DNA of 64,000 bases. Source: Halococcus hamelinensis 100A6 (lineage in GTDB: Archaea; Halobacteriota; Halobacteria; Halobacteriales; Halococcaceae). The notes beneath the pieces were generated by a model. The model worked only from the letters and a program-made list of their open reading frames with translations. It was not told where the DNA came from and searched no databases. The position numbers and the translations under genes are program-made. Below are positions 1-64,000 of the stretch, one piece after another. The stretch's first letter is position 1, and every line of letters starts with the position of its first letter. The DNA lies in contig NZ_AOMB01000040.1 of the NCBI RefSeq assembly GCF_000336675.1, forward strand, positions 3,496-67,495, written 5' to 3'.

Positions 1-89
1 TACTCGTGCGCGTCGAGGAGTTCTCGCCCATCGCAGAGCGCGCCCGTTTCGTCGATGACCCAGTATTCGGCCTCTAGTCCTATCTTCAT
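1..89 (-). CDS. gshA: Glutamate-cysteine ligase family protein, N-terminal fragment
   Basis: The gene runs off the left edge, so only the first 29 residues are visible. They begin MKIGLEAEYWVIDETGALCD, the typical opening of the haloarchaeal GCS2-type glutamate-cysteine ligases. That family joins glutamate and cysteine to make gamma-glutamylcysteine, the main low-molecular-weight thiol of haloarchaea. The start is supported by a GGAGGA ribosome binding site 5-6 bases upstream (positions 95-100). TATA-like AT-rich sequence lies around 140-155 on this strand. The assignment rests on the N-terminus alone, so a related carboxylate-amine ligase is possible. Confidence 0.7.
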   Translation of the reverse strand, partial: MKIGLEAEYWVIDETGALCDGRELLDAHE

Positions 90-234
90 GCATTTCCTCC
101 AACCCCCACAAAACTGAGTTGTATACGTCTTATGTCCGTTAGTAATATATACGTATCGCCCCCCTCCGTATCTCGATCGTCCAGAAAGAGAACCGATTAA
201 TGCCCAACTAACGTACTAGAGGGGGCTGAATGAA

Positions 235-345
235 ATGAGCAGTCGTTTCGTAGACGATCACGGTAACTACTCGGATCCGTTCCGGGCGATCGATGATGTG
301 CAACTGCCAACATGCTCATACTGCTACGGGTGCAATACTCGTTGA
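235..345 (+). CDS. Possible 36-residue cysteine-rich protein
   Basis: A short frame starts with ATG behind a G-rich stretch (GGGGGCTGAATGAA) that could be a ribosome binding site. It encodes 36 residues and ends in a cluster, CSYCYGC, that could bind a metal. A TATA-like GATTAATG lies about 35 bases upstream. Haloarchaea encode many very small zinc-binding proteins, which makes this plausible. Only three cysteines are present and no paired knuckle is seen, so it could also be a chance frame or a fragment. No function can be assigned. Confidence 0.35.
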   Translation: MSSRFVDDHGNYSDPFRAIDDVQLPTCSYCYGCNTR

Positions 346-394
346 AAGTGGTAGCAAACGTGACCTTTGTCGGTCGTGAGGTGTCCGTGAACTG

Positions 395-946
395 ATGCGG
401 AGACGACGCTATCTGCGGATGCTCGGGGGCCTTCCGGTCGTCGCTGCCGGTGTTTCGGGATGTCTCTCCGGGAGCATGAGCGGACCAGCGGACCGAGCGC
501 TCACGGCCGAAGCGATCGGTGAAACGTGGACGTACTCGGAGGGGGGTTCCCCGGTCGTCACCGAGAGCGGGACGGTAACCGCGAGCTATCGCGCCGACGA
601 ACCGTACCCGCAGACCGTTAGACTCCGGCTGTGGCCCTGTGAGGGTGAGACGCTCGAAGCACTCGGCGGGACCTGCTCACTGGGAAACCTCCCGGACCAG
701 ATGCGGGCGAACGAGAGCGTCTCGACCGCGAATCGCTCGGTCGGCGAGACCGCCTTTCTCTGGTGGACCGACGTCGTCACCGATATCGAGGTAGTCACCG
801 CGAACCACGTGTTCCGACTCACGCATACCCTTCTCAGTGAGACGGATTCGGATACTGGTCGGGAGACACCGTCCCGCGACGACCGAATCGAGACGGTGAC
901 CAGGATCGCACGGTTACAGACGGACAAGATCGATCGTGTGACGTGA
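395..946 (+). CDS. Predicted Tat-exported lipoprotein, function unknown
   Basis: The 183-residue product begins with four arginines and a short hydrophobic stretch, then a lipobox-like GVSGC with the cysteine at residue 23. This pattern marks proteins exported by the twin-arginine pathway and anchored by a lipid in haloarchaea. The mature part is polar, has two internal cysteines (in WPCEGE and GGTCSLG) that could pair outside the cell, and one tryptophan-rich patch around residues 128-130. I do not recognise the family. The following 269 bases (947-1215) hold no convincing gene, only the promoter of the next one. Confidence 0.75.
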   Translation: MRRRRYLRMLGGLPVVAAGVSGCLSGSMSGPADRALTAEAIGETWTYSEGGSPVVTESGTVTASYRADEPYPQTVRLRLWPCEGETLEALGGTCSLGNLPDQMRANESVSTANRSVGETAFLWWTDVVTDIEVVTANHVFRLTHTLLSETDSDTGRETPSRDDRIETVTRIARLQTDKIDRVT

Positions 947-1180
947 GCGCAAGGCGAGAGGTACGGTCTCCTTGAACGCGGATCAACAAATGAGGGGTGC
1001 GCTTCTTTCGCCTGTGAACGGATGAGGGAGCTATCTATCCGTCTCACCTGAGAAACCGACTGATGAGGTTCCGTGGTTATCGATAGCGGTACTCGTACGT
1101 ATACTTACAGATATTCTGCGTGCCAGGGAATAGGACGGACGGTACTCCAAGAGCCGAATGTCGGTCTGACCACCGCTACG

Positions 1181-1190
1181 CTTTTACTTC
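1181..1190 (+). promoter_or_regulatory. TATA-like promoter element of the CHAT gene
   Basis: The sequence GCTTTTACTT lies about 26-35 bases before the ATG at 1216, the usual spacing for a leaderless haloarchaeal transcript. It supports the chosen start of the CHAT-domain gene. The exact transcription start is inferred. Confidence 0.4.
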
Positions 1191-1215
1191 AGCGAGCGCA
1201 CCGGACGGATAGAGG

Positions 1216-3336
1216 ATGAGCGAGTTGGATGGACGACCCAGGGGAGCTGACAAGGAGCCGTTCTTCGAGGCTCCGGAGGGCGGTGGGCTGGTCGCGGTCG
1301 ACCCTATCGAGCGCCATCGCTACATGCTGTCGACACCGAAACCGGTGCAGCCCGAGCCCGCTCCGACGGACGACTTCCGGTTTCCGGTCGATACCGCCGT
1401 TTCGATCCGTACCGAAGCCATCTCGCTGCCGAGTGTCGTCTCCGTGCACGTTCGCGACGGGGACGGAACACCGCTGTGTGAAGCCGAGCATTTCGCCTTC
1501 GAGGAGCTACCCGCGGGCCGGTATACGATCGAGCTGAGCGCGCCGATCAAGCTCTATCTCCTGGTCGAGAGCCCTATCACGCTGCGCGCCACCGCCGAAA
1601 CCATGCGCATCGAGTTCGGCGGTTCGACGGCGGTGGTGGTGGGAGCGCGCTCACACCACGACCAGCCGGCGGCGACGGTGACGACGACGTCGGACCCCGA
1701 GGACCTGATGCGGGCGGTCTCGACGTTCGGTTCGGCCCTCAAGACGACGAGTCCGGAGCGCTCGTTTCCGACCCTCAGGGGTCATCCACCACTGGTCGAA
1801 CTCGGCGAGGAACTCGACCTCGCAGGGCTCGAACCGCCCGATTCGGGTGTCGTTATCGAACTTCCGACCGACCGCCGCATGATATTCGTCGCTGCGCCGC
1901 TGGCGTACTACCTCGGCGCGCGGCTGGTGCCCGGCGATGAACCGCTCCTGCAAGCCGACACTGGGTTCGAATACGATCTGGATGGACCGCTGGGGTTCGA
2001 ACGGACCGTCGAACGCACCCTGAAACAGGTGTTCTTCCTCGACTGTCTCACACGTACCGAAGGGCTCACTCCTGTGAGGGTTCACGAGCGGGAGGCGCTC
2101 GAAGGCGACCTCGAACTCGACTTCGCCGGTCTGTATGATGATTCGTTGGCCGATCAACTCGAAGCCTATCTCGCGATTCCGTTCGAGACGCTCGAAGCCC
2201 ACGTCCCGAAATGGAAGCTCACCACTCACGTGGAGCCCACGGCGTCCAGCGTCGAGATGCTCCCGTTCGCCGTCAACGACCTCGCCATCGTCCGGTGTAG
2301 CGATCCGACGAGCGCACCGAATCCCGCCACGTCGGGAGCCGTAGAGACCGGTGGAGCTGCAGTGGCTGAATCGGCTCGACGCGATGGTTTCACGCGGAGT
2401 GCGAGTTCGGGGAGCGTCGCCCGGTCCGGGGATACGTTCGTGGAGCCGGAGCTGGACGGGTCGCTGGAACAGATGTGGGTGGGCGAGGGGACCCCCGTGA
2501 ACGCGAGCAAGGCGTCGATCGAAGCCTACCGGCATCGGCTCGATCGGACGCCCACTGCCGGTGACATCGAGATCACGGTCGTCTGTAACGACGCGACGAT
2601 GGACGAGGAGCGTGATTTCATCAACGAGGTCTACGGCGAGCGCGACGAGTTGCCCTTCGAGGTCTCCGTCGAGCGCGAACTCACGACCACGGAGCTGAAG
2701 GAGGTGCTCTCGTCCCGGACCGATTTCCTCCACTACATCGGCCACGTCGACCCGGAGGGCTTCGAGTGCGCGGACGGCAAACTCGACGCGACGACGTTGG
2801 AATCCGTCGGTGTGGACGCGTTCCTGCTCAACGCGTGTCGATCCTACCGCCAGGGCATGGCCCTCATCGAGCACGGGGCCATCGGTGGTATCGTTACACT
2901 CAGCGACGTCCTGAACTGTGAAGCGGTCAGGATCGGACGGACGCTTGCACGCCTGCTCAACTGCGGGTTTCCGCTCCGTCCAGCGCTCGATATCGCGCGT
3001 GACGAGAGCATCATGGGCGAGGAGTACCTCGTCGTGGGCGACGGAACCCTCTCGATCGCACAGGCCGAAAGTCTGACCGCGAATCTACTGCACGTGGAAC
3101 GCAACGACGGACTGTTCGATTTGACGTTCAGTGCGTATCACACGTCGAGAACCGGAATGGGAACGTTGGTGGTGCCCCATCTCGACGACAGCGAGTACCA
3201 CATCTCTACCGAGAACATTCGAGAGAACGGTCTCACGCAGAACGAGCTTATGGATTTTCTCCCACTATCGGACGCACCGACTAAGATCGATGGGAAATTG
3301 CGGTGGAGTTCTGAGATCGACGCTAACGAGCTATAG
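1216..3336 (+). CDS. CHAT-domain (caspase-like) protein
   Basis: The 706-residue protein carries a caspase-like dyad in its C-terminal half: His510 in FLHYIGHV and Cys541 in FLLNACRSY. This matches the CHAT family, cysteine proteases related to separase and caspases. The stretch after the cysteine (GGIVTLSDVLN) fits the conserved glycine-rich segment. Residues 1-430 form a long domain I do not recognise, followed by a serine- and glycine-rich linker at about 390-440. No signal peptide or membrane helix is seen, so it should act in the cytoplasm. It converges, two bases apart, with a 45-residue membrane peptide gene. Bacterial CHAT proteins can cleave partners in antiviral cell death; such a role here is inference. 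Confidence 0.75.
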   Translation: MSELDGRPRGADKEPFFEAPEGGGLVAVDPIERHRYMLSTPKPVQPEPAPTDDFRFPVDTAVSIRTEAISLPSVVSVHVRDGDGTPLCEAEHFAFEELPAGRYTIELSAPIKLYLLVESPITLRATAETMRIEFGGSTAVVVGARSHHDQPAATVTTTSDPEDLMRAVSTFGSALKTTSPERSFPTLRGHPPLVELGEELDLAGLEPPDSGVVIELPTDRRMIFVAAPLAYYLGARLVPGDEPLLQADTGFEYDLDGPLGFERTVERTLKQVFFLDCLTRTEGLTPVRVHEREALEGDLELDFAGLYDDSLADQLEAYLAIPFETLEAHVPKWKLTTHVEPTASSVEMLPFAVNDLAIVRCSDPTSAPNPATSGAVETGGAAVAESARRDGFTRSASSGSVARSGDTFVEPELDGSLEQMWVGEGTPVNASKASIEAYRHRLDRTPTAGDIEITVVCNDATMDEERDFINEVYGERDELPFEVSVERELTTTELKEVLSSRTDFLHYIGHVDPEGFECADGKLDATTLESVGVDAFLLNACRSYRQGMALIEHGAIGGIVTLSDVLNCEAVRIGRTLARLLNCGFPLRPALDIARDESIMGEEYLVVGDGTLSIAQAESLTANLLHVERNDGLFDLTFSAYHTSRTGMGTLVVPHLDDSEYHISTENIRENGLTQNELMDFLPLSDAPTKIDGKLRWSSEIDANEL

Positions 3337-3338
3337 AA

Positions 3339-3476
3339 TTACGGGCCAGCGTAGGCACTAGAGTGAGCCGCTGCTGCGCTGCCCACCTGTGACAGGAGGG
3401 TCATCAGGCCGAACAGCGCGGCGAGGGTTTTCGGGTGGTTCTGTAGGTACGTCCGGAGTTCGTTGGTATCGGACAT
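3339..3476 (-). CDS. 45-residue single-pass membrane peptide (DUF7503-like)
   Basis: This short gene starts MSDTNELRTYLQNHPK, has one hydrophobic segment (about residues 18-37), and ends HSSAYAGP. An AT-rich TATA-like element (3502-3514) lies 26-38 bases upstream on the same strand, as expected for a leaderless transcript. I recall a family of haloarchaeal peptides of this shape, filed as DUF7503, but cannot verify it here. It is convergent with the CHAT gene and its stop codon lies two bases from that gene's stop. The role is unknown; a membrane-active partner or substrate of the CHAT protein is a hypothesis. Confidence 0.65.
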   Translation of the reverse strand: MSDTNELRTYLQNHPKTLAALFGLMTLLSQVGSAAAAHSSAYAGP

Positions 3477-3755
3477 TGCGTTTTACCGGAGACGCGCCCT
3501 CGATATGAATATTTTCGAATAGTTATGATATGAACTGAATTGGTTTTTCTCGTAACATCATAGAGAATTCCGAATGAGACCTGTGACTCGCCCGGCACAT
3601 CACGATAGTGTCCGTTGTAGCCGTGCGCCTCCGGACTATCGACCGAATTGAAGCGTGAAGCAGCCTACAGTTGGCAACCGCTATACGTGGGGAGAGGGAG
3701 TAGGGGCGGCGTCTGCAAGCCCCTATTTCATACGAAATACGACACTACTCGTCTC

Positions 3756-4781
3756 ATGAGTGGAATGACAGTTGTACTGGGGTGGGACGCTCTCGATCAC
3801 GAACTGGTGAGGGAGTATCACCTGGAGGGTTCGTTCGGGCCCGCTCACACCGGTTTGGAGACCTTCGACAATCCGTACCTGGGTGAACCCCACACCTACG
3901 AAGTCTGGCCGTCGATAATCACCGGTCGTCCACCGGAAGCACACGGCATTCGAGTGGAGTCCGAGGCGGGGGTCGACTGGAGGAATCCAGTGCTCTCTAC
4001 GATCAGTCAGTATGCGTCGAGGTGGGTGCCACGCGACGTCCGGACCGGCTTCGGTCTGCGACTCCAGAACCGAGGCGTCGAGCTCGACTTCAAGTCCGCG
4101 GGGTACTTCCACGACCAAGGGATCGAGACGGTGTTCGACGGCCGGACGGCGCGTCCCGTCGCCGTCCCGAATTATCGAGTCCCTGCCGACGACGAGCTCG
4201 ATATCCTCTTCGACCGGGGGGCACAGCTCAAGGAATTCCTTCGGTCTGAGAAGACGAGTGACGGGAACAAACGGTCCACCCCGACCGCGTCCCTCTCACG
4301 ACTCGAGGAGCGACTCGCCGCCGAAGCCGCGGGGAAGTTGGGCGTCGTTCGTTCCGCCGTCCAACGCGAGTACGACCTCGTGTTCGTTTGGCTGGGCTTC
4401 CTCGATACGATCGGCCACGTAGCGCCCGTCGCAGCCGAGACGGATCCTGGCTGGCAGGAGCGTGCCTATCGGATGGCCGCGCGATGGACCGAGGACGTCA
4501 AACGAATGCTACAGCCCGAAGACCGGGTGTTCTGCGTCTCCGACCACGGGCTTCAGGACGGCGACCATACACACAATGCGTTCCTCGGTGCCCCCAGCGA
4601 AGAACTCCTCGATGGTGCCGAATCGGTGCTCGATGTTCGTGACGTGCTCGAGAACGCGACGGAGTCGCACCGTATCATCGCTGAACCGCCGGTCAGAGCA
4701 GCCTACTCGGGGAGATCGAGTACGCACGCTCGGACGCCTGAAGACGTAGAGAACCGGCTCTCGAACCTGGGCTACCTGTGA
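3756..4781 (+). CDS. Alkaline phosphatase superfamily / type I phosphodiesterase-like hydrolase
   Basis: The 341-residue product has AlkP-superfamily features: an N-terminal VLGWDALD metal-binding aspartate, PSIITGRPPEAHG where the nucleophile would lie, FVWLGFLDTIGH in the middle, and SDHGLQDGDHTHNAFLG near the C-terminus, which supplies metal-binding Asp and His. These enzymes hydrolyse phosphomono- or diesters; the substrate is unknown. No signal peptide is visible. I chose the ATG at 3756 over an upstream TTG at 3648, because AT-rich sequence about 30 bases upstream suits a leaderless start. An ATG at 3765 is also possible. The 279 bases before it hold no other gene. Confidence 0.75.
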   Translation: MSGMTVVLGWDALDHELVREYHLEGSFGPAHTGLETFDNPYLGEPHTYEVWPSIITGRPPEAHGIRVESEAGVDWRNPVLSTISQYASRWVPRDVRTGFGLRLQNRGVELDFKSAGYFHDQGIETVFDGRTARPVAVPNYRVPADDELDILFDRGAQLKEFLRSEKTSDGNKRSTPTASLSRLEERLAAEAAGKLGVVRSAVQREYDLVFVWLGFLDTIGHVAPVAAETDPGWQERAYRMAARWTEDVKRMLQPEDRVFCVSDHGLQDGDHTHNAFLGAPSEELLDGAESVLDVRDVLENATESHRIIAEPPVRAAYSGRSSTHARTPEDVENRLSNLGYL

Positions 4782-4967
4782 GAAGGGTCGATCAGGCGAG
4801 TTCCCGCTCGTTTTGCACCGCGATCGGTGGTTCCCGCCTGCGTAGTCGGGTGGTAATGACTGAGCAATCGAATCCCCCCTCCAGCTGCAGTTTTCAGGAT
4901 GATCTTGTCGTCGCCAACCGCGTCGATCCGGTCCTCGTCGATCGGGTTCGTGTTCTCTCCCGACGTG

Positions 4968-5228
4968 TCACCGCCCGTCCGCACCGGAGATGTCCGTGAC
5001 CCGGAGTTCGTCGTCGGTACTCGCACTCACATCGCCCGGGTTGAGGGGGAACGTCTGATCGGAGACGTCGTTCAACCCGAGTTTGGCCTTCACCGTATCG
5101 GTGATGTTCGGGTCGACGTCGACGTGAGCGACCCCGTCCTCGACGCTCACGACGATACCGACCGTCGCGCCGTTCGTGTTCACGACGTCCTTTCCGACGT
5201 CGTCCTCCGTGAGTTTCTCTGTGCTCAT
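4968..5228 (-). CDS. PRC-barrel domain protein, possibly C-terminally frameshifted
   Basis: The 86-residue product starts MSTEKLTEDDVGKDVVNTNG and carries the haloarchaeal PRC-barrel pattern (GIVVSVEDGVAHVDVDP, AKLGLNDV, DDELRV). PRC barrels are small beta domains used for protein or RNA contacts; the role here is unknown. The frame stops just after DISGADGR. One base away, another frame on the same strand carries on with haloarchaeal codon use (GGDTSGENTNPIDEDRIDAV, then a GDDKIIL-like end). The gene may therefore be longer, with a one-base indel in the G-rich run near 4975. Confidence 0.7.
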   Translation of the reverse strand: MSTEKLTEDDVGKDVVNTNGATVGIVVSVEDGVAHVDVDPNITDTVKAKLGLNDVSDQTFPLNPGDVSASTDDELRVTDISGADGR

Positions 5229-5376
5229 GGAGCACCTCGTAGGTACCGAGGAGGCATGCCGTTTACGGCCCCTTCAGAAGCGGTCTATAGTTCGCTCGTC
5301 GCCCCCTCCTCTCACCCACCGTACCTTGCGTGCGCAGGCAAGGACTGTTTACTCGTGTATAGCATAATCGATCGGT

Positions 5377-5499
5377 ATGGAAGTCGTCGTCTGTCCGGAG
5401 TGTGGTGCCGAGACGGATTACGGGGAGCCGGAGCGCCCGAGGTCGGACCAAAACACAATTCCGTGTGCGAACTGCGGGGAAGTGCTGGTTTTGGGATGA
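5377..5499 (+). CDS. 40-residue double zinc-knuckle protein
   Basis: The frame encodes 40 residues with two cysteine pairs, CPECG at residues 6-10 and CANCG at 30-34, which together can hold one zinc ion. This is the pattern of the small haloarchaeal CPxCG proteins, a few of which affect stress responses or biofilms. The start is the only ATG in the frame. A possible TATA-like ATAGCATAATC lies 8-17 bases upstream, closer than usual. It sits alone between a PRC-barrel gene and a ferredoxin gene. Confidence 0.65.
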   Translation: MEVVVCPECGAETDYGEPERPRSDQNTIPCANCGEVLVLG

Positions 5500-5543
5500 A
5501 TCAGTGACCGGCTCGTCGGGACCCAGCGGACGATCGGTAGTCC

Positions 5544-5885
5544 CTACGGAACGTCCAGGCGACGAGGAAGCACCTGTCCCCAGACGTACTTATCGAGAAG
5601 CCGGACCGTGAGCGGGTGCTCGACCTCGATACAGCACGAGAGGCGGGGATAGCCGAACCGAACGGCTGCAACATCGTGCCAGTGGGTCGGCTCCGGACCC
5701 GGATCAACCTCGACGGTACAGGTCGCGCACAGACCTCGTCCGCCACAGTTGGCGTGGGTCGAGATCGTTCCGTAGACGGGGAATCCATGTTCCAACAACG
5801 CATCCCGAAGGTTGTCGCCACGTCCGACCTCGATGGTCGTCTCGTCGTCCTGGGTGACGACCGTTACGGGGATTCGCTCGTCCAT
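5544..5885 (-). CDS. 2Fe-2S ferredoxin
   Basis: The 113-residue protein contains CGGRGLCATC, a CX5CX2C cluster motif, with a fourth cysteine in PRLSCCIEV about 27 residues later. These four cysteines would bind a 2Fe-2S cluster, and the fold should be that of adrenodoxin- or plant-type ferredoxins. It would be a cytoplasmic electron carrier; its partner is not evident from neighbours. I start it at the ATG at 5885, because the upstream in-frame extension is arginine- and serine-rich and looks non-coding. Two adjacent cysteines at the fourth ligand site leave open which one is used. Confidence 0.8.
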   Translation of the reverse strand: MDERIPVTVVTQDDETTIEVGRGDNLRDALLEHGFPVYGTISTHANCGGRGLCATCTVEVDPGPEPTHWHDVAAVRFGYPRLSCCIEVEHPLTVRLLDKYVWGQVLPRRLDVP

Positions 5886-6090
5886 GACCTCGATACGAGT
5901 TCGAGCAACGTCAACACCACCGTAGACGGAGAGCCCTCGATCAGAACGACCTGTCCTGTCGCCGCTCTTTATCGGCACCTCGGATCCCGGGCGGTGTGAA
6001 GAACGCCGCACCCCGCTTTTCGAGCTGAAAAGTGATGTAATCGCCCCATAACAGATCAGAAAAAGAACATTCCCTGGAAGCCCCGACCGG

Positions 6091-6681
6091 TCACTTGTCG
6101 AGCGTCGGGTCCTGAACCTCGTCGGCGTCCTCCGCGAGCCGAACGCGTGCGTCCGGATGCTGGTCGGGGCCTTCGACGATCGCACCGCCGTCCCTGAGGT
6201 CCTCGATACGCGCTTTGACCGCGTCGGGGTCGGTCCGACCGACGACGGCGACGATGTCGATGAGGTCGCTTTCCGGTATCCCGTACCCGGTTCCCTGGGA
6301 GCTGAAGGATTCGAACTCGTCCGCCTCGTCGCGGAGGTATCGGATGTACTCGCGGACGTCGGTCGACCGACCGATATCGTCGTGCCAAGAGCCGGGGTAG
6401 ATGCTTATTCGGTCCGTCCCCAGTGCGTAGAAGCTATCGGCATCGGCCCACGTTTCGGCATCGGTAAGCCGTGCGTTCACCGTCTCGTCGAACGTGCCAC
6501 GGTCGAAGCTTCCCTGCGCACCGCCGGTCAGCGCCTCCGAGTACGCCGCGACCGTCTCCCTGCTCACGCCCGGCTCCTCGTGCGGGTGATATATTTCGAT
6601 CAGCTTGAGGAGTTCGTCGGCGAGCAGGTTCCGATTGCGTTCTTCGGCCTCCGAGATGATGTTCTCGTTGATACTCGTCAT
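6091..6681 (-). CDS. Conserved haloarchaeal protein, function unknown
   Basis: The 196-residue acidic protein starts MTSINENIISEAEERNRNLL. It has a helical N-terminus, a central part with tryptophans in ETWADADSFYALG, and a C-terminal segment (ESDLIDIVAVVGRTDPDAVKARIEDL) that resembles a winged-helix fold. A TATA-like GGAAATAAGGG (6704-6714 as read on the plus strand) lies 24-33 bases upstream, which fixes the start and argues for a leaderless transcript. I do not recognise a family. A DNA- or RNA-binding role is only suggested by the helix pattern. Confidence 0.6.
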   Translation of the reverse strand: MTSINENIISEAEERNRNLLADELLKLIEIYHPHEEPGVSRETVAAYSEALTGGAQGSFDRGTFDETVNARLTDAETWADADSFYALGTDRISIYPGSWHDDIGRSTDVREYIRYLRDEADEFESFSSQGTGYGIPESDLIDIVAVVGRTDPDAVKARIEDLRDGGAIVEGPDQHPDARVRLAEDADEVQDPTLDK

Positions 6682-6748
6682 CGTACAGGAACACGGGTAC
6701 AAGAGGAAATAAGGGGCCGGATAGCGGTCCACACGACCGATAGTGACG

Positions 6749-7009
6749 TCAGGTTTCGTTTCCCGACTTCGTCGGCGAAAACATGGTGATGCAAGCGTAC
6801 AGAACGAAGAAACTGCACAGCGCGAAGACGACACCGAACCCGGCCATGCTGTATGGCGTTTGAGGAAAGGTGAAACCCAGGAGCGTCGCCGTTTTCGACG
6901 GATCCAGGGTTCCGAGAAAGTAGCCGACACCTGCCACTACGAGGACCGTGAGTGCGGCGATCGCACCGAGGATACGCCGTCCGGAGACGGTCCCCGCCGT
7001 CTCGACCAT
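6749..7009 (-). CDS. Small two-helix membrane protein (cox-cluster-like)
   Basis: The 86-residue product has two hydrophobic segments, residues about 12-34 and 55-77, joined by a loop with TFPQTPYSMAGFG. It resembles small haloarchaeal proteins often labelled cox cluster protein (DUF7520), which I recall from cytochrome oxidase neighbourhoods, but no oxidase genes are nearby here. The start is the ATG at 7009; upstream in-frame sequence is serine- and threonine-rich and looks non-coding. Function unknown. Confidence 0.55.
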   Translation of the reverse strand: MVETAGTVSGRRILGAIAALTVLVVAGVGYFLGTLDPSKTATLLGFTFPQTPYSMAGFGVVFALCSFFVLYACITMFSPTKSGNET

Positions 7010-7121
7010 GGACGTCCCGTCGGGCCGGACGGCAATACCCTTTACTCTCGTCTCCCGAGCCGAACACCCGCTCATCGAGGCGGGGTACGGAGTGAGAGGC
7101 GAAATCGGCCCCGGGGTCGGC

Positions 7122-8093
7122 TCAGTCGTGCCCGTAGATCGCCACTGGATGATACGGCTCTTCGAGGTACTCGACGTCCGAATCCGAGAGACCGATGTCG
7201 AGGGCGGCCACCGCGGCGTCGAGGTGTTCGATGCTCGACGTGCCGACGATCGGCGCATCGACGTTCTCGTTCTGGAACTGCCACGCGAGGGCGATCTGTG
7301 CCATCGTCGCGTCGTACTCGTCGGCCAACTCCTTCACACGGTCGTTGATCGCCTCGCTTCCCGGTCCCTCGTGATACGGCACCCCCTCGTCGAGTTCGTG
7401 TTCGCTCCGGGTTGTCGTCGCGAACGCCGCGTGCGGGCGCGTGAGATAGCCCGCACCGAGTGGGCTCCACGGCATGACCCCGACGTTCTCGCGCCGACAG
7501 ACGGGAAGCATCTCGCGTTCCTCCTCGCGGTAGGCCAGGTGATAGAGGTCCTGCATCGTCTCGAACCGTGCGAGGCCATGGTCGTCCGCGACGTCCAGTG
7601 CGTGTTCGAACTGGTGGGCCCACATCGAGGACGCGCCGAGATGACGGACCTTGCCACGATGGACCGCGTCGTCGAGGGCGTGAAGCGTCGTCTCGATCGG
7701 CGTCGAGTAATCCCACCGATGGATCTGATAGAGGTCGACCGTGTCCATCCCCAGTCGGTCTAAGGAGTGTTCCAGCTCCTGTTCGATGGTCTTTCGGGAG
7801 AGCCCGGCGGCGTTTCGGTGGTCGGTCGCTCCGCTGAACCGGACCTTGGTGGCGACGACCTGCTGGTCGCGGTCGTACTCGGAGAGCACGTTCCCGAGGA
7901 TCTGCTCGCTCTCGCCCGCGGAGTAGGTGTTCGCCGTATCGAAGAAGTTGATGCCGTGGTCGATGGCGCGTTCGACGAGTTCGCGTCCCTCGTCCTCGTC
8001 GAGCATCCAGTCGTGACCGCTCCCGAAGCTCATGCAACCGAGGCAGATCTTCGAGACCTCCATCCCCGTGGAGCCGAGTGTCGTGTATTCCAC
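7122..8093 (-). CDS. Aldo/keto reductase
   Basis: The 323-residue protein opens with MEYTTLGSTGMEVSKICLG and carries the aldo/keto reductase landmarks: FFDTANTYSAGESE with the catalytic Tyr57, VVATKVRF with the catalytic lysine, YQIHRWD with the substrate-pocket histidine, and a C-terminal APIVGTSSIEHL that binds the NADP phosphate. It should be a cytoplasmic NADPH-dependent reductase of the YakC/Tas-like group. The substrate is not predictable. Full length is normal for the family. It is a single gene with no obvious operon partner. Confidence 0.92.
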   Translation of the reverse strand: MEYTTLGSTGMEVSKICLGCMSFGSGHDWMLDEDEGRELVERAIDHGINFFDTANTYSAGESEQILGNVLSEYDRDQQVVATKVRFSGATDHRNAAGLSRKTIEQELEHSLDRLGMDTVDLYQIHRWDYSTPIETTLHALDDAVHRGKVRHLGASSMWAHQFEHALDVADDHGLARFETMQDLYHLAYREEEREMLPVCRRENVGVMPWSPLGAGYLTRPHAAFATTTRSEHELDEGVPYHEGPGSEAINDRVKELADEYDATMAQIALAWQFQNENVDAPIVGTSSIEHLDAAVAALDIGLSDSDVEYLEEPYHPVAIYGHD

Positions 8094-8215
8094 GCCTATC
8101 CGACCACGTGAACCAGCATAGTGCTGTCGGACGTCCCGGTGAGCCGTCGTTGCTTTCGGGAAGGGGTGATGGCCCGCGACCTCATTTTGCGCGCCATCCG
8201 TCGACCCCGAACACC

Positions 8216-8421
8216 ATGTCGACCATCGAAACGCCCGTGCCGAGCAGCCTGCTGGCGAAGACGATCCCGATCACCGACGAGTGCGGTCGACCCGAGATCC
8301 CTCCGGAGACGTCGTATTCGAGGACAAGAACGTGGGCAAGTCCGGAGAGCGGATGCCAATGGGGAAGAGCCCTCCGAGCTTCCCCGTCGGTAGCCAGTTC
8401 CCTCGGTCGGTAAACACCTGA
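8216..8421 (+). pseudogene. Possible broken small gene
   Basis: An ATG at 8216 with a TATA-like CATTTTGCG about 27-34 bases upstream opens a frame that reads MSTIETPVPSSLLAKTIPIT. Around 8297-8302 the coding character jumps to another frame, reading SGDVVFEDKNVGKSGERMPM and ending at a TGA at 8419-8421. Both parts use GC-ending haloarchaeal codons. This suggests a roughly 68-residue protein broken by a one-base indel. I do not recognise it. The rest of 8094-8626 shows nothing convincing. Confidence 0.3.
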
Positions 8422-8626
8422 GCTTTCACCTGCCACCCGCACCGTCGACCGGCGGCGCGACCGGCTGATGGGCTTTCCCAACGGCTAGGTCGGGATCGGA
8501 ATTCGGTGGCACGAGGATCGAGGATTCTCGAACGGTGTCATGGCTGCCGACCCCATGCACTGCCGACCGGTTGCTGCTCGCCAAAGCTAGTCCCTCACAC
8601 GAGGGAGTCGGTATCGTCGCGTTCGT

Positions 8627-9145
8627 TCACGTGAGGTCCCCGCTGACGTACGTTCCGTTCTTGAACTGTGAGTTGTACTCCTGCTGGACGAACCGACCGT
8701 TGTGGAGCAATAGCACCGAGTAGGGATCGGTCCCAGCATAGGGGACGGTGAACTCCAAGCGGTAAAACGCGGCGCAACTCGTGTTCTGGGGGTTGTACGC
8801 AGCCTGAGGACTCGTGATATTGACGAGGAACTGCGTCGGCCCGTTCTTCACCCGTGGCTCGTCGAGTACCGCGGTCGGGCCGCGAACCGGGAGCGCTCCC
8901 GCGATCGTGTAGTTCGAGCGATGCTGTGTCGGCGCGTTCATCCGCAGCATTCGGATCCCGGGCTGGACACCAGGACCGCAGTGTACTTCACTAGGGGTGA
9001 AATCCGTGACGACGACCGTCTCGGACGACCGGTCGGAGGAAGGAGTTCCCGATTCGTCGACGAAGGGGAATCCAGCGATACTGCCGCCGAGCATAAAAAC
9101 GGTGATCCCGACAGCGACGAGCCAGACCACACCTCTCGACTTCAT
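8627..9145 (-). CDS. Membrane-anchored extracellular protein, function unknown
   Basis: The 172-residue product starts MKSRGVVWLVAVGITVFMLG, a signal anchor, and the rest is polar and would face outward. It has several N-glycosylation sequons (NYT, NIT, NTS, NGT) and two cysteines (VHCGPG and TSCAAF) that could form a disulfide. The region near the C-terminus (AGTDPYSVLLLHNGRFVQQEYNS) looks like a beta-strand domain. I do not recognise the family. It stands alone between an aldo/keto reductase gene and a regulator gene. Confidence 0.65.
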   Translation of the reverse strand: MKSRGVVWLVAVGITVFMLGGSIAGFPFVDESGTPSSDRSSETVVVTDFTPSEVHCGPGVQPGIRMLRMNAPTQHRSNYTIAGALPVRGPTAVLDEPRVKNGPTQFLVNITSPQAAYNPQNTSCAAFYRLEFTVPYAGTDPYSVLLLHNGRFVQQEYNSQFKNGTYVSGDLT

Positions 9146-9301
9146 ATCACTACCCTTATTGATTCGTTTATATACCTACCGAACCGAAGCTGTGTATAGT
9201 AAGGTCCATCGTCATCATATCGTGTGGGTCGATTCACGGTTCCGGAGTGATTCCCGATAGAGTCGTGGTCGACACGCGATCCTTCCCCTGTCCCCGCAGT
9301 C

Positions 9302-9970
9302 TCAACCCCCCTCGTCTTCGCGCTCCTCGTCGACGAGGAGTGCGTTTGTGACGAGGTTCTTGGTCGCCCGTCGGAACCGCTCGGAGAGGGCCTGGTGGGA
9401 GATGCCGAGTTCGTCGGCGAGTTCCTGGGCGTTGATCTCGCGTGGGATGTCGTAGTAGCCTCGTTCGACGCCAGCGGTGAGGGCTTCGTACTGGCCCTCG
9501 GAGAGGTTGTGTCGAGCCTCTTCGAGTTCGTCGACCCCGTAGATACGGGTCACGTCCAGGGTGAATTCGTTTTCGCGGGCGTACTCGTTGGCTGCCGACA
9601 GCCCGCGTCGCTCGGGGAAGAACACGCGGAGATGCCATTCGTCGTCGCTTGCGGTGGCCTCCTGGATGGTCGCTCCCAGTTCGGCGACCATGTAGCCGAT
9701 GATCTGTGCGTGGTCGCTCCACACCATCCGGTAGAACCGCTCGCCCTCGACGTCGGCGAGCAGTTCGACCTCCGCGACGCTCGTATCGTCTTCGAGTATC
9801 CCGGTCAACCCCTCGAACTCCCCGTACGTCGCCCGCACGAACGGCACCACCCGGGTGGTCTCGTGGGCCACCACACGGTCGACCTCGAACACCATATCCG
9901 GACGGCGTTCGAGCGTATCGTGGAGCGCGAACTCCGCCACCGGGATGCTGAACTCCGCTATCGTCGACAC
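9302..9970 (-). CDS. Bat-type HTH-10 transcriptional regulator
   Basis: The 222-residue protein begins (GTG start) MSTIAEFSIPVAEFALHDTL and ends in an HTH-10 domain: LSEGQYEALTAGVERGYYDIPREI, then ELADELGISHQALSERFRRAT with the recognition helix. This is the bacterio-opsin-activator family, common in haloarchaea. The N-terminal half is the usual sensory or ligand-binding domain. I chose the GTG because a CATATG box (9992-9997) sits 22-27 bases upstream; an ATG at 9994 would place the start on that box. Targets are unknown. Confidence 0.85.
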   Translation of the reverse strand: MSTIAEFSIPVAEFALHDTLERRPDMVFEVDRVVAHETTRVVPFVRATYGEFEGLTGILEDDTSVAEVELLADVEGERFYRMVWSDHAQIIGYMVAELGATIQEATASDDEWHLRVFFPERRGLSAANEYARENEFTLDVTRIYGVDELEEARHNLSEGQYEALTAGVERGYYDIPREINAQELADELGISHQALSERFRRATKNLVTNALLVDEEREDEGG

Positions 9971-9991
9971 AGATATGAGACCGCACGCTTG

Positions 9992-9997
9992 CATATG
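9992..9997 (-). promoter_or_regulatory. TATA-like box of the HTH-10 regulator gene
   Basis: The palindromic CATATG lies at the right distance (22-27 bases) upstream of the GTG at 9970 for a leaderless haloarchaeal transcript. It decides the start codon chosen for this gene. Confidence 0.45.
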
Positions 9998-10271
9998 AAG
10001 GTTTTGTGCGACAGATCGGTGTCGTGTCCATGCAGAAGTGGAGTTCGGGTGCCCGGTGCGCGTCACTGGTGAAACCCCGCTATCGAGAGGAACGGCGACC
10101 ACCGTCTGTACCCCGCGGCCCGTTCGATGCTCCGTTCCCACATCCGTCGGTTGACGGTGAGAGCCGCGTCGAGACGACTAGCAGAACACGACCCGAGATC
10201 GATTCGTCACTACGTGAATAGTGCCAGTACGCTCTTGACGACGCTGGTCGTCTCTCACCGAGAGAACAGCG

Positions 10272-10883
10272 ATGACCTTCGCAAACCAACCACTCGATGA
10301 GTTCCTCGCGAGCGTCGCAGCACCCACCGTCACACCGAGCGGCGGTGCGGTCGCCGCCGTCGGTGGTGCGTTCGGGGCCGCGCTCTGTGAGATGGCCTGC
10401 ATCCACACCGTCGAGAAGGAGGGCTACGCCAACGTCCACGCCGAGTTCGGGGACCGTCGCGACGAACTCGCGGAACACCGGGCCCGGCTGCTGGAACTCG
10501 CCGACGAGGACGCACGAGCGGTCGAGGAGCTGCAGGCGGCTTTCGAGACGTCGGACGACGACGGTCGCGCCGAGCTGGTTCACGAGAAGGCGCTCCGTGC
10601 CGTCGACGTTCCCGTTGCGGTTGCCGAGTCCTGTCTCGATATCCTCGAACACGCGACGGCAGCGACGGCGAACGGCAACACGAACGCCATCGCCGATGCC
10701 GGGACTGGGGCATTGCTCACCCGTTCAGTCCTTCGGTCGTCGGTCCTCACGGCACGAACGAACCTGGAACTACTGGAGGACACGGCCACGGTTTCGGAGA
10801 TCGACGACCGGTTGGACACCATCAGCAACGAAAGCGACGAAGCCCTCTCGCGAATAACGTCGAATCTCGAACGAACGGGGTGA
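10272..10883 (+). CDS. Cyclodeaminase/cyclohydrolase family protein (FTCD_C)
   Basis: The 203-residue helical protein matches the C-terminal domain of formiminotransferase-cyclodeaminase: PLDEFLASVAAPTVTPSGGAVAA at the N-terminus, and NGNTNAIADAGTGALL in the second half, which contacts the folate. Relatives convert 5-formimino- or 5,10-methenyl-tetrahydrofolate in one-carbon metabolism and histidine breakdown. Family and length fit a stand-alone cyclodeaminase or methenyl-tetrahydrofolate cyclohydrolase (FchA-like). It is followed by glutamate dehydrogenase on the same strand, 134 bases on, though a shared transcript is not shown. Confidence 0.85.
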   Translation: MTFANQPLDEFLASVAAPTVTPSGGAVAAVGGAFGAALCEMACIHTVEKEGYANVHAEFGDRRDELAEHRARLLELADEDARAVEELQAAFETSDDDGRAELVHEKALRAVDVPVAVAESCLDILEHATAATANGNTNAIADAGTGALLTRSVLRSSVLTARTNLELLEDTATVSEIDDRLDTISNESDEALSRITSNLERTG

Positions 10884-11017
10884 CCCGATCTCGGTCGGTT
10901 CCCGCGTGTTCGTCGTGCCTCCCACACGAACGCGACGATGATCATCGATAGAAGGAGAAGGTTGCAAGCCACACTTCTTTCCGGGAGGGTCACCGATTGC
11001 CGTTCTACTTTCAGAAA

Positions 11018-12307
11018 ATGAGCGAAGACACATCCACACCGTCGGACGAGTCATCGGGCCCCGAGACGGAACACTCGATCGGTGAAACGGCGCAACAGCA
11101 ACTCACGCAGGCCGCCGCCTACGTCGACGTCAGTCCGGACATCATCGAGCAGCTACACCACCCCAGTAAGATACAGGAGGTCACCATCCCGGTCAGGCGG
11201 GACGACGGGACCGTCGACGTCTTCACCGGCTATCGGGCCCAGCACGACAGCGTTCGCGGGCCCTACAAGGGTGGGCTACGCTACAGTCCGGAGGTCGACA
11301 GGGACGAGTGTGTCGGCCTGGCGATGCTGATGACGTGGAAGTGTGCGGTGATGGACCTCCCGTTCGGCGGCGCGAAAGGCGGTGTACGAGTGAATCCGAA
11401 GGAGCTGAGCGAGCTCGAAACGGAACGACTCACACGTCGGTTGACCCACGAGTTCAGTTCGTTCATCGGTCCGACGAAGGACATCCCCGCCCCGGATATC
11501 GGGACCGACGCCCAGGTCATGGGATGGATAATGGACGCGTACAGTATGCGAAACGGCGAAACGACGTCGGGGGTCGTGACCGGGAAGCGTCCGGCCATCG
11601 GCGGCAGTTACGGGCGCTCCGAGGCACCGGGACGGAGCGTCGCGATCGTCACCCGGGAAGCCTGTGGGCAGTACGACCGGCCGCTCGACGAGACGACGGT
11701 CGCAGTACAGGGGTTCGGGAGCGTCGGGGCGACCGCAGCACGGATACTGGACGACTGGGGGGCGACGGTCACGGCGGTCAGCGACGTCGACGGAGGGATC
11801 CGCGACCCGACGGGGCTCGACGTCGCGAACATCGACGCCGAGGGGCCACTGACGGATGCCGCGACCGGTGGAGGCATCGAGACGATCTCGAACGAGACGC
11901 TGCTCGAACTCGACGTCGACGTTCTCATCCCGGCCGCGATAGGGAACGTGATTACGGACGAGAACGTCGACGAGATCGAAGCCGGCCTCGTCGTCGAGGG
12001 CGCGAACGGACCGACGACGCCTGCGGCCGACGAGGCCCTCGAAGACCGCGACGTCCCGGTCATTCCCGACATCCTCGCGAACGCCGGCGGCGTGACGGTA
12101 AGCTACTTCGAGTGGCTGCAGGATATCAACCGACGGGCCTGGTCGAAAGAGCGAGTGAACGAGGAGCTCGAGGACGAAATGCTGACGGCCTGGGAGGGCG
12201 TTCGGGACGAGTTCGAGGCGCGCTCGGTCTCGTGGCGCGATGCCGCGTACATCGTTGCGCTCTCACGGATCGCCGAGGCCTACGACGAGCGTGGGCTCTG
12301 GCCGTAG
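11018..12307 (+). CDS. gdhB: Glutamate dehydrogenase
   Basis: The 429-residue enzyme interconverts glutamate and 2-oxoglutarate with ammonia. [13 protein letters not shown], then [18 protein letters not shown] with Lys108 and catalytic Lys120, marks the substrate domain; [17 protein letters not shown] is the Rossmann nucleotide-binding motif; [14 protein letters not shown] closes the C-terminal part. A short acidic, serine-rich N-terminus precedes the fold, as in other haloarchaeal copies. I chose the ATG at 11018 over the TTG at 10997. Which of NAD or NADP is preferred cannot be told from sequence with certainty. The family assignment is firm; the paralog letter is less so. Confidence 0.93.
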
Positions 12308-12430
12308 CGCCGTTCAGGCGGTCCTCGGCCGTTCCGTACGGAACGGCGAGACGTCGACCCGAACCGTCGATCGGAAATACAAGGTGAATCGGGGGTGAAT
12401 TTATGTAGCAGCGGCGTTATCTTGGTGGAA

Positions 12431-12622
12431 ATGGATACGTGCCCGATCTGCGAAGGGTCCCTCTCCTCGGAGCGGCCACGGCACCGAGTGATCCTCGAAG
12501 TAGCGGACAGAACGCGCTCGGTGACCCAGACCACGACCGACGGAACCCCCATTAGACGGTTGTGCGTCAACCGACGGATCTGCATCGAGTGTTGGACGGA
12601 CATCCAAGAGCGCCTCTCGTAG
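12431..12622 (+). CDS. 63-residue small zinc-finger protein
   Basis: The product begins MDTCPICEG and ends RICIECWTDIQERLS, giving two CxxC pairs (residues 4-7 and near 53-56) that can bind zinc. A GGTGG ribosome-binding-like stretch lies a few bases before the ATG. The middle is basic and threonine-rich. It belongs to the broad group of small haloarchaeal zinc-finger proteins. It lies between glutamate dehydrogenase and a fragment of a CHAT gene on the other strand. The role is unknown. Confidence 0.6.
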   Translation: MDTCPICEGSLSSERPRHRVILEVADRTRSVTQTTTDGTPIRRLCVNRRICIECWTDIQERLS

Positions 12623-12694
12623 CATCGCTGGGGAAGCTCGGGGCCAGTGTACGGACTCTGTCAGTCCGCAAGTCGGGCGGCGGACGCACTCTCG

Positions 12695-12838
12695 GACATC
12701 GACCCGAGACCGGAAGTCGTCCGCCCAAACCGGTTCAGGCTGGGGTATCTCCGGTGTCGACAGCGTGTATCGATGGCGCTCTCCGAGGTCGACCGCCGCC
12801 AGCTCACCGCCGTCTATCCCCTCGAAGGGGAGCGCCAC
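12695..12838 (-). pseudogene. N-terminal fragment of a second CHAT protein gene
   Basis: Read on the minus strand, 48 codons give LPFEGIDGGELAAVDLGERH, then RYTLSTPEIPQPEP and WADDFRSRVDV. This matches residues about 20-65 of the intact CHAT protein at 1216-3336: by eye 27 of 44 positions are identical, including ERHRY, LSTP and QPEP. The similarity stops after VDV and the rest of the gene is absent. The fragment has no clear start codon of its own. It is best read as a decayed paralog. The surrounding 12623-13112 shows nothing else I can support. Confidence 0.65.
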
Positions 12839-13118
12839 TCGGACCGCGTTCGCCGGTTCGTTCGACGGACGATTGGCGAATTCGTTCCCTGTTCATCGAA
12901 AGCACTCCCCGGGCCAGGAGCGCACTGGCGATTGCACCGGCCTGCGAACCCGTTCGCTCACCGACTCATCACGCTGGAGCGCCCCACGAAAGTACGACCG
13001 TGTATTATCGTGTATATCGATTGGATTTTTCCAACCTACGAATAACTGATCGAGGTTATGTAATTTAAATAACTAGACGTCCGCCTTACTGCCGAAGGGC
13101 GACGAGTAAGACGTGGAC

Positions 13119-13634
13119 ATGACACCGAAACAACTGAGCGAACACGAGATACACGACGTGCTCCGGAACGAACGACGTACTCGGCTGCTGGAACACCTTC
13201 ACCGGGAGCGCGACACCGTCTCGCTACGGGAGTTGTCCGAGCACATCGCGATGCTCGAAACCGGGGAAACGCCGCCACCACGTCGGGTGAGGGAGAGCGT
13301 CTACAACTCCTGTCACCAGTCACACCTCCCGAAGCTCCACCGGATGGGTATCGTCGATTACGAACCTAACCGCAAACTCGTCAGACTAGGTGATACCTGG
13401 ACCCAGGTAAGCCCGTACATGAACCCCAGCACCGAAAGCGCCATCATGTGGCCGGTCTACAGTTTGCTGATCGGGTCGGTCGGGATGGTAGTCATCGCAC
13501 TTTCCAGTCTCGGTGTGGCGTTCTTCGCCACAGTCCCGATACTGGGCTGGGTCGGGCTCTTCCTCGTGGTCAGCATCGCGTCCGCCCTCTATCAGGAATA
13601 CGCCCCGAAATGGGGGGAGACGGTCGGGTCGTGA
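13119..13634 (+). CDS. Winged-helix membrane protein (DUF7344-like regulator)
   Basis: The 171-residue product starts MTPKQLSEHEIHDVLRNERR and continues with a winged-helix segment, TRLLEHLHRERDTVSLRELS and a following recognition helix, then YNSCHQSHLPKLHRMGIVDY, which is typical of the DUF7344 wHTH family. Two membrane helices follow, about residues 112-134 and 137-159. Such proteins are predicted membrane-tethered regulators; targets are unknown. A TATA-like ATTTAAATAAC lies about 45-55 bases upstream. A GTG at 13113 is an alternative start. Confidence 0.75.
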   Translation: MTPKQLSEHEIHDVLRNERRTRLLEHLHRERDTVSLRELSEHIAMLETGETPPPRRVRESVYNSCHQSHLPKLHRMGIVDYEPNRKLVRLGDTWTQVSPYMNPSTESAIMWPVYSLLIGSVGMVVIALSSLGVAFFATVPILGWVGLFLVVSIASALYQEYAPKWGETVGS

Positions 13635-13887
13635 TTCGGGGGCCGAGGGGGACCTTAGCCGCAACGACGAATCGACGCCATTGCTCCGCGAAGCCGTGAC
13701 CTCCGGGATCGAAGTCGGATAGACGTGCGGTACGAACACCGTGGTTTCGAGAACGGATGTCGGCGGTCGTCGCCGGGGACCGCGACCAGAACGATGGAGG
13801 CGTTCGCTCGGGCCGAATCTGGTGCCGGTCCCGTGAATCGCTCGGCCGGTAATCGGGTTTTTACGCCCGGAGACCGCACCAGCGGAC

Positions 13888-15576
13888 ATGACCGACCCCA
13901 CAACCCTCGACGTGACCCTCGTGGACGGCTACGTCGACGAGCCCGCCCACTTCGGGGTCCCACCGTACGTCTCGACCTACCCGCGGTTCACCGCCGGCGC
14001 GTTGGTGGACGCCGGCGTTCCCGAAGAGCGGATCACCTACCACACCATCGACGAACTCCGCGACGAGAAGAAGAACTGGCGCGACGTGGCCGATGCCGAC
14101 CTCACGGTCTACCTCGGGGGAATGACGGTCCCCGGGAAGTACGTCGGCGGGACGCCCGCCGAGCCCGACGAGGTGAAGGAGGTCGCGTGGGTCGCCGAAG
14201 GAACCACACTCCTCGGCGGCCCCGTCAGGTTCGGCGTCGGCGAGGAGAACGCGGGCGGGCAGGAGATGGAGCGCAAGGACCTCGACTTCGAGTTCGTGGC
14301 GAAGGGCGACGTCGAGGCGGCGGCCCACGACCTCGTCGAGAGTGGCTTGGAGGGGTTCGGCGACCGGATGCGCGACGTCGAGGAGGTCACGCGGTGGGCG
14401 CGCGAGGGCGCGTTCGTGGTCGAGAGCCACCCGAACCACCCCGACTACCTGATCTGTGAGATCGAGACCTCGCGCGGCTGTGCCTACCGGTGTTCGTTCT
14501 GTACCGAACCGCTCTACGGCAACCCGTCCTTCCGCCCGCCGGAGTCGATCGTCGCCGAGGTCGAAGCGCTCTACGAGGCGGGGGTTCGACACTTCCGGCT
14601 CGGCCGGCAGGCCGACCTGCTGGCCTACGGCGGCGACGGCGAGGCTCCGAACCCCGAGGCGCTCCGCGACCTCTACGGCGGTATCCGCGAGGTAGCCCCC
14701 GACCTGGACACCCTCCACCTCGACAACATCAACCCGATCACCATCGTGGGCTGGCCAGAAGCCTCACGCGAGGGTCTGGAAATCATCGCCGAGCACAATA
14801 CTCCAGGAGATACCGCCGCGTTCGGCCTCGAAAGCGCCGACCCCGTGGTGCAGGAGCAGAACGACCTCAACGTCACCGCCGACGAGTGCTTTCGTGCGGT
14901 CGAGATCGTCAACGAGTCCGCGGGTTGGCGACCCGACGAGGACCGTCTGCCGAAGCTCCTCCCCGGGATCAACCTCCTGCACGGCCTCGCTGGCGAGCGC
15001 GAGGAGACCTACGAACTCAACAAGCAGTTCCTCCACCGCGTCTACGACGCCGGCCTCTCGCTCCGACGGGTCAACATCCGCCAGGTGATGGCCTTCGCGG
15101 GCACGAAGATGAACGAGACCGGCACGGCGATCGCCGACGACCACAAGAAACTGTTCAAGCGCTACAAACGGGAAGTCCGCGAGGAGATCGACAACCCGAT
15201 GCTCCAACGTGTCGCGCCCGTCGGGACGCTACTCCCCGACGTCCACCTCGAATACCACCAGGACGGCACGACCTTCGGCCGACAGCTCGGCACCTACCCG
15301 CTGCTCGTGGGGATCCCGGGCGAACAGCCGCTCGGGGAGACGGTTGACATCGCGGTCACGGACCACGGCTACCGGTCGGTATCGGGCGTCCCCGCCCCGC
15401 TCGACCTCAACGCCGCCTCGATGAACGAGCTCGCGGCGCTGCCCGGGCTCGGCAAACGACGCGCCGGTACCCTCGTGGTGAACCGGCCCTACGGCTCGCC
15501 CGACGAGGCCAGCGACACGCTCGGGGTCGACCTCCCGAGCTTCGCCACCGCACGAACGCCCGAGGGCGCGGACTGA
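13888..15576 (+). CDS. Radical SAM protein with helix-hairpin-helix tail
   Basis: The 562-residue protein carries the radical SAM iron-sulfur motif CAYRCSFC (Cys198, Cys202, Cys205) after an N-terminal domain of the kind that often binds cobalamin in this family. The C-terminal 60 residues include LDLNAASMNELAALPGLGKR, a helix-hairpin-helix usually used to contact nucleic acid. Known haloarchaeal relatives are annotated simply as radical SAM proteins; the reaction is not known. A run TTTTTACG 25-30 bases upstream of the ATG supports a leaderless start. It precedes the AglD-like gene by 45 bases and could be co-transcribed. Confidence 0.88.
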   Translation: MTDPTTLDVTLVDGYVDEPAHFGVPPYVSTYPRFTAGALVDAGVPEERITYHTIDELRDEKKNWRDVADADLTVYLGGMTVPGKYVGGTPAEPDEVKEVAWVAEGTTLLGGPVRFGVGEENAGGQEMERKDLDFEFVAKGDVEAAAHDLVESGLEGFGDRMRDVEEVTRWAREGAFVVESHPNHPDYLICEIETSRGCAYRCSFCTEPLYGNPSFRPPESIVAEVEALYEAGVRHFRLGRQADLLAYGGDGEAPNPEALRDLYGGIREVAPDLDTLHLDNINPITIVGWPEASREGLEIIAEHNTPGDTAAFGLESADPVVQEQNDLNVTADECFRAVEIVNESAGWRPDEDRLPKLLPGINLLHGLAGEREETYELNKQFLHRVYDAGLSLRRVNIRQVMAFAGTKMNETGTAIADDHKKLFKRYKREVREEIDNPMLQRVAPVGTLLPDVHLEYHQDGTTFGRQLGTYPLLVGIPGEQPLGETVDIAVTDHGYRSVSGVPAPLDLNAASMNELAALPGLGKRRAGTLVVNRPYGSPDEASDTLGVDLPSFATARTPEGAD

Positions 15577-15621
15577 CCCCGACCCAGAAGGGCTTTGTCG
15601 ATGGCTTTCCCAGACCGGGCA

Positions 15622-17424
15622 ATGAATCAGGAGGTCGCCGTGAGCGTCGTCCTTCCCGCCTACAACGAGGCGGCCACGCTCGCGGGGACCGTCGAGACCA
15701 CCCTCTCGACCCTCGATGCGTTTCTCCCCGCTGGCTCCTTCGAGGTCCTGGTCGCCGAGGACGGCTGCGACGACGATACTCCCGAGATCGCCACCCGCCT
15801 CGCAGGCGATGACGACCGGGTCCGTCACATCCACAGCGACGAGCGGCTCGGCCGTGGCGGGGCGCTCGTTCGGGCCTTCGAGGCCGCCGACGGGGAGACG
15901 CTCGCGTATCTCGACACCGACCTCGCGACGGACATGACCCACCTCGAAACGCTAATCGAGAGCGTGCGTACGGGCGAGTACGACGTCGCCACCGGGTCGC
16001 GACTTCTCGGGGCGAGCGACGCCGACCGCCCCGCAAATCGCGACGTCCCGAGCAAGGTCTTCAACCGGCTCGTCAGGCTGTTCCTGCGCTCGTCGGTTCA
16101 CGACCACCAGTGCGGGTTCAAGGCCTTCTCCCGCGAGGTGTTCGAGGACGTCGTCCCGACGATCGACGACGACCACTGGTTCTGGGACACCGAACTCCTC
16201 GTTCGCGCCCAGCGGGCGGGCTACCGGGTCAACGAGTTCCCGGTCGCCTGGACGCCGAAGGGCGACACGAAGGTCGACTTCGTTCGGGACGTGCTCGGGA
16301 TGGGGGGCGGCATCCTCCGAACGTGGTGGCAGGTCATCGTCGCGCCGCGGATCACCCGGCGGGTCACGCTCGCCGCCGGCACGCTCCTCACGGTCCTCGC
16401 GGTCGTCCTGATGACCCAGTACCTCGAGGTGTCGAGCGTGCTCGACGCCATCGAGGGTGCCGACCTCGCTCTGGTGGCCGTCTCGGCGCTGGTCTACGCC
16501 CTCTCGTGGCCGGTCCGGGGCGTGCGCTACCGCGACATCCTCGCCGAACTCGGCTTCGAGGAGGGCGTGGGCTTCCTCACGGGTGCGGTGTTCGTCTCCC
16601 AGACGGGGAACCTCGTCTTTCCGGCGCGGGCGGGCGACGCGGTCCGGGCCTACGTCGTGAAAACCCGACGACGGGTGCCCTACCCGGCGGGATTCGCCTC
16701 GCTCGCGGTCGAGCGCGTCTTCGACCTCCTCACCATCACCCTGCTCGCGGGCGTGGTCTTCCTCGGCCTCGCCGCGACCGGCGCGACCAGCCTCACCGGT
16801 CTCGCCTCGACCGTCGCGGGCGGCCATCAGAGCGGCCAGCTCGCCGTGACGGTCGCGGGCGGGATCGGCGTCATCGCCATCGCCGCCGTGGGACTCATCG
16901 TCGCCAGCGCGAGTTCGGACTCGAACCTCGTCCGCCGTGGCGTACGGTCTATCAGTACCGACGCCTACGCCGACACGGTCGCCGGCGTCATCGAGCGCTT
17001 CGTCGGCGACGTCCAGGCCGTCGCCAGCGACCGCCGCGCGTTCGTCCGCGTCGGCGCGTCGAGCCTCCTCATCTGGACGCTCGACGTCGTGACCGCGCTC
17101 GTCGTCTTCGCCGCCTTCGACGTCTCGGCGGCCCCGGCGACCCTCCTCGCGGTCGGCTTCTTCGCGGTGAGCGTCGGCAACCTCGCGAAGGTCCTCCCGC
17201 TCTCGCCCGGCGGCATCGGTCTCTACGAGGGCGCGTTCGCGCTCCTCGTGACTGGCCTCTCGCCGGTCGGGTTCTCGGTCGCGCTCGCGGTCGCCATCGT
17301 CGACCACGCCGTGAAGAACGTCGTCACCGTCATCGGGGGCCTCGTCTCGATGGCGGTGCTCAACGTCTCGCTCACGACCGCTGTCGAGGAGGGCCAGGAA
17401 GTCGAGGCGACCCCGACGGAATAA
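15622..17424 (+). CDS. AglD-like glycosyltransferase fused to a flippase-like membrane domain
   Basis: The 600-residue protein has an N-terminal family-2 glycosyltransferase domain: VSVVLPAYNEAATL, LVAEDGCDDDT, and YLDTDLATD with the DxD pair Asp98/Asp100. A membrane domain of about eight helices follows (about residues 245-590), with the ARAGDAVRAYVV and LSPGGIGLYEGAF motifs of the UPF0104/lysyl-phosphatidylglycerol-flippase-like family. This architecture is that of Haloferax AglD, which adds the last hexose to the dolichol-linked glycan for S-layer N-glycosylation. The active site should face the cytoplasm. I chose the ATG at 15622 because a TATA-like CTTTGTCG lies 22-29 bases upstream; ATG at 15601 is possible. 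Confidence 0.85.
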   Translation: MNQEVAVSVVLPAYNEAATLAGTVETTLSTLDAFLPAGSFEVLVAEDGCDDDTPEIATRLAGDDDRVRHIHSDERLGRGGALVRAFEAADGETLAYLDTDLATDMTHLETLIESVRTGEYDVATGSRLLGASDADRPANRDVPSKVFNRLVRLFLRSSVHDHQCGFKAFSREVFEDVVPTIDDDHWFWDTELLVRAQRAGYRVNEFPVAWTPKGDTKVDFVRDVLGMGGGILRTWWQVIVAPRITRRVTLAAGTLLTVLAVVLMTQYLEVSSVLDAIEGADLALVAVSALVYALSWPVRGVRYRDILAELGFEEGVGFLTGAVFVSQTGNLVFPARAGDAVRAYVVKTRRRVPYPAGFASLAVERVFDLLTITLLAGVVFLGLAATGATSLTGLASTVAGGHQSGQLAVTVAGGIGVIAIAAVGLIVASASSDSNLVRRGVRSISTDAYADTVAGVIERFVGDVQAVASDRRAFVRVGASSLLIWTLDVVTALVVFAAFDVSAAPATLLAVGFFAVSVGNLAKVLPLSPGGIGLYEGAFALLVTGLSPVGFSVALAVAIVDHAVKNVVTVIGGLVSMAVLNVSLTTAVEEGQEVEATPTE

Positions 17425-17430
17425 GCCCCC

Positions 17431-17734
17431 ACCTTTTGCTGCGGTCGCTCGCTTCGCTCACGGGTCACTCCATTCCCCGTTCGCATCCAAGGTTCTCCCT
17501 TCGGTCGAACCTCGCGCCGCTCGCTCCCTGGCAAAATGTGGATCAAAAGCGCGTCGGGTTCCCGATGGTCACCCTCGCGCCCGCTCGCTCACTTCGTTCG
17601 CTCGCGGTACGATCACTAACTAACCCGCGCCCACAGACCGCTTCCGTACCGCCCACCGCAACCGCACAGCTCCGCCGCCGCAGAAGCCCTCGGCCACTCG
17701 CTCCGCTCGTGGCACTCGCCCTTCATCCACCAGG
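17431..17734. repeat. Dispersed mosaic repeat, copy A
   Basis: This intergenic block opens ACCTTTTGCTGCGGTCGCTC, has the core GGCAAAATGTGGATCAAAA near 17530-17548, then GCTCGCGGTACGATCACTAA near 17600, AAGCCCTCGG near 17685 and CGCCCTTCATCCACCAGG at its end. Related blocks occur at 33540, 60003 and 60950, all in the same orientation. Copy A also has a 90-base segment, with a GGTTC...GAACC hairpin, shared with copy D. The blocks have stops in several frames and no convincing gene. The rest of 17425-17855 is GC-rich low-complexity sequence and the promoter of the next gene. Confidence 0.75.
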
Positions 17735-17855
17735 AACAGCACCGCGACCGCACGGCCGCGCCGCAACCGCCGTACTGCGACCGCGGGCCGCCCCGCGGCC
17801 GCACCGCGCTCGCCGCTGCGGAAATCGTTTTCACCCGGCGCGCCGGAAGCGGAAC

Positions 17856-18146
17856 ATGGAGAACGCGAACGCGACGACGCGCGAGCGGATCGCCGACTAC
17901 CTTCGCGGACGGACCGCGGCCGCGGGCACCATCGCCAACGAGTTCGACATCCCGACGACCAGCGCGCTCTCACACGTCGAGCACATCGCCCAGTCGCTCG
18001 ACGGCACCGACGAACAGCTCCTCGCCGCCCCGCCCGAGTGTCGAGACTGTGGCTTCTCGGGCTTCGACGACCGTGCGAACCGTCCCTCGCGGTGTCCGGA
18101 GTGCCGAAGCGAGTCGATCGAGGAACCGCTGTTCAGAGTCGAATAA
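17856..18146 (+). CDS. Zinc-ribbon transcriptional regulator
   Basis: The 96-residue protein has an N-terminal winged-helix (TTRERIADYLRGRTAAAGTI, then EFDIPTTSALSHVEHIAQSL) and a C-terminal zinc ribbon with CRDCGF and CPECR. This arrangement is the archaeal predicted transcriptional regulator group with an HTH and a zinc ribbon, conserved but little studied. A TATA-like TCGTTTTCAC lies 25-34 bases before the ATG, fitting a leaderless start. Repeat copy A fills the 430 bases upstream. The targets are unknown. Confidence 0.82.
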   Translation: MENANATTRERIADYLRGRTAAAGTIANEFDIPTTSALSHVEHIAQSLDGTDEQLLAAPPECRDCGFSGFDDRANRPSRCPECRSESIEEPLFRVE

Positions 18147-18151
18147 GCGGC

Positions 18152-18940
18152 TTACTCCGACGCCAGCGGGTCGATGCGCCGGGCCGCCGACCGCCGCTCG
18201 TCGTAGACCTCGGTCGCCCACTCGAAGAGCGCGTCGTCGGTGCCGTCGAGACACTCCCGGAGCACGCCACGGTCGTCGTAAGCACCCACCAACACCCGGT
18301 CGTCGAGGATCGTGAGCCCGAACTCCAGCGCGCCGGGATACTCGAACAGCTCGATGTTCTCGAACGCGTGGGCGTCGTCGAGCGCGTCGGGGAAGGACGC
18401 CTTCGAGGTCGAGAACACCGAGTCGTCGATGACGAGCTCCATCGGGACGCCGGCGCTCACGAGCTCGAACGCCGCCTCGTTGATGACGGTGCTCACGACC
18501 GGCGAGATCCCCCGAAAACGCTCGGCGTCGGTCGCGTTCGTGAACACGTCGGCGAGGTGAGTGAGCGCCGCGTGGGGGTTCTCGGGACAGCCGGCGATCA
18601 GGGTGGCGTCGTCGAGCGCGGCGATCGAGAGCGCCCCGGCGCTCTCGCCCAGCCGGTTCAGGAACGGCCCCCACTCGCCGACGCGCTCGACCGCGTTCTC
18701 GAGCCCCTCGTAGCGTTCGAGGATCAGCCGTCCGCCCGGCGTGAGATGGAACGTCCCCTCGTCGCGGACGACCCACTCGCGGGTCGTGAGCCCATCGAGC
18801 GTGCGGTGGACCGTCGACCGCGAGAGGTCGCCCTCGCGAACGAGTTCGGACTGGCGATGCGGCCGGTCACGGAGGGCTTCGAGTATTCGTACCCGATTTT
18901 CAGACCCCGCAAGAAACGAAATATCTTCGCGAGTGGTCAT
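18152..18940 (-). CDS. HTH transcriptional regulator (FilR1-like middle domain)
   Basis: The 262-residue protein starts MTTREDISFLAGSENRVRIL and has an ArsR/HTH-5-like winged helix (about 10-75), with DLSRSTVHRTLDGLTTREWV as the recognition region. The rest resembles the DUF1724-type domain of archaeal regulators such as FilR1: LVSAGVPMELVIDDSVF and YPGALEFGLTILDDRVLVG. I start at the ATG at 18940, which follows the AT-rich stretch TTATCAA read on this strand. It would control transcription in response to an unknown signal. It converges with the zinc-ribbon regulator, 5 bases apart. Confidence 0.83.
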   Translation of the reverse strand: MTTREDISFLAGSENRVRILEALRDRPHRQSELVREGDLSRSTVHRTLDGLTTREWVVRDEGTFHLTPGGRLILERYEGLENAVERVGEWGPFLNRLGESAGALSIAALDDATLIAGCPENPHAALTHLADVFTNATDAERFRGISPVVSTVINEAAFELVSAGVPMELVIDDSVFSTSKASFPDALDDAHAFENIELFEYPGALEFGLTILDDRVLVGAYDDRGVLRECLDGTDDALFEWATEVYDERRSAARRIDPLASE

Positions 18941-18999
18941 TGATAATTCCTCAGTTCGCACGCGTGAATATCTTGTGGGGTCCGGTCGACCGGACGGAC

Positions 19000-19890
19000 C
19001 TACTCGTCCCGAAACGCCGCGACCGCGGCCCGATACCCCTCGCGGTAGGTCGGGAACGCGAACTCGTAGCCGAGCTCCCGGAGCTTGTCGTTCGAACACC
19101 GCTTCGAGGTCTCGACCCGCCGCCGGGCGGCCGCCGAGAGGTCGTCCTCCGCGAGCCGTTCTTCGGTCGTCCGCTTTCCGGGGCGTTCGACCCCACACTC
19201 GTCGGCGAGCCAGTCCGCGAACGCCCACCGGTCGGCGGGTTCGTCGTCGGCCATGAGCACCGTCTCCCCGCGAGCGGCGTCGGCGGCGAGCAGGAATCGC
19301 ACCGCACCGGCGGCGTCGTCGCGGTGGACCATGTTGAGATACCCTTCCGTCACCGGTCCGTCGAGGTAGCGTTCGAGCCGGTAGCGGTCCGGACCGTAGA
19401 GCCCCGCGAACCGGGCGACGGTGCCGTCGATCCCCCGCGATCCCGCCTCCTCGATGGCGACTCGTTCGGCCTCGGCTAGCACCTCCGTCTTCTCGGTGGT
19501 GGGTTCGATCGGCGTCTCCTCGTCGACCCGCTCCCCGTCGTGGTCGCCGTAGACGCCCGTCGAAGAGGTGTAGACCAGCCGGTCTGGCGGGTCGTCGCGC
19601 TCGGCGAACGCCTCGATGGCCGTCCGAAGCCCCTCGACGTAGACCTCGCGGGCCGCCTCTGCACCACGACCGCCCGAGCTCGCCGCGAACACTACCGCGT
19701 CGACGTCGGGCACGGAATCGAGATCGTCCCGGCTAGTGACGTCGGCCTGCACCGCCTCGAACCCCGCGCGTTCGATCGTCTCGCATCCGTCGGCGGAACG
19801 ACGCACCCCGACGACCTCGTGGTCGGGGGCGAGCTGCCGTCCGAGTTCGAGTCCAACGTAGCCACAGCCGAGGATCGCGACCCGGCTCAT
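19000..19890 (-). CDS. NAD-dependent epimerase/dehydratase family protein
   Basis: The 296-residue protein opens MSRVAILGCGYVGLELGRQL, a Rossmann nucleotide-binding loop of the GxGxxG type (GCGYVG). LVYTSSTGVYGDHDGERVDE carries the SSTGVYG motif with the Tyr of the extended SDR active site. The C-terminus reads YEFAFPTYREGYRAAVAAFRDE, as in YeeZ-like proteins. It should use NAD(P) to modify a sugar nucleotide or related substrate; the true substrate is not clear. Its start overlaps the end of the upstream gene by four bases, so the two are probably translated together. Confidence 0.83.
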   Translation of the reverse strand: MSRVAILGCGYVGLELGRQLAPDHEVVGVRRSADGCETIERAGFEAVQADVTSRDDLDSVPDVDAVVFAASSGGRGAEAAREVYVEGLRTAIEAFAERDDPPDRLVYTSSTGVYGDHDGERVDEETPIEPTTEKTEVLAEAERVAIEEAGSRGIDGTVARFAGLYGPDRYRLERYLDGPVTEGYLNMVHRDDAAGAVRFLLAADAARGETVLMADDEPADRWAFADWLADECGVERPGKRTTEERLAEDDLSAAARRRVETSKRCSNDKLRELGYEFAFPTYREGYRAAVAAFRDE

Positions 19891-20771
19891 GGTTTCCGCT
19901 CCTCGATGTAGCCGTGGATCATGGCCAGTTCGTCGAGGGTCATCGGGAGTCGTCCCTCGATCTTCTGTTGGATCTCGCGGGCGTCGAACGAGCCGTCTAT
20001 CCCGGACTCGACCGCCTCGACGTCGAGCACCGCGGTGGTCATCCCGAGGAGGAGCGCGTCGCGGGTCTCCGCGACAATGGCCTCGGCTTCGGGTTCGTCC
20101 TCGCTCGTCGCGAGCACCGCCGCGGCCTCGTCGAGCGTGATCTCGGGCGAGTCACCCGCCGCGAGCGCGCGAACCGCCTCGACGCCCGACTCGTCGGCGA
20201 CGGTCTCGACCCCGCGCTCGTCGATCACCGCCCGAAGGCGCTCGTCGTAGCGCGCCCGGAGCTCCGTCGAATCCAGTTCGCCGGCATCGTCGATATCGTG
20301 GAGCATGGGACGGCTACCGCCCGCCGACGTAAGTGGGTTGAGTTCGGCCGCCGCGTCGAACCCGTTCCGACTGCTCGCGACCCCACGAACCCCCTCGATG
20401 AGTCCGGTCTCGGCGGCGAGGTCGGCGACGCGGCCCCGGCGACCGACCGCCGCGCGGGCCGCTCCCCGGAGATCGCGGCGCGCTCGTCTCGCCAGATCCG
20501 CGTCGTCGGCCTCGACCAGTGCCGCGAAGCGTGCAGCCGCAACGAGGAGGCCGACGATCCCATCCGGATAGACGACCGTGCCCGCCTCGATCCGAACGCG
20601 GATCGAGGTGACGCGGGGCGTGACCGCGCCGACGACGCGTGCGCGACACGCCGGGTTCGTCAGCCGACCGCCGGCCGGGCAGTCGGTCGCGTCGACGACG
20701 AGCCGATGGTGGTCGACCCGCGTCTCACAGCCACACCGGTCGGCATCCATCGGGGTCGTCGTGCCCGCCAC
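19887..20771 (-). CDS. Two-part protein: secretion-ATPase-like N-terminus joined to a DUF5791-like domain
   Basis: This 294-residue frame appears to hold two units. The N-terminal 155 residues (CGCETRVDHHRLVVDATDCP, CRARVVGAV, GLLVAAARFAALVEADD) recall the N-terminal domain of haloarchaeal type II/IV secretion ATPases, without the ATPase. From the ATG at 20306 the sequence (MLHDIDDAGELDSTELRARY) looks like a complete 139-residue protein of the DUF5791 type. A TATA-like CTTACG lies about 26-31 bases before 20306, so this part may be made alone. The full frame also has a TATA-like TTGATATG (20797-20804) at the correct spacing. Both assignments are from memory and tentative. Confidence 0.6.
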   Translation of the reverse strand: MAGTTTPMDADRCGCETRVDHHRLVVDATDCPAGGRLTNPACRARVVGAVTPRVTSIRVRIEAGTVVYPDGIVGLLVAAARFAALVEADDADLARRARRDLRGAARAAVGRRGRVADLAAETGLIEGVRGVASSRNGFDAAAELNPLTSAGGSRPMLHDIDDAGELDSTELRARYDERLRAVIDERGVETVADESGVEAVRALAAGDSPEITLDEAAAVLATSEDEPEAEAIVAETRDALLLGMTTAVLDVEAVESGIDGSFDAREIQQKIEGRLPMTLDELAMIHGYIEERKP

Positions 20772-20833
20772 GACCGCGAGTGGTCGCGTGCTCGCATATC
20801 AACCTTCGTCGGCGGGGCGGCCGTAGGGGGCGG

Positions 20834-23557
20834 TCACATGAAGCTGCCGAGGCCGGTCTGGGTCTGGCCCGACCGGACCTCCTCCCAGGAGATCCCGAGG
20901 GCTTCGAGCACGCGCGCGATCGGTCCCTTGAGGGTCTTATCGAGCATCTTGTCCCGGTCGATGGCGAACTCATCGGGGATCTGGTCGGCGAACTCGAAGC
21001 AGATCACGCCCTTGCCGTCGCTGACGTCGCGCTTGAACTCGCGATAGCGGTCGTCCTCGCCGATGTCGGGCCGCTCGGATTCGATCCGCTGGAAGAAGCG
21101 GTCGTCGACCCGGTCGAGGTAGAGCCGCTTCGGTTTGCTGCCGCGCTGGAAGTTGGTTCCGAGGAGGAGGTTCGCGTACTTCGCGCCCCGGACCTGCGCG
21201 GTGTCGGTGTCGTAGTCGTCGAGGCGTTTGCCGATACCCCCCGGAATCCCGATCGCCTCGACGTCCACCTCGTCGGCCTCGAACTGCTCGATGACGTCCC
21301 GGACGTAGTTCTTGACTTCGTCGAGGTCCTCCCCGTGGACGATCCGGTCGATCACCTCGTGCTGGACGCGCTTGGTGATCGGCGCGATGTCCGAGCGTTT
21401 GTACTCGAAGCCCGTGATGTCGACGTCGTCGACGTCCTTGCCCTCCTTCCAGATGATGTGGCCGGCGTAGCGTTTCTTCTTCCCGGCCTGGAAGAACCGC
21501 CGGTAGAGCTTCTCGAACTCGATCTGAAAGCGGTGTTCGTCGGCGTTCAGGGCCTCCTCCGCGAACGCGTCGTAGGCCTCGTTGATGTGGTCCTCGATGG
21601 TGAACGCCTGCTCGATGGCTTCTTCCTTCGAGACGTCGGTTCCGAGTTCGAGCATCACCGAGTCGGTGTCGCCGTAGGCCACCTGGTAGTCGAGTTCGTT
21701 GGCGGCCTGCTCGGTGAAGCTGATGACCTCCCGGTTCGTGGAGGTCACGCCCGCGCTCATCGCGCGGTCGTAGAGCCGGAAGCGGTCCCAGCCGAACACC
21801 CCGTACAGACTGTTCATGATAACCTTCACGGCCTGCTGCTGGCGGTCGAGACGACCGTACTCGCCCGTTCCGGGGGTGTGCTCGTCGCGGCGCTGTTTCT
21901 TCTCCTCGCGCTCGGTGAGGAGTTCGTCGACCATCTCGCGGATCATCCCGTCGGGCTCCTTCCGGAAGTGGATCCCCGTCGGGGTGCGGTAGGTCTCGCC
22001 GTCGTAGGTCTCGGGGTCGACCTGGGTCTCGGGCGAGGCGTTGATCGTCACCATCGACATCGGGTAGAGGGACTTGAGGTCGAGCACCGAGACCATCTCC
22101 TTCACCCCGGTGATCGGGTCGAACACCGCACCGCCCTCGAAGTCCTCCGTCTGCTGTTGGCCCTTCGAGGGGAGCGCGAATCTCCCATGTGCCTCGTGGA
22201 GGACGTACATGTCGACCGCGTCGCCCGGCGTGGTCGCGTCCTCGAGTTTGCAGCCGACGAAGGAGGCCACCTCCTTCCAGAACGGGATCACGCCCTGTTG
22301 ACGGTCGATCTCGACGCAGATCTCCACGTCGCGAAGGTTGTATTCGAGCAGGCGTTCGGGGTTCTCCTCCCAGAGGTCCCCGATGGAGCCCGCGTATCGC
22401 TCCTTGCCGACGCCGAGTTCGACCTCGCCGACCGCGTCCAGTCGATACGAATCGAGTTCGGAGAACTGAGTCCGTTGATAGGCGTAGAGCAGGTCGAAGA
22501 CCACTCGTCCTTTGATGTTCGGCCCCTGCCAGTCCGAGCGCCAGACCTCGTTCACCCGCGAGAGCCGGTCGGGGTCGAGGTCGTAGCCCTCACACTTCGC
22601 ACCGCCGAGCACTTCGAGGCGGTCGATGAGGTACGGCGCGTCGAAGTCCGCGAAGTTCCAGCCCGTGAGGACGTCCGGATCCGTGTTCTCGACGTACGCG
22701 AGGAAGGCGTCGAGCATCTCCTCCTCGGAGTCGTAGTTCTTGACCGTCGCCTCGATCTCCTCTTCGATCCCCGCGTAGCCAGCGAGGTCGTCGGGACCAT
22801 CCGCGCCCTCGGGGGCCTCGTAGAGCCAGGTGATGTACTCGTCGTCCCTCGAGTCGTGGCTCGACAGACAGATGATGGGCTCCTCGCCCTCCTCGGGGAA
22901 GCCCGAGCGGTCGTCGACCTCGATATCGAAGGTACAGACCCGCACGTCGGCCGTCATGGGGACGGCTTCGACCTCGTCGTGAGGGACCACGAGCGCGTCG
23001 TCGGAGCCGCGGCGCTCGGGCACGCGAACGCCGCTCTTGACGTCCTTGTCGATCAGAAATCGGTTCGGGAACAGGATGTCGGCCTCGTAGTGGTCGTAGC
23101 GGTCCCGGAGCTGACCCACGTCGCGCGGGGTCTGGCCGAAGACCTTGGTGAGGCGCTCGCCCCGGATGCTCTCGTAGGGCTCGCCGTCCTCGTCTTCGTC
23201 CTCCGAGCCGGTGAGTCGCTCGTCGAGGTCGCCCGAGAGCGTGTCGGTGGGGGCGTAGAAGTAGGGTCGAAACTCGTGGACGCGAACGTGTTCGACCTCG
23301 CCGTCCGCCGTGCGCCCGAAGACGTGGATGATCGGTGTCTCGCGCTCGCCCGACCCCTCGACGGTGTAGTCGACCTGGGTGATCGCCATCTCCACGGTCC
23401 CGGTCGCGTCGGGATACCGGCGCTCGGTCGGGTCGACGATCTCGGCGTCGCTCCCCCCGTCGCCGGCGACCGTCCGCGCCGCCGCCTCCGCCGCCGACCG
23501 CTCGCCGCCCGACCCGGCACTCCCGCCGAGCGTCGTCTGCGTCCCCGGAGTAGTCAT
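20834..23557 (-). CDS. polB: DNA polymerase family B
   Basis: The 907-residue protein is a replicative B-family polymerase. The 3'-5' exonuclease motifs are present: FDIE (Asp211, Glu213), NFADFDAPY and YNLRDVE. Polymerase motifs follow: DLKSLYPMS (Asp493), KVIMNSLYGVFGW and YGDTDSV (Asp630, Asp632). No intein interrupts them. The last residues, QTGLGSFM, fit a PCNA-binding box. The first 15 residues contain a related QTTLGG stretch. I start at the ATG at 23557 and not further upstream, where the frame is glycine-rich and unconserved. Its neighbours include mre11, rad50, nurA and herA, a DNA replication and repair neighbourhood. Confidence 0.96.
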   Translation of the reverse strand: MTTPGTQTTLGGSAGSGGERSAAEAAARTVAGDGGSDAEIVDPTERRYPDATGTVEMAITQVDYTVEGSGERETPIIHVFGRTADGEVEHVRVHEFRPYFYAPTDTLSGDLDERLTGSEDEDEDGEPYESIRGERLTKVFGQTPRDVGQLRDRYDHYEADILFPNRFLIDKDVKSGVRVPERRGSDDALVVPHDEVEAVPMTADVRVCTFDIEVDDRSGFPEEGEEPIICLSSHDSRDDEYITWLYEAPEGADGPDDLAGYAGIEEEIEATVKNYDSEEEMLDAFLAYVENTDPDVLTGWNFADFDAPYLIDRLEVLGGAKCEGYDLDPDRLSRVNEVWRSDWQGPNIKGRVVFDLLYAYQRTQFSELDSYRLDAVGEVELGVGKERYAGSIGDLWEENPERLLEYNLRDVEICVEIDRQQGVIPFWKEVASFVGCKLEDATTPGDAVDMYVLHEAHGRFALPSKGQQQTEDFEGGAVFDPITGVKEMVSVLDLKSLYPMSMVTINASPETQVDPETYDGETYRTPTGIHFRKEPDGMIREMVDELLTEREEKKQRRDEHTPGTGEYGRLDRQQQAVKVIMNSLYGVFGWDRFRLYDRAMSAGVTSTNREVISFTEQAANELDYQVAYGDTDSVMLELGTDVSKEEAIEQAFTIEDHINEAYDAFAEEALNADEHRFQIEFEKLYRRFFQAGKKKRYAGHIIWKEGKDVDDVDITGFEYKRSDIAPITKRVQHEVIDRIVHGEDLDEVKNYVRDVIEQFEADEVDVEAIGIPGGIGKRLDDYDTDTAQVRGAKYANLLLGTNFQRGSKPKRLYLDRVDDRFFQRIESERPDIGEDDRYREFKRDVSDGKGVICFEFADQIPDEFAIDRDKMLDKTLKGPIARVLEALGISWEEVRSGQTQTGLGSFM

Positions 23558-23653
23558 ACCACCCCCTTCGCCGCCGCCGCTAAAAATCCCCGCGGTCGGC
23601 CGTCCCGGGATCCAAACCGTCATTGTCCGGCGGGTGGTAGCTCGGCCGAAACC

Positions 23654-23971
23654 GTGTTCGACGGCCTGCTGGGTGGTTCGACGACCGACCCCGACGACGA
23701 CGCCGAGACGTCGGTCATCCCCGGCGCTCCCTCGGTCGACGTCCCCGACACCTCCGACGTCGAGGTCCCACCCGAGGTCTCACACCTGTTCTGGAGCCTC
23801 GTCGTCTCGGTCGACATCGCCGTGCTCCTCGTCGCCCTCGGCGGGATGTTCATCTACTTCGAGGGCCGGTGGCAGCTCGGCGGGGTCGGGATCGTCCTCG
23901 GGCTCTTCACGCTCGGCTACGCCTACCTCAAGTACCGCGTTGCGGAACCGCTAACCGACCGGGCCGAGTAG
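23654..23971 (+). CDS. Two-helix membrane protein (DUF7322-like)
   Basis: The 105-residue product begins with a GTG codon, has an acidic, proline-rich first half (about 1-45), and then two membrane helices, VVSVDIAVLLVALGGMFIYF and VGIVLGLFTLGYAYL. The sequence around EVPPEVSHLFWSLVVS matches my memory of a conserved haloarchaeal family (DUF7322). Its role is unknown. It is divergent from polB with 96 bases between, and is followed 7 bases later by a small HTH-like gene. Confidence 0.68.
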   Translation: MFDGLLGGSTTDPDDDAETSVIPGAPSVDVPDTSDVEVPPEVSHLFWSLVVSVDIAVLLVALGGMFIYFEGRWQLGGVGIVLGLFTLGYAYLKYRVAEPLTDRAE

Positions 23972-23978
23972 TCGAGCC

Positions 23979-24329
23979 ATGCACCCGGCTTCCGACGGCG
24001 CGAACGAGCGGGCATCGGCGGACGACGGCTGTTCGGCGGACGGGTCGGGGTTCGCCGACGCCGCGAAAGCGGTCCCCGAACCGCTCAGGCGGCTGATCCG
24101 TGGGGTCCACACCGACCGCGGCCTCGGGCTGCTCCGGACGATCGACGACCGGGGTGGAATCCCGGTTCGAGAACTCCTCCGCGACGACCTCTGTGAGAGC
24201 GACCTCCACGGGCTGTGTGGTGAGTTGCGTGCGGCGGGGTTGCTCGAAGAGTGTGAGGTGGCCGGCGAGCGTGGCTACAGAGCCACCGAGACGGCCCACG
24301 AGGCGCTCGAACGGCTGCACGCGACGTGA
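23979..24329 (+). CDS. Winged-helix protein, predicted transcriptional regulator
   Basis: The 116-residue protein has a disordered acidic N-terminus (about 1-30), followed by a helical part (AVPEPLRRLIRGVHTDRGLG, then LLRTIDDRGGIPVRELLRDD) that fits a winged-helix, and ends ERGYRATETAHEALERLHAT. It has four cysteines that are not in a clear knuckle. It lies between a small membrane protein and mre11 on the same strand, 97 bases before mre11. A regulatory role is likely but the target is unknown. Confidence 0.65.
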   Translation: MHPASDGANERASADDGCSADGSGFADAAKAVPEPLRRLIRGVHTDRGLGLLRTIDDRGGIPVRELLRDDLCESDLHGLCGELRAAGLLEECEVAGERGYRATETAHEALERLHAT

Positions 24330-24425
24330 GACGCCCCACCGCGACCGCCCGGCGACCACTTTCACTCCATGCTGCGGTGTTTAATACGCGGCCGCTGGCT
24401 AGTTGTGGCGAATGACGGTGAGACG

Positions 24426-25700
24426 ATGACCACGATCCTCCACGTGAGCGATACTCACCTCGGAAAACGCCAGTACGGTAGCGACGTTCGGCGGGCGGAC
24501 TTCGCGAACGCGTTCGAGCAAACGGTCGATATCGCCCGCGGGGATCACCCCGACCACGACAACGAGCCGGTCGACGCGGTGATCCACACGGGGGACCTCT
24601 TCGATCAGCGCACGCCCCCGCTCCCGGAAGTGCGCAACTGCATTCGGATCCTACGGGGACTGGTCGATGCCGACATCCCGTTCTACGGTATCGTCGGCAA
24701 CCACGAGCGCAAGATGGACGACCAGTGGCTCGACCTCATCGCCGAGACGGGAACCGCCGAACGGCTCGACCGGTCGCCGACGATGATCGAGGACGTCGCG
24801 CTCTACGGGATCGATTCGGTGACGAAACCCGCCTGGGAGACGACGGCGTTCGAACTCGAAGACGCCGAAGGCTCGTACCGATTGCTCTGTATGCACCAGC
24901 TCCTCTCTCCCCCGGTGCCCGAAATCATGGCCGACCACCCGAGCACGGAGGCCATCGAGAAGACCACGAACGAGGTTGACGCGCTCGCGCTCGGCGATTA
25001 CCACGAGGCCGAGGAAGCGGTCGTCGATGGGGTCGATATCTGGTATCCGGGTTCGACCGAACGCTGCAGTGCGGGTGAGGAGGCTGCCCGGAGCGTGTGT
25101 CTCCTCGAAATCGAGGATGGCGAACTGACGCGACGCGCGCTCGAACTCGATACCCGCGAGTTCCGCCGGATCACCATCGAGTTCGGCGAGGGCGATGGCT
25201 ACGGCCACGCCGCCGACGTCGTCGAGCGCCACGACCTCGACGGCGCGGTGGCGGTCGTTCGACTGATCGGCGAACGGACCTCGCTGACGGCGAGTGCAGT
25301 CTACGACCTCGCGACCGAGCACGGTGCGGCGGTCTGTACGGTCGACGACGACCGCGGCCGCGAGGCGCTCGATCCCGACCAGGGTCCCTCGGGGGTCGTC
25401 AAGCGCCCCGACCAGCGGATCGAGGAACGACTCGCCGAGGAATCGTTGAGCGACGTGACGATGGCGGTCGAGGCACGCGTGCGCGGCGACACCGACCTCG
25501 CGACGAACCGGGTGGCCGAGTGGGCCGAGGACCGAATCCGGGAGGCACAGACCGACGCGTTCACCGAGGCAGGAACGGAAACCGAAACCGAGAACGACGA
25601 ATCGACTTTCGAGACCAACGAGGGAGCCACGGACGTCGAGAACTCACGGCTCGATTCGTGGGCGGTGCCGCCCGCGGAGGACGGGGAGGACGGCCGATGA
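24426..25700 (+). CDS. mre11: DNA double-strand break repair protein Mre11
   Basis: The 424-residue protein has the calcineurin-like nuclease motifs: HVSDTHLG (Asp9, His11), HTGDLFDQ and GNHE (Asn92, His93), then LCMHQLL and ALGDYHEA for the second metal. With Rad50 it resects DNA ends during double-strand break repair. The C-terminal 120 residues are acidic and glutamate-rich (about 380-424) and likely bind Rad50. The start is the ATG at 24426; upstream frames are short. Its stop overlaps the start of rad50 by four bases (ATGA), the usual tight coupling of this operon. Confidence 0.96.
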   Translation: MTTILHVSDTHLGKRQYGSDVRRADFANAFEQTVDIARGDHPDHDNEPVDAVIHTGDLFDQRTPPLPEVRNCIRILRGLVDADIPFYGIVGNHERKMDDQWLDLIAETGTAERLDRSPTMIEDVALYGIDSVTKPAWETTAFELEDAEGSYRLLCMHQLLSPPVPEIMADHPSTEAIEKTTNEVDALALGDYHEAEEAVVDGVDIWYPGSTERCSAGEEAARSVCLLEIEDGELTRRALELDTREFRRITIEFGEGDGYGHAADVVERHDLDGAVAVVRLIGERTSLTASAVYDLATEHGAAVCTVDDDRGREALDPDQGPSGVVKRPDQRIEERLAEESLSDVTMAVEARVRGDTDLATNRVAEWAEDRIREAQTDAFTEAGTETETENDESTFETNEGATDVENSRLDSWAVPPAEDGEDGR

Positions 25701-28700
25701 GGATCAAACGCCTCCGGCTCGAAAACGTCCGGAGCTACAACGACCAGGAAATCGAGTTCCCCGACGGTGTCACGCTGGTCCACGGCGAGAACGGCGCGGG
25801 GAAGACCTCCCTGCTGATGGGGATCTTCGGTGGCCTCTTCCTCTCGAAGATCACCACTGTGGGGTCGAACAGCTTCACCCTCGACGACCTCGTTCGACGT
25901 GGCGAGGACACCGCGCGGGTCGAGCTCGCCTTCGAGGTCGACGGGGCGGAGTACACCACCGAATGGACGGTCCACAACACCAGCACGGCGTCGAGCGCCG
26001 AACTCACGTCACCGGCGCTCTCCTCGCCCGTGACGGGCGTCCGCGACGTTCGTGCGACGGTGGCGCGACTCGTCGGGATGGACGCCGAAGACTTCGCGAG
26101 TTCGGTCTACGTCAAACAGGGCGAGGTCGACCGGCTCATCGACGACGACGACCGGACGACGACCATCGATAGCCTGCTCGGGCTCGACGCGATCGACCGC
26201 CACACCGAACGGATGAAACAGGCCCGTCGGGCGGCAGGTCGCGTCCGCGACGCCAACGCCGAGCGCCGCCGTGGCCATGAGGAGGACCGCGCCGAGTACG
26301 ACCGCGACGAAGCCGATTTCGGGCGGGCGATCGCCGAGCTCACCGACGATATCGACGACGCGGAGGGGAAAGCCGAGATGGCCGAGGAGTACCTCGACGA
26401 CCTCAAGGAGTTCCGTCGGGAGAAAGTGGCGGCGCTCGAACGCTACGAGGAACTCATCGAGGAACGGCAGGCGAAGGCGACGCAGATCGAGCGTGTCGAG
26501 GCGAAACGCGCCGACCAACGCTCGACGATCGAGGCGGCCGAAGACGACATCGCGACGGCGGAGGACGAGGTCGAACGGATCGAAGCCGAGATCGCCGACC
26601 TGTCGGACGAGGTCGACCACGACCTCTCGACCGAAGCGAAGGCGGAAGCGGCGCGCGCAGCGGTCGCCGACACCCTTACCGAGGCGAGCGCCGAGCGTGC
26701 CACAGCGAAGAGCGAGCTCGATGCCGCACGCGACGAACGCGACCGGCTCGACACCGAGCACGACGAGACCGCCGAGACCCTCGACGACCTCGTCGACGAA
26801 CGCGACGCGCTCCGTGAACGACTGGCCACCATCGACGAGCGCATCGACGAGGCCGAGACGACGACCGAGACGGCGCTCGAAAAGCGCCGCCGTCGTGTCG
26901 GGTCGTTCCTCCCGGATACCGAACCAGTAGACGTGGACGACGACCACCGCGAGGCGGTCGAGGAACGCGTCGAAACCCTCAACGAGAAACGCGAGGACGC
27001 CACGAACGACCTCACCGCGGCGCGGACGAAACGCGAGGCGAAGACGTCCGCTCTGGACGAGGCACGGGCGGAACGTTCGGATCTCGAAGATCGGCTCGAT
27101 GACCTGACCGAACGGCGCACGTCGCTCCACGAGGAGATCGAGACCGAAAAGGCGGCGCTCGACGGGGCGGTCGAGGAACTCGACGACCGGATCGCGGAGC
27201 TCGACCCGGTCGACGGGCTCGATGCCGACATCACGGCCGAGACCCTTGACGAGGTTCGCACCGAACGCCTCCCCGCGCTCCGCGACGAACGCACCGACGC
27301 CCTCAGCGACGCCAAAAGCACCGTCGCCGCCCTCCGTACCGAAGCACAGCGCTACGAGGACGACCTCGACGAGTTTCGAGAGCTCGGTCCGGGGTCGACG
27401 TGCCCGACCTGCGGGCAGACGGTTTCGGAGGCGCACGTCGTCGAGGAGATAGACGAGTTGGAGGACTCGCTCGCCGACGTTCGCCAGCGCCTCGCGTCCG
27501 CGGAGCGCGAGCGGGATTCGCTCGCGGCGGACGTGACCGGCATCGATTCGCTCCGCGAGGACGTCGTGGCGGCCATCGACTATCGCGACGACGTTCTCGA
27601 AGAGCACCGAGCGGCGCTCGAGACCCTCCGCGAGGAAGAGAGTGACATCGATGCGGAGGTCGCCGAGACCAGCGACGCAGTCGAGGAGACGGAGGCGGAG
27701 ATCGAGCGCATCGAGGGCGAGATCGAGACGCTCGACGAGCGCATCGAGGAACTCGAAACCGAGGAGCGAAAGGCACGTGGAGCCGTCTCCGCCGGCGAAA
27801 ACGTACTGGAGACGTTCGAGACCGTCGCCGAACGCCGCGAGATGCTCGCCGACATCGAGGACGAACGTGCGGATACCGAAGACGACATCACCGATGTCGA
27901 CGACGAGATCGAGGCGGCAGAGGAGCGGCTCGAATCACTCGACGAGACACTCGAAACGGCGCACGAGACGATCGAGGAGCGCGGAACGGTGCTCGACGAG
28001 GCCCGCGAGCGAGTCGAGCACATCGAGGACGAGCGATCCACGGTCGAAGCCATCATCGAGCGCTACGACGAGATCGACGACCACGAGACGACGATCGCCG
28101 AGGAAACCCAGCGCATCGCGGGGGCCGAACGCGCCATCGAGGACTTCAACGAACAGCTGGCGACGCTCGAACACGAACACGACGCCATCGAGAACGAACT
28201 CGGCGAGCACGACGGTCGGGAGGCCATCGAGGCCGAGATCGAGGAGACCGATTCGCGTATCGAACAGCGCGAGGCGACACGTGAGGAGTACACTACCCGA
28301 GCACGGCGTCTCCGGGACGAGCGCAACCGACTCGAGCTCGAACGAGATGCTTTGGTTCGCCTGAACGAACGAATCGACGAGTGCGAACGCAAGGAGCGAT
28401 GGGCCGACGGGATCTACGACGAGACCGAAACGGTTCTCTCGACCTATCAGGCAGTGAAATCCGAGCTCCGCGAGGAGTACCTCGCCTACATCAACGAGTA
28501 CACCAACGAGGTCTTCGGGAAGATCTACAAGAACGCGGGCTATCAGCAGGTGCTGATCGAGGAGGTCCACAACGAGCGCCGCGAGACCTACGACTACGCG
28601 ATCCGACTCCTGCGTGGCGACGGCACGCGCGAGAACCCAAAGAACGCGAGCGGTGGCGAGCGCGCCATCGTCAACCTCGCGCTCCGGGCGGGTATCTATC

Positions 28701-29029
28701 GTCTCATCGCGGGCATGGGCGGCGGCGACCGAAGCGGTCTCCCGCCGTTCATCCTCGACGAACCAACGACGTTCCTCGACGAGGGTCATGTGGGCCAGCT
28801 CGAACGGATGCTTCGCACGCTCGACGAGTGGGACGTGCCACAGGTGATCGTGGTGAGCCACGACGAACGCCTGATCCACGGTGCGGACCACGAGTGCCTC
28901 GTGCGCAAGGACCCTGGGACGAAGACCTCGCACGCCGAGATGCGGGTCGCCGGCGACCCCGACTCCACCGGCGGTGGTCCCGACGACCCAGAGGAGTTGA
29001 GTGTCGTCGGGTCCGGAGGTGACGATTGA
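25697..29029 (+). CDS. rad50: DNA double-strand break repair ATPase Rad50
   Basis: The 1110-residue protein is the SMC-like partner of Mre11. It has Walker A GENGAGKTS (30-38), a zinc hook CPTC (569-572), the ABC signature SGGER (985-989) and Walker B ILDEPTTF (1019-1026). The two long arms (about 190-560 and 580-930) are heptad-like, charged coiled coils rich in Glu, Asp and Arg. It is longer than the roughly 900 residues I remember for other haloarchaeal Rad50s, the excess being in the arms. The ends of the frame overlap mre11 and abut nurA, so the group is one operon. Confidence 0.96.
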   Translation: MRIKRLRLENVRSYNDQEIEFPDGVTLVHGENGAGKTSLLMGIFGGLFLSKITTVGSNSFTLDDLVRRGEDTARVELAFEVDGAEYTTEWTVHNTSTASSAELTSPALSSPVTGVRDVRATVARLVGMDAEDFASSVYVKQGEVDRLIDDDDRTTTIDSLLGLDAIDRHTERMKQARRAAGRVRDANAERRRGHEEDRAEYDRDEADFGRAIAELTDDIDDAEGKAEMAEEYLDDLKEFRREKVAALERYEELIEERQAKATQIERVEAKRADQRSTIEAAEDDIATAEDEVERIEAEIADLSDEVDHDLSTEAKAEAARAAVADTLTEASAERATAKSELDAARDERDRLDTEHDETAETLDDLVDERDALRERLATIDERIDEAETTTETALEKRRRRVGSFLPDTEPVDVDDDHREAVEERVETLNEKREDATNDLTAARTKREAKTSALDEARAERSDLEDRLDDLTERRTSLHEEIETEKAALDGAVEELDDRIAELDPVDGLDADITAETLDEVRTERLPALRDERTDALSDAKSTVAALRTEAQRYEDDLDEFRELGPGSTCPTCGQTVSEAHVVEEIDELEDSLADVRQRLASAERERDSLAADVTGIDSLREDVVAAIDYRDDVLEEHRAALETLREEESDIDAEVAETSDAVEETEAEIERIEGEIETLDERIEELETEERKARGAVSAGENVLETFETVAERREMLADIEDERADTEDDITDVDDEIEAAEERLESLDETLETAHETIEERGTVLDEARERVEHIEDERSTVEAIIERYDEIDDHETTIAEETQRIAGAERAIEDFNEQLATLEHEHDAIENELGEHDGREAIEAEIEETDSRIEQREATREEYTTRARRLRDERNRLELERDALVRLNERIDECERKERWADGIYDETETVLSTYQAVKSELREEYLAYINEYTNEVFGKIYKNAGYQQVLIEEVHNERRETYDYAIRLLRGDGTRENPKNASGGERAIVNLALRAGIYRLIAGMGGGDRSGLPPFILDEPTTFLDEGHVGQLERMLRTLDEWDVPQVIVVSHDERLIHGADHECLVRKDPGTKTSHAEMRVAGDPDSTGGGPDDPEELSVVGSGGDD

Positions 29030-30319
29030 ATGGACCAGACCGCCTTCGGGGTCGTGAAGGAACTGTTCGGGCATATCGACAACAGCGTCCCCGACGAACC
29101 CACCTCACAGACCGAACACGCACGTCGGCTGTTCTCGCTGCTCGCGCGCGAGGGTGGCCAGGTCGAAGCGCTCGGCGAAGTGAGGTGTATGAAAACGCCG
29201 ATGGCGGACCTCGGAACGTGGAACGAGGACCCGTGGCCCGAGCACACCTACGGGATCGACGCCAGCACCACCCGACCGATCGAGTACAACAACGGTCTCG
29301 TCGTCGATACCGCGAGCGCGAAGCTCGGGGTTGCGGGGACGGATGGCAACCGGGACCTCGAACGCGACGGCACGATCCGCTCGGTGTTGTACTTCGACGA
29401 CGACGATAGCCGGTTCTTCTCCGAGACCTTCGAGGGCGACGAGGGCCGTGTCGACGGCGAGGTGCTCGCCTTCCCCGGAACCGCCGACCGGACCTCCGAC
29501 GTCACGCGGTGGGTCTCGACGGCGGCCCAGCGCCTTGCGGAGGGACGGCACGCGCTCGCCTCCGCCGATGCGATCGACGGGGCACTGTTCTTCGATGGCT
29601 CCGTTTACCCGTTGGGGGTCCTCTACTGGCTCATGCTGGACACCGTCGACCGAATGCCGGTGCCCTCGACGTGGGACGTGCCGCAGACGATCGCGGAGCA
29701 CTACGTCGGCGTGATCGACCGGCTCTACGAGCGGGGTCTCCCGGTGATCGGGGTGGTGAAGACGTCGATGACCGGGCAGGTGCTCGACGCGCTCGAAACC
29801 AAGATCGAGACCCACGACCTCACCGACGAGAACGGGCTCCGGCTCGACGTGCCGTGGCGGCGCGACCATCAGTTCGTGAGCGAGGTCCTGCGAGACGACA
29901 GCCTGAATCACTTGACCTACACGTCGTGGTTCGTCCACGAGCAGGCGATCGACAACCGGCCGTTCGAGATGCTCTCGACGGTGGCCGACGCGCTCGACCA
30001 CGGTGAACCCGCCGACTACCGGCGGGCGTTCTTCTACGTCCGGCTGCCAAGGACGGGTGGGGTGTTCCGGGTCGAAGCCCCGTTGCTCTTCCTCGGAGAC
30101 GACGCCCAGCGCGAGGCGGTACAGCGAAAGGCGCTGAAGGAGATCGCTCGGAACGGCGACGTCCCCCGAGCGGTCACCCGTGCCGACAAGATCGCCCGGA
30201 TCAGCCCCGACAACCGAAAGACCATCGAGAAGTTCATCACCTCGGCCGAGAGCCAGTTCGACTACAACCAGGACGGCCGGTGGAAGGATATCGAGGACCC
30301 AAGCGAGGTAGACCAATGA
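29030..30319 (+). CDS. nurA: NurA 5'-3' nuclease
   Basis: The 429-residue protein fits NurA, the nuclease that works with the HerA translocase in archaeal end resection. YGIDAST with Asp77 and FFDGSVYP with Asp189 are the expected metal-binding acids; the middle (ERGLPVIGVVKTSM) and C-terminal FYVRLPRTGGVFRVEAP also match the family. The ATG follows the rad50 stop codon directly, and the stop overlaps the herA start by four bases. The gene order is mre11-rad50-nurA-herA, as in other archaea, though the frames here are unusually close. Confidence 0.9.
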   Translation: MDQTAFGVVKELFGHIDNSVPDEPTSQTEHARRLFSLLAREGGQVEALGEVRCMKTPMADLGTWNEDPWPEHTYGIDASTTRPIEYNNGLVVDTASAKLGVAGTDGNRDLERDGTIRSVLYFDDDDSRFFSETFEGDEGRVDGEVLAFPGTADRTSDVTRWVSTAAQRLAEGRHALASADAIDGALFFDGSVYPLGVLYWLMLDTVDRMPVPSTWDVPQTIAEHYVGVIDRLYERGLPVIGVVKTSMTGQVLDALETKIETHDLTDENGLRLDVPWRRDHQFVSEVLRDDSLNHLTYTSWFVHEQAIDNRPFEMLSTVADALDHGEPADYRRAFFYVRLPRTGGVFRVEAPLLFLGDDAQREAVQRKALKEIARNGDVPRAVTRADKIARISPDNRKTIEKFITSAESQFDYNQDGRWKDIEDPSEVDQ

Positions 30320-32220
30320 GCAACAATCCACTCGACGACGACCCGTTCGCGACGGACGACGAACAGTCCACTGCCGACGACACCGCCGCCGCTGTGGATG
30401 CGGACGGTGGAACCGACACCACAGTAGAGAGCAGTAGCACGGATGGCAGCGGCGGCGGGACGGCGCTCTCGGAACAACAGGTCCCGAGTTCGGCGACCGA
30501 CCTCGGCCCCCGCGAAGTGGGCCACGTGCTCGCGAGCGAGACGATCCACGTCAGTCGAAGCGAGTACACGGTGAACGCTTACATCGCCACCGAGCGCCGT
30601 GACCAGGTGCGAGTGGGCGATTACGTCGGGGTCTCGTATCCCGCGAGCGACGACAGGCTGTTCGCCGCCGTCGACGGGTTGCGCTACGAACCCTACACCG
30701 ACCTCGACGACCGCTCGGACGTCCACAACCGGATCAATCGGGGGTCCGCACTCGACGAGTCGGAGTACGTGCTGGTGGCCGAACTCGAACCCATCACCAT
30801 CCTCTCGGTCGAAGCGGATGGGGCGGAAGACCCCGAAGGAGCGCTGTCGCGTGGCATCGTGAACAAGGTACCGAAGCCGAACACCGAGGTCGAGCGCGTC
30901 GAGGACGAGCCGACCTTGCGCGAGGGGCTCAACATCCCACACTCGGGGATATTCTGTGGCTACCTCTCCGTGGGTGGCGACGCAATGGAGGTCGGTGGCG
31001 AACCGTTCCCGTACTACCTCTCGAACCCCGGTATCGGTCCCACTGGCGAGGTCGAGTCGGGCGAGCCAGCGGTCTTCCGTCACGCGCTCGTCGCCGGCTC
31101 GACGGGGAAGGGGAAGACCCACTTCGCGAAGAACCTCCTCCGACAGTTCATGGGCGAGAAGCGCTACCCGATCGAGAATCACAGTACGGGAGACCTCGAA
31201 CGGAGTCGGCTCAATACGGTCGTCTTCGACCCCGAAAACGAGTACTGGCAGATGCGCGAGGACGGTGCGATCCCGCCGGAGGACCGGCGACGGCTCGAAC
31301 GCGCGGGAGTCGAGGTGGGCGGCGTCGATAGTCTGGAGGTGTTCGTCCCCGACGTGGCGAACACCACCCCGCCGTCGACTGGCGAGAGCCGATCCTTCTC
31401 GATCCCGTTCTCGCTGGTGCGCTCGCGACCCGAACTCCTGATGCCGTACGACCCGACACCAGTGACCCGCGGGGCGCTCGAAGGCTGTCTCTCGTCGTAC
31501 TTCGACCAGGAGGACGCACGGCCGACCTACGAGGCGTTCATCCACTATCTCGACAGGAACTCACACGAGGACAGCGTGCTTCGAGCGCGACACGAGATCG
31601 CCGACGGGACGTGGAGCGCGGTGATGCGCCGCGTGAAAGACGACGTGTTCACCGACGTGTTCGACGGCGGCGGTGACGGGGGAACCGGCGCGAACCCGCT
31701 CGACGACATCTCCGGGGAACTGTTCCGCGAGGGGCAAGTGACGGTGATTCCGACGGGCCATCTCCGCGGCGGGAAGGAAGAGCTCACCGTCCTCACGGTG
31801 CTGTCCTACGTGATCGAGAACAAGATCTCGGACCACGACGTCGATACGCACATCAAGGACACCCCGATGCTGATGAGCATCGACGAGGCGCACAACTACC
31901 TCTCGGGCGCGGACACGCTTCGTGGCCAGTACATCATCCGTCGAGCACGCGAGGCCGCGAAACAGGGCCGGAAGGACAAACTCGGGCTCCTGATGATCAC
32001 CCAGAACCCGGAGGACATCGACGACGAGGTGTTGAAACAGACCAACACCAACGTCTTCCTCGGTCTCCGGGACGAAGTGGTCGAGCGGGTCCCATCGGTT
32101 CCCTCGGAGTTCAAACGCGATATCCCGAAGTTCGGCAAGGGGCAGGCGGTCGTCAAAGCCCCCGATGTCGAGGCGGTCGAGGTCGTCGGCCTCCCGTTCT
32201 GTGTCACGAAACACTCGTAG
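30316..32220 (+). CDS. herA: HerA DNA translocase/helicase
   Basis: The 634-residue ATPase contains Walker A GSTGKGKT (261-268), Walker B LMSIDEAHNYL (Asp523, Glu524) and the arginine-rich IIRRAREAAKQGRKDK, which serves oligomer contacts, followed by LLMITQNPEDID. It belongs to the HerA/FtsK superfamily and forms a hexameric ring that drives NurA on DNA. The first 80 residues are acidic and low-complexity, an extension before the HAS-barrel-like region. The ATG overlaps the nurA stop. It probably ends the operon, since the next gene (PAN) has its own TATA-like sequence 96 bases further on. Confidence 0.93.
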   Translation: MSNNPLDDDPFATDDEQSTADDTAAAVDADGGTDTTVESSSTDGSGGGTALSEQQVPSSATDLGPREVGHVLASETIHVSRSEYTVNAYIATERRDQVRVGDYVGVSYPASDDRLFAAVDGLRYEPYTDLDDRSDVHNRINRGSALDESEYVLVAELEPITILSVEADGAEDPEGALSRGIVNKVPKPNTEVERVEDEPTLREGLNIPHSGIFCGYLSVGGDAMEVGGEPFPYYLSNPGIGPTGEVESGEPAVFRHALVAGSTGKGKTHFAKNLLRQFMGEKRYPIENHSTGDLERSRLNTVVFDPENEYWQMREDGAIPPEDRRRLERAGVEVGGVDSLEVFVPDVANTTPPSTGESRSFSIPFSLVRSRPELLMPYDPTPVTRGALEGCLSSYFDQEDARPTYEAFIHYLDRNSHEDSVLRARHEIADGTWSAVMRRVKDDVFTDVFDGGGDGGTGANPLDDISGELFREGQVTVIPTGHLRGGKEELTVLTVLSYVIENKISDHDVDTHIKDTPMLMSIDEAHNYLSGADTLRGQYIIRRAREAAKQGRKDKLGLLMITQNPEDIDDEVLKQTNTNVFLGLRDEVVERVPSVPSEFKRDIPKFGKGQAVVKAPDVEAVEVVGLPFCVTKHS

Positions 32221-32316
32221 CTCTCGGCGGTTCGAAAGCTCCGTCCGGGCCCGGCGAGTGCCGCGCTATTCCGTCGACCCGAACCCTCTTATGAAACACA
32301 GCCCTATCCGGTCCCA

Positions 32317-33537
32317 ATGACCGACACGGTGGACGAGGGGTCACAGCCCTACGATACGGACGCCTCGAATCAGGAGAAACTCGACGCGCTCGAAGAGCGG
32401 ATCGAGATCCTCGACACCCAGAACGAGGAGATGCGCGACAAGCTGCTCGACGCGAACGCCGAGAACAACAAGTTCCAGCAGAAGCTCGAACGCCTGAACC
32501 ACGAGAACAAGAAGCTCAAACAGTCGCCGCTGTTCGTCGCCACGGTCCAGGAGATCACCGACGACGGCAGCGTGATCATCAAACAGCACGGCAACAACCA
32601 GGAGGCGCTGACCCAGGTCACCGACGAGACCCGCGAGTCGCTCGAACCGGGCTCGCGCGTCGCGGTCAACAACTCGCTGTCGGTGGTTACGGACCTCTCG
32701 AACGAGACCGACGTCCGGGCGCGCGTGATGGAGGTCGAGGAGAGCCCCGGCGTGGAGTACACCGACATCGGCGGGCTGACCGAACAGATGAACGAGGTGC
32801 GCGAGACCGTCGAAATGCCGCTCGAAAGCCCGGAGATGTTCACCGACGTCGGGATCGACCCACCCTCCGGCATCCTGCTTCACGGCCCGCCCGGCACGGG
32901 GAAGACGATGCTCGCCAAGGCCGTCGCGAACCAGACCGACGCGACGTTCATCAAGATGGCGGGCTCCGAGCTCGTCCACAAGTTCATCGGCGAGGGCGCG
33001 AAGCTCGTTCGCGACCTCTTCGAGGTCGCCCGCGAGCACGAACCGGCGGTCATCTTCATCGACGAGATCGACGCCATCGCCTCGAAACGAACGGACTCGA
33101 AGACCTCCGGCGACGCCGAGGTCCAGCGGACGATGATGCAGCTCCTCAGCGAGATGGACGGCTTCGAGGAGCGCGGCGAGGTCCGGATCATCGCCGCCAC
33201 CAACCGCTTCGACATGCTCGACCGAGCGATCCTCCGCCCCGGTCGGTTCGACCGCCTCATCGAGGTCCCCAAACCCGACGCCGAGGGCCGCGAGAAGATC
33301 TTCGAGATCCACACCCGCGGGATGAACCTCGCCGACGACGTCACCTTCGAGGCGCTCGCCGAGGAGATCTCCGGTGCGAGCGGCGCACAGATCAAGGCGA
33401 TCTGCACCGAGGCCGGGATGTTCGCGATCCGCGAGGACCGCACCGAGGTCCGGATGACGGACTTCCACGAGGCGTGGGCGAAGATCGACGCCGACGAGGA
33501 CGCCGACGAGGACGAGGTCTCGAAGACGTTCGCCTAG
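32317..33537 (+). CDS. pan: Proteasome-activating nucleotidase (PAN)
   Basis: The 406-residue AAA ATPase unfolds proteins for the 20S proteasome. It has an N-terminal coiled coil (about 20-70), an OB-like domain (70-130), Walker A GPPGTGKT (190-197), Walker B FIDEID (Asp249, Glu250) and ATNRFD before the arginine fingers. The C-terminus is KTFA; many PAN proteins end in a hydrophobic-Tyr-X motif that opens the proteasome gate, and here phenylalanine stands in place of tyrosine. A TATA-like CTCTTATG lies 24-31 bases before the ATG, so it should be transcribed separately from herA. Confidence 0.96.
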   Translation: MTDTVDEGSQPYDTDASNQEKLDALEERIEILDTQNEEMRDKLLDANAENNKFQQKLERLNHENKKLKQSPLFVATVQEITDDGSVIIKQHGNNQEALTQVTDETRESLEPGSRVAVNNSLSVVTDLSNETDVRARVMEVEESPGVEYTDIGGLTEQMNEVRETVEMPLESPEMFTDVGIDPPSGILLHGPPGTGKTMLAKAVANQTDATFIKMAGSELVHKFIGEGAKLVRDLFEVAREHEPAVIFIDEIDAIASKRTDSKTSGDAEVQRTMMQLLSEMDGFEERGEVRIIAATNRFDMLDRAILRPGRFDRLIEVPKPDAEGREKIFEIHTRGMNLADDVTFEALAEEISGASGAQIKAICTEAGMFAIREDRTEVRMTDFHEAWAKIDADEDADEDEVSKTFA

Positions 33538-33539
33538 CC

Positions 33540-33781
33540 ACCTTTTGCTGCGGTCGCTCACTTCGTTCGCTCCCTGGCAAAATGTGGATCAAAAGCGCGT
33601 CGGGTTCCTTTCAGTCACCCTCGCGCCCGCTCGCTCGGCTCCGCCTCGCTCGCGGTACGACACCTAACTTCCCCGCAACCGCCCTGCACAGCACCGCCAA
33701 AGCCCTCGCCGCGCGCTCCTTTCGGTCGCTTCTCACTCGGCCTACGGCCTCGTTCGCGCGGCTCGCCCTTCATCCGCCAGG
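33540..33781. repeat. Dispersed mosaic repeat, copy B
   Basis: Starting three bases after the PAN gene, this block repeats the order seen in copy A: ACCTTTTGCTGCGGTCGCTC, the core GGCAAAATGTGGATCAAAA (33576-33594), GCTCGCGGTACGACACCTAA, AAGCCCTCGC, and CGCCCTTCATCCGCCAGG at the end. The 50 bases between the first two modules seen in copy A are shortened here. The tail to 33861 is GC-rich, with repeated short words (CCGC, CACCGC) and no gene. Confidence 0.75.
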
Positions 33782-33861
33782 TTCCACGACCGCATCCGCA
33801 GACCGCCATCCGGCCGCCACCGCACCGCCGCAGCGGCCGCACCGCATCCGCACTGCCCCGC

Positions 33862-34347
33862 TCAGTGCTCCGTCGCCGGGACACCCGCGACCGTCGTCCC
33901 GGGTTCGACGTCCTCAACGACGAGGGAGTTCGCGGCCACCCGCGCGTCGGCTCCGATCTCGACACCCGGCAACACGATGGCCCCCGCACCGATCATCGCG
34001 CGCTCGCCGACGACGATCTCACCGGTCCGGTACTCGTCCTGCAGGAACTCGTGGCACAGCAGCGTCGCATCGTAACCGATGATCGCGTCGTCGCGAACGG
34101 TGATGAGCTCGGGCCAGAAGACGTCCGGCGTGGATTCGAGCCCCCACGAGACGCCACGACCGATCGTGACGCCGAGCCGCCGGAGCAGCCAGTTCTTGAG
34201 CCGGAGACTCGGGTTGAGTCGCACCAGCCAGATCACGGCGTAGTTGCGCGCCACGACCAGCGGGGACTTCGCGTCGGTCCAGGACCACAGCGAGTTCCGC
34301 GATCCGGGGGTGGCGTGGTGTTCGATCCGGTCGTGACGCGAGACCAT
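33862..34347 (-). CDS. Left-handed beta-helix acyltransferase
   Basis: The 161-residue protein begins MVSRHDRIEHHATPGSRNSL and shows hexapeptide-repeat folding in its second half: DDAIIGYDATLLCHEFL, IVVGERAMIGAGAIVLPGVE, IGADARVAANSLVVEDVEPG and AGVPA. The RLKNWLLRRLGVTIGRGV part is like maltose/galactoside acetyltransferase relatives. It should transfer an acyl group from CoA to a sugar or small molecule; the substrate is unknown. The ATG comes just after the purD stop (one base apart), so it is translated from the purD transcript. Confidence 0.82.
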   Translation of the reverse strand: MVSRHDRIEHHATPGSRNSLWSWTDAKSPLVVARNYAVIWLVRLNPSLRLKNWLLRRLGVTIGRGVSWGLESTPDVFWPELITVRDDAIIGYDATLLCHEFLQDEYRTGEIVVGERAMIGAGAIVLPGVEIGADARVAANSLVVEDVEPGTTVAGVPATEH

Positions 34348-34348
34348 C

Positions 34349-35710
34349 TCAGTGCCCGCTCGCGTCCCGGAGCTCGTCCATGTGCTCGATCCGTGACTCG
34401 ACGAGGTCCGCCGTGCCGATGTCGTGGCGCACCCTGAGCCCCTCGGTCCCGGCGTAGGCGAGCGTCTCCTCGACGACCTCCTCGGCCGTCGCGATGTCGT
34501 CGGCGATCCCCACCACCGCGAACGCCCGCGAGGTCGTGGTGTAGACCCCGTCGTCGCGCTCGTCGACGCTGGCGTAGCACAGCATCGCCTCCGGCGACCG
34601 CCCGCCCTCGACGGCCGTCGAACTCCCTTCATCCGCGAACCGCTCGTTGACCTCGTCGATGGCCGATTCGTCCACGTTGACTTTCGCGCCCGCGGTCGGG
34701 TCGTCGGGGTAGCCTTCGGGGACCGCGTACTTGCACACCGTCGCGCGGTCGGCGAAGTCGAGCGCCGGGAGCGACTTCCCGTCGCGCCCCGCGGCGAGCA
34801 CCGAGACGAAGTCGGTGTCGAGCACGGGGAGGACGTTCATCGCCTCGGGGTCGCCGAAGCGCGCGTTGAACTCCACCACCTTCGGGCCGTCGGCGGTCAG
34901 CATGAACTGGCCGTAGAGCACCCCTGTATACTCGTCGAGCGCCGCGACGGTCTCCTCGACGATACCGACCGCCGCGTCGTAGTCCTCCTGGTCCATGAAG
35001 GGCAGCGTCGCTTCGCTGTCGCTGTAGCTCCCCATTCCACCCGTGTTCGGTCCCTCGTCGCCCTCGTAGGCGCGCTTGTGGTCTTGGACCGCGGGCGTCA
35101 CCCGAACGTCGCCGTCCGCCACCAGCGCCTGGAGCGTGAACTCCTCGCCGACGAGGCGTTCCTCGACCACGACACGGTCGTAGTCGGCCTCCCGGAGGTA
35201 CTCGACGGCCTCCTCGGGCGTGACCTGGTCCCCGACGACGCGAACACCCTTCCCGCCCGTCAGCCCGGCCGGCTTGACGACCCAGCCCTCGCCGTGCTCG
35301 TCGACGAACTCGCACGCGCGCTCGGTGTCGTCGAACGTCTCGAACGCGGGACAGCCGGGGATACCGTGTTCGCGCATGAAGCGGCGCTGGTAGGCCTTGT
35401 CCGTCTCGATCCGCGCCGTGTCCGCGGTCGGCCCGAACGCGTAGACCCCGCTATCCACGAGTGCGTCAGCCACGCCGGCTTCGAGCGGCGTCTCGGGACC
35501 GACGACCGCGAGGGTCGCGCCGACCTCCTCGGCGTACGCCACGACGGCCTGCGGAGTCGTGGTATCGAGGGTCTCGAACCCGTCGGCCAGCGCGGCGATT
35601 CCGGGATTCCGGTTCCCGGCACAGGCATAGAGCGTCGCGTCGCCCGCGACCGCGCGCGCGATGGCGTGTTCGCGACCCCCGCCCCCCACCAGCAGGACTG
35701 TCTCCGTCAT
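34349..35710 (-). CDS. purD: Phosphoribosylamine-glycine ligase
   Basis: The 453-residue ATP-grasp enzyme makes glycinamide ribonucleotide in de novo purine synthesis. It opens LLVGGGGREHAIARAVAG, has VVGPETPLEAGVADAL, and the ATP-grasp region WVVKPAGLTGGKGVRV with GPNTGGMGSYS. The metal-binding part VVEFNARFGDPEAM contains the Glu and Asn expected. Length and order match the family. The downstream acyltransferase is one base away, so the two share a transcript. Upstream it faces the manganese catalase gene. Confidence 0.97.
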   Translation of the reverse strand: MTETVLLVGGGGREHAIARAVAGDATLYACAGNRNPGIAALADGFETLDTTTPQAVVAYAEEVGATLAVVGPETPLEAGVADALVDSGVYAFGPTADTARIETDKAYQRRFMREHGIPGCPAFETFDDTERACEFVDEHGEGWVVKPAGLTGGKGVRVVGDQVTPEEAVEYLREADYDRVVVEERLVGEEFTLQALVADGDVRVTPAVQDHKRAYEGDEGPNTGGMGSYSDSEATLPFMDQEDYDAAVGIVEETVAALDEYTGVLYGQFMLTADGPKVVEFNARFGDPEAMNVLPVLDTDFVSVLAAGRDGKSLPALDFADRATVCKYAVPEGYPDDPTAGAKVNVDESAIDEVNERFADEGSSTAVEGGRSPEAMLCYASVDERDDGVYTTTSRAFAVVGIADDIATAEEVVEETLAYAGTEGLRVRHDIGTADLVESRIEHMDELRDASGH

Positions 35711-35920
35711 GCTGGGTAGGCGTCGCCGGGCGGTCTAAAGTGTACCCCTCCCGGTCGAATACGGGTCGACGACGCGTCTGAATCGGACGGTTTGGCTCGT
35801 CTCCGAGCGGACCGACGCCCGTCGCCCCAGCCCGACCGACCGCCGTCCGGACCCACCGCAGTTGCAAGCCTCCTGACTAATCGTCTCCGGCCCGACTTCA
35901 CTGACGAGGCAACAACAACA

Positions 35921-36730
35921 ATGTTCTACCACGACGACGAACTCCAGTACGAGGTCGAGGTCGAAGATCCGGACCCGCGGTTCGCGAAGATGCTCCAGCA
36001 GGCCATCGGCGGGGCCGAGGGCGAGATGCGGGTCGCGCTCCAGTACATGTTCCAGGCGTTCGCGGTGCCCGCCGACAAATCGGAGTACCGCCAACTACTG
36101 ATGGAGACCGCGACCGAGGAGCTAGGCCACATCGAGATGCTCGCGACGGCGGTCGCGAAGAACCTCCAGGGTGCTTCCGAGGAACAGCGCGAAGCCGCAC
36201 GCGAGGACGCCGTGATCGCCGAGATGATGGACAGCGGCCAGCCCCGCCAGGCGCTCTCGGCTGGCCTCCACGCGATGCCCGTCGACTCGAACGGCGCGCC
36301 GTTCACCGGCGGCTACGTCGTCGCGAGCGGCAACCTCGCGGCCGACATGTACGCGAACGTGATGGCCGAGTCGACGGGGCGATTGCTCGCCACCCGACTC
36401 TACGAGATCACCGACGACCCCGGCATGGAGGACATGCTCTCGTACATGATCGCCCGCGACACCATGCACCAGAACCAGTGGCACGCCGCGCTCGACACCA
36501 TGGACGACCACCTCCCGGTTCCCAACAGCTTCCCCCAGGAGAAGGAGAACCAGGAGTACAACTACGAGTTCATGTCGACCTACAAGGACTCCCGACCCGA
36601 CCCCGAACAGCGCTGGACGGGGGGCGAGTCCATCGACGGCGAGGGCGAGTTCTCCTACGGCGACCAGCCCGGCGGCGGGGAACCCGACCTCGACGAGGTC
36701 ATCGAGGCCATGCACAACGAGATCAACTGA
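35921..36730 (+). CDS. Manganese catalase
   Basis: The 269-residue protein belongs to the non-heme, dimanganese catalase family. LQQAIGGAEGEMRVALQYMF supplies the first glutamate, METATEELGHIEMLATAV supplies the glutamates and His of the second half, and later DTMHQNQWHAAL carries another His. It breaks hydrogen peroxide to water and oxygen in the cytoplasm. The C-terminal tail is acidic and glycine-rich, unlike the core. The start is the ATG at 35921 following an AACAACAACA stretch. No operon partner is seen. Confidence 0.92.
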   Translation: MFYHDDELQYEVEVEDPDPRFAKMLQQAIGGAEGEMRVALQYMFQAFAVPADKSEYRQLLMETATEELGHIEMLATAVAKNLQGASEEQREAAREDAVIAEMMDSGQPRQALSAGLHAMPVDSNGAPFTGGYVVASGNLAADMYANVMAESTGRLLATRLYEITDDPGMEDMLSYMIARDTMHQNQWHAALDTMDDHLPVPNSFPQEKENQEYNYEFMSTYKDSRPDPEQRWTGGESIDGEGEFSYGDQPGGGEPDLDEVIEAMHNEIN

Positions 36731-36855
36731 CCGGGACGGTTCGACGTCCCCGATTCCGGTTTCGTGAAGAGGTCGACCGGTTGTAACTGCCACCAACGAT
36801 CCACGGGGACCCAGCCGTAGTCTTCTTGTCCTCCTGTCCTGTCCATCCGAGTATC

Positions 36856-38529
36856 ATGGGGTCTCGGGCAACGCGGATCGCTGCCGTCGTTTTCTGCCTA
36901 CTCCTCTGTGCGGCCAGCGTGAGCGCTCCCATCGGTGCGTCCACGAGTCCATCGCTGTCGTCACAGGCCCCGAACGGGCAGGGGTCGGCAGCGACCGAGC
37001 CCACAGACTACGGCAGCCACCGATACCAGCTCGGGGCGGAGAACCGCTCCTTCCAGTTGCAGGCGGAAGAGCCCCCGAACACGCTCACGATCGTCGGCAC
37101 GGGCGACGAACGCGTCTACTACAACGCGACGACGAACGGTCGGTTCGAGGCGGGGAGCGCGGCCGACTTGGTCGACGCCGAGCAACCCGATACGGTCTCG
37201 AACACGAGCGCGGCGGGCTCGACGGCGGAGAGCGGCGTCGACGACTTCAACTTCACCGGACAGCTCACGGACCTCCGGGTCCGCGGCGGACCGGTTCGCG
37301 TCTACGTCAACGGGAACCGGATCGATCCCGCCGCGGTCCCGGATACCACCGTTTCACCCCTCAACACGACCGCGGTCCTCACCATACCCGCCGGCGAACG
37401 TCAGCAGGAAGCACACCCGCAGGCGGGGCTGGACGTCTCGGCATCGCTCGCGCTCGAAAACGACCGGCTCGGCGGACGGTACCAACGACTCCTGCTGGAC
37501 GAGCGGTTCAACGACATCGAGTCCCCGGCGCTCCGACAGACGACGGTCGGCGCGGCCGCGGGGGTGATCGAACGGGGCATCGAACGGCTCTCGACCCGCC
37601 AGCAGTCGTCGATAGCGGCCTACAACAACGGTTCGCTGACGGCACACGAGTTCCTCCGCGACCTCGCCGTCATCGACGAACGGGCCGGACAGCTCTCGCT
37701 CGCGACCGATCGCGTGGTCGCTCGCTCCCAATCGACGCCCGGTGCGACGGTCGGAGGACAGAGCGTCAGTAGCTGGGCGCAGGACCGCGACCTCAAACTC
37801 GCGACGCTGCAGGGCCCGGTCAGAGACCAGATCCAGGAGGCGCTCAACGGGAACCACACCGACCCGGTGGCGAGCGCCACCCCGAGCGGTGCGTCGAGGG
37901 CCGTCGCCGAATCGGGAGAGCAACGTCAGTACCCCACGCCGCTCCCGGTCTACGTCGAGACGTCGAACCGTGGCGTGATGCTGGCGACGGTCGTCGACGG
38001 CGAGTACTACCGCGAGCTCTCCCTCTCGCGCCAGCGCAACGCGACCGGGGACGGGTTGTCGGACGTCGACGCGATCTTCAACCGCGTGGCGGAGCTGTAT
38101 CCCTGGGCGTCGGCTCACTCGCGAACGACCGGGCTGACGGGGAGTCGCCAGAGTGAGCTCTCGGGGATCACGATCGGTCACTCTCACGGCGAGCTGACGA
38201 CGTTCGTCAACCTGAGCACGGGCCGTGTCGTCGCCGAACACCAGCGGAAGACGCTGGGGAGCGTGCCGACGGCCGAGCCGGTGAACACGACGAAGGCCGG
38301 GGTCCGACTCAGCGTCGAGCGGACACAGCCGACCGGCCCGCTCCACCTCTCGCTGGCGACACCCGACGGGGAGCCGATCGACGGCACGGTCCACGTCGAC
38401 GGCGGCCCGGCCATCCGGACGGGGACCGACGGCGAACGCTGGACCGTCGCCCCCGACGGTCGGGCGACGGTCGTGGCACGCGCGAACAACGAAACGGTCC
38501 GGGTCCGGCTGCCGCCACAGCCGTCGTGA
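36856..38529 (+). CDS. Secreted glycoprotein-like protein, function unknown
   Basis: The 557-residue product opens with RATRIAAVVFCLLLCAASVS, a Sec signal peptide with a likely cut near residue 25-30. The remainder is polar, rich in Asp, Thr and Asn and with many NxT/NxS sequons, so it should be exported and N-glycosylated. No C-terminal anchor is seen. The central part (DRLGGRYQRLLLDERFNDIE, VVARSQSTPGATVGG) is helical and repeats are not obvious. I recall similar haloarchaeal surface proteins under DUF7094/DUF7096 but cannot confirm it. I chose ATG 36856 since it starts the signal peptide. Confidence 0.68.
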   Translation: MGSRATRIAAVVFCLLLCAASVSAPIGASTSPSLSSQAPNGQGSAATEPTDYGSHRYQLGAENRSFQLQAEEPPNTLTIVGTGDERVYYNATTNGRFEAGSAADLVDAEQPDTVSNTSAAGSTAESGVDDFNFTGQLTDLRVRGGPVRVYVNGNRIDPAAVPDTTVSPLNTTAVLTIPAGERQQEAHPQAGLDVSASLALENDRLGGRYQRLLLDERFNDIESPALRQTTVGAAAGVIERGIERLSTRQQSSIAAYNNGSLTAHEFLRDLAVIDERAGQLSLATDRVVARSQSTPGATVGGQSVSSWAQDRDLKLATLQGPVRDQIQEALNGNHTDPVASATPSGASRAVAESGEQRQYPTPLPVYVETSNRGVMLATVVDGEYYRELSLSRQRNATGDGLSDVDAIFNRVAELYPWASAHSRTTGLTGSRQSELSGITIGHSHGELTTFVNLSTGRVVAEHQRKTLGSVPTAEPVNTTKAGVRLSVERTQPTGPLHLSLATPDGEPIDGTVHVDGGPAIRTGTDGERWTVAPDGRATVVARANNETVRVRLPPQPS

Positions 38530-38604
38530 TCGTACTCGCACACTCCGTTCTCGGCGATGAGTCAGCGGCTTTGGATTACAAAAACGGGTTCGAGTCGTCG
38601 GCCG

Positions 38605-39273
38605 TCAGTACTCGCCTTCGCCGGCCTCGTTGTCGTCGTACCGGCCGGTTGCCCGGTCGTAGACCGAATAGAGGTAGAGGGTGGTCGCCGCGAACACGCC
38701 GGTCCCGCCCCAGAACAGTGCCGGCGGGCCGCCGTGGCTCACGCCCGGCACGTAGGGGTATTCGAGGGACTTGTCCTCCACGATGGTCTCCGACTCCGGG
38801 ACGATCCCGCTCCCGACCTCGTCGGGGATCTCCGTTCCTTCGGCGGGTCCGCCGGGGCTCCCACAGACGATCCGGGCGACCATCCCGAGCGACTTGTGGG
38901 GGGTACAGTAGTAGTCGTAGGTGCCCTCGGTCCGGAAGGTGTAGGAGAACGACCCCGAGCTGATCACCCCGCTGTCCCAGCTCTTCGCCCCCTCGGGGAT
39001 GAGGGTGTTCGACGCCTGCGGGTTACCCTGGGAGTACGAGGCCGTGGAGTGCTGGCCGCTCTCGATCGTCCACTCCACGGTGTCGCCGGGTTCGACGTAG
39101 AGCCCCACCGGGTCGAAGTAGTAGTCCGAGCCCTCGGTGTACATCCCGACGGTGTGGGTCGTGCCGCCGCCCTGCTGGTCCTGTCGGAGCGTGGTCACGG
39201 CCCCGGCCTGGCCCATCGAACCGACCGCCGCCCCCGTCCCCGCGACGCCCGTCAGAAACGTCCGTCGCTGCAT
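38605..39273 (-). CDS. Halocyanin (blue copper protein) with C-terminal membrane anchor
   Basis: The 222-residue protein has a Tat signal (MQRRTFLTGVAGTGAAVGSM), then a plastocyanin-like domain with His75, Cys123 (YYCTPH), His126 and Met131 as the type 1 copper ligands. A C-terminal helix (GGPPALFWGGTGVFAATTLY) anchors it to the outside of the membrane. Halocyanins carry electrons between the cytochrome bc complex and terminal oxidase. The cytochrome bc cluster starts about 800 bases further on, on the same strand, which supports this role. Confidence 0.92.
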   Translation of the reverse strand: MQRRTFLTGVAGTGAAVGSMGQAGAVTTLRQDQQGGGTTHTVGMYTEGSDYYFDPVGLYVEPGDTVEWTIESGQHSTASYSQGNPQASNTLIPEGAKSWDSGVISSGSFSYTFRTEGTYDYYCTPHKSLGMVARIVCGSPGGPAEGTEIPDEVGSGIVPESETIVEDKSLEYPYVPGVSHGGPPALFWGGTGVFAATTLYLYSVYDRATGRYDDNEAGEGEY

Positions 39274-39376
39274 CAGCCCTCTCCCTCCGGTCGCCGTCGG
39301 ATCGCGTGCATACGACCCCCTTGATCCCCGGTTGGTGTATGTGTTCCGAACTCGGAATCGGCCGACGGGGGCGCAA

Positions 39377-39667
39377 TCACGATCGAAGATCGTGTGAGTT
39401 CGGGTCGTCCGGTCCCCCGTCGGTGGCGAGCCGCCGCCGGAGGTCGGCCTCGTCGACGCGGAACTTGTACCGGGGCCGGTCGTCGACGAGGACGTACGGC
39501 ACCCGCTCGCCGTAGGCGTCCCGAAGCTCCGGGTCCGTGTCGACGTCGACCTCGCGCACCTCGACGGCGGCCGCCACCTCCTCGACGACGCGGTCGATCG
39601 CCGCGAGCGCGTCCTCGCAGAGGTGACAGTCCTCGCGCGAGTAGACGGTTATCGTCCTCTCGGTCAC
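39377..39667 (-). CDS. Glutaredoxin-like (DUF836) protein
   Basis: The 96-residue product, with a GTG start, reads MTERTITVYSREDCHLCEDA at the N-terminus and continues with EVDVDTDPELRDAYGERVPY. The pair CHLC is the redox site of the glutaredoxin/thioredoxin-like DUF836 family. The proline in GERVPY is the cis-proline of the fold. Some family members help in iron-sulfur or thiol metabolism; the exact function is not known. No ATG is available, so GTG is the best start. Confidence 0.8.
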   Translation of the reverse strand: MTERTITVYSREDCHLCEDALAAIDRVVEEVAAAVEVREVDVDTDPELRDAYGERVPYVLVDDRPRYKFRVDEADLRRRLATDGGPDDPNSHDLRS

Positions 39668-39792
39668 GACCGGTGTACGCGACCCGGACCCAAAGCGACT
39701 CCGGTCGCGATCAGAAGGGTGTTGGTCGGGGGTGGCGTATCGCGACCACATCCACCAGCGCCGGGACCCGGCGACTGGACTCGACACCGACC

Positions 39793-40053
39793 ATGACGAT
39801 CCGCTCGTACCTCGACCGATTCGTCCATCCCTGGATCGCGGCGATCGCCACCGTCGGCGCGTTGCTCTGGCTCGCGTCCTTCATCGTCGCAGCCATCGGG
39901 CTCGGGATCCGCACGTCCCATCCGCTCTGGAACATCCGGCTCTTCGCCGCCTCGGGCTATCTCGGCCTCCTCGGGATGGGAATCATCGCGGCGTGCGCGC
40001 TCTGGCTCGGTGGCCTTCGAATCGTCCAGGTCACACGTCGTTTCGTCGGCTGA
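39793..40053 (+). CDS. Small membrane protein, function unknown
   Basis: The 86-residue product starts MTIRSYLDRFVHPWIAAIAT and has two hydrophobic helices, about 12-35 and 47-72, with a positively charged end. It lies next to the cytochrome bc cluster, on the opposite strand and converging with it, and faces away from the glutaredoxin-like gene. Similar small proteins occur by bc complexes in haloarchaea, though I cannot name the family. A structural or assembly role in the electron-transport chain would be inference. Confidence 0.6.
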   Translation: MTIRSYLDRFVHPWIAAIATVGALLWLASFIVAAIGLGIRTSHPLWNIRLFAASGYLGLLGMGIIAACALWLGGLRIVQVTRRFVG

Positions 40054-40065
40054 AGCTCCGACCCA

Positions 40066-40260
40066 TTAGTCCTCGACCGGCTCCTCCTCGTCGACCTCGA
40101 TGTAGACCGTCGCGATACCGATCACGACACCGAGCACGCCGAGCAGTGGGCCGAGCGAGCCCGCCGCGCCTTCGAGGAACACCACGACGAGCACCAGTGC
40201 GACGAGCTTCGAGAGCCGGTCGACCAGAAAGTAGGTTCGCGGGTCGAGCGAGACGGCCAT
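40066..40260 (-). CDS. Small membrane protein linked to the cytochrome bc cluster
   Basis: The 64-residue protein has a central hydrophobic stretch (LSKLVALVLVVVFLEGAAGS, then GPLLGVLGVVIGIATVYI), enough for two helices, and an acidic tail EVDEEEPVED. It follows the cytochrome b gene by 3 bases and its ATG is clear, so it is the last gene of that operon. I do not recall a confident name. It could be an accessory subunit or stabiliser of the complex. Confidence 0.65.
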   Translation of the reverse strand: MAVSLDPRTYFLVDRLSKLVALVLVVVFLEGAAGSLGPLLGVLGVVIGIATVYIEVDEEEPVED

Positions 40261-40263
40261 CGC

Positions 40264-41673
40264 TCAGTCGTCGTCGGGCATCCGACCGGCGCTGTCCATC
40301 TTCGAGCGGCTGGCCGAGCGTTTCGAGTCCTTCCGGCGGACCCGCCGGCGGAGCATGACGTAGACGATCAGGCCGTAGACGACGGGGACGGCCACCGAGA
40401 GGACCTGGAGCGGGAGCTTTAGCTCCGTGGCCGGGATCCCGATCGATTCGGCGACGATCTCGTTCATCCCGGCGATCGAGAGCATCAGGACGAACGCGAT
40501 CGAGGCGATGCCGACGGCGGTCGGCAGCGGCCGGTCGAGCGGGTTCGCCGTGAAGTGTCGCGGTTCCTCGCTGCGGTCGACGAACGGCCAGAGGAACATC
40601 GCCCCGACGACGAGCCCGGGGATGAGGACGCCGAAGACGAAGGTCCCGTAGCTCCCGAGCGCCGATATCGCGAGCTTCAACGCGCCGTAGGTCCACATGA
40701 AGAACCACGCCGGCGCGGGCTGGAGCGGCGTCTCGAACGGCGACGCCGGCCCGGCGATGGCGATCCGCTGGATCGGGAACAGCCCCGCGAGGAACGAGAC
40801 GATCCCGACGGTGAACAGCCCGACGATGATCGTGACCGCCATCTGGTTCGGGGCGAACGGGATCCCGACGACCACCGACTCGTCGTCGTAGTCGGGGGCG
40901 TTCTTGGTGTCGGGCAGGTCCTTTCGCGTCCCCTGCTGTTCGGTGTGTTTCTGGCGGACCAGGATTCCGAGGTGGGCCGCGATGAGACCGGCGATCACCG
41001 CCGGCAGGAGGAAGACGTGATAGAAGAACATCCGCGGGATGATGGTCGAGGCGTTCGCCGGCCAGTTACCCCCGAAGACCAGGTTCGTCACCCAGGTCCC
41101 GATGAACGGGATCGACTGGGTGAGCTGGAAGCCGATACCGGTCGCGGTCTGGCTGAAGTTGTCGTAGGGCAGCGCGTAGCCGAGGAAGCCCTCGATCATC
41201 GCGATCGCGAGCAGGCTCGTGCCGATCACCCAGTTGATCTCGCGGGGGTTGCGGTAGGCACCGCTGAAGAAGATCCGCATCGCGTGGATACCGATGGCGG
41301 CGACGAAGACGTAGGAGGCCCAGTGATGGAGCATCCGGACGTACATCCCGAGCCGGACGTCGTAGGTGATGTGGAGGACGCTAGAGAAGGCCTGTGGGAC
41401 GCTGGTCCCGGCGTAGTCCGAGACCTGCCCGACGTACTGGACGTTCTGTGCGGCCGGCACGTAGAGCAGCCCGAGCACGGTGCCGGTCACCGCGAGGATG
41501 ACGAAACAGAACAGCGAGACCTCCCCGAGCAGGAAGGAGCCGTATCGGTCCTCCGGGAACGCCTTGCCAAGGAGTTCGTCGTCGAGGTCGAGGCGCGAGT
41601 CGAACCACTGGTAGATGCGGCTGTGTGAGTACCGCTCGTCCGTCTCGGCCTCCTGGGGGTCTGGATGCGCCAT
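40264..41673 (-). CDS. petB: Cytochrome b of the bc complex (fused b6/IV type)
   Basis: The 469-residue membrane protein has the b-type heme region (DVRLGMYVRMLHHWASYVFV with paired histidines, then the second pair in RMFFYHVFLLPAVIAGLIAA) and a C-terminal quinol-site segment with PAWFFMWTYGAL. The two parts are joined in one chain of about ten helices, corresponding to fused cytochrome b6 and subunit IV. It moves electrons from menaquinol to the Rieske protein. The start follows the Rieske stop by 3 bases. The basic end (RRRVRRKDSKRSASRSK) is inside the cell. Confidence 0.92.
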   Translation of the reverse strand: MAHPDPQEAETDERYSHSRIYQWFDSRLDLDDELLGKAFPEDRYGSFLLGEVSLFCFVILAVTGTVLGLLYVPAAQNVQYVGQVSDYAGTSVPQAFSSVLHITYDVRLGMYVRMLHHWASYVFVAAIGIHAMRIFFSGAYRNPREINWVIGTSLLAIAMIEGFLGYALPYDNFSQTATGIGFQLTQSIPFIGTWVTNLVFGGNWPANASTIIPRMFFYHVFLLPAVIAGLIAAHLGILVRQKHTEQQGTRKDLPDTKNAPDYDDESVVVGIPFAPNQMAVTIIVGLFTVGIVSFLAGLFPIQRIAIAGPASPFETPLQPAPAWFFMWTYGALKLAISALGSYGTFVFGVLIPGLVVGAMFLWPFVDRSEEPRHFTANPLDRPLPTAVGIASIAFVLMLSIAGMNEIVAESIGIPATELKLPLQVLSVAVPVVYGLIVYVMLRRRVRRKDSKRSASRSKMDSAGRMPDDD

Positions 41674-41676
41674 CGG

Positions 41677-42348
41677 TCAGGCGGTCCCGACCGGCCCTTC
41701 GAAGTTGCCGGTCGCGACGAGGACGTTCCCCTGCTGCGAGACCGCGATCGGGAGCTGTGGGATCGGTCTCGATGCGGGCCCGGCGACCACCTGCGCACCC
41801 TTCGTCGCGTCGTACTCGCTGCCGTGACACGGACACTGGGGGTAGCCGTTGAGGTGGTTCTCGACCAGACAGCCCGCGTGGGTACAGACCATCGAGTAGG
41901 CGACGTAGCCCTGGGCGGTGCCGTCGATGTTGGTCGGCTCCTCGAAGTCGCCCTGGTTGTACCGGAGCAACAGCGTCGTCGCTTCCTTCTCCTTCACCGG
42001 CTTGCCGTTCTCCTGTGGGAGCGCGAGGATGTGCTCTTCGGGGGCGCTCCCCTTCTGGAGCGAGTTCAGGTTGATCGGGTCGCCGTTCTGCTTGACGAGC
42101 TGGGTGCCCTGTGTGTATATCTCCGAACTCGCCCCCGAGGCGTTGCCCGCGCCGGCCAGTCCCTGGAGGGCCGGCAGGGCGAACGTCGCGACGGAGACCG
42201 TCCCCGCGATCCCGCCGAGCCACTTGGCGACGTCGCGCCGTCGCGCGTCGGGTGGTTCGTACCACATTCCGTCGGCGTCCTCACGCTCGACGAGCCGTCC
42301 CTCGGTCGATCCGTCCGCGGATGTATCGGTTGTGTTGTCGTCGGTCAT
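41677..42348 (-). CDS. petA: Rieske iron-sulfur protein
   Basis: The 223-residue protein has an N-terminal membrane helix (RDVAKWLGGIAGTVSVATFA, with a Tat-like context) and a Rieske domain with CTHAGC (155-160) and CPCHGS (172-177). Cys and His of these motifs bind the 2Fe-2S cluster that oxidises quinol outside the membrane. It lies between a membrane protein gene that overlaps its start by four bases and cytochrome b, three bases after. The group forms the cytochrome bc operon. Confidence 0.93.
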   Translation of the reverse strand: MTDDNTTDTSADGSTEGRLVEREDADGMWYEPPDARRRDVAKWLGGIAGTVSVATFALPALQGLAGAGNASGASSEIYTQGTQLVKQNGDPINLNSLQKGSAPEEHILALPQENGKPVKEKEATTLLLRYNQGDFEEPTNIDGTAQGYVAYSMVCTHAGCLVENHLNGYPQCPCHGSEYDATKGAQVVAGPASRPIPQLPIAVSQQGNVLVATGNFEGPVGTA

Positions 42349-42995
42349 TGGTTATCGGAATCCGAACGTTTCGTGAGCTTTCCCTCGTGGCCCCGGTCCT
42401 CGGCGACGTGGATCCGCGGCATGAACGACGCGGTGTAGATCGTGGCGAAGACCCCGAGCGAGATGAACGCCATGCCGGCGTAGACCCCGAGATACTGGGT
42501 CCGGGCCCACGTGAACGCCTCCACCCCGAACAGGAGCGAAAAGGACGTCGCCGTCCACGACATGACCACGATCCCGATCATCCCGGGCGTGGCGTAGTCC
42601 GCCGGCCAGTACTCCGCGAGTCGGCGCGACCCGGAGAGGAGGTACGGCGGGAGCGAGGGGGCTTCGCGGGTCTGGCCGCCGTCCGGCGCGACCGTCCCGT
42701 CGCGGTGTTCGGCGCGTGACCGTCGCAGGTGGCTGATGACCCGGATGTACCTGAGCGTGTAGTAGAGCATCCCCATCAGGGTGAAGAGGGCGACGAACGT
42801 CACCACGCCGGCGACGAACTCGTTGACCTCGACGGGCATGGGGAGGAACGTCTCGGTCGGGTTGATGACGCCGCGGTCCTCGGAGAGGACGACGGCGGAT
42901 TCGGACTCGTAGGACGCCATCGCGAAGAACCACATCGGGACGAGCAACACCCCGATCAGCACCCCGATGACACCGGTCTCTTTTTCGATCTTCAT
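42345..42995 (-). CDS. Membrane protein of the cytochrome bc cluster
   Basis: The 216-residue protein starts MKIEKETGVIGVLIGVLLVP and has about four helices: about 8-28, 62-84, 133-158 and 166-190. It is the first gene of the cluster and its stop overlaps the Rieske start by four bases. Proteins like it sit at the head of haloarchaeal bc clusters and I recall them as DUF7318-type; the exact role (subunit or assembly) is unknown. The 186 bases upstream, up to the Lrp-type gene, show only its promoter region. Confidence 0.7.
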   Translation of the reverse strand: MKIEKETGVIGVLIGVLLVPMWFFAMASYESESAVVLSEDRGVINPTETFLPMPVEVNEFVAGVVTFVALFTLMGMLYYTLRYIRVISHLRRSRAEHRDGTVAPDGGQTREAPSLPPYLLSGSRRLAEYWPADYATPGMIGIVVMSWTATSFSLLFGVEAFTWARTQYLGVYAGMAFISLGVFATIYTASFMPRIHVAEDRGHEGKLTKRSDSDNQ

Positions 42996-43181
42996 GGTTC
43001 GGTTCGGTACGAAACGGTCAGGGATGGAGCATCACAAACCCATCGTCTCCGGCCCGGACCGTGGGTGTTCTGCGAACTGGTCACGATGTGGCGGGCTACA
43101 CCCCGGCGTTATTTCCGCATTGCGATCAGGTTCAACCGCGTATCGTTCGTCAGACGGCCGGAGACCAACGAGATCGGCGGT

Positions 43182-43595
43182 TTATCCTCGTCGTTCATCG
43201 AGGATAAGTCGGGTCTTCGTGCTCACGACGTCGTCGAGTTCGCGCGCCTGCGTGATCAGTTCGTTGACCACCCCGGTGTCCGCCGCGTCGACGATGAGCA
43301 CCACGTCCTCCTCGCCCGAGACCTGCCAGACGAAATCCACCTCGGGCCACTCGGCCATCCGGGCCGAGACCGCGGAGGTGTCGACGTCGACCGCGACGCC
43401 CACCTCGACCATCGCCTTGATGTTGCCGGTCCTGGTCGTGACGGTGAACCGTTCGATGGTCCCCTCGTCGATCAGGCGTTCGACCCGATTCCGTACCGTT
43501 CCCTCCGACGTGCCGACGCGTTCGGCGATCTCGGTGTAGGGCGTCCGCGAGTCGCGCCGGAGCACGTCGAGGATCGCCCGGTCGAGGTCGTCCAT
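43182..43595 (-). CDS. Lrp/AsnC family transcriptional regulator
   Basis: The 137-residue protein has an N-terminal HTH (DLDRAILDVLRRDSRTPYTE, with GTSEGTVRNRVERL as recognition helix) and a C-terminal effector domain (VEVGVAVDVDTSAVSARMAE, GEEDVVLIVDAADTGVVNEL). These proteins often sense amino acids. It is divergent from carA, with 97 bases between the starts, and a palindrome in that gap recurs in front of carB. It is therefore a good candidate for the regulator of carbamoyl-phosphate synthesis and perhaps of itself. The effector is unknown. Confidence 0.88.
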   Translation of the reverse strand: MDDLDRAILDVLRRDSRTPYTEIAERVGTSEGTVRNRVERLIDEGTIERFTVTTRTGNIKAMVEVGVAVDVDTSAVSARMAEWPEVDFVWQVSGEEDVVLIVDAADTGVVNELITQARELDDVVSTKTRLILDERRG

Positions 43596-43623
43596 CCCCC
43601 ACCTTCCCCCGGACCGTACTTCA

Positions 43624-43638
43624 CGATTTCGAATATCG
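43624..43638 (+). promoter_or_regulatory. Candidate operator upstream of carA
   Basis: The 15-base near-palindrome CGATTTCGAATATCG lies 62 bases (centre to start codon) before carA and about 30 bases upstream of its TATA-like ATTATTA (43661-43667). Its half-site ATATCGTAA occurs again at 43685-43693 on the carA start codon. A version with 14 of 15 identical bases is upstream of carB. It lies between the Lrp gene and carA. Confidence 0.55.
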
Positions 43639-43692
43639 TAACTTCGCTTCGAACACAACCATTATTAGGGCCGCGTCTATACGGATATCGTA

Positions 43693-44757
43693 ATGACCGA
43701 CGCCTACGTGGCAATCGAGGGCGGGCACGTCCTGACCGGGCGGGCGCGCGCGCCGGGCACCGCGCGCGGCGAACTGGTGTTCACCACCGCGTACACGGGG
43801 TACGAGGAGAGCCTCACGGACCCCTCCTACGCCGAGCAGGTCCTGACCTTCTCCTACCCCCTGATCGGGAACTACGGCGTCCGGGACGAGCGCTTTGAGT
43901 CCGCCGACGTGCAGCCCACGGCGGTCGTCGCGCGCGAACTCACCGACGACGTGGCGGAGTGGCTCACGGAGGAGGGGGTGCCCGCGATCGACCACCTCGA
44001 CACCCGCGACGTCGTGACCGAAGTCAGGGAGGAGGGTGCGATGCAGTGCGGCATCGCCGCGGGTCCCGACGCGACCCCCGAGGACGCCCGCGCGGAACTC
44101 GACCGGTGTAAAGCGATGAGCGACCACGTCGACATCGGGGCCGCGGTCAGCGTGACCGAGCCCACCGTCCACGAGGGTGACGGGAGATACGACGTCGCGC
44201 TGGTCGACTGCGGCGCGAAGGGCTCGATCGTCTCCTCGCTGGTCGAGCGCGGCGCGGACGTGACAGTCCTCCCCTACGACACGACGGCGACGACGGTGGC
44301 CGAACTCGACCCCGACGTCCTGTTCGTCTCGAACGGCCCTGGCGACCCCGAGAACTTCGGTGCGGCCCAGGAACTCGTCGGGGAGTTCGCCGGCGAGGTC
44401 CCCATCGCGGGGATCTGTCTCGGCCAGCAGATCGTCGCGAGCGCGCTCGGCGGTCGGACCGAGAAGATGACCTTCGGCCACCGCGGGGTCAACCAACCGG
44501 TCAGGGACCTCGAGACCGGCCAGGTCGTGATGACCACCCAGAACCACGGCTACACGGTCGCCGAACCCGGCGACGACCTCGACGTCACCCAGGTCAACGT
44601 CAACGACGACACCCCCGAAGGGCTCGAAAGCGACGCCCTCGACGTGCTCACCCGGCAGTACCACCCCGAGGCCAACCCCGGCCCGCACGATTCCCTGGGA
44701 TTCTTCGACGACGTGCTCGGGATGGCCGAGGCGCGCGTCGCGCCGACCGCGGACTGA
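43693..44757 (+). CDS. carA: Carbamoyl-phosphate synthase small chain
   Basis: The 354-residue protein is the glutamine amidotransferase chain, which hydrolyses glutamine and feeds ammonia to CarB. The N-terminal domain (AYVAIEGGHVLTGRARAPGT) is followed by the amidotransferase core: VDCGAKGSIV, SNGPGDPE, and GICLGQQI with the catalytic Cys242. YHPEANPGP has His324 and Glu326. The product serves pyrimidine and arginine synthesis. A TATA-like ATTATTA 26-32 bases before the ATG supports a leaderless start. The large chain is on the other strand, 2 kb further on. Confidence 0.97.
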   Translation: MTDAYVAIEGGHVLTGRARAPGTARGELVFTTAYTGYEESLTDPSYAEQVLTFSYPLIGNYGVRDERFESADVQPTAVVARELTDDVAEWLTEEGVPAIDHLDTRDVVTEVREEGAMQCGIAAGPDATPEDARAELDRCKAMSDHVDIGAAVSVTEPTVHEGDGRYDVALVDCGAKGSIVSSLVERGADVTVLPYDTTATTVAELDPDVLFVSNGPGDPENFGAAQELVGEFAGEVPIAGICLGQQIVASALGGRTEKMTFGHRGVNQPVRDLETGQVVMTTQNHGYTVAEPGDDLDVTQVNVNDDTPEGLESDALDVLTRQYHPEANPGPHDSLGFFDDVLGMAEARVAPTAD

Positions 44758-44762
44758 ACCGA

Positions 44763-46169
44763 CTAATCGACCTTTCTGACTTCCGTTCCAGCGAGTAGGT
44801 CGCCGAGCCGCTGGCGTCGCTTCGTCAGCGCCATCGTCACGAACCCGACGAAGTAGAGGGCCACGAAGTCGACCGGGCGAACGAGGTTCCTGATGAGGTA
44901 GGCCCGGCGGGAAGGTTCGTCGCCGTCCTCGTCCGTGACGACGAGCCTCGTGAGTCGCTTGCCGAGCGTGCGCCCGAAGGTGGCTTCGAGGCCGAGGTGG
45001 TAGCCGAACGCTATCAGCACGAACCCGGCCGCCACGAACCCCGTCTCGTTTCGAAGCCCGGGGATGATGTCGAGGCCGCGAGACAGCGCCCACGTCAGCA
45101 CCGCGACCGCCGCGAGGTCGAGGAGGCTCGCGGTCGCTCGTCGGCCCGTCGAGCCCGGCTGGATCGGGTGGTCCCTCGAAACCCGTTCCCGGCCCTCGTC
45201 CGGCTCGAACGACGGCTCCTCGTCGATCGTCCCGGTGCGGAGCCATCTCGGGGTGTAGGTTCGTGAGACGCGGAGGTCGCGCCCGGTCGCGCGCTCGCCG
45301 AGTCCCGAAACGTGCGCGAGTCCGGTGACGAGGACCACGGTATCGTACCCTTCCTCGTCGGCGATCGTCGTCACCCGGTCAAGCATGTGTTCATTGCGAA
45401 CGTCGACCGTCCGGAGTGCGAACTGCCCGACCGCCGTGTAGGCGGCGAGCGCGAACCACCCGACGACGAGGTCCGTCGAGAGTACCAGCCAGCCGAGGAC
45501 GGGGACCAACGCGAGTCTGGCGCTCCCCCGGAGGATCTTTCCCGGATCGAGGGAGATCACGATCCCTCCGGCGAGCGGGATCGCGATGAGCAGGAGCAAC
45601 CCGGCCGTTGCCTCGATATCGAACCAAGCCGTGGCGAGGATCCCGGTGACAGCCACGAGTGTTCCCACGACCGCTGCGAGGCGGCGGTCGCGTCGAAACA
45701 CCAGCCGGAAGCCCACGCCGACCGCGAGCAACACCCCGACCGTGACCGCGGTCTGGATCGGGGCGACCACGAGGAACGCGATCAGGACGAACCAACTGAG
45801 CGCGATCGCGAGGGGTCCCGACTCCGCCATCACCGAGACCAGGGACCGATCGACTCGATGGACGGGCGTCTCCGGCGACAGTCGTTCGGTCGCGACGTGC
45901 TCGGTCGAATCGAACCGACGATTGAACAGGAGGTAGTACGGCGACCGTATCACGTTCAGTACGACACCACCCAGAAGGACGAGCGGAACCCGTATCGCCG
46001 CACGGACGGCCATTCGACGGGTGATGCTGTCCGTGGGCCACTCGACGAAGACGGCGTCGGCATCCGCCTCCTGCACGTAGTCCCTCAGTTCGTCCTCGAC
46101 CTTCGAGAGCCGGTCGAAGTGGATGGTCCCGAACAGGTCGAGGCGGCGACGCATTTGCCGTTCGTTCAC
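44763..46169 (-). CDS. TraB-like membrane protein fused to an RDD domain
   Basis: The 468-residue protein begins like TraB/PrgY proteins (LFGTIHFDRLSKVEDELRDY) and the same region resumes after several helices with RNEHMLDRVTTIADEEGYDT and LVTGLAHVSGLGERA, where the His and Glu residues recall the TraB active-site region. Helices at about 50-75, 120-165, 168-215 and 217-245 interrupt it. The last 130 residues form an RDD domain (RRATASLLDLAAVAVLTWAL, and GRTLGKRLTRLVVTDEDGDE), a membrane domain found in transport proteins. The two parts in one chain are unusual to me. Function unknown; a membrane protease-like or transport role is a guess. Confidence 0.7.
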   Translation of the reverse strand: MNERQMRRRLDLFGTIHFDRLSKVEDELRDYVQEADADAVFVEWPTDSITRRMAVRAAIRVPLVLLGGVVLNVIRSPYYLLFNRRFDSTEHVATERLSPETPVHRVDRSLVSVMAESGPLAIALSWFVLIAFLVVAPIQTAVTVGVLLAVGVGFRLVFRRDRRLAAVVGTLVAVTGILATAWFDIEATAGLLLLIAIPLAGGIVISLDPGKILRGSARLALVPVLGWLVLSTDLVVGWFALAAYTAVGQFALRTVDVRNEHMLDRVTTIADEEGYDTVVLVTGLAHVSGLGERATGRDLRVSRTYTPRWLRTGTIDEEPSFEPDEGRERVSRDHPIQPGSTGRRATASLLDLAAVAVLTWALSRGLDIIPGLRNETGFVAAGFVLIAFGYHLGLEATFGRTLGKRLTRLVVTDEDGDEPSRRAYLIRNLVRPVDFVALYFVGFVTMALTKRRQRLGDLLAGTEVRKVD

Positions 46170-46217
46170 CGGACGGTGATAAATGCCTGCTGTCTTCGCG
46201 TGATGAGAATACCCGAA

Positions 46218-46769
46218 TCAGACCTCGCGGAGGTCGTCGGTCGCCGCCCACCGGATCGCGGCGGCCGCGGCCTCGTCGGCCCGCCGGAGGACGACGGCTT
46301 CGAGCGTCGCGGGTTCGACGTTCGTCCTGGAGGTGTGCGAGAGCACCATGTGGGTGACCTCGACCGGAAGACCCGCCGCGGCGGTGACGTGAACCCCGTA
46401 GTAGGGATGGCCGAGTAGCGCCTCGATTCGGGTGCTCTCCATCCCGTCGAACTCGTAGCATTTGCTGACGTCGTGGACCAGCGCGCCCGCGAGCAGGAGG
46501 TCGAGATCGAGGTCGGCGTCGCGGTGCTCGATGAGCATCTCCCCGAGCGCCAGCGCGCCCGCCACGACGTCCCGGACGTGCGCGACGAAGGTCTCGTCGG
46601 GGAGGTCGAGTTTCCGCTGGGCGGGCGGATACCACGGTACCCCGTCGAGCGAGTCGAGTCCGTTCTCGGCCATCGCCGTGGTCCAGGCCTCGCGTACGCC
46701 CGCCCGGAGGTCGTCGTCCTCGATGCGCTCGATGCTCGGAAACGCGTCAGTGAGTGGGTCCGCAGTCAT
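46218..46769 (-). CDS. HD-domain phosphohydrolase
   Basis: The 183-residue protein contains HVRDVVAGALALGEMLIEH and later AGALVHDVSKCYEF, the metal-binding HD pair, with GHPYYGVHV and MVLSHTSRTNVEP supplying further His and Asp ligands. HD-domain proteins hydrolyse phosphate esters, often of nucleotides. It lies on the minus strand between the TraB/RDD gene and carB, but a link with carbamoyl phosphate is not shown. The start is the ATG at 46769. Confidence 0.82.
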   Translation of the reverse strand: MTADPLTDAFPSIERIEDDDLRAGVREAWTTAMAENGLDSLDGVPWYPPAQRKLDLPDETFVAHVRDVVAGALALGEMLIEHRDADLDLDLLLAGALVHDVSKCYEFDGMESTRIEALLGHPYYGVHVTAAAGLPVEVTHMVLSHTSRTNVEPATLEAVVLRRADEAAAAAIRWAATDDLREV

Positions 46770-46814
46770 ACCGAGAGAAGGACGGCGGGCGTGTTGTAGC
46801 CCTCGGGTTCGTCG

Positions 46815-49800
46815 TTACGCGCCCCAGTGGCCCTGCACCGTCGGCCGGTCGCCGACCGCCTCGACCGCCGAATCCTCGTCCTGGGCGTCGAGCGCCGACA
46901 GCGCGGCCCGCGCGCTCGCCGCCGTCGAGAAGTAGGTGACCTCCTCCTCGACACAGACCTCGAGCGCGTCCCGGTTCCGCGAGACGACGAGGTCCACCTC
47001 GCCCTCCATGATCGCTGTTTCGAGGTCGTCGAACTCGCGGAGCTCGAAGTGCTCGGCGAATCCATCGTGGAGTTCACGCCCGGCCTCGCTCTCGGGGTCG
47101 GGGAACTCGGGGTCCGAGAGGTCGATGACGGCGGTGCCGCCCGTCGGGACGGGTTTGTTCGTCGCGGACTGGGCCTTCCCGTAGGCCTTGCCGAAACTGT
47201 CGGCGGTGCCCATCACCTCACCCGTGCTCTTCATCTCGGGGCCCAGCCGCGGGTCGCTGCCCGGCAGGCGGTCGAACGGCAGCACGACCTCCTTGACGCT
47301 GGTCTGTTCGGGGACCTGCTCGGTGACCTCCAGTTCGGCGAGCGAGGCACCGGCCATCACCTGGGCGGCGAGTTTGGCGATCGGCACCCCGGTGGCCTTC
47401 GAGACGAACGGCACCGTCCGCGAGGAGCGGGGATTCGCCTCCAGGACGTAGACCTCGTCGCCCTTCACCGCGAGCTGGACGTTGAGCAGCCCCACCGTAT
47501 CGAGCGCGTCCGCGATGTCCTCGACCACTTCACGAACCCGACCGAGCACTTCGCTGTCGAGCGATTCCGGGGGTATCATGCAGGCCGAATCGCCCGAGTG
47601 AACCCCCGCCGACTCGACGTGTTCCATGATCCCGCCGATCAGGACCTCATCACCGTCGGCCACGGCGTCGACGTCGAGTTCGACCGCCCCTTCGAGGAAC
47701 TGGTCGACCAGGATCGGCTGGTCGGGGCTCACTCTGACGGCCTCTTCGACGTAGCTCTTCAGGTCCTCGTCGTCGTAGACGACGTCCATCGCGCGTCCGC
47801 CGAGAACGTAGCTCGGACGCACCAGGACGGGATAGCCGATCTCGTGGGCGAGGTCGAGGGCTTCGGCCTCGCTCTCGGCCGCCCCGCCCGCGGGCTGGGC
47901 GATCCCGAGGTCGTCCATCAACCGGTTGAACCTGTCCCGGTTCTCCGCGAGGTCCATCGCCTCGACGGTGGTTCCCAGAACGTCGCAATCGAGTCCACGG
48001 CGGTCGAGTTCGGCCTCCAGCCCGCGGCCGATGTCGACCGAGGTCTGGCCGCCGAACTGGACCATCACACCGTCGGCCCCGGTAGTCTCGACCACGTCGG
48101 CGACCTCCTCGGGGGTGATCGGCTCGAAGAACAGGCCATCGGAGGTGTCGTAGTCCGTCGAGACGGTCTCGGGGTTGTTGTTGACGACGTGGGCTTCGAT
48201 CCCCATCTCGCGGAGCGCGCGCACGGCGTGCACGGTACAGTAGTCGAACTCGACGCCCTGGCCGATCCTGATGGGGCCGCCGCCGACGATCACCACGCTC
48301 TCGACGTCGCGGTTCACCTGCACCTCGTCGTGGTCGATGCCCGAGACGCGTTCGCGCGCGGAGTAGTAGTACGGCGTCGAGGCGGCGAACTCGCCGGCAC
48401 AGGTGTCGACCTGTTTGAAATCACGCGGCGAGACGCTATTCTCGACCTCGTCGATCGGGGCCTCATCCGTCGTAATACCCCCAGCACCGTCGGCCCGCGT
48501 CAGCGCACCCTCGTCGCCCGCGGCGAGCGCCGCGACCTCCTGGTTGGTGAAGCCCACGTCGGCCGCGGGCTCGAAGTCGCCCTCGGCGGCCGCGCCCGCG
48601 GCCTCGGCGATCCGGGCGTAGCGCTCGACGTACCACGGCTTGATCCCCGTGAACTCGGAGACCTCGTCGACCGAGTATCCCCGCCCGAATGCCTCGAACA
48701 TCGCGTAGGGTCTGTCGGGGGTCGGCCGTTCGAGGTACTCGGCTTCGAGCGCCGCGTCGTCGAGGTCGGCCCAGTCGACGTCGGGTTCGTACTCGGTCGA
48801 ACGGAGCGCCTTCAGGAGGGATTCCTCGAACGTCCGCCCGATCGACATCGCTTCCCCGGTGCTCTTCATCGCCGTCCCGAGTTCGAAGTCGACGTCCGCG
48901 AACTTCTGGTTCGGCCACCGCGGGATCTTGGTGACGACGTAGTCGATCGCGGGCTCGAAGGCGGCGGTGGTCTCCCCGGTGATCTCGTTTTCGATCTCGT
49001 GGAGGCGCTTGCCGAGCGCGACCTTCGCGGTCACGCGCGCGATCGGGTAGCCGGTGGCCTTCGAGGCGAGCGCCGACGAACGCGAGACGCGGGGGTTGAC
49101 CTCCACCACGCGGTACTCGCCGCCGGGCGAGCCGTCGTCGCGCCAGGCGAACTGGATGTTACAGCCGCCCTGGATACCGAGCTCGCGGATCACGTCGAGC
49201 GCGGCGGTCCGCATCGCCTGGTGGCCGTCGTCGGGGATCACCTGCGAGGGCGTGACGACCATCGACTCGCCGGTGTGGATCCCCATCGGGTCGAGGTTCT
49301 CCATGTTGCAGATGATGATACACGAGTCGTCGGCGTCGCGCATCACCTCGTACTCCAGCTCGACCCAGCCCGCGATCGACTCGGTGATCAACACCTCGCC
49401 GTTGCGCGAGAGCCGCAGCCCCTTCCGGACGCTCTCCTTCAGTTCGTCCATCTCCTCGACGACGCCCGACCCGCTCCCCCCGAGGGTGTAGGTCGTCCGC
49501 ATGATCACCGGGAGGCCGCCGACCGCCTCGACGGCGTCCTCGACTGCCTCGACGGATTCGATCGTCACCGACTTCGCGACGGGCTGGCCGACCTCCTCCA
49601 TCCGGTGGCGGAACAGTTCGCGATCCTCGGTGGCGTAGATGGTGTCGAGCGGGGTGCCCATGATCTCGACGTCGTATTCCTCCAACACGCCCTCCTCGGC
49701 GAGCTCGGCGGTGACGTTGAGTCCCGTCTGCCCGCCGAGCCCCGCGATCACGCCGTCCGGGCGTTCCTTCTCGATGATCTCCGCGATGGCCTCGGTGGTG

Positions 49801-50000
49801 ATGGGCTCGATGTAGACCGCGTCGGCCATCTCGGGGTCGGTCATGATCGTCGCGGGGTTCGAGTTGACGAGGACGACGCGTGCGCCCTCCTCGGCGAGCG
49901 CGCGGCACGCCTGCGCCCCCGAGTAGTCGAACTCCGCGGCCTGCCCGATCTGGATCGGGCCGCTGCCGATGAGCAGGATGGTCCGGTCTGCGTGTGTCAT
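46815..50000 (-). CDS. carB: Carbamoyl-phosphate synthase large chain
   Basis: The 1061-residue protein makes carbamoyl phosphate from bicarbonate, ammonia and two ATP. It contains two ATP-grasp halves: IGSGPIQIGQAAEFDYSGAQ at the N-terminus and VVIVGGGPIRIGQGVEFDYC at about residue 555, each followed by AELAEEGVLEEY or related motifs and the ATP-binding lysines. The C-terminal 120 residues are the allosteric domain. The start at 50000 is supported by CTTATTACG (50022-50030 on the plus strand), 22-30 bases upstream. It lies apart from carA and in opposite orientation, but they share a palindrome upstream. Confidence 0.97.
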   Translation of the reverse strand: MTHADRTILLIGSGPIQIGQAAEFDYSGAQACRALAEEGARVVLVNSNPATIMTDPEMADAVYIEPITTEAIAEIIEKERPDGVIAGLGGQTGLNVTAELAEEGVLEEYDVEIMGTPLDTIYATEDRELFRHRMEEVGQPVAKSVTIESVEAVEDAVEAVGGLPVIMRTTYTLGGSGSGVVEEMDELKESVRKGLRLSRNGEVLITESIAGWVELEYEVMRDADDSCIIICNMENLDPMGIHTGESMVVTPSQVIPDDGHQAMRTAALDVIRELGIQGGCNIQFAWRDDGSPGGEYRVVEVNPRVSRSSALASKATGYPIARVTAKVALGKRLHEIENEITGETTAAFEPAIDYVVTKIPRWPNQKFADVDFELGTAMKSTGEAMSIGRTFEESLLKALRSTEYEPDVDWADLDDAALEAEYLERPTPDRPYAMFEAFGRGYSVDEVSEFTGIKPWYVERYARIAEAAGAAAEGDFEPAADVGFTNQEVAALAAGDEGALTRADGAGGITTDEAPIDEVENSVSPRDFKQVDTCAGEFAASTPYYYSARERVSGIDHDEVQVNRDVESVVIVGGGPIRIGQGVEFDYCTVHAVRALREMGIEAHVVNNNPETVSTDYDTSDGLFFEPITPEEVADVVETTGADGVMVQFGGQTSVDIGRGLEAELDRRGLDCDVLGTTVEAMDLAENRDRFNRLMDDLGIAQPAGGAAESEAEALDLAHEIGYPVLVRPSYVLGGRAMDVVYDDEDLKSYVEEAVRVSPDQPILVDQFLEGAVELDVDAVADGDEVLIGGIMEHVESAGVHSGDSACMIPPESLDSEVLGRVREVVEDIADALDTVGLLNVQLAVKGDEVYVLEANPRSSRTVPFVSKATGVPIAKLAAQVMAGASLAELEVTEQVPEQTSVKEVVLPFDRLPGSDPRLGPEMKSTGEVMGTADSFGKAYGKAQSATNKPVPTGGTAVIDLSDPEFPDPESEAGRELHDGFAEHFELREFDDLETAIMEGEVDLVVSRNRDALEVCVEEEVTYFSTAASARAALSALDAQDEDSAVEAVGDRPTVQGHWGA

Positions 50001-50021
50001 TACCCACGCCAGTTCGCACAT

Positions 50022-50030
50022 CGTAATAAG
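50022..50030 (-). promoter_or_regulatory. TATA-like box of carB
   Basis: Read on the minus strand the sequence CTTATTACG lies 22-30 bases before the carB ATG at 50000. This spacing is typical of leaderless haloarchaeal genes and supports the chosen start rather than one further upstream. Confidence 0.5.
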
Positions 50031-50065
50031 CCCGGCGAATCGGTACGAGATGCGTAGCCGAGCTT

Positions 50066-50080
50066 CGATTTTCGAAATCG
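50066..50080 (-). promoter_or_regulatory. Candidate operator upstream of carB
   Basis: In the direction of carB the sequence is CGATTTCGAAAATCG, a palindrome of two six-base arms around a three-base centre. It differs from the one before carA at a single base. Its centre is about 73 bases from the carB start, and the TATA-like box lies between. The common motif suggests one regulator, most likely the Lrp/AsnC protein divergent from carA. Confidence 0.55.
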
Positions 50081-50225
50081 GGTGTGCGAGGACGGTTCGC
50101 TGGCCGTGCGTCCCGCTCCTCGGTGTGGGAGAGCGATGTTGACGAGATCGAACGAGTCCGGGAAAATCACGGTCGCAACCGGGCTCACGAACCGGCAGTT
50201 CGGGGCGTCGAACGGTGACCCGTGA

Positions 50226-50456
50226 TCAGTTGGCTTCGTCGCGGATCAGATACCGGTAGGGCCGGTCGTGCAGCACCTCGACGTCGCCGGTTTCGGACCG
50301 ACGCCCCAGGACGGTCGCGACCTGGTGGGGGCTGTCGAGCTCCTCGCCGTTGGCACGGAGGAGGTCGTGTATCTCGCGGGCGGTGAGGGGTTCGGTGACG
50401 CCGGTCTCCGAGAGCACGGTCCGGATCCGCTCGAACTCGCTCCGCCGGAGTTGCAT
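50226..50456 (-). CDS. Small winged-helix-like protein, function unknown
   Basis: The 76-residue protein starts MQLRRSEFERIRTVLSETGV and is helical, with REIHDLLRANGEELDSPHQV and the strand-like end EVLHDRPYRYLIRDEAN. This suggests a winged-helix fold without other domains. It would be a small DNA-binding or regulatory protein, but the family is not named with confidence. It stands alone, with 225 bases to carB and 104 to the next gene. Confidence 0.65.
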   Translation of the reverse strand: MQLRRSEFERIRTVLSETGVTEPLTAREIHDLLRANGEELDSPHQVATVLGRRSETGDVEVLHDRPYRYLIRDEAN

Positions 50457-50560
50457 ACACACACCATGGTGCGGAGACACATAACACCACGTCAGACAGC
50501 CGTATGACGGTCGTTGCGGTGAATCGCTCGATGGCGGCGCGCCGACGGCGACGGCCGGTG

Positions 50561-51091
50561 TCAGACGGGCGTGTCGGTTCCGCGCTCGAAGTCGCGTTCG
50601 CGGCGATAGGCGTCGACGAACGCCTCGACGTCGAACTCGTGAAGCTGGGATTCGAACTCGCGCCGGGCCGCGTCGTCCTCGGCGTGGCTCACGGCGTGGT
50701 CCATCAGCTCGACGACGAGCTCGACCACCACCTCGTGGAGGCGGCGCGAGTCGAACTCGGCGACCCAGACCCACGCGTAACCCACGTCGGTGTCCTCGGA
50801 GACGTCCTCGCCGACGACTTCCTCGGGGAACTCCTCCAGCACGACGCCCATGAGGTGACGGGTATCGAACGTGCCGCCGTCACTGGGTTCGATCGCGGTT
50901 TCGAGCACCGAGACGAGGGACTCGGGCACGAACCGGCTCAGCGGGTGGACGTCCATCACGACGGCGTGGCGCGCGCCACACGAACACTCGAACTCCCGGA
51001 GCCCCATGTCGAGGGCCGAGACCGCGACCGACTCCCCGCACGGGAGGTCGATCCCGGTCTCGCGGCTGCCCGGGACGCGCGGCTTGGTCAT
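50561..51091 (-). CDS. DUF5815-like conserved protein
   Basis: The 176-residue acidic protein begins MTKPRVPGSRETGIDLPCGE and contains FECSCGARHAVVMDVHPLSR followed by FVPESLVSVLE. The CxC-like pair and the nearby cysteine (LPCGE) may bind a metal. I recall this as DUF5815, conserved throughout haloarchaea with no known function. There are no clear membrane helices, so it should be cytoplasmic. It is followed by a membrane protein gene on the same strand's upstream side. Confidence 0.7.
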   Translation of the reverse strand: MTKPRVPGSRETGIDLPCGESVAVSALDMGLREFECSCGARHAVVMDVHPLSRFVPESLVSVLETAIEPSDGGTFDTRHLMGVVLEEFPEEVVGEDVSEDTDVGYAWVWVAEFDSRRLHEVVVELVVELMDHAVSHAEDDAARREFESQLHEFDVEAFVDAYRRERDFERGTDTPV

Positions 51092-51128
51092 GCGGGTGAT
51101 TGGGGCGCATCGGGGTTAAACGCCGGGG

Positions 51129-51962
51129 TCATCGGTCGATCCGTGGCCGACCGAGCTCGGGCTCGCGCGGTTCGGCCCGGAGCTGCGTGTAGGCGTGGGT
51201 GACGGTCGCGGTGCCGAAGACCGCCGCCGGACCGCCGAGGCACACCCACGCGACCCACGCCACGGCCGGTCCGAAGAGCACGCCGAAGAGGGCTCGAACC
51301 GCTACGAGGGGGACGAGGGTCAGCGCGACGACCGCGACCCCGAGCCCGAGGAGTTCGAGGCGGTGGCCGCTGGCGACCCGCCAGCTCTCGTTCAGCGCGT
51401 CGACGAAGGTCCGGTTCTCGACCGCGATCTCCTGGCGAAGGAAGAAGAACGACGTCGCGAGGAACAGCGCCACGACCGCCCCGCCGACGACGACGGCGAG
51501 GATCCCGAGCACCCCGCCGAGCCCGACCAGAAACCAGACCGCGAACCCGCCGGCGACCCCGTTGAGCGTCGGGAGGACGAGCGGGCGCAGCCGGTCGCGG
51601 GTGAGGCTCGTCGGGTCGGCGGCGAAGGTCCGGACCCCGACGATCCGAAGCGTCTCTCGAAGGACGCCCGCGAGGACGACGAGCCCGCTCGCGACCGAGG
51701 CGGGTACGCCGAGCGCGAGCGGCGTCGTGGCGTCGAGCGCGTCCGCGACCGTCCGAACCTCGCGCGGCGTGAACCCCGTCTCGGCGGTGGGCCGGGTGCG
51801 GAGGGTTTCGAGGGCCGGCTCGGCGGCGTCGCGAAGCAGGGTCTGGCCCCCGACCACGCCGACGACCCCGATGGCCGCGAACGCGAGGGCGAGCACCAAC
51901 CCGTCGCGCGAGGCGGTTCGCCTCGCCCCGGCGCGGACCGCGGTCCGGATCCCTACCGACAT
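51129..51962 (-). CDS. Conserved membrane protein (DUF7847-like)
   Basis: The 277-residue protein has about six hydrophobic segments, starting around residues 22-42, 85-105, 130-155, 157-178, 205-230 and 235-255, with the loop FFFLRQEIAVENRTFVDALN between two of them. The pattern resembles the DUF7847 membrane family I recall from haloarchaea. No transport or catalytic motif is visible. The start is the ATG at 51962. Function unknown. Confidence 0.68.
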   Translation of the reverse strand: MSVGIRTAVRAGARRTASRDGLVLALAFAAIGVVGVVGGQTLLRDAAEPALETLRTRPTAETGFTPREVRTVADALDATTPLALGVPASVASGLVVLAGVLRETLRIVGVRTFAADPTSLTRDRLRPLVLPTLNGVAGGFAVWFLVGLGGVLGILAVVVGGAVVALFLATSFFFLRQEIAVENRTFVDALNESWRVASGHRLELLGLGVAVVALTLVPLVAVRALFGVLFGPAVAWVAWVCLGGPAAVFGTATVTHAYTQLRAEPREPELGRPRIDR

Positions 51963-52017
51963 GATTTCGGCTCCCGGCTCGGGCTATTAAAACGTTCCAT
52001 CGTGCGACGCTGGCGGG

Positions 52018-52428
52018 TCAGGGCCAATCGTCGCGGGTCTCGGGTTCGGGCTCCGGTTCGTCGTCGCCGTCGTCGAGCGTCCAGCCCGCGGCGTCGGCGG
52101 CGTCGGTGACCGCGAGGTACTCCCAGTCGACCTCGCTGGCGAGGTCGATGTCGTCCTGCCCCGTGCCGACGAAGACGTGGCGGTCGGTGTCGAACTGGTT
52201 CTTGACGTTTTCGAGGCTCTCGCGCCGGCCGCGCGGCCCGGAGAAGAAGTCCTGGCGGATCCGGTTCTTCCGGGTGAAGTTCGTGACGACGTAGGTGGGT
52301 TCGTCCGAGACCACCCCGATGTACTCGGTCCATCGTCGCGCGTCGGAGAACACCTCGGTGGGGTTCGCGAGCGCTTCGAGGGCGTCGAGCTCGAACGCCA
52401 GCGTCATGTCGCCGCTGCCGCCTTCCAT
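52018..52428 (-). CDS. DUF7124-like conserved protein
   Basis: The 136-residue acidic protein starts MEGGSGDMTLAFELDALEAL and contains TNFTRKNRIRQDFFSGPRGR, a basic patch, and ends in a disordered acidic tail (DDGDDEPEPEPETRDDWP). It resembles the haloarchaeal DUF7124 family from memory. An alternative ATG lies at 52407. The role is unknown; the basic centre followed by acidic residues could contact nucleic acid or protein. Confidence 0.68.
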   Translation of the reverse strand: MEGGSGDMTLAFELDALEALANPTEVFSDARRWTEYIGVVSDEPTYVVTNFTRKNRIRQDFFSGPRGRRESLENVKNQFDTDRHVFVGTGQDDIDLASEVDWEYLAVTDAADAAGWTLDDGDDEPEPEPETRDDWP

Positions 52429-52477
52429 GGCGCGACTGGGTGCGGACGCAGGAAAACGGCTTCGGTGCGGGTCGGGA

Positions 52478-53719
52478 CTACTGGCCGGCGGGCGTCGCGA
52501 GCTCGTCGAGGTCGACCTCGGGTTCCATCAGGAGGTCCTTGCAGTCGCTGACGTCGCGCTCCTCGCGGATGAGCTTCTTGTACTTGCTCTGGGGCGCGAG
52601 GTTGCCGATGAGGACGCCGCCGACGATCTTGCCGTCCTTGAGCGCGAGCCGTCGCCACTCGTCGTCGCCGAAGGAGGCCTCGACGGAGTCGTCGCCGATG
52701 GTGGGATGGCCGAACGAGAGGAAGGGGAAATCGAAGTGGGTGATAGAGTAAGAGGAGACCCAGCGAAACTCGGCCTCGGGCGCGTCGGCGAGCATGTTCT
52801 TGCCCGCGACGGTGCCCTGTTCCTTCGCGCTGCCCCACGAGCCGTTCTGGGCGTGCTCTCCGAGGATCACGTCGTAAAAGCGGGTGAGGTCGCCCGCAGC
52901 GTAGACGTCCTCGACGGACGTTTGCATGTGTTCGTCGACCACGACGCCCTCGTCGAGTTCGATGTCGGTGCCCTGGAGGACCTCGAGGTTGAAGTCGAGG
53001 CCGATGGCGATCCCGACGAAGTCGCAGTCGTAGGTCTCGCCGTCCGGCGCGACGGCGGCGGTGACGTGGCCCGCGTCGTCGACCTCGAAGCTATCGACGC
53101 CGCTGTCGAAGACCGGCGTGACGTTCTTTGCTTCGAGCGCCTCGTGGATGATCCGTGCGCCCTCGGGCGAGAGCGCGTAGCGCCACCAGCACTCGCCGCG
53201 CATCAGGTAGTTGGCCTCGACCTCCTGGGCACCGCAGATCGCCGCGAAGTCGATCCCGAGGAGTCCGGCACCGACCACGACCCCCTTCTCGGCCTCGTTC
53301 ACGTCCTCGGCGATGCTGCGTGCGTCCTCGAACGTCCAGAAGTGGTGGATCCCCTCGGCGTCGCTGTTCTCGACGGGGAGTTGGGTCGGGGTGCCGCCGG
53401 TCGCGATGAGGAGTTTGTCGTAATCGAAGCTGTCGCCCGCGTGGGTGTGGAGGCTGTGGGCGTCGGTGTCGATGGCGGTGACGAGCGTGTTGAGCCGGAG
53501 GTCGATGTCGCGGTCGTCGTACCAGCCGGGCTGGTGGATCGACATCGGGGCCTCGGGGAGTTTGCCCTTCGCGAACTCCTTGATCAGGATACGGTTGTAG
53601 AGGGCTTCGCCCTCGTCGGTGATCACCGTGACGTCGGCGTCGGGGTCGCCCTCGCGGATGGTCTCGGCCGCGGAGCTCCCGGCGATCCCATCGCCGATGA
53701 TTACGTACGAGGTAGGCAT
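52478..53719 (-). CDS. NAD(P)/FAD-dependent oxidoreductase
   Basis: The 413-residue protein contains YVIIGDGIAGSSAAETIREG at its N-terminus (FAD-binding GxGxxG), GVVVGAGLLGIDFAAICGAQ in the middle (NAD(P)-binding) and VYAAGDLTRFYDV, the FAD ribityl motif, near residue 270. It matches the pyridine-nucleotide-disulfide reductase fold without the disulfide cysteines, as in ferredoxin or nitrite reductase-type proteins. The partner is unknown. It is divergent from the DUF6149-like gene. Confidence 0.87.
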   Translation of the reverse strand: MPTSYVIIGDGIAGSSAAETIREGDPDADVTVITDEGEALYNRILIKEFAKGKLPEAPMSIHQPGWYDDRDIDLRLNTLVTAIDTDAHSLHTHAGDSFDYDKLLIATGGTPTQLPVENSDAEGIHHFWTFEDARSIAEDVNEAEKGVVVGAGLLGIDFAAICGAQEVEANYLMRGECWWRYALSPEGARIIHEALEAKNVTPVFDSGVDSFEVDDAGHVTAAVAPDGETYDCDFVGIAIGLDFNLEVLQGTDIELDEGVVVDEHMQTSVEDVYAAGDLTRFYDVILGEHAQNGSWGSAKEQGTVAGKNMLADAPEAEFRWVSSYSITHFDFPFLSFGHPTIGDDSVEASFGDDEWRRLALKDGKIVGGVLIGNLAPQSKYKKLIREERDVSDCKDLLMEPEVDLDELATPAGQ

Positions 53720-53814
53720 AGGGGGAGTTCGACGCCGGGGGTAATGTGAATTGCTATCTCGCGGCCGTTCCCGACGGACGGTGCGTTGATGTGTCTCGCG
53801 TCCCGAGAGCGGGT

Positions 53815-54408
53815 ATGAAACTCAATCAGACCGTCCGGCACTTCGCGGCGAAGCAGGCGCTCTCGACGCCCGTCGTCGGCAACCTCGCGACGCAGGGGCT
53901 CGTCCGGCTCCACACCGGCGTGTTCATGGGCAAGGCCGACCCCGAGCACGCCGAGGAGCGCAAAGCCCACCTCGACGGGCTGTTCGACGCCACGATGGAG
54001 AGCTATCTGGCGGCGCTCCGGGACGGCTTCACCGAGGCCGAAGCCCGCGAGATCACCCACATCCAGGCCAACTTCGACTTCTACGACCACGGCTGGGTCG
54101 AGATGATGGAGTTCCCGGTCGACGAACTCGACGACCACCACGACCGCTTCGGCGAGTTCTTCGATCGGTTCGCGATCACGGTCGAGGACCCGCTCGGCGC
54201 GTTCGCGCCCGCCGGTGGACTCCCCGATGCCCCCGCGACCCCCGAGAAACTCGACGACCCCGACCAACCGAACGCCGTCGGGGGCTACGCCGACGAGACC
54301 TACGTCGACGGCCCGGACGGCGAGGTCCTCGTCGGTGGTGCCGACGACCCCGAGGAGGTCGACCTCAGCGACGCGCCCGGCGTCACCGCCGACGACGTCG
54401 AGGACTAA
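53815..54408 (+). CDS. DUF6149-like conserved protein
   Basis: The 197-residue protein begins MKLNQTVRHFAAKQALSTPV and has a helical first 120 residues with ITHIQANFDFYDHGWVEMME, followed by a disordered acidic tail. It matches a haloarchaeal family I recall as DUF6149. No enzyme motif is visible. The ATG at 53815 fits the conserved N-terminus and the upstream frame is not conserved-looking. Confidence 0.68.
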   Translation: MKLNQTVRHFAAKQALSTPVVGNLATQGLVRLHTGVFMGKADPEHAEERKAHLDGLFDATMESYLAALRDGFTEAEAREITHIQANFDFYDHGWVEMMEFPVDELDDHHDRFGEFFDRFAITVEDPLGAFAPAGGLPDAPATPEKLDDPDQPNAVGGYADETYVDGPDGEVLVGGADDPEEVDLSDAPGVTADDVED

Positions 54409-54472
54409 CCCCTCGGCCCGACCGCAACCCGCAGACCGCGGGCTTATCCCTCGGCCGACACAGGCACGAGAC

Positions 54473-54733
54473 ATGGTTGACCCCCAACTCGGTCAGGCCA
54501 CGATCGTCTACGACGACCCCAACGAGGGCAAGATCGAGACCGTCGTCGACAACGAGTTCATCGCCTACTTCGACGACCACTGGCTCGTGAAGGTCGGCGA
54601 GGACGGCAACGGCAACGACGTCGTCCGTCGGATCCCCAAAGAACGCGTCCACTACGTCGAGCGGTCGGTCGAGCAGTTCCAGGACAAGCTCGACAAGCTC
54701 GCGGACGAGGCCCAGGAACGGCTCCCATTCTGA
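54473..54733 (+). CDS. Conserved small haloarchaeal protein
   Basis: The 86-residue acidic protein starts MVDPQLGQATIVYDDPNEGK and ends with VEQFQDKLDKLADEAQERLP, a helix. The first half looks like a small beta-rich fold (ETVVDNEFIAYFDDHWLVKV). A TATA-like GGCTTATCCC lies 24-33 bases before the ATG, supporting a leaderless start. Function unknown. Confidence 0.7.
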   Translation: MVDPQLGQATIVYDDPNEGKIETVVDNEFIAYFDDHWLVKVGEDGNGNDVVRRIPKERVHYVERSVEQFQDKLDKLADEAQERLPF

Positions 54734-54751
54734 TTCGGTCCGGCCCTCCCC

Positions 54752-55168
54752 TCAGACCGCCGTGACCCACGCCCGATAGTCGGGCGCGCAGTCGTAGACG
54801 TCTTGGAACGCCCGGTCGACGAACTCGGCGACGCGTGCGGGGTCCGTCCGCGCCGCGACCCGGAGGTTGACCCCCTCGGCCTCTTCGGGCCGGGTGAGTT
54901 CGTCGACCACGAACTCAGGATACTCGTCGAGCAGCGCGTTCGCCCGGTCGAGTTCGTCCTCGGTGCAGTCGAGGTTCACCACGCCGTCGGCGAACTGGAC
55001 CCAGGGTGCGAGGGTCGGCTCGTCCTCGGCATCCTCGTCGGGGATCGGGGGCGCTTCGACCGCTACTTCGATGGTCAGAAAGGGGCTCTCGCGTTCGCCG
55101 TGGGCTCGAATCGCGTCAACGAACAGTTCTCGTCGCTCCCCCTCGGTTGCGGCGTCGAATCGGGTCAT
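54752..55168 (-). CDS. Conserved haloarchaeal protein, function unknown
   Basis: The 138-residue protein starts MTRFDAATEGERRELFVDAI and has a mixed alpha/beta pattern with PWVQFADGVVNLDCTEDELD and EGVNLRVAARTDPARVAEFV. A single cysteine near the middle and one near the end argue against a metal site. It converges with the previous gene and is divergent from adk. I do not recognise a named family. Confidence 0.65.
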   Translation of the reverse strand: MTRFDAATEGERRELFVDAIRAHGERESPFLTIEVAVEAPPIPDEDAEDEPTLAPWVQFADGVVNLDCTEDELDRANALLDEYPEFVVDELTRPEEAEGVNLRVAARTDPARVAEFVDRAFQDVYDCAPDYRAWVTAV

Positions 55169-55274
55169 GAGCCGGTTTCGGCGGGTGCGTTGAAAAACGG
55201 GGTGGAAGCGACGCCGATGGGCAAACGGCGACGGTATCTACAAACCTTTTAGGGTGGCTTCCGAAGCGGGGGCC

Positions 55275-55913
55275 ATGAGCGAGAACCAACCCAACGTTCT
55301 GCTGCTCGGACCGCCGGGCGCGGGCAAGGGAACCCAGAGCACGAACGTCGCCGACGAGTATGACATCCCGCACGTCACGACCGGGGACGCGCTCCGGGCG
55401 AACAGGGACATGGAGACCGAGTTCGGCACGCCACGCGAGTTCATGGAGGCCGGCGAACTCGTGCCCGACCCCGTGGTGAACGAGATCGTCGCGGAGGCGG
55501 TCTCGGAATCCGAGGGCTACGTGCTCGATGGCTACCCCCGGAACGAGGAGCAGGCGGAGTACCTCGCCGACATCACCGCGCTCGACGTGGTCTGTCTGCT
55601 CGACGTCGACGAGTCCGTGGTGGTCGACCGGCTCACCGGCCGGCGGGTCTGTCCCGAGTGCGGTACGAACTACCACGTCGAGTTCAACCAGCCCGAGGAG
55701 GCGGGCGTCTGCGATGAGTGCGGTAGCGAACTCGTCCAGCGCGACGACGACACCGAGGAGACGGTCAAGGACCGGCTGCGGGTCTACCACGAGAGCACCG
55801 AGCCCGTGATCGAGTACTACCGCGAGGCGGGCGTCCTCGAAACGGTCGACGGCGAGGGCTCCCCCGAGGAAGTCTGGGAGGAGCTCCGAGCGACGATCGA
55901 CGCCGCGGTCTGA
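55275..55913 (+). CDS. adk: Adenylate kinase
   Basis: The 212-residue enzyme interconverts ATP, ADP and AMP. It has the P-loop GPPGAGKGT (12-20), [12 protein letters not shown] for AMP binding, and a LID domain with a zinc site: CPEC (126, 129) and CDEC (146, 149). A TATA-like CCTTTTAGG lies 20-30 bases before the ATG at 55275. It heads the group adk - DUF106 - cmk - cbf5, close to the arrangement around archaeal ribosomal-protein loci, although no ribosomal genes are in view. Confidence 0.96.
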
Positions 55914-55976
55914 GCGGGTTCGACGGCCACACGCGAAGTAAAAGGTTGATTAGGCCGCATACCCGATTGGACGGAA

Positions 55977-56936
55977 ATGGGACGAACAGGCGAGAAAGCA
56001 CGCTCGCTGGTCGCCGAGGACCCGGCGTTCGCCGAGGCGCTCACCGTGGTGCTCGACCGGGCCGGGCACACGGACGACGACCCCGAGCCCGACGGCGGCA
56101 CGCGACCGCACACGGTGCAGTGGGGCGACGTCAGCGACGAACTCACCTCGGGACAGTGGGGCCGGCTCATCGAGACCGGTATCCTCCACGACGCCGACGG
56201 CGACGGCTTCGCGGTCTCTGACCCCGCCGAGGTCCGCGAAGCGCTTGGCGACGACGCCGTGGACACGTCGGCGACCGACGACGACGACGGCGGGACGTGG
56301 ACGACCTACGACAAGCTCGCGGCGGTCGGCGCGGTCGCCCTCCTGCCCTCGTATTACTTCGACCCGATACGGAACGCGGTCGGCGGGACCGCCGACCTCG
56401 TGCTGGGCCCGTTCGACGCGATCCTGCCGTTCTACGCCGTGATCTTCGTGCTCTCGGTGCTCACCGGGCTCTACACCGTGCTCTTTCAGTCCGCGCTCAT
56501 GGACACCGAGCAGATGGGCGACATCCAGGAGCGAATGAGCGACATCCAGGAGCGCCAGAAGGACGCACGCGAGCGCGGCGACGACGCGGCGCTCGAACGC
56601 ATCCAGCAGGAGCAGATGGACGCGATGGGCGACCAGCTCGGGATGTTCAAGCTGATGTTCCGGCCGATGGTCTGGATCATGCTGGTGACGATCCCGGCGT
56701 TCGTCTGGATGTACTGGAAGCTCGGGGTTCACGGCGGTGGCGGGGTCGAGCACATCGCCCAGGGCGAACGCCACATCGTCATGCCGATGATCGGCCGGAT
56801 GGCGTGGACGGGTGCGGAGGGCCGGATCCTGGGGCTGCTCCCGGTCTGGCTCGCCTGGTACTTCATCTGCTCGTTCGCCTTCCGGCTGGTGATCCAGAAG
56901 ACGCTCAACCTCCAGACCACCCCGCAGACGGGCTGA
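55977..56936 (+). CDS. DUF106 membrane protein (archaeal EMC3/YidC-like insertase)
   Basis: The 319-residue protein has an N-terminal soluble part and then the DUF106 core: two helices near residues 142-165, a charged coiled coil with [20 protein letters not shown], and [21 protein letters not shown] further helix is close to the C-terminus. This family is related to Oxa1/YidC/Get1/EMC3 insertases, which help membrane proteins enter the bilayer. In archaea it commonly sits between adk and cmk, as it does here. The N-terminal 95 residues appear as an acidic, family-specific extension. Confidence 0.85.
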
Positions 56937-56980
56937 CCCAGGACGCAATCCCTTTGTATCGGGCCGGTCCGATGGTTTTC

Positions 56981-57556
56981 ATGTTTGTTACCATCTCTGG
57001 ACCGGCGGGCGGCGGTAAATCCACGACCGCCGCGGCACTCGCGGAGACGCTCGGTTACGACCATGTCAGCGGCGGCGACATCTTTCGGGAAGTCGCCGCC
57101 GAGCGAGGGCTGACGGCGCTCGAACTCAACCGGCAGGCCGAGGAGGACGACGCGATCGACCGGGCGCTCGACCGCCGCCAGCGCGCGGTCGCCGAGGCGC
57201 GCGACGACGTTGTGCTCGAATCCCGGCTTGCTGGCTGGATGGCGGGCGACTTCGCTGACCTCAAGATCTGGCTTGATGCACCGCTCGACGTTCGTGCCGC
57301 CCGGATCGCCGACCGCGAGGACAAATCACTCGACGTAGCCCGTGAGGAAACCCACGCCCGCGCCGAGAGCGAGGCCCGGCGCTACCGGGAGTACTACGGG
57401 ATCGAGTTCACCGATCGCTCGATCTACGACCTCGTGGTGAGCACCGCCCGCTGGAGCCCGGAGGGCGTCTTACGAGTGCTTGAGGAAGCGTGTGCCGCTT
57501 ACGACCCCACGGTAGACGAGGGCGGCGTCGAGATCGACGCCGCGTACGACCTGTGA
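56981..57556 (+). CDS. cmk: Cytidylate kinase
   Basis: The 191-residue archaeal-type CMP kinase begins [20 protein letters not shown], a P-loop, followed by [17 protein letters not shown]. It phosphorylates CMP and dCMP. A TATA-like CCTTTGTATC lies about 20-29 bases upstream of the ATG at 56981. Its last bases overlap the start of the cbf5 gene by one base (TGATG), so translation is coupled. The location after adk and DUF106 is conserved in haloarchaea. Confidence 0.92.
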
Positions 57557-58443
57557 TGCGGGGTTCGCCCGACGAGCGCACGCCCGCGGCGAACCGGTCG
57601 TTCGGGGTCGTGAACCTCGACAAGCCGCCCGGACCCTCGGCCCACCAGGTCACCGGCTGGGTTCGCGACCTCGTCGGCGTCGAGCGCGCCGCCCACGCCG
57701 GTACCCTCGACCCGAAGGTCACGGGCTGCCTCCCGATCCTGCTCGGCGACGCCACCCGGATGGCCCAGGTCTTCCTCGAAGGCGACAAGGAGTACGTCGC
57801 CGTTCTGGAACTCCACAAGCCGGCCCCCGCGAACGTCGAGAACGTCCTCGCCGAGTTCGAGGGACCGATCTACCAGAAACCGCCGAAGAAGAGCGCGGTC
57901 GCGCGTCGCCTCCGAGTCCGGACGATCCACGACCTCACGCCGCTCGAAACCGAGGAGCGCCGGATCCTCCTCCGGATTCGCTGTGAGAGCGGGACCTACG
58001 TCAGGAAGCTGTGTCACGACCTCGGGCTCGCGCTCGGCACCGGCGGCCACATGGGCGACCTCCGGCGGACCTCGACGACGCCGTTCGACGACACGAAACT
58101 CGTGAGCCTCCACGACCTCGCCGACGCGCTCGCGTTCGCCGACGACGGCGACCCGGAACCCCTCTCCGACGTCGTCAGACCGGCCGAACGCGCGCTCACC
58201 CACCTCCCGCGGGTGACGATCGCCGACAGCGCCGCCCGAGAGGTCGCCGAGGGCGCGCCGGTCTACGCGCCCGGCGTGCTGGACGTCGAGAACACCGATC
58301 CCGAGACCGTCGACCCCAAGGACGACGAACCGCTGGTCGCCTGCTACACCCCCGACGGGGCGGCGGTCTGCCTCGGACGGTTCGTCGGCGATCCCGATGC
58401 CGACTCGGGGACCGTCGTCGACCTCGAACGGGTACTGGTTTGA
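57556..58443 (+). CDS. truB: tRNA/rRNA pseudouridine synthase Cbf5
   Basis: The 295-residue protein is the catalytic subunit of archaeal H/ACA ribonucleoproteins and also acts on U55 of tRNA. AAHAGTLDPKVTG contains catalytic Asp52, PPGPSAHQVTGWVRD precedes it, and the C-terminal PUA domain lies at about 200-295. Length is that of a compact archaeal Cbf5. The start overlaps the cmk stop. Guide RNAs were not identified in this window. It should act in the cytoplasm on rRNA and tRNA. Confidence 0.94.
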   Translation: MRGSPDERTPAANRSFGVVNLDKPPGPSAHQVTGWVRDLVGVERAAHAGTLDPKVTGCLPILLGDATRMAQVFLEGDKEYVAVLELHKPAPANVENVLAEFEGPIYQKPPKKSAVARRLRVRTIHDLTPLETEERRILLRIRCESGTYVRKLCHDLGLALGTGGHMGDLRRTSTTPFDDTKLVSLHDLADALAFADDGDPEPLSDVVRPAERALTHLPRVTIADSAAREVAEGAPVYAPGVLDVENTDPETVDPKDDEPLVACYTPDGAAVCLGRFVGDPDADSGTVVDLERVLV

Positions 58444-58501
58444 CTCGGTGAGCGTTCTGCACCGGCTCGTCGGCGGGCTGGGTTTCCGTCGACCGCCGTG
58501 A

Positions 58502-58804
58502 TCACTCCGACGAGGGGTTCCCCGTCTCGTCGATCCGCTGGTCGTACTTCTCCAGGCTCTCTGCGAGCGCCTCGCCGGCGTCGATATCGGCGGCGTTCGC
58601 GATCTGCAACAGGGTAAACATGGTGTCGCCGAGTTCCTCCTCGGTTATCCCTATCTCCTCCGGCCGTTCCCCGTACCCCGTCGTCTCGACAGCGTCCTCG
58701 GCCATCTCCCCGATCTCCTCGACCATGGTCAGCAACCGGAACTCCAGACTCGTCTCAATCCCGTGTCTGTCAACGAACGCCGCTACCTCTCCCTGTTCGT
58801 CCAT
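58502..58804 (-). CDS. MazG-like nucleotide pyrophosphohydrolase
   Basis: The 100-residue helical protein contains EIGEMAEDAVETTGYGERPE and EEELGDTMFTLLQIANAADI, the EExxE and ExxD motifs of MazG-type pyrophosphatases that bind magnesium. These enzymes remove non-standard or damaged nucleoside triphosphates. The protein is a single MazG domain with no extension. It lies between cbf5 and an MscS channel gene, convergent with cbf5. Confidence 0.82.
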   Translation of the reverse strand: MDEQGEVAAFVDRHGIETSLEFRLLTMVEEIGEMAEDAVETTGYGERPEEIGITEEELGDTMFTLLQIANAADIDAGEALAESLEKYDQRIDETGNPSSE

Positions 58805-58873
58805 GGATCTCCCTCCGATGTGAGTCCCAATAATCTTCCGTCCCGTCGGTACCGAAACGGTAGCGCCGTTCGG

Positions 58874-59791
58874 TCAGTCGTCGGCACTCGTGGCTCTCGC
58901 TTCGGACGAGTCCTCGATCTCGACCCCGCCGGTGAGCTCGGTGTAGGGGTAGGGCATGTCGATGCCTTCGTCGTCGAAGCGCTCCTTCACGGCCTGGACC
59001 CAGGCCGAGAGCGTGTGGACGTACTTGCCGCGCGAGGGGTCGTCGATGTGAGCGCGCGCGGTCAGCCCCACCGCCGAATCGCCGAGTTCGGTGAGGATCA
59101 CGTCGGGTTCGGGTTCACCCTTGATGTTCCCGACCGTGGCGGCCTCCTGGACGATGATCTCCTTCGCCTGTTCGATGTCGTCGTCGTAGCCGATCCCGAA
59201 GGTGAAGGGGACCCGAAGCCGGTCGTTGGCGACGGGGTTGGTGACGGCGTTGTCGGCGAGTTCGGAGTTTGGCACCGTGATGAGTTCGTTGTCGAAGGTC
59301 TCGAGTTTGGTGACGCGGAGCCGGATCTCCTGGACGACACCCGATTTCGTGCCGTCGCCCGAGGGCCACTCGATCCAATCGCCCGTCCGGAACGGCTTGT
59401 CGCGGAGGATGAACACGCCCGCGACGAAGTTGCCGATGAGGTCCTGGGCGGCGAACCCGAGCGCCAGCGCGAGCGCGCCCGCCAGGGTCGCGAAGGCCGC
59501 GAGCACGGTGCCAAAACCCGCGATCGTCGCCGCGAGCGCGAGCGCGGCGAACAGCGCGAGCGCCCCCGCGATCCGACCGCCGAGCCCAACGACCGTCCCG
59601 TCGAACCCGCGAACGTCGAGCGCGCGTTTCGTCGCCCTGGTCAAGACGAACTTGGCGACCGGGTAGATGACGACGAACGCCACGACGAACAGCACGACCG
59701 TGGTCGCGGCGCTCACGACCGCGTCGCCGTACTGGTTCACGAACTGCTGGGGCGTCCTCGGGAGACCCTGCTGGAGGACCGTCGAATACAT
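58874..59791 (-). CDS. MscS family mechanosensitive ion channel
   Basis: The 305-residue protein has three or four membrane helices (about 25-50, 72-95 and 96-125), with the third helix AFATLAGALALALGFAAQDL followed by IGNFVAGVFILRDKPFRTGD, the pore-lining and hinge region of MscS. The rest is the cytoplasmic beta domain (VQEIRLRVTKLETFDNELI, VPNSELADN). It releases solutes when membrane tension rises, a plausible need in changing salinity. The ATG is at 59791 and the promoter region lies between it and tRNA-Pro. Confidence 0.9.
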   Translation of the reverse strand: MYSTVLQQGLPRTPQQFVNQYGDAVVSAATTVVLFVVAFVVIYPVAKFVLTRATKRALDVRGFDGTVVGLGGRIAGALALFAALALAATIAGFGTVLAAFATLAGALALALGFAAQDLIGNFVAGVFILRDKPFRTGDWIEWPSGDGTKSGVVQEIRLRVTKLETFDNELITVPNSELADNAVTNPVANDRLRVPFTFGIGYDDDIEQAKEIIVQEAATVGNIKGEPEPDVILTELGDSAVGLTARAHIDDPSRGKYVHTLSAWVQAVKERFDDEGIDMPYPYTELTGGVEIEDSSEARATSADD

Positions 59792-59925
59792 CGTTCGAAT
59801 CGACAGCCGAATCGGTTATGAAACCATCGCCGGTGTCCACCGGTTCGGCACGGCCGCCCGAGTCCCGGCCGTCCGCGTGCGCGAAACGAAGGGCTTAATC
59901 CACGAGCCGGCGTCGGTCGAAACGC

Positions 59926-59998
59926 GGGACCGTGGGGTAGCTTGGTATCCTCGGCGCATGGGGTGCGTCGGACTCGTGTTCGAATCACGACGGTCCCA
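59926..59998 (+). tRNA. tRNA-Pro (GGG anticodon)
   Basis: The 73-base sequence folds as a tRNA: acceptor GGGACCG paired with CGGTCCC and discriminator A, D arm with AGCTTGGT, anticodon stem GGCGC/GCGTC around ATGGGGT (anticodon GGG), and T arm TCGTG-TTCGAAT-CACGA. The CCA end is not encoded. A TATA-like CTTAATCC lies about 27-33 bases before it. Repeat copy C begins four bases after its 3' end. Confidence 0.93.
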
Positions 59999-60002
59999 TT
60001 CC

Positions 60003-60199
60003 ACCTTTTGCTGCGCTCGGCCGCGAAGCGGCCTCGCTGGCAAAATGTGGATCAAAAGCCTCCTCCTTCCTTTCAGTCAGTCGTCGGCCCGCTCTCGCTC
60101 ACTGCGTTCGCTCGCGGTACAATCACTAACTCCCGCACAGCACCAACCGCACCGCCGAAGCCCTCGCGCCTGCGGCGCTCGCCGAGACGCCAGGCCCGC
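60003..60199. repeat. Dispersed mosaic repeat, copy C
   Basis: The block starts ACCTTTTGCTGCG, follows with GGCCGCGAAGCGGCC (a perfect short stem), the core GGCAAAATGTGGATCAAAA (60039-60057), GCTCGCGGTACAATCACTAA near 60109, then ACCGCCGAAGCCCTCGC near 60151. It ends with a 29-base stretch, 60163-60191, that is repeated exactly at 61150-61178, next to copy D. It follows tRNA-Pro directly and has no gene. Confidence 0.75.
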
Positions 60200-60221
60200 A
60201 CCGAGCCGCACTGCCCGCCGC

Positions 60222-60560
60222 TCACAACCAGTTTTCGAGCCACACTAGCTGGTTCGCCAGTTCGTCAGCCGCGAAGAACCGTTCGACGCGCTCGATCGCG
60301 ACGGCGAACTCGCTCGGATTCGGGTTCGGCGTGGTGTAGACGACGATTCCTGCGTGCTCGATCTCGTCATCGAGTTCGATGAAATCGCGGTCGTTCGTCA
60401 GGACGACGAGACCGTCATGCGCGCACTCTTCGAGCAAGGCTTCGTCGACCGATTCCCGACCGTAGCGCTCTTGGGCAGTAATGACGGTGTACCCGTTCGA
60501 ACGGAGCGTCGCCGTGACGGCGCTCGGTACGTGCTCGTCCGCGAAAAACCGAACCGTCAC
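60222..60560 (-). CDS. DUF5615 PIN-like toxin
   Basis: The 112-residue protein starts MTVRFFADEHVPSAVTATLR and contains DRDFIELDDE and VVYTTPNPNPSEFAVAIERV, the acid residues of the PIN-like DUF5615 family, which are likely RNA-cutting toxins. Asp8 and Glu9 (ADEH) and Asp in TNDRDF would bind a metal. The ATG overlaps the stop of the DUF433 gene by four bases, so the antitoxin is read first. It lies between two repeat copies. Confidence 0.82.
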   Translation of the reverse strand: MTVRFFADEHVPSAVTATLRSNGYTVITAQERYGRESVDEALLEECAHDGLVVLTNDRDFIELDDEIEHAGIVVYTTPNPNPSEFAVAIERVERFFAADELANQLVWLENWL

Positions 60561-60832
60561 CGTTCGGCTGTGGGCGGCGAAACCGAGCGCGATTCGAGTT
60601 GTTGCTCCTGTTTTTCGTGGCGACTTCGGATCTCGCGTATCTCGTCCGGATGCTCGTAGTAGTACGCGAGTGCTGTGTGGACCTCGGCGAGCGAGATGTC
60701 CAGTTGGTCGGCGACGTACGCTGGGGATTCGTCGTTACGAACCATATCGACGACTTGGAGAACGCTGATCCGCCGTCCGTCGAGACGTGGCTCACCGCCC
60801 AGCGTCCCCTCCGTCGAGACGATATCGCTCAT
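60557..60832 (-). CDS. DUF433 antitoxin
   Basis: The 91-residue protein begins MSDIVSTEGTLGGEPRLDGR and has RRISVLQVVDMVRNDESPAY, with ADQLDISLAEVHTALAYYYE as the HTH-like part. DUF433 proteins pair with DUF5615 PIN-like toxins and are predicted antitoxins that also bind DNA. The ATG at 60832 gives the family's usual start. It overlaps the toxin by four bases. Confidence 0.82.
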   Translation of the reverse strand: MSDIVSTEGTLGGEPRLDGRRISVLQVVDMVRNDESPAYVADQLDISLAEVHTALAYYYEHPDEIREIRSRHEKQEQQLESRSVSPPTAER

Positions 60833-60949
60833 TGTCGACGACTCCGCGTGGCGTGCCAATGACTCTTGTGCCCACTTTTTTGCGTCGGGTGGCCTCTCTT
60901 CGGTCGACCACCACGCCTTGAAAAGCTTGGACTAAAAAGGGCCGCTCAC

Positions 60950-61178
60950 TCGCTGCGCTCACGGGTCACTGCGTTCCCCGTTCGCATCCGAGGTTCGACT
61001 GGAAGGAGAACCTCGCGCCGCTCGTTCGCGGTGCAACCACTACCATCCGCACTGTCGCCGTACAGCACCACCCGCACCGCCGAAGCCCTCGCTCATTCCA
61101 CTCGCTCGCCCTTCATCCGCCAAGAAAGCACTTCTCTCCCGAGCCTCGGCTCGCGCCTGCGGCGCTCGCCGAGACGCC
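60950..61178. repeat. Dispersed mosaic repeat, copy D and flanking 29-base direct repeat
   Basis: The block begins GGCCGCTCACTCGCTGCGCTCAC, shares CGGGTCACTGCGTTCCCCGT and a hairpin GAGGTTC...GAACCTC with copy A, and continues with CACCGCCGAAGCCCTCGC near 61078 and CGCCCTTCATCCGCCAAG near 61109-61124. The core GGCAAAATGTGG is missing. The last 29 bases, 61150-61178, are identical to 60163-60191 beside copy C. The rest of 60833-61224 shows no gene. Confidence 0.65.
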
Positions 61179-61224
61179 GACCCCACACTGCAACTACGGC
61201 CGAAAAAACCAATCCGGTCGTGTT

Positions 61225-62964
61225 TCAGTCCCGCTTCACGCCGGGGTTCGTCACCGCACCGTTGGCCGCCGAGCCGAAATCCCGGCCGTACTTCGCGAGC
61301 ACGCCCGACTGGTAGTTCGCCTCGGGCTGTTCCCACGCGTCGAGCCGGGAGTCGAGTTCCTCGTCCGAGAGGTCCGTCTCGATGGTCCGGTCCGGCACGT
61401 CCACACGCACCGTGTCGCCGTCTTCGAGCGCGGCTATCGGCCCGCCGACGAACGCCTCGGGCGCGGCGTGACCGATCATCGGCCCACGCGTCGCACCCGA
61501 GAATCGCCCGTCCGTGATGAGCGCCACGTCGTCCTCGTGGCCTTGACCGACCACCGCGGCCGTGACCCCCAACATTTCACGCATCCCCGGCCCGCCCCGC
61601 GGGCCCTCGTTCCGGATGATGATCACGTCGCCGCTCTCGATGTTGCCCTCCTGGACCCACTTCATCGCGCTCTCCTCGTCCTCGAAGACCCGTGCCGGGC
61701 CCTCGTGGTGGAGTTTGTCGTCGCCGGTGACTTTCAGGACCGCCCCGTCGGGCGCGAGGTTCCCCGAGAGCACCTTGATCGCGCCCTCGTCGTGGATCGG
61801 GTTCTCGACCGTCTGAACGAGATCGGAATCGATCGCGGAGTCCTCGGGCAGGTCGAGGGCCGCGAGGCTCTCTTCGAGCGTCTTGCCCGTCACCGTCATC
61901 GCGTCGCCGTGGAGCAGGCCCGCGTCGAGCAGCCGACGGAGCACGACCGGTACGCCACCCTGCTCGTGGAGGTCGGCCATCACACCCGCACCGCCGGGGC
62001 GGAGGTGACAGATGTGCGGGGTCCGGGCCCCGATCTCGTTGAAGTCCTGGAGTGAGAGGTCGATGCCCGCCTCGGCGGCGAGCGCCGGGAGGTGGAGCAC
62101 GGCGTTCGTCGATCCTCCGAGCGCCATCTGGAGCGCGATGGCGTTCTCGAAGCTCTCCTTCGAGAGTACGTCCGACGGTCGCAGGTCCTCCTCGATACAG
62201 TGCATGACCGCCTCGCCCGCGCGCCGCGCGACGTCGAGCCGGGCGTCGGACTCCGCGGGCGCGCTCGCCGACCCGAGGGGGGCGAGCCCGAGCGCCTCGC
62301 TCATACTCGCCATCGTGTTCGCGGTGTACATTCCGGCACACGACCCCGCCCCTGGGCAGGCGTCGCGTTCCAGGGAATCGAGCTCCTCGCGCGAGATGTC
62401 GCCCTGGGAGTACGCGCCGACGCCCTCGAAGACGTCCTGCACAGTGACGTCGCGGCCCTCGTGGTGGCCCGGCAGGATGGTCCCGCCGTAGACGAACACG
62501 CTCGGGAGATCAGTACGAATAGCGGCCATCATCATCCCCGGGAGGTTCTTATCACAGCCCGCGACCGTCACCAAGGCGTCCATCCGTTCGCCGAACGAGA
62601 CGAGCTCGACGGAGTCGGCGATGACCTCCCGCGAGATGAGCGAGGCCTTCATGCCCTCGGTCCCCATCGAGATGGCGTCGCTCACGGTGACGGTGCCGAA
62701 CTCGATCGGCATCCCGCCCGCGCCCTCGACGCCCTCGATGGCGGCGTCGGCCACCGAATCGAGGTGGACGTTACACGGCGTGACGTCCGCCGCGGGGTTG
62801 GGGACGCCGACCATCGGCGATTCGAGCGCGTCGTCGTCGAAGCCCATCGCGCGGAACATCGAGCGGTGGGGCGCGCGGTCCGGCCCGTCGGTGACCTCGC
62901 GGCTGCGCAAGTTCCCGTCCTTTTCCGACCCTTCGGCGTCGCGGTGTTGTGGTTGTTGGCTCAT
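61225..62964 (-). CDS. ilvD: Dihydroxy-acid dehydratase
   Basis: The 579-residue enzyme makes branched-chain keto acids for valine, isoleucine and leucine synthesis. It has [14 protein letters not shown] and [17 protein letters not shown], the cysteines that bind the iron-sulfur cluster, and an N-terminal [12 protein letters not shown] for substrate. The C-terminal part ([14 protein letters not shown]) closes the active site. Size matches the family. The start at 62964 is at the end of an acidic N-terminal tail with no homology. No other ilv genes lie nearby. Confidence 0.96.
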
Positions 62965-63030
62965 GCCAGGGGCTCGACGGCCACGAACATAAGTCTGCCA
63001 CCACGGACCGATCGACCGACCGACCGCCGG

Positions 63031-63630
63031 TTAGAGCGACTCTCGGCCCGTCGAACGCCGAATCACGTTCCCGAGCGCTCGGATACCGGGATGGCCGTCG
63101 TAGAGCCAGAGCGCGAACACGAGGACGAACAGACCGAGGTAGGCCACCAGCACCGGTCCCAGGAGCTGCTGGACGTACTGGACGAAGTAGTAATCCGCGT
63201 TCGCGATCAGACCCGCACCCGCGCCGGGACCCACGATCGGGTCCGAGACGTCGACCCCCGGACGGGCCATCACCGGCCAGAACAGGAACCAGTAGTTGAG
63301 TTCGTTGCCGAGCGCCACCGACGGGAGCACGTCCGCCGGGAGGTGCGAGGCGTAGCCGACGACGAACGCGAAGCCGATGCTGGTTCGTGAGCGTCGGTAG
63401 GCGACGGCGAGCACGACTATCCAGACCGCGACGGCGACGAAGACCGTGTGGGCGAACACGCCGGCGGGGAGGAGGTCGAAGATCCACGACAGCGGTTTGT
63501 CGACGAGGTCGGGAAACTGGGTCCCGAGCGCGAGCGCGAGGGTCGGGTACTCCCCCGGTCGCCGTCCGGCGAGGTGACAGAGCACCGAATAACAGAGGTA
63601 GCCGACCGCGAGGTGGCCCCACGGAAACAC
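63031..63630 (-). CDS. YdjM-like membrane-bound metal-dependent hydrolase
   Basis: The 199-residue protein begins MFPWGHLAVGYLCYSVLCHL and has four or five helices, with SVALGNELNYWFLFWPVMAR in one loop. The N-terminal FPWGHLAVGYL and a later SHLPADVLPS contain the His/Asp residues that mark the YdjM (LexA-regulated inner membrane protein) family of predicted metal-dependent hydrolases. The substrate is unknown. It lies three bases after the gene at the window end, so both probably share a transcript. Confidence 0.78.
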   Translation of the reverse strand: MFPWGHLAVGYLCYSVLCHLAGRRPGEYPTLALALGTQFPDLVDKPLSWIFDLLPAGVFAHTVFVAVAVWIVVLAVAYRRSRTSIGFAFVVGYASHLPADVLPSVALGNELNYWFLFWPVMARPGVDVSDPIVGPGAGAGLIANADYYFVQYVQQLLGPVLVAYLGLFVLVFALWLYDGHPGIRALGNVIRRSTGRESL

Positions 63631-63633
63631 GGC

Positions 63634-64000
63634 TCAGCCACCCCCAGCGCTCTCGTTCGTCGGTGCGACGTCGACGGAGAGGTGGGCCGTCCGGTAGGCG
63701 TTCTCGGCGGTCGGGTCCGCGGGCGGCTCACCCTCGTAGAGGAGGTAGACCAGCTGGAGGTTCTCGCCCGAGGTGTCGGGTGTGACGGTATGTGGGTTCT
63801 GCCACGTCCGGTTTGCGGGGACGGACGGCGACGAGAACTGTGTGAGCTGGTTGCGCGAGAGCACCTCGCTGTTGTTGCGGTTCTGGAGCTGGACCACCAC
63901 CGAGTAGTTCGCCGCCACCTGTTCCTCGTTCTCGACGCTCACGACGTACTGCTGTTCTTCGCCCTCGGTGAGGTTCGTCGGGTAGTCGAAGTCGAGCTGG
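63634..64000 (-). CDS. DUF1616-like surface protein, C-terminal fragment
   Basis: The gene runs off the right edge, so only about 121 C-terminal residues are visible. They include LDFDYPTNLTEGEEQQYVVS and VTPDTSGENLQLVYLLYEGE, a beta-rich pattern that resembles the C-terminal domain of haloarchaeal DUF1616 membrane proteins from memory. The rest, including any membrane helices, is outside. The three-base gap to the YdjM-like gene argues for an operon. Confidence 0.65.
   Translation of the reverse strand, partial: QLDFDYPTNLTEGEEQQYVVSVENEEQVAANYSVVVQLQNRNNSEVLSRNQLTQFSSPSVPANRTWQNPHTVTPDTSGENLQLVYLLYEGEPPADPTAENAYRTAHLSVDVAPTNESAGGG

Follow-up and report, generated by a model that had tools for sequence, protein, structure and literature searches.

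A caspase-fold protease gene of haloarchaea and its convergent DUF7503 partner: a putative recognition cassette at abutting gene ends

Introduction

What might a caspase-like protease do with a 45-residue peptide whose gene ends 2 nt from its own stop codon? The question is raised by a locus of Halococcus hamelinensis 100A6, situated in a stretch of 64,000 nucleotides of contig NZ_AOMB01000040.1 that was analysed as a whole and is called the window below. A sequence-only reading had described the locus as a complete CHAT gene (His510, Cys541) and a single-pass peptide gene lying tail to tail, which proved correct, and had proposed a protease that releases or activates a membrane-damaging partner. 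CHAT proteases of this kind are known from Craspase (TPR-CHAT with Csx30), SAVED-CHAT and the CHAT-activated bacterial gasdermins, with which the present locus shares the protease fold and the encoding of a partner by an adjacent gene (PMC9729208). Based on comparative sequence analysis, the membrane-effector mechanism is disfavoured here, and it is replaced by a putative cassette on a caspase-fold protease, in which a short tag of the partner and the C-terminal domain of the protease would be cognate to each other. The features of the locus are compiled in Table 1.

Table 1 Features of the CHAT/DUF7503 locus (positions in the window)
Feature	Position	Strand	Basis
CHAT (separase/caspase-like) cysteine protease gene, 706 aa	1216..3336	+	ORF, model, fold matches
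N-terminal beta-rich domain, residues 16-145	1261..1650	+	Secondary structure of the model; no family match
Alpha/beta domain, residues 154-361, with conserved ERSxPTLRGHPP and APLAYYLGA motifs	1675..2298	+	Model, alignments
Catalytic caspase-like domain, residues 418-608	2467..3039	+	Invariant His and Cys, fold search
Hypervariable C-terminal domain, residues 612-706, putative tag-recognition domain	3049..3333	+	Covariation with the peptide tail
Recombination island joining the CHAT C-domain and the peptide tag in the family	3049..3368	.	DNA identity and pS profiles of relatives
45-aa peptide gene, Pfam DUF7503 (PF24335)	3339..3476	-	E 1.2e-18
Hydrophobic helix or signal-sequence-like segment, peptide residues 17-36	3369..3428	-	Read from sequence
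C-terminal tag, last 9 residues (A, then HSSAYAGP)	3342..3368	-	Hypervariable except GP
AT-rich promoter-like element, about -28 to -44 from the peptide start	3503..3520	-	AT content in relatives

Results

Fold of the protease

The codons of the catalytic dyad, CAC at 2743-2745 for His510 and TGT at 2836-2838 for Cys541, specify residues that were invariant in an alignment of 55 CHAT homologues. Profile searches of Pfam and NCBIfam left the window protein, whose N-terminal 430 residues had earlier been noted as unlike any familiar family, without a match, and neither a TPR nor a SAVED domain was detected with these two collections. The Pfam CHAT profile matched 6 of 25 relatives weakly (best E 0.007) and the window protein not at all, and a sequence search of solved structures returned nothing convincing.

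The full-length protein was modelled with AlphaFold2 (pLDDT 87, pTM 0.87) and the model was compared to the PDB using Foldseek. Separases were the best fold matches, alongside SAVED-CHAT, gingipain R and TPR-CHAT (E down to 7.8e-8). Two viral fold matches (E 7e-5 and 1.7e-4) were also obtained. As judged from the model, the window protein is a protease of the clan-CD/CHAT fold with a predicted His-Cys dyad in the right order, and residues 154-361 probably constitute a pseudo-caspase domain. As part of the full-length model the C-domain was predicted well, and it contains invariant residues; modelled alone (pLDDT 77), it matched no known fold. An export signal was not seen in the protein. A sensor function had been suggested for the N-terminal part, for which distinct beta-rich and alpha/beta domains are predicted, whereas the part that bears specificity appears to be the C-terminal one.

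Pairing of the two genes across haloarchaea

The peptide matched the DUF7503 profile with 66.8 bits (cut-off 27) over profile positions 1-42 of 42. DUF7503 was found in 335 of 391 haloarchaeal species (about 86%) and 73 of 86 genera; a chance open reading frame was ruled out by the match and by the presence in 335 genomes. The window CHAT protein alone as query gave no match in the genome contigs, and an alignment-based query retrieved 377 CHAT relatives. Relatives of the protease are present in 365 of the 391 haloarchaeal genomes.

Within the family of the window, all 27 DUF7503 copies (18 genomes) were convergent with a CHAT relative. The same tail-to-tail order was met in the best 30 fetched copies (30/30) and in a further 20/20. 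From the side of the protease, a convergent partner was present at 134 of the 137 fetched CHAT loci, a set that includes some genomes fetched twice, with a median gap of 1 nt and gaps of up to 260 nt. Two of the three partnerless entries represent a single locus containing masked bases; the third is from Natronomonas. As control, 375 other ORFs of the CHAT loci were inspected; a convergent ORF ending in GP was found at one of them and DUF7503 at none. The co-occurrence predicted by the sequence-only reading is thereby strongly upheld, and peptide homologues apart from any protease gene, which would have spoken against it, did not turn up, since every DUF7503 copy checked adjoins a convergent CHAT gene. 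Gene order across these loci shows that the CHAT and peptide genes are inherited as a unit.

DUF7503 is a Pfam family of unknown function, as is DUF7504, which is described below. No paper on DUF7503, haloarchaeal CHAT or their pairing was found in a literature search for which subscription journals and preprints were mostly out of reach. The pair has probably gone unnoticed because the protease misses the Pfam CHAT cut-off and no function is assigned to its partner of 45 aa.

Partner proteins with and without a helix

In its usual form the partner consists of a leader, an HP[RK] motif, a hydrophobic helix and a tail of about 9 residues, and in such helix-type peptides the tail is preceded by small residues, often Ala-x-Ala. 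A GP end was present in 101 of 119 DUF7503-type peptides and another end in about 15%. Among close relatives, variability peaks in the tag at positions -6 and -5; GP does not vary, and most of the helix varies hardly at all. The AYAGP end, previously noted as conserved-looking, is therefore conserved as to its GP, and its AYA is hypervariable. By a positive-inside reading, the tag of the helix form should lie outside the membrane. Upstream of the peptide gene, the AT content reached 84-88% at -40 to -28 in 106 distinct upstream regions, so the gene is predicted to have its own AT-rich, promoter-like element.

In Haloplanus, the DUF7503 position is occupied by a gene that overlaps CHAT by 4 nt and encodes no helix, consisting of tandem 13-residue units (e.g. 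TADGNGGGISGPY) in 2-13 copies (loci L210-L215, L114 and L131; L131 and L212 are from the same species). An 11-residue core is identical among the units, except for one position in one unit of L215, and the codons differ: at L212, 13 identical peptides are encoded by 13 different DNA sequences, all 393 pairwise codon differences between them being synonymous (0 nonsynonymous). By this codon comparison, the Haloplanus tag units are under extreme purifying selection. Where an array has taken the place of the helix without a large change of the tag, the CHAT C-domains resemble each other about as much as those of two helix-type loci. Some paralogues of Halococcus and of the related genome G006 (loci L011, L024, L025, L061, L106 and L107) have, as a third form, a soluble Cys-containing partner that ends in CTYSGP and overlaps CHAT by 16 nt. 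The helix-free partners of Haloplanus and Halococcus are devoid of an export signal.

Since the tag was retained in Haloplanus and in some Halococcus despite loss of the helix, the tag and not the helix is the persisting part. Comparison of the three carriers (membrane helix, soluble leader, tandem array) thus shows a tag that outlives its carrier.

A recombination island across the abutting gene ends

Sliding DNA identity between relatives was about 80-98% up to a point near -285 nt relative to the CHAT stop, dropped there to about 45-65% and returned to 76-100% inside the peptide helix, with boundaries that coincide in five pairs. L140 and L170, both with an ordinary DUF7503 partner, have a low pS in the CHAT body (0.10) and in the leader and helix of the peptide (0.07), against values of 0.78 for the last 100 CHAT codons and 1.00 for the tag. 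The Halococcus paralogues L010 and L011, which have different partner types, are 86-96% identical in CHAT up to residue ~605 and 42% thereafter. The same-tail pair L145/L151 showed a shallow identity dip only, and the window compared to its nearest relative (L005) showed a mildly diverged island (pS 0.32). A pS jump of >0.25 in the last 97 codons was found in 22 of 27 comparisons for CHAT and in 2 of 110 for other genes.

As pS is high inside the island and low on both flanks, recombinational replacement is suggested, beyond fast local evolution alone. These profiles indicate that the island was replaced by recombination between conserved flanks.

The tag and the C-domain change together

Tail changes were compared to C-domain distances in 54 close pairs, using the adjacent CHAT segment as control. 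The C-domain distance was 0.07 for identical tails (n=10, max 0.20; control 0.03), 0.35 for 1-2 tail changes (n=29; control 0.05), 0.45 for 3-4 changes (n=12; control 0.08) and 0.54 for at least 5 changes (n=3; control 0.13). The partial correlation of tail and C-domain in close pairs was r 0.62 (p about 7e-4 when tails were permuted within clusters), the pairs being phylogenetically non-independent and drawn from five clusters, one of which comprises nine Haloferax. In the whole set of 110 loci, the tail partial correlation picked CHAT residues 146-360 and not the C-domain. The test was confined to close pairs because distances were saturated over all 110 loci, a restriction chosen after the whole-set result was known. 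For distant pairs, tail similarity tells little about the C-domain. The pair of Haloferax gibbonsii and H. prahovense (L137/L143) illustrates the effect: the CHAT bodies hardly differ, the C-domains show a 23% difference, and the tails are GIIYGP and GVIYGP.

In these alignments of close relatives, the tag and the last ~95 CHAT residues are shown to change together as one exchangeable DNA block. That the two also match each other we can only infer, because the segments are physically linked, the pairs are non-independent and the close-pair restriction was made afterwards. With this qualification, the covariation suggests a lock-and-key recognition system, and the cassette may be read as a cognate ligand/receptor unit that controls a caspase-like protease.

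Discussion

Proposed recognition module

On balance, we lean towards cognate recognition, i.e. a haloarchaeal protease C-domain matched to a GP-ending tag of ~9 residues, as somewhat better than an even bet. The CHAT C-terminal domain would recognise the tag, and binding of the matching tag would set the state of the protease. The tail-to-tail order may have been kept because it brings the matching segments next to each other and lets them be swapped jointly. The own tag, concentrated at the membrane or on a multivalent array, could restrain the protease like a securin-type pseudo-substrate, and its loss, mislocalisation or mismatch would unleash proteolysis. Helix (membrane concentration) and array (multivalency) would then be two possible ways of presenting many tags.

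Several observations weigh against cognate recognition. One recombination tract would carry both linked segments even if they were not functionally matched, and the support from close pairs is weakened by their non-independence and by the uninformative tails of distant pairs. Furthermore, the tag of the helix form is predicted outside the membrane, whereas CHAT is without an export signal, and about 15% of DUF7503-type peptides end in something other than GP.

As for the direction of control, inhibition by the tag is tentatively regarded as likelier than activation, albeit with considerable doubt, because CHAT of the window clade almost never occurs without a partner, yet a frameshifted CHAT copy on contig 37 of H. 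hamelinensis, split into two frames, keeps an intact peptide gene. An extension to allorecognition is conceivable by analogy and rather improbable: in each lineage the own tag alone would restrain CHAT, and a foreign tag/C-domain allele brought in by cytoplasmic mixing would unleash the protease and kill or separate the hybrid, a situation likened to fungal heterokaryon incompatibility. Cells of haloarchaea fuse with continuous cytoplasm during mating (PMC7838353). With the cassette, self/non-self recognition between fusing archaea could be put to the test in a laboratory host that is genetically tractable.

Alternative explanations

The outward topology of the tag is accepted at face value if DUF7503 is a secreted peptide signal, that is, a Sec-like signal sequence from which a tail of 8-9 residues is released outside, with polymorphic pairs as in agr. 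The Haloplanus arrays would be multi-copy precursors, and CHAT would act as processing enzyme or as receptor after re-uptake. The short leader with HP[RK], the hydrophobic stretch, the small residues (often Ala-x-Ala) before the tail, the matching of a hypervariable tail to a hypervariable domain and the tandem identical units all fit. Against it stand the helix-free partners, in which an export signal is missing, and the sole recurring close neighbour found, which is DUF7504 (35/80 loci) and not a transporter or sensor kinase; moreover, the disk-forming signal of Haloferax volcanii resists proteinase K and was termed a small molecule (PMC12240190). A secreted signal is hence considered unlikely, at a chance of roughly one in a handful.

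A membrane-damaging effector that is released or activated through cleavage by CHAT, for cell death or defence, was the mechanism originally put forward. CHAT proteases often act on the products of neighbouring genes (PMC9729208), the pairing is strict, and the common partner form has one hydrophobic helix. Exactly this helix is missing from Haloplanus and some Halococcus partners that keep the tag, and covariation with the protease was seen for the tag and not for the helix; the membrane-damaging role is not supported. As for the defence part, the window CHAT has no PADLOC match (one weak Effector/1TM match, E 0.013, among 25 relatives), phage records and IMG/VR gave no sequence relatives, and presence in most species is unusual for a defence system. 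An effector of this kind now appears improbable.

The island itself could be a passive recombination or gene-conversion hot spot under relaxed constraint at abutting 3' ends, the two segments moving jointly from adjacency only. Physical linkage and the convergent arrangement favour this, as do the several CHAT copies and remnants per genome, which are possible donors. It is difficult to reconcile with the purifying selection on the Haloplanus units, with GP being fixed inside the island, with boundaries that recur at the same domain border, with the other gene ends of the same loci, which show no such jump, and with a C-domain that is well predicted and retains invariant residues; we give it little credence. 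A type I toxin-antitoxin-like pair, with the helix peptide as toxin and the 3' end of the CHAT transcript as the antisense RNA that silences its mRNA, would suit a small single-helix peptide with its own promoter-like element and stops that abut or overlap (median gap 1 nt), which permits antisense overlap, but it is very improbable, as it leaves the 2.1-kb protease, the covariation and the soluble arrays unexplained, and gaps of up to 260 nt and helix-free partners argue against a common membrane toxin.

Relation to known systems

The putative recognition cassette differs from the Craspase, SAVED-CHAT and gasdermin units in having no CRISPR, SAVED or TPR part. Its partner is a helix peptide of 42-47 aa or a soluble tag protein or array, in contrast to Csx30 or a gasdermin of ~200 aa or more, and compared to known CHAT-substrate pairs its genes are convergent with hypervariable cognate ends. 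Separase and securin are alike in fold and in the proposed pseudo-substrate restraint, which here is a proposal; the haloarchaeal peptide bears no sequence relationship to securin. In agr, a hypervariable block likewise spans the ligand and the recognising part of its partner, and allelic groups exist (PMC10482373). The haloarchaeal pair, however, comes without AgrB, AgrC or AgrA, its partner is a protease, and its genes are convergent.

Metacaspases and orthocaspases are also caspase-fold His/Cys proteases, and few archaeal members were listed in a survey of prokaryotic metacaspases (PMC3501461). In contrast, none of the Pfam families of metacaspases or caspases was matched by the window protein or its relatives, for which Pfam gave weak CHAT matches only. 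Haloferax volcanii exhibits strong caspase-like activity for which no gene homologue is known (PMC3615174). CHAT has a caspase-type fold in the model and occurs in many Haloferax, and H. volcanii carries DUF7503 and DUF7504; CHAT is thus a candidate gene for this orphan activity of Haloferax (PMC3615174).

Regarding the exchangeable block, a comparison can be drawn across all these families. To our knowledge, no CHAT, caspase or metacaspase system has a C-domain and a partner tag that are exchanged as one polymorphic cassette.

Genomic context and further observations

In 35 of 80 loci (L102-L181), the gene immediately preceding CHAT in the same orientation encodes DUF7504 (PF24336), mostly at a distance of 38-180 nt, and some of the CHAT-adjacent DUF7504 proteins have an N-terminal HalOD1 output domain, which hints at a possible control by signals. 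No DUF7504 gene adjoins the window copy. CHAT and DUF7504 were the only close recurring neighbours that the analysis characterised, and a set of AgrB-type exporter, sensor kinase and response regulator is absent from the window. A CRISPR-type cluster was not seen among the top recurring neighbour clusters, the window's neighbours gave no gasdermin match in Pfam, and a defence-island reading was not supported by the recurring neighbours of CHAT loci.

CHAT relatives are carried by 25 haloarchaeal plasmids. Within the window, a remnant on the minus strand (12659-12826) resembles CHAT residues 17-72 (37 bits), which suggests past CHAT copies on the same contig. Other H. hamelinensis contigs (C19, C31 and C37; loci L069, L070, L003 and L022) hold broken or frameshifted CHAT copies, and therefore fast turnover is indicated.

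The more divergent CHAT paralogues (about 35% identity) are often without a partner, and a few have a GP-ending partner of their own. A second CHAT lineage without peptide (L062-L068), about 35% identical to the window protein, occurs in related genomes. At five divergent loci (L226, L227, L229, L236 and L237), other convergent partners ending in GP were found, and their tails (TTTTPGP, TTVTSGP, ADVSPGP and SSSPYTGP) belong to proteins that fall close to or under the limit of DUF7503 detection. Four genomes of family f19 (G402, G411, G420 and G429), which lie outside the sampled class Halobacteria and within the same phylum, also contained distant CHAT relatives (E 1e-64 to 1e-69).
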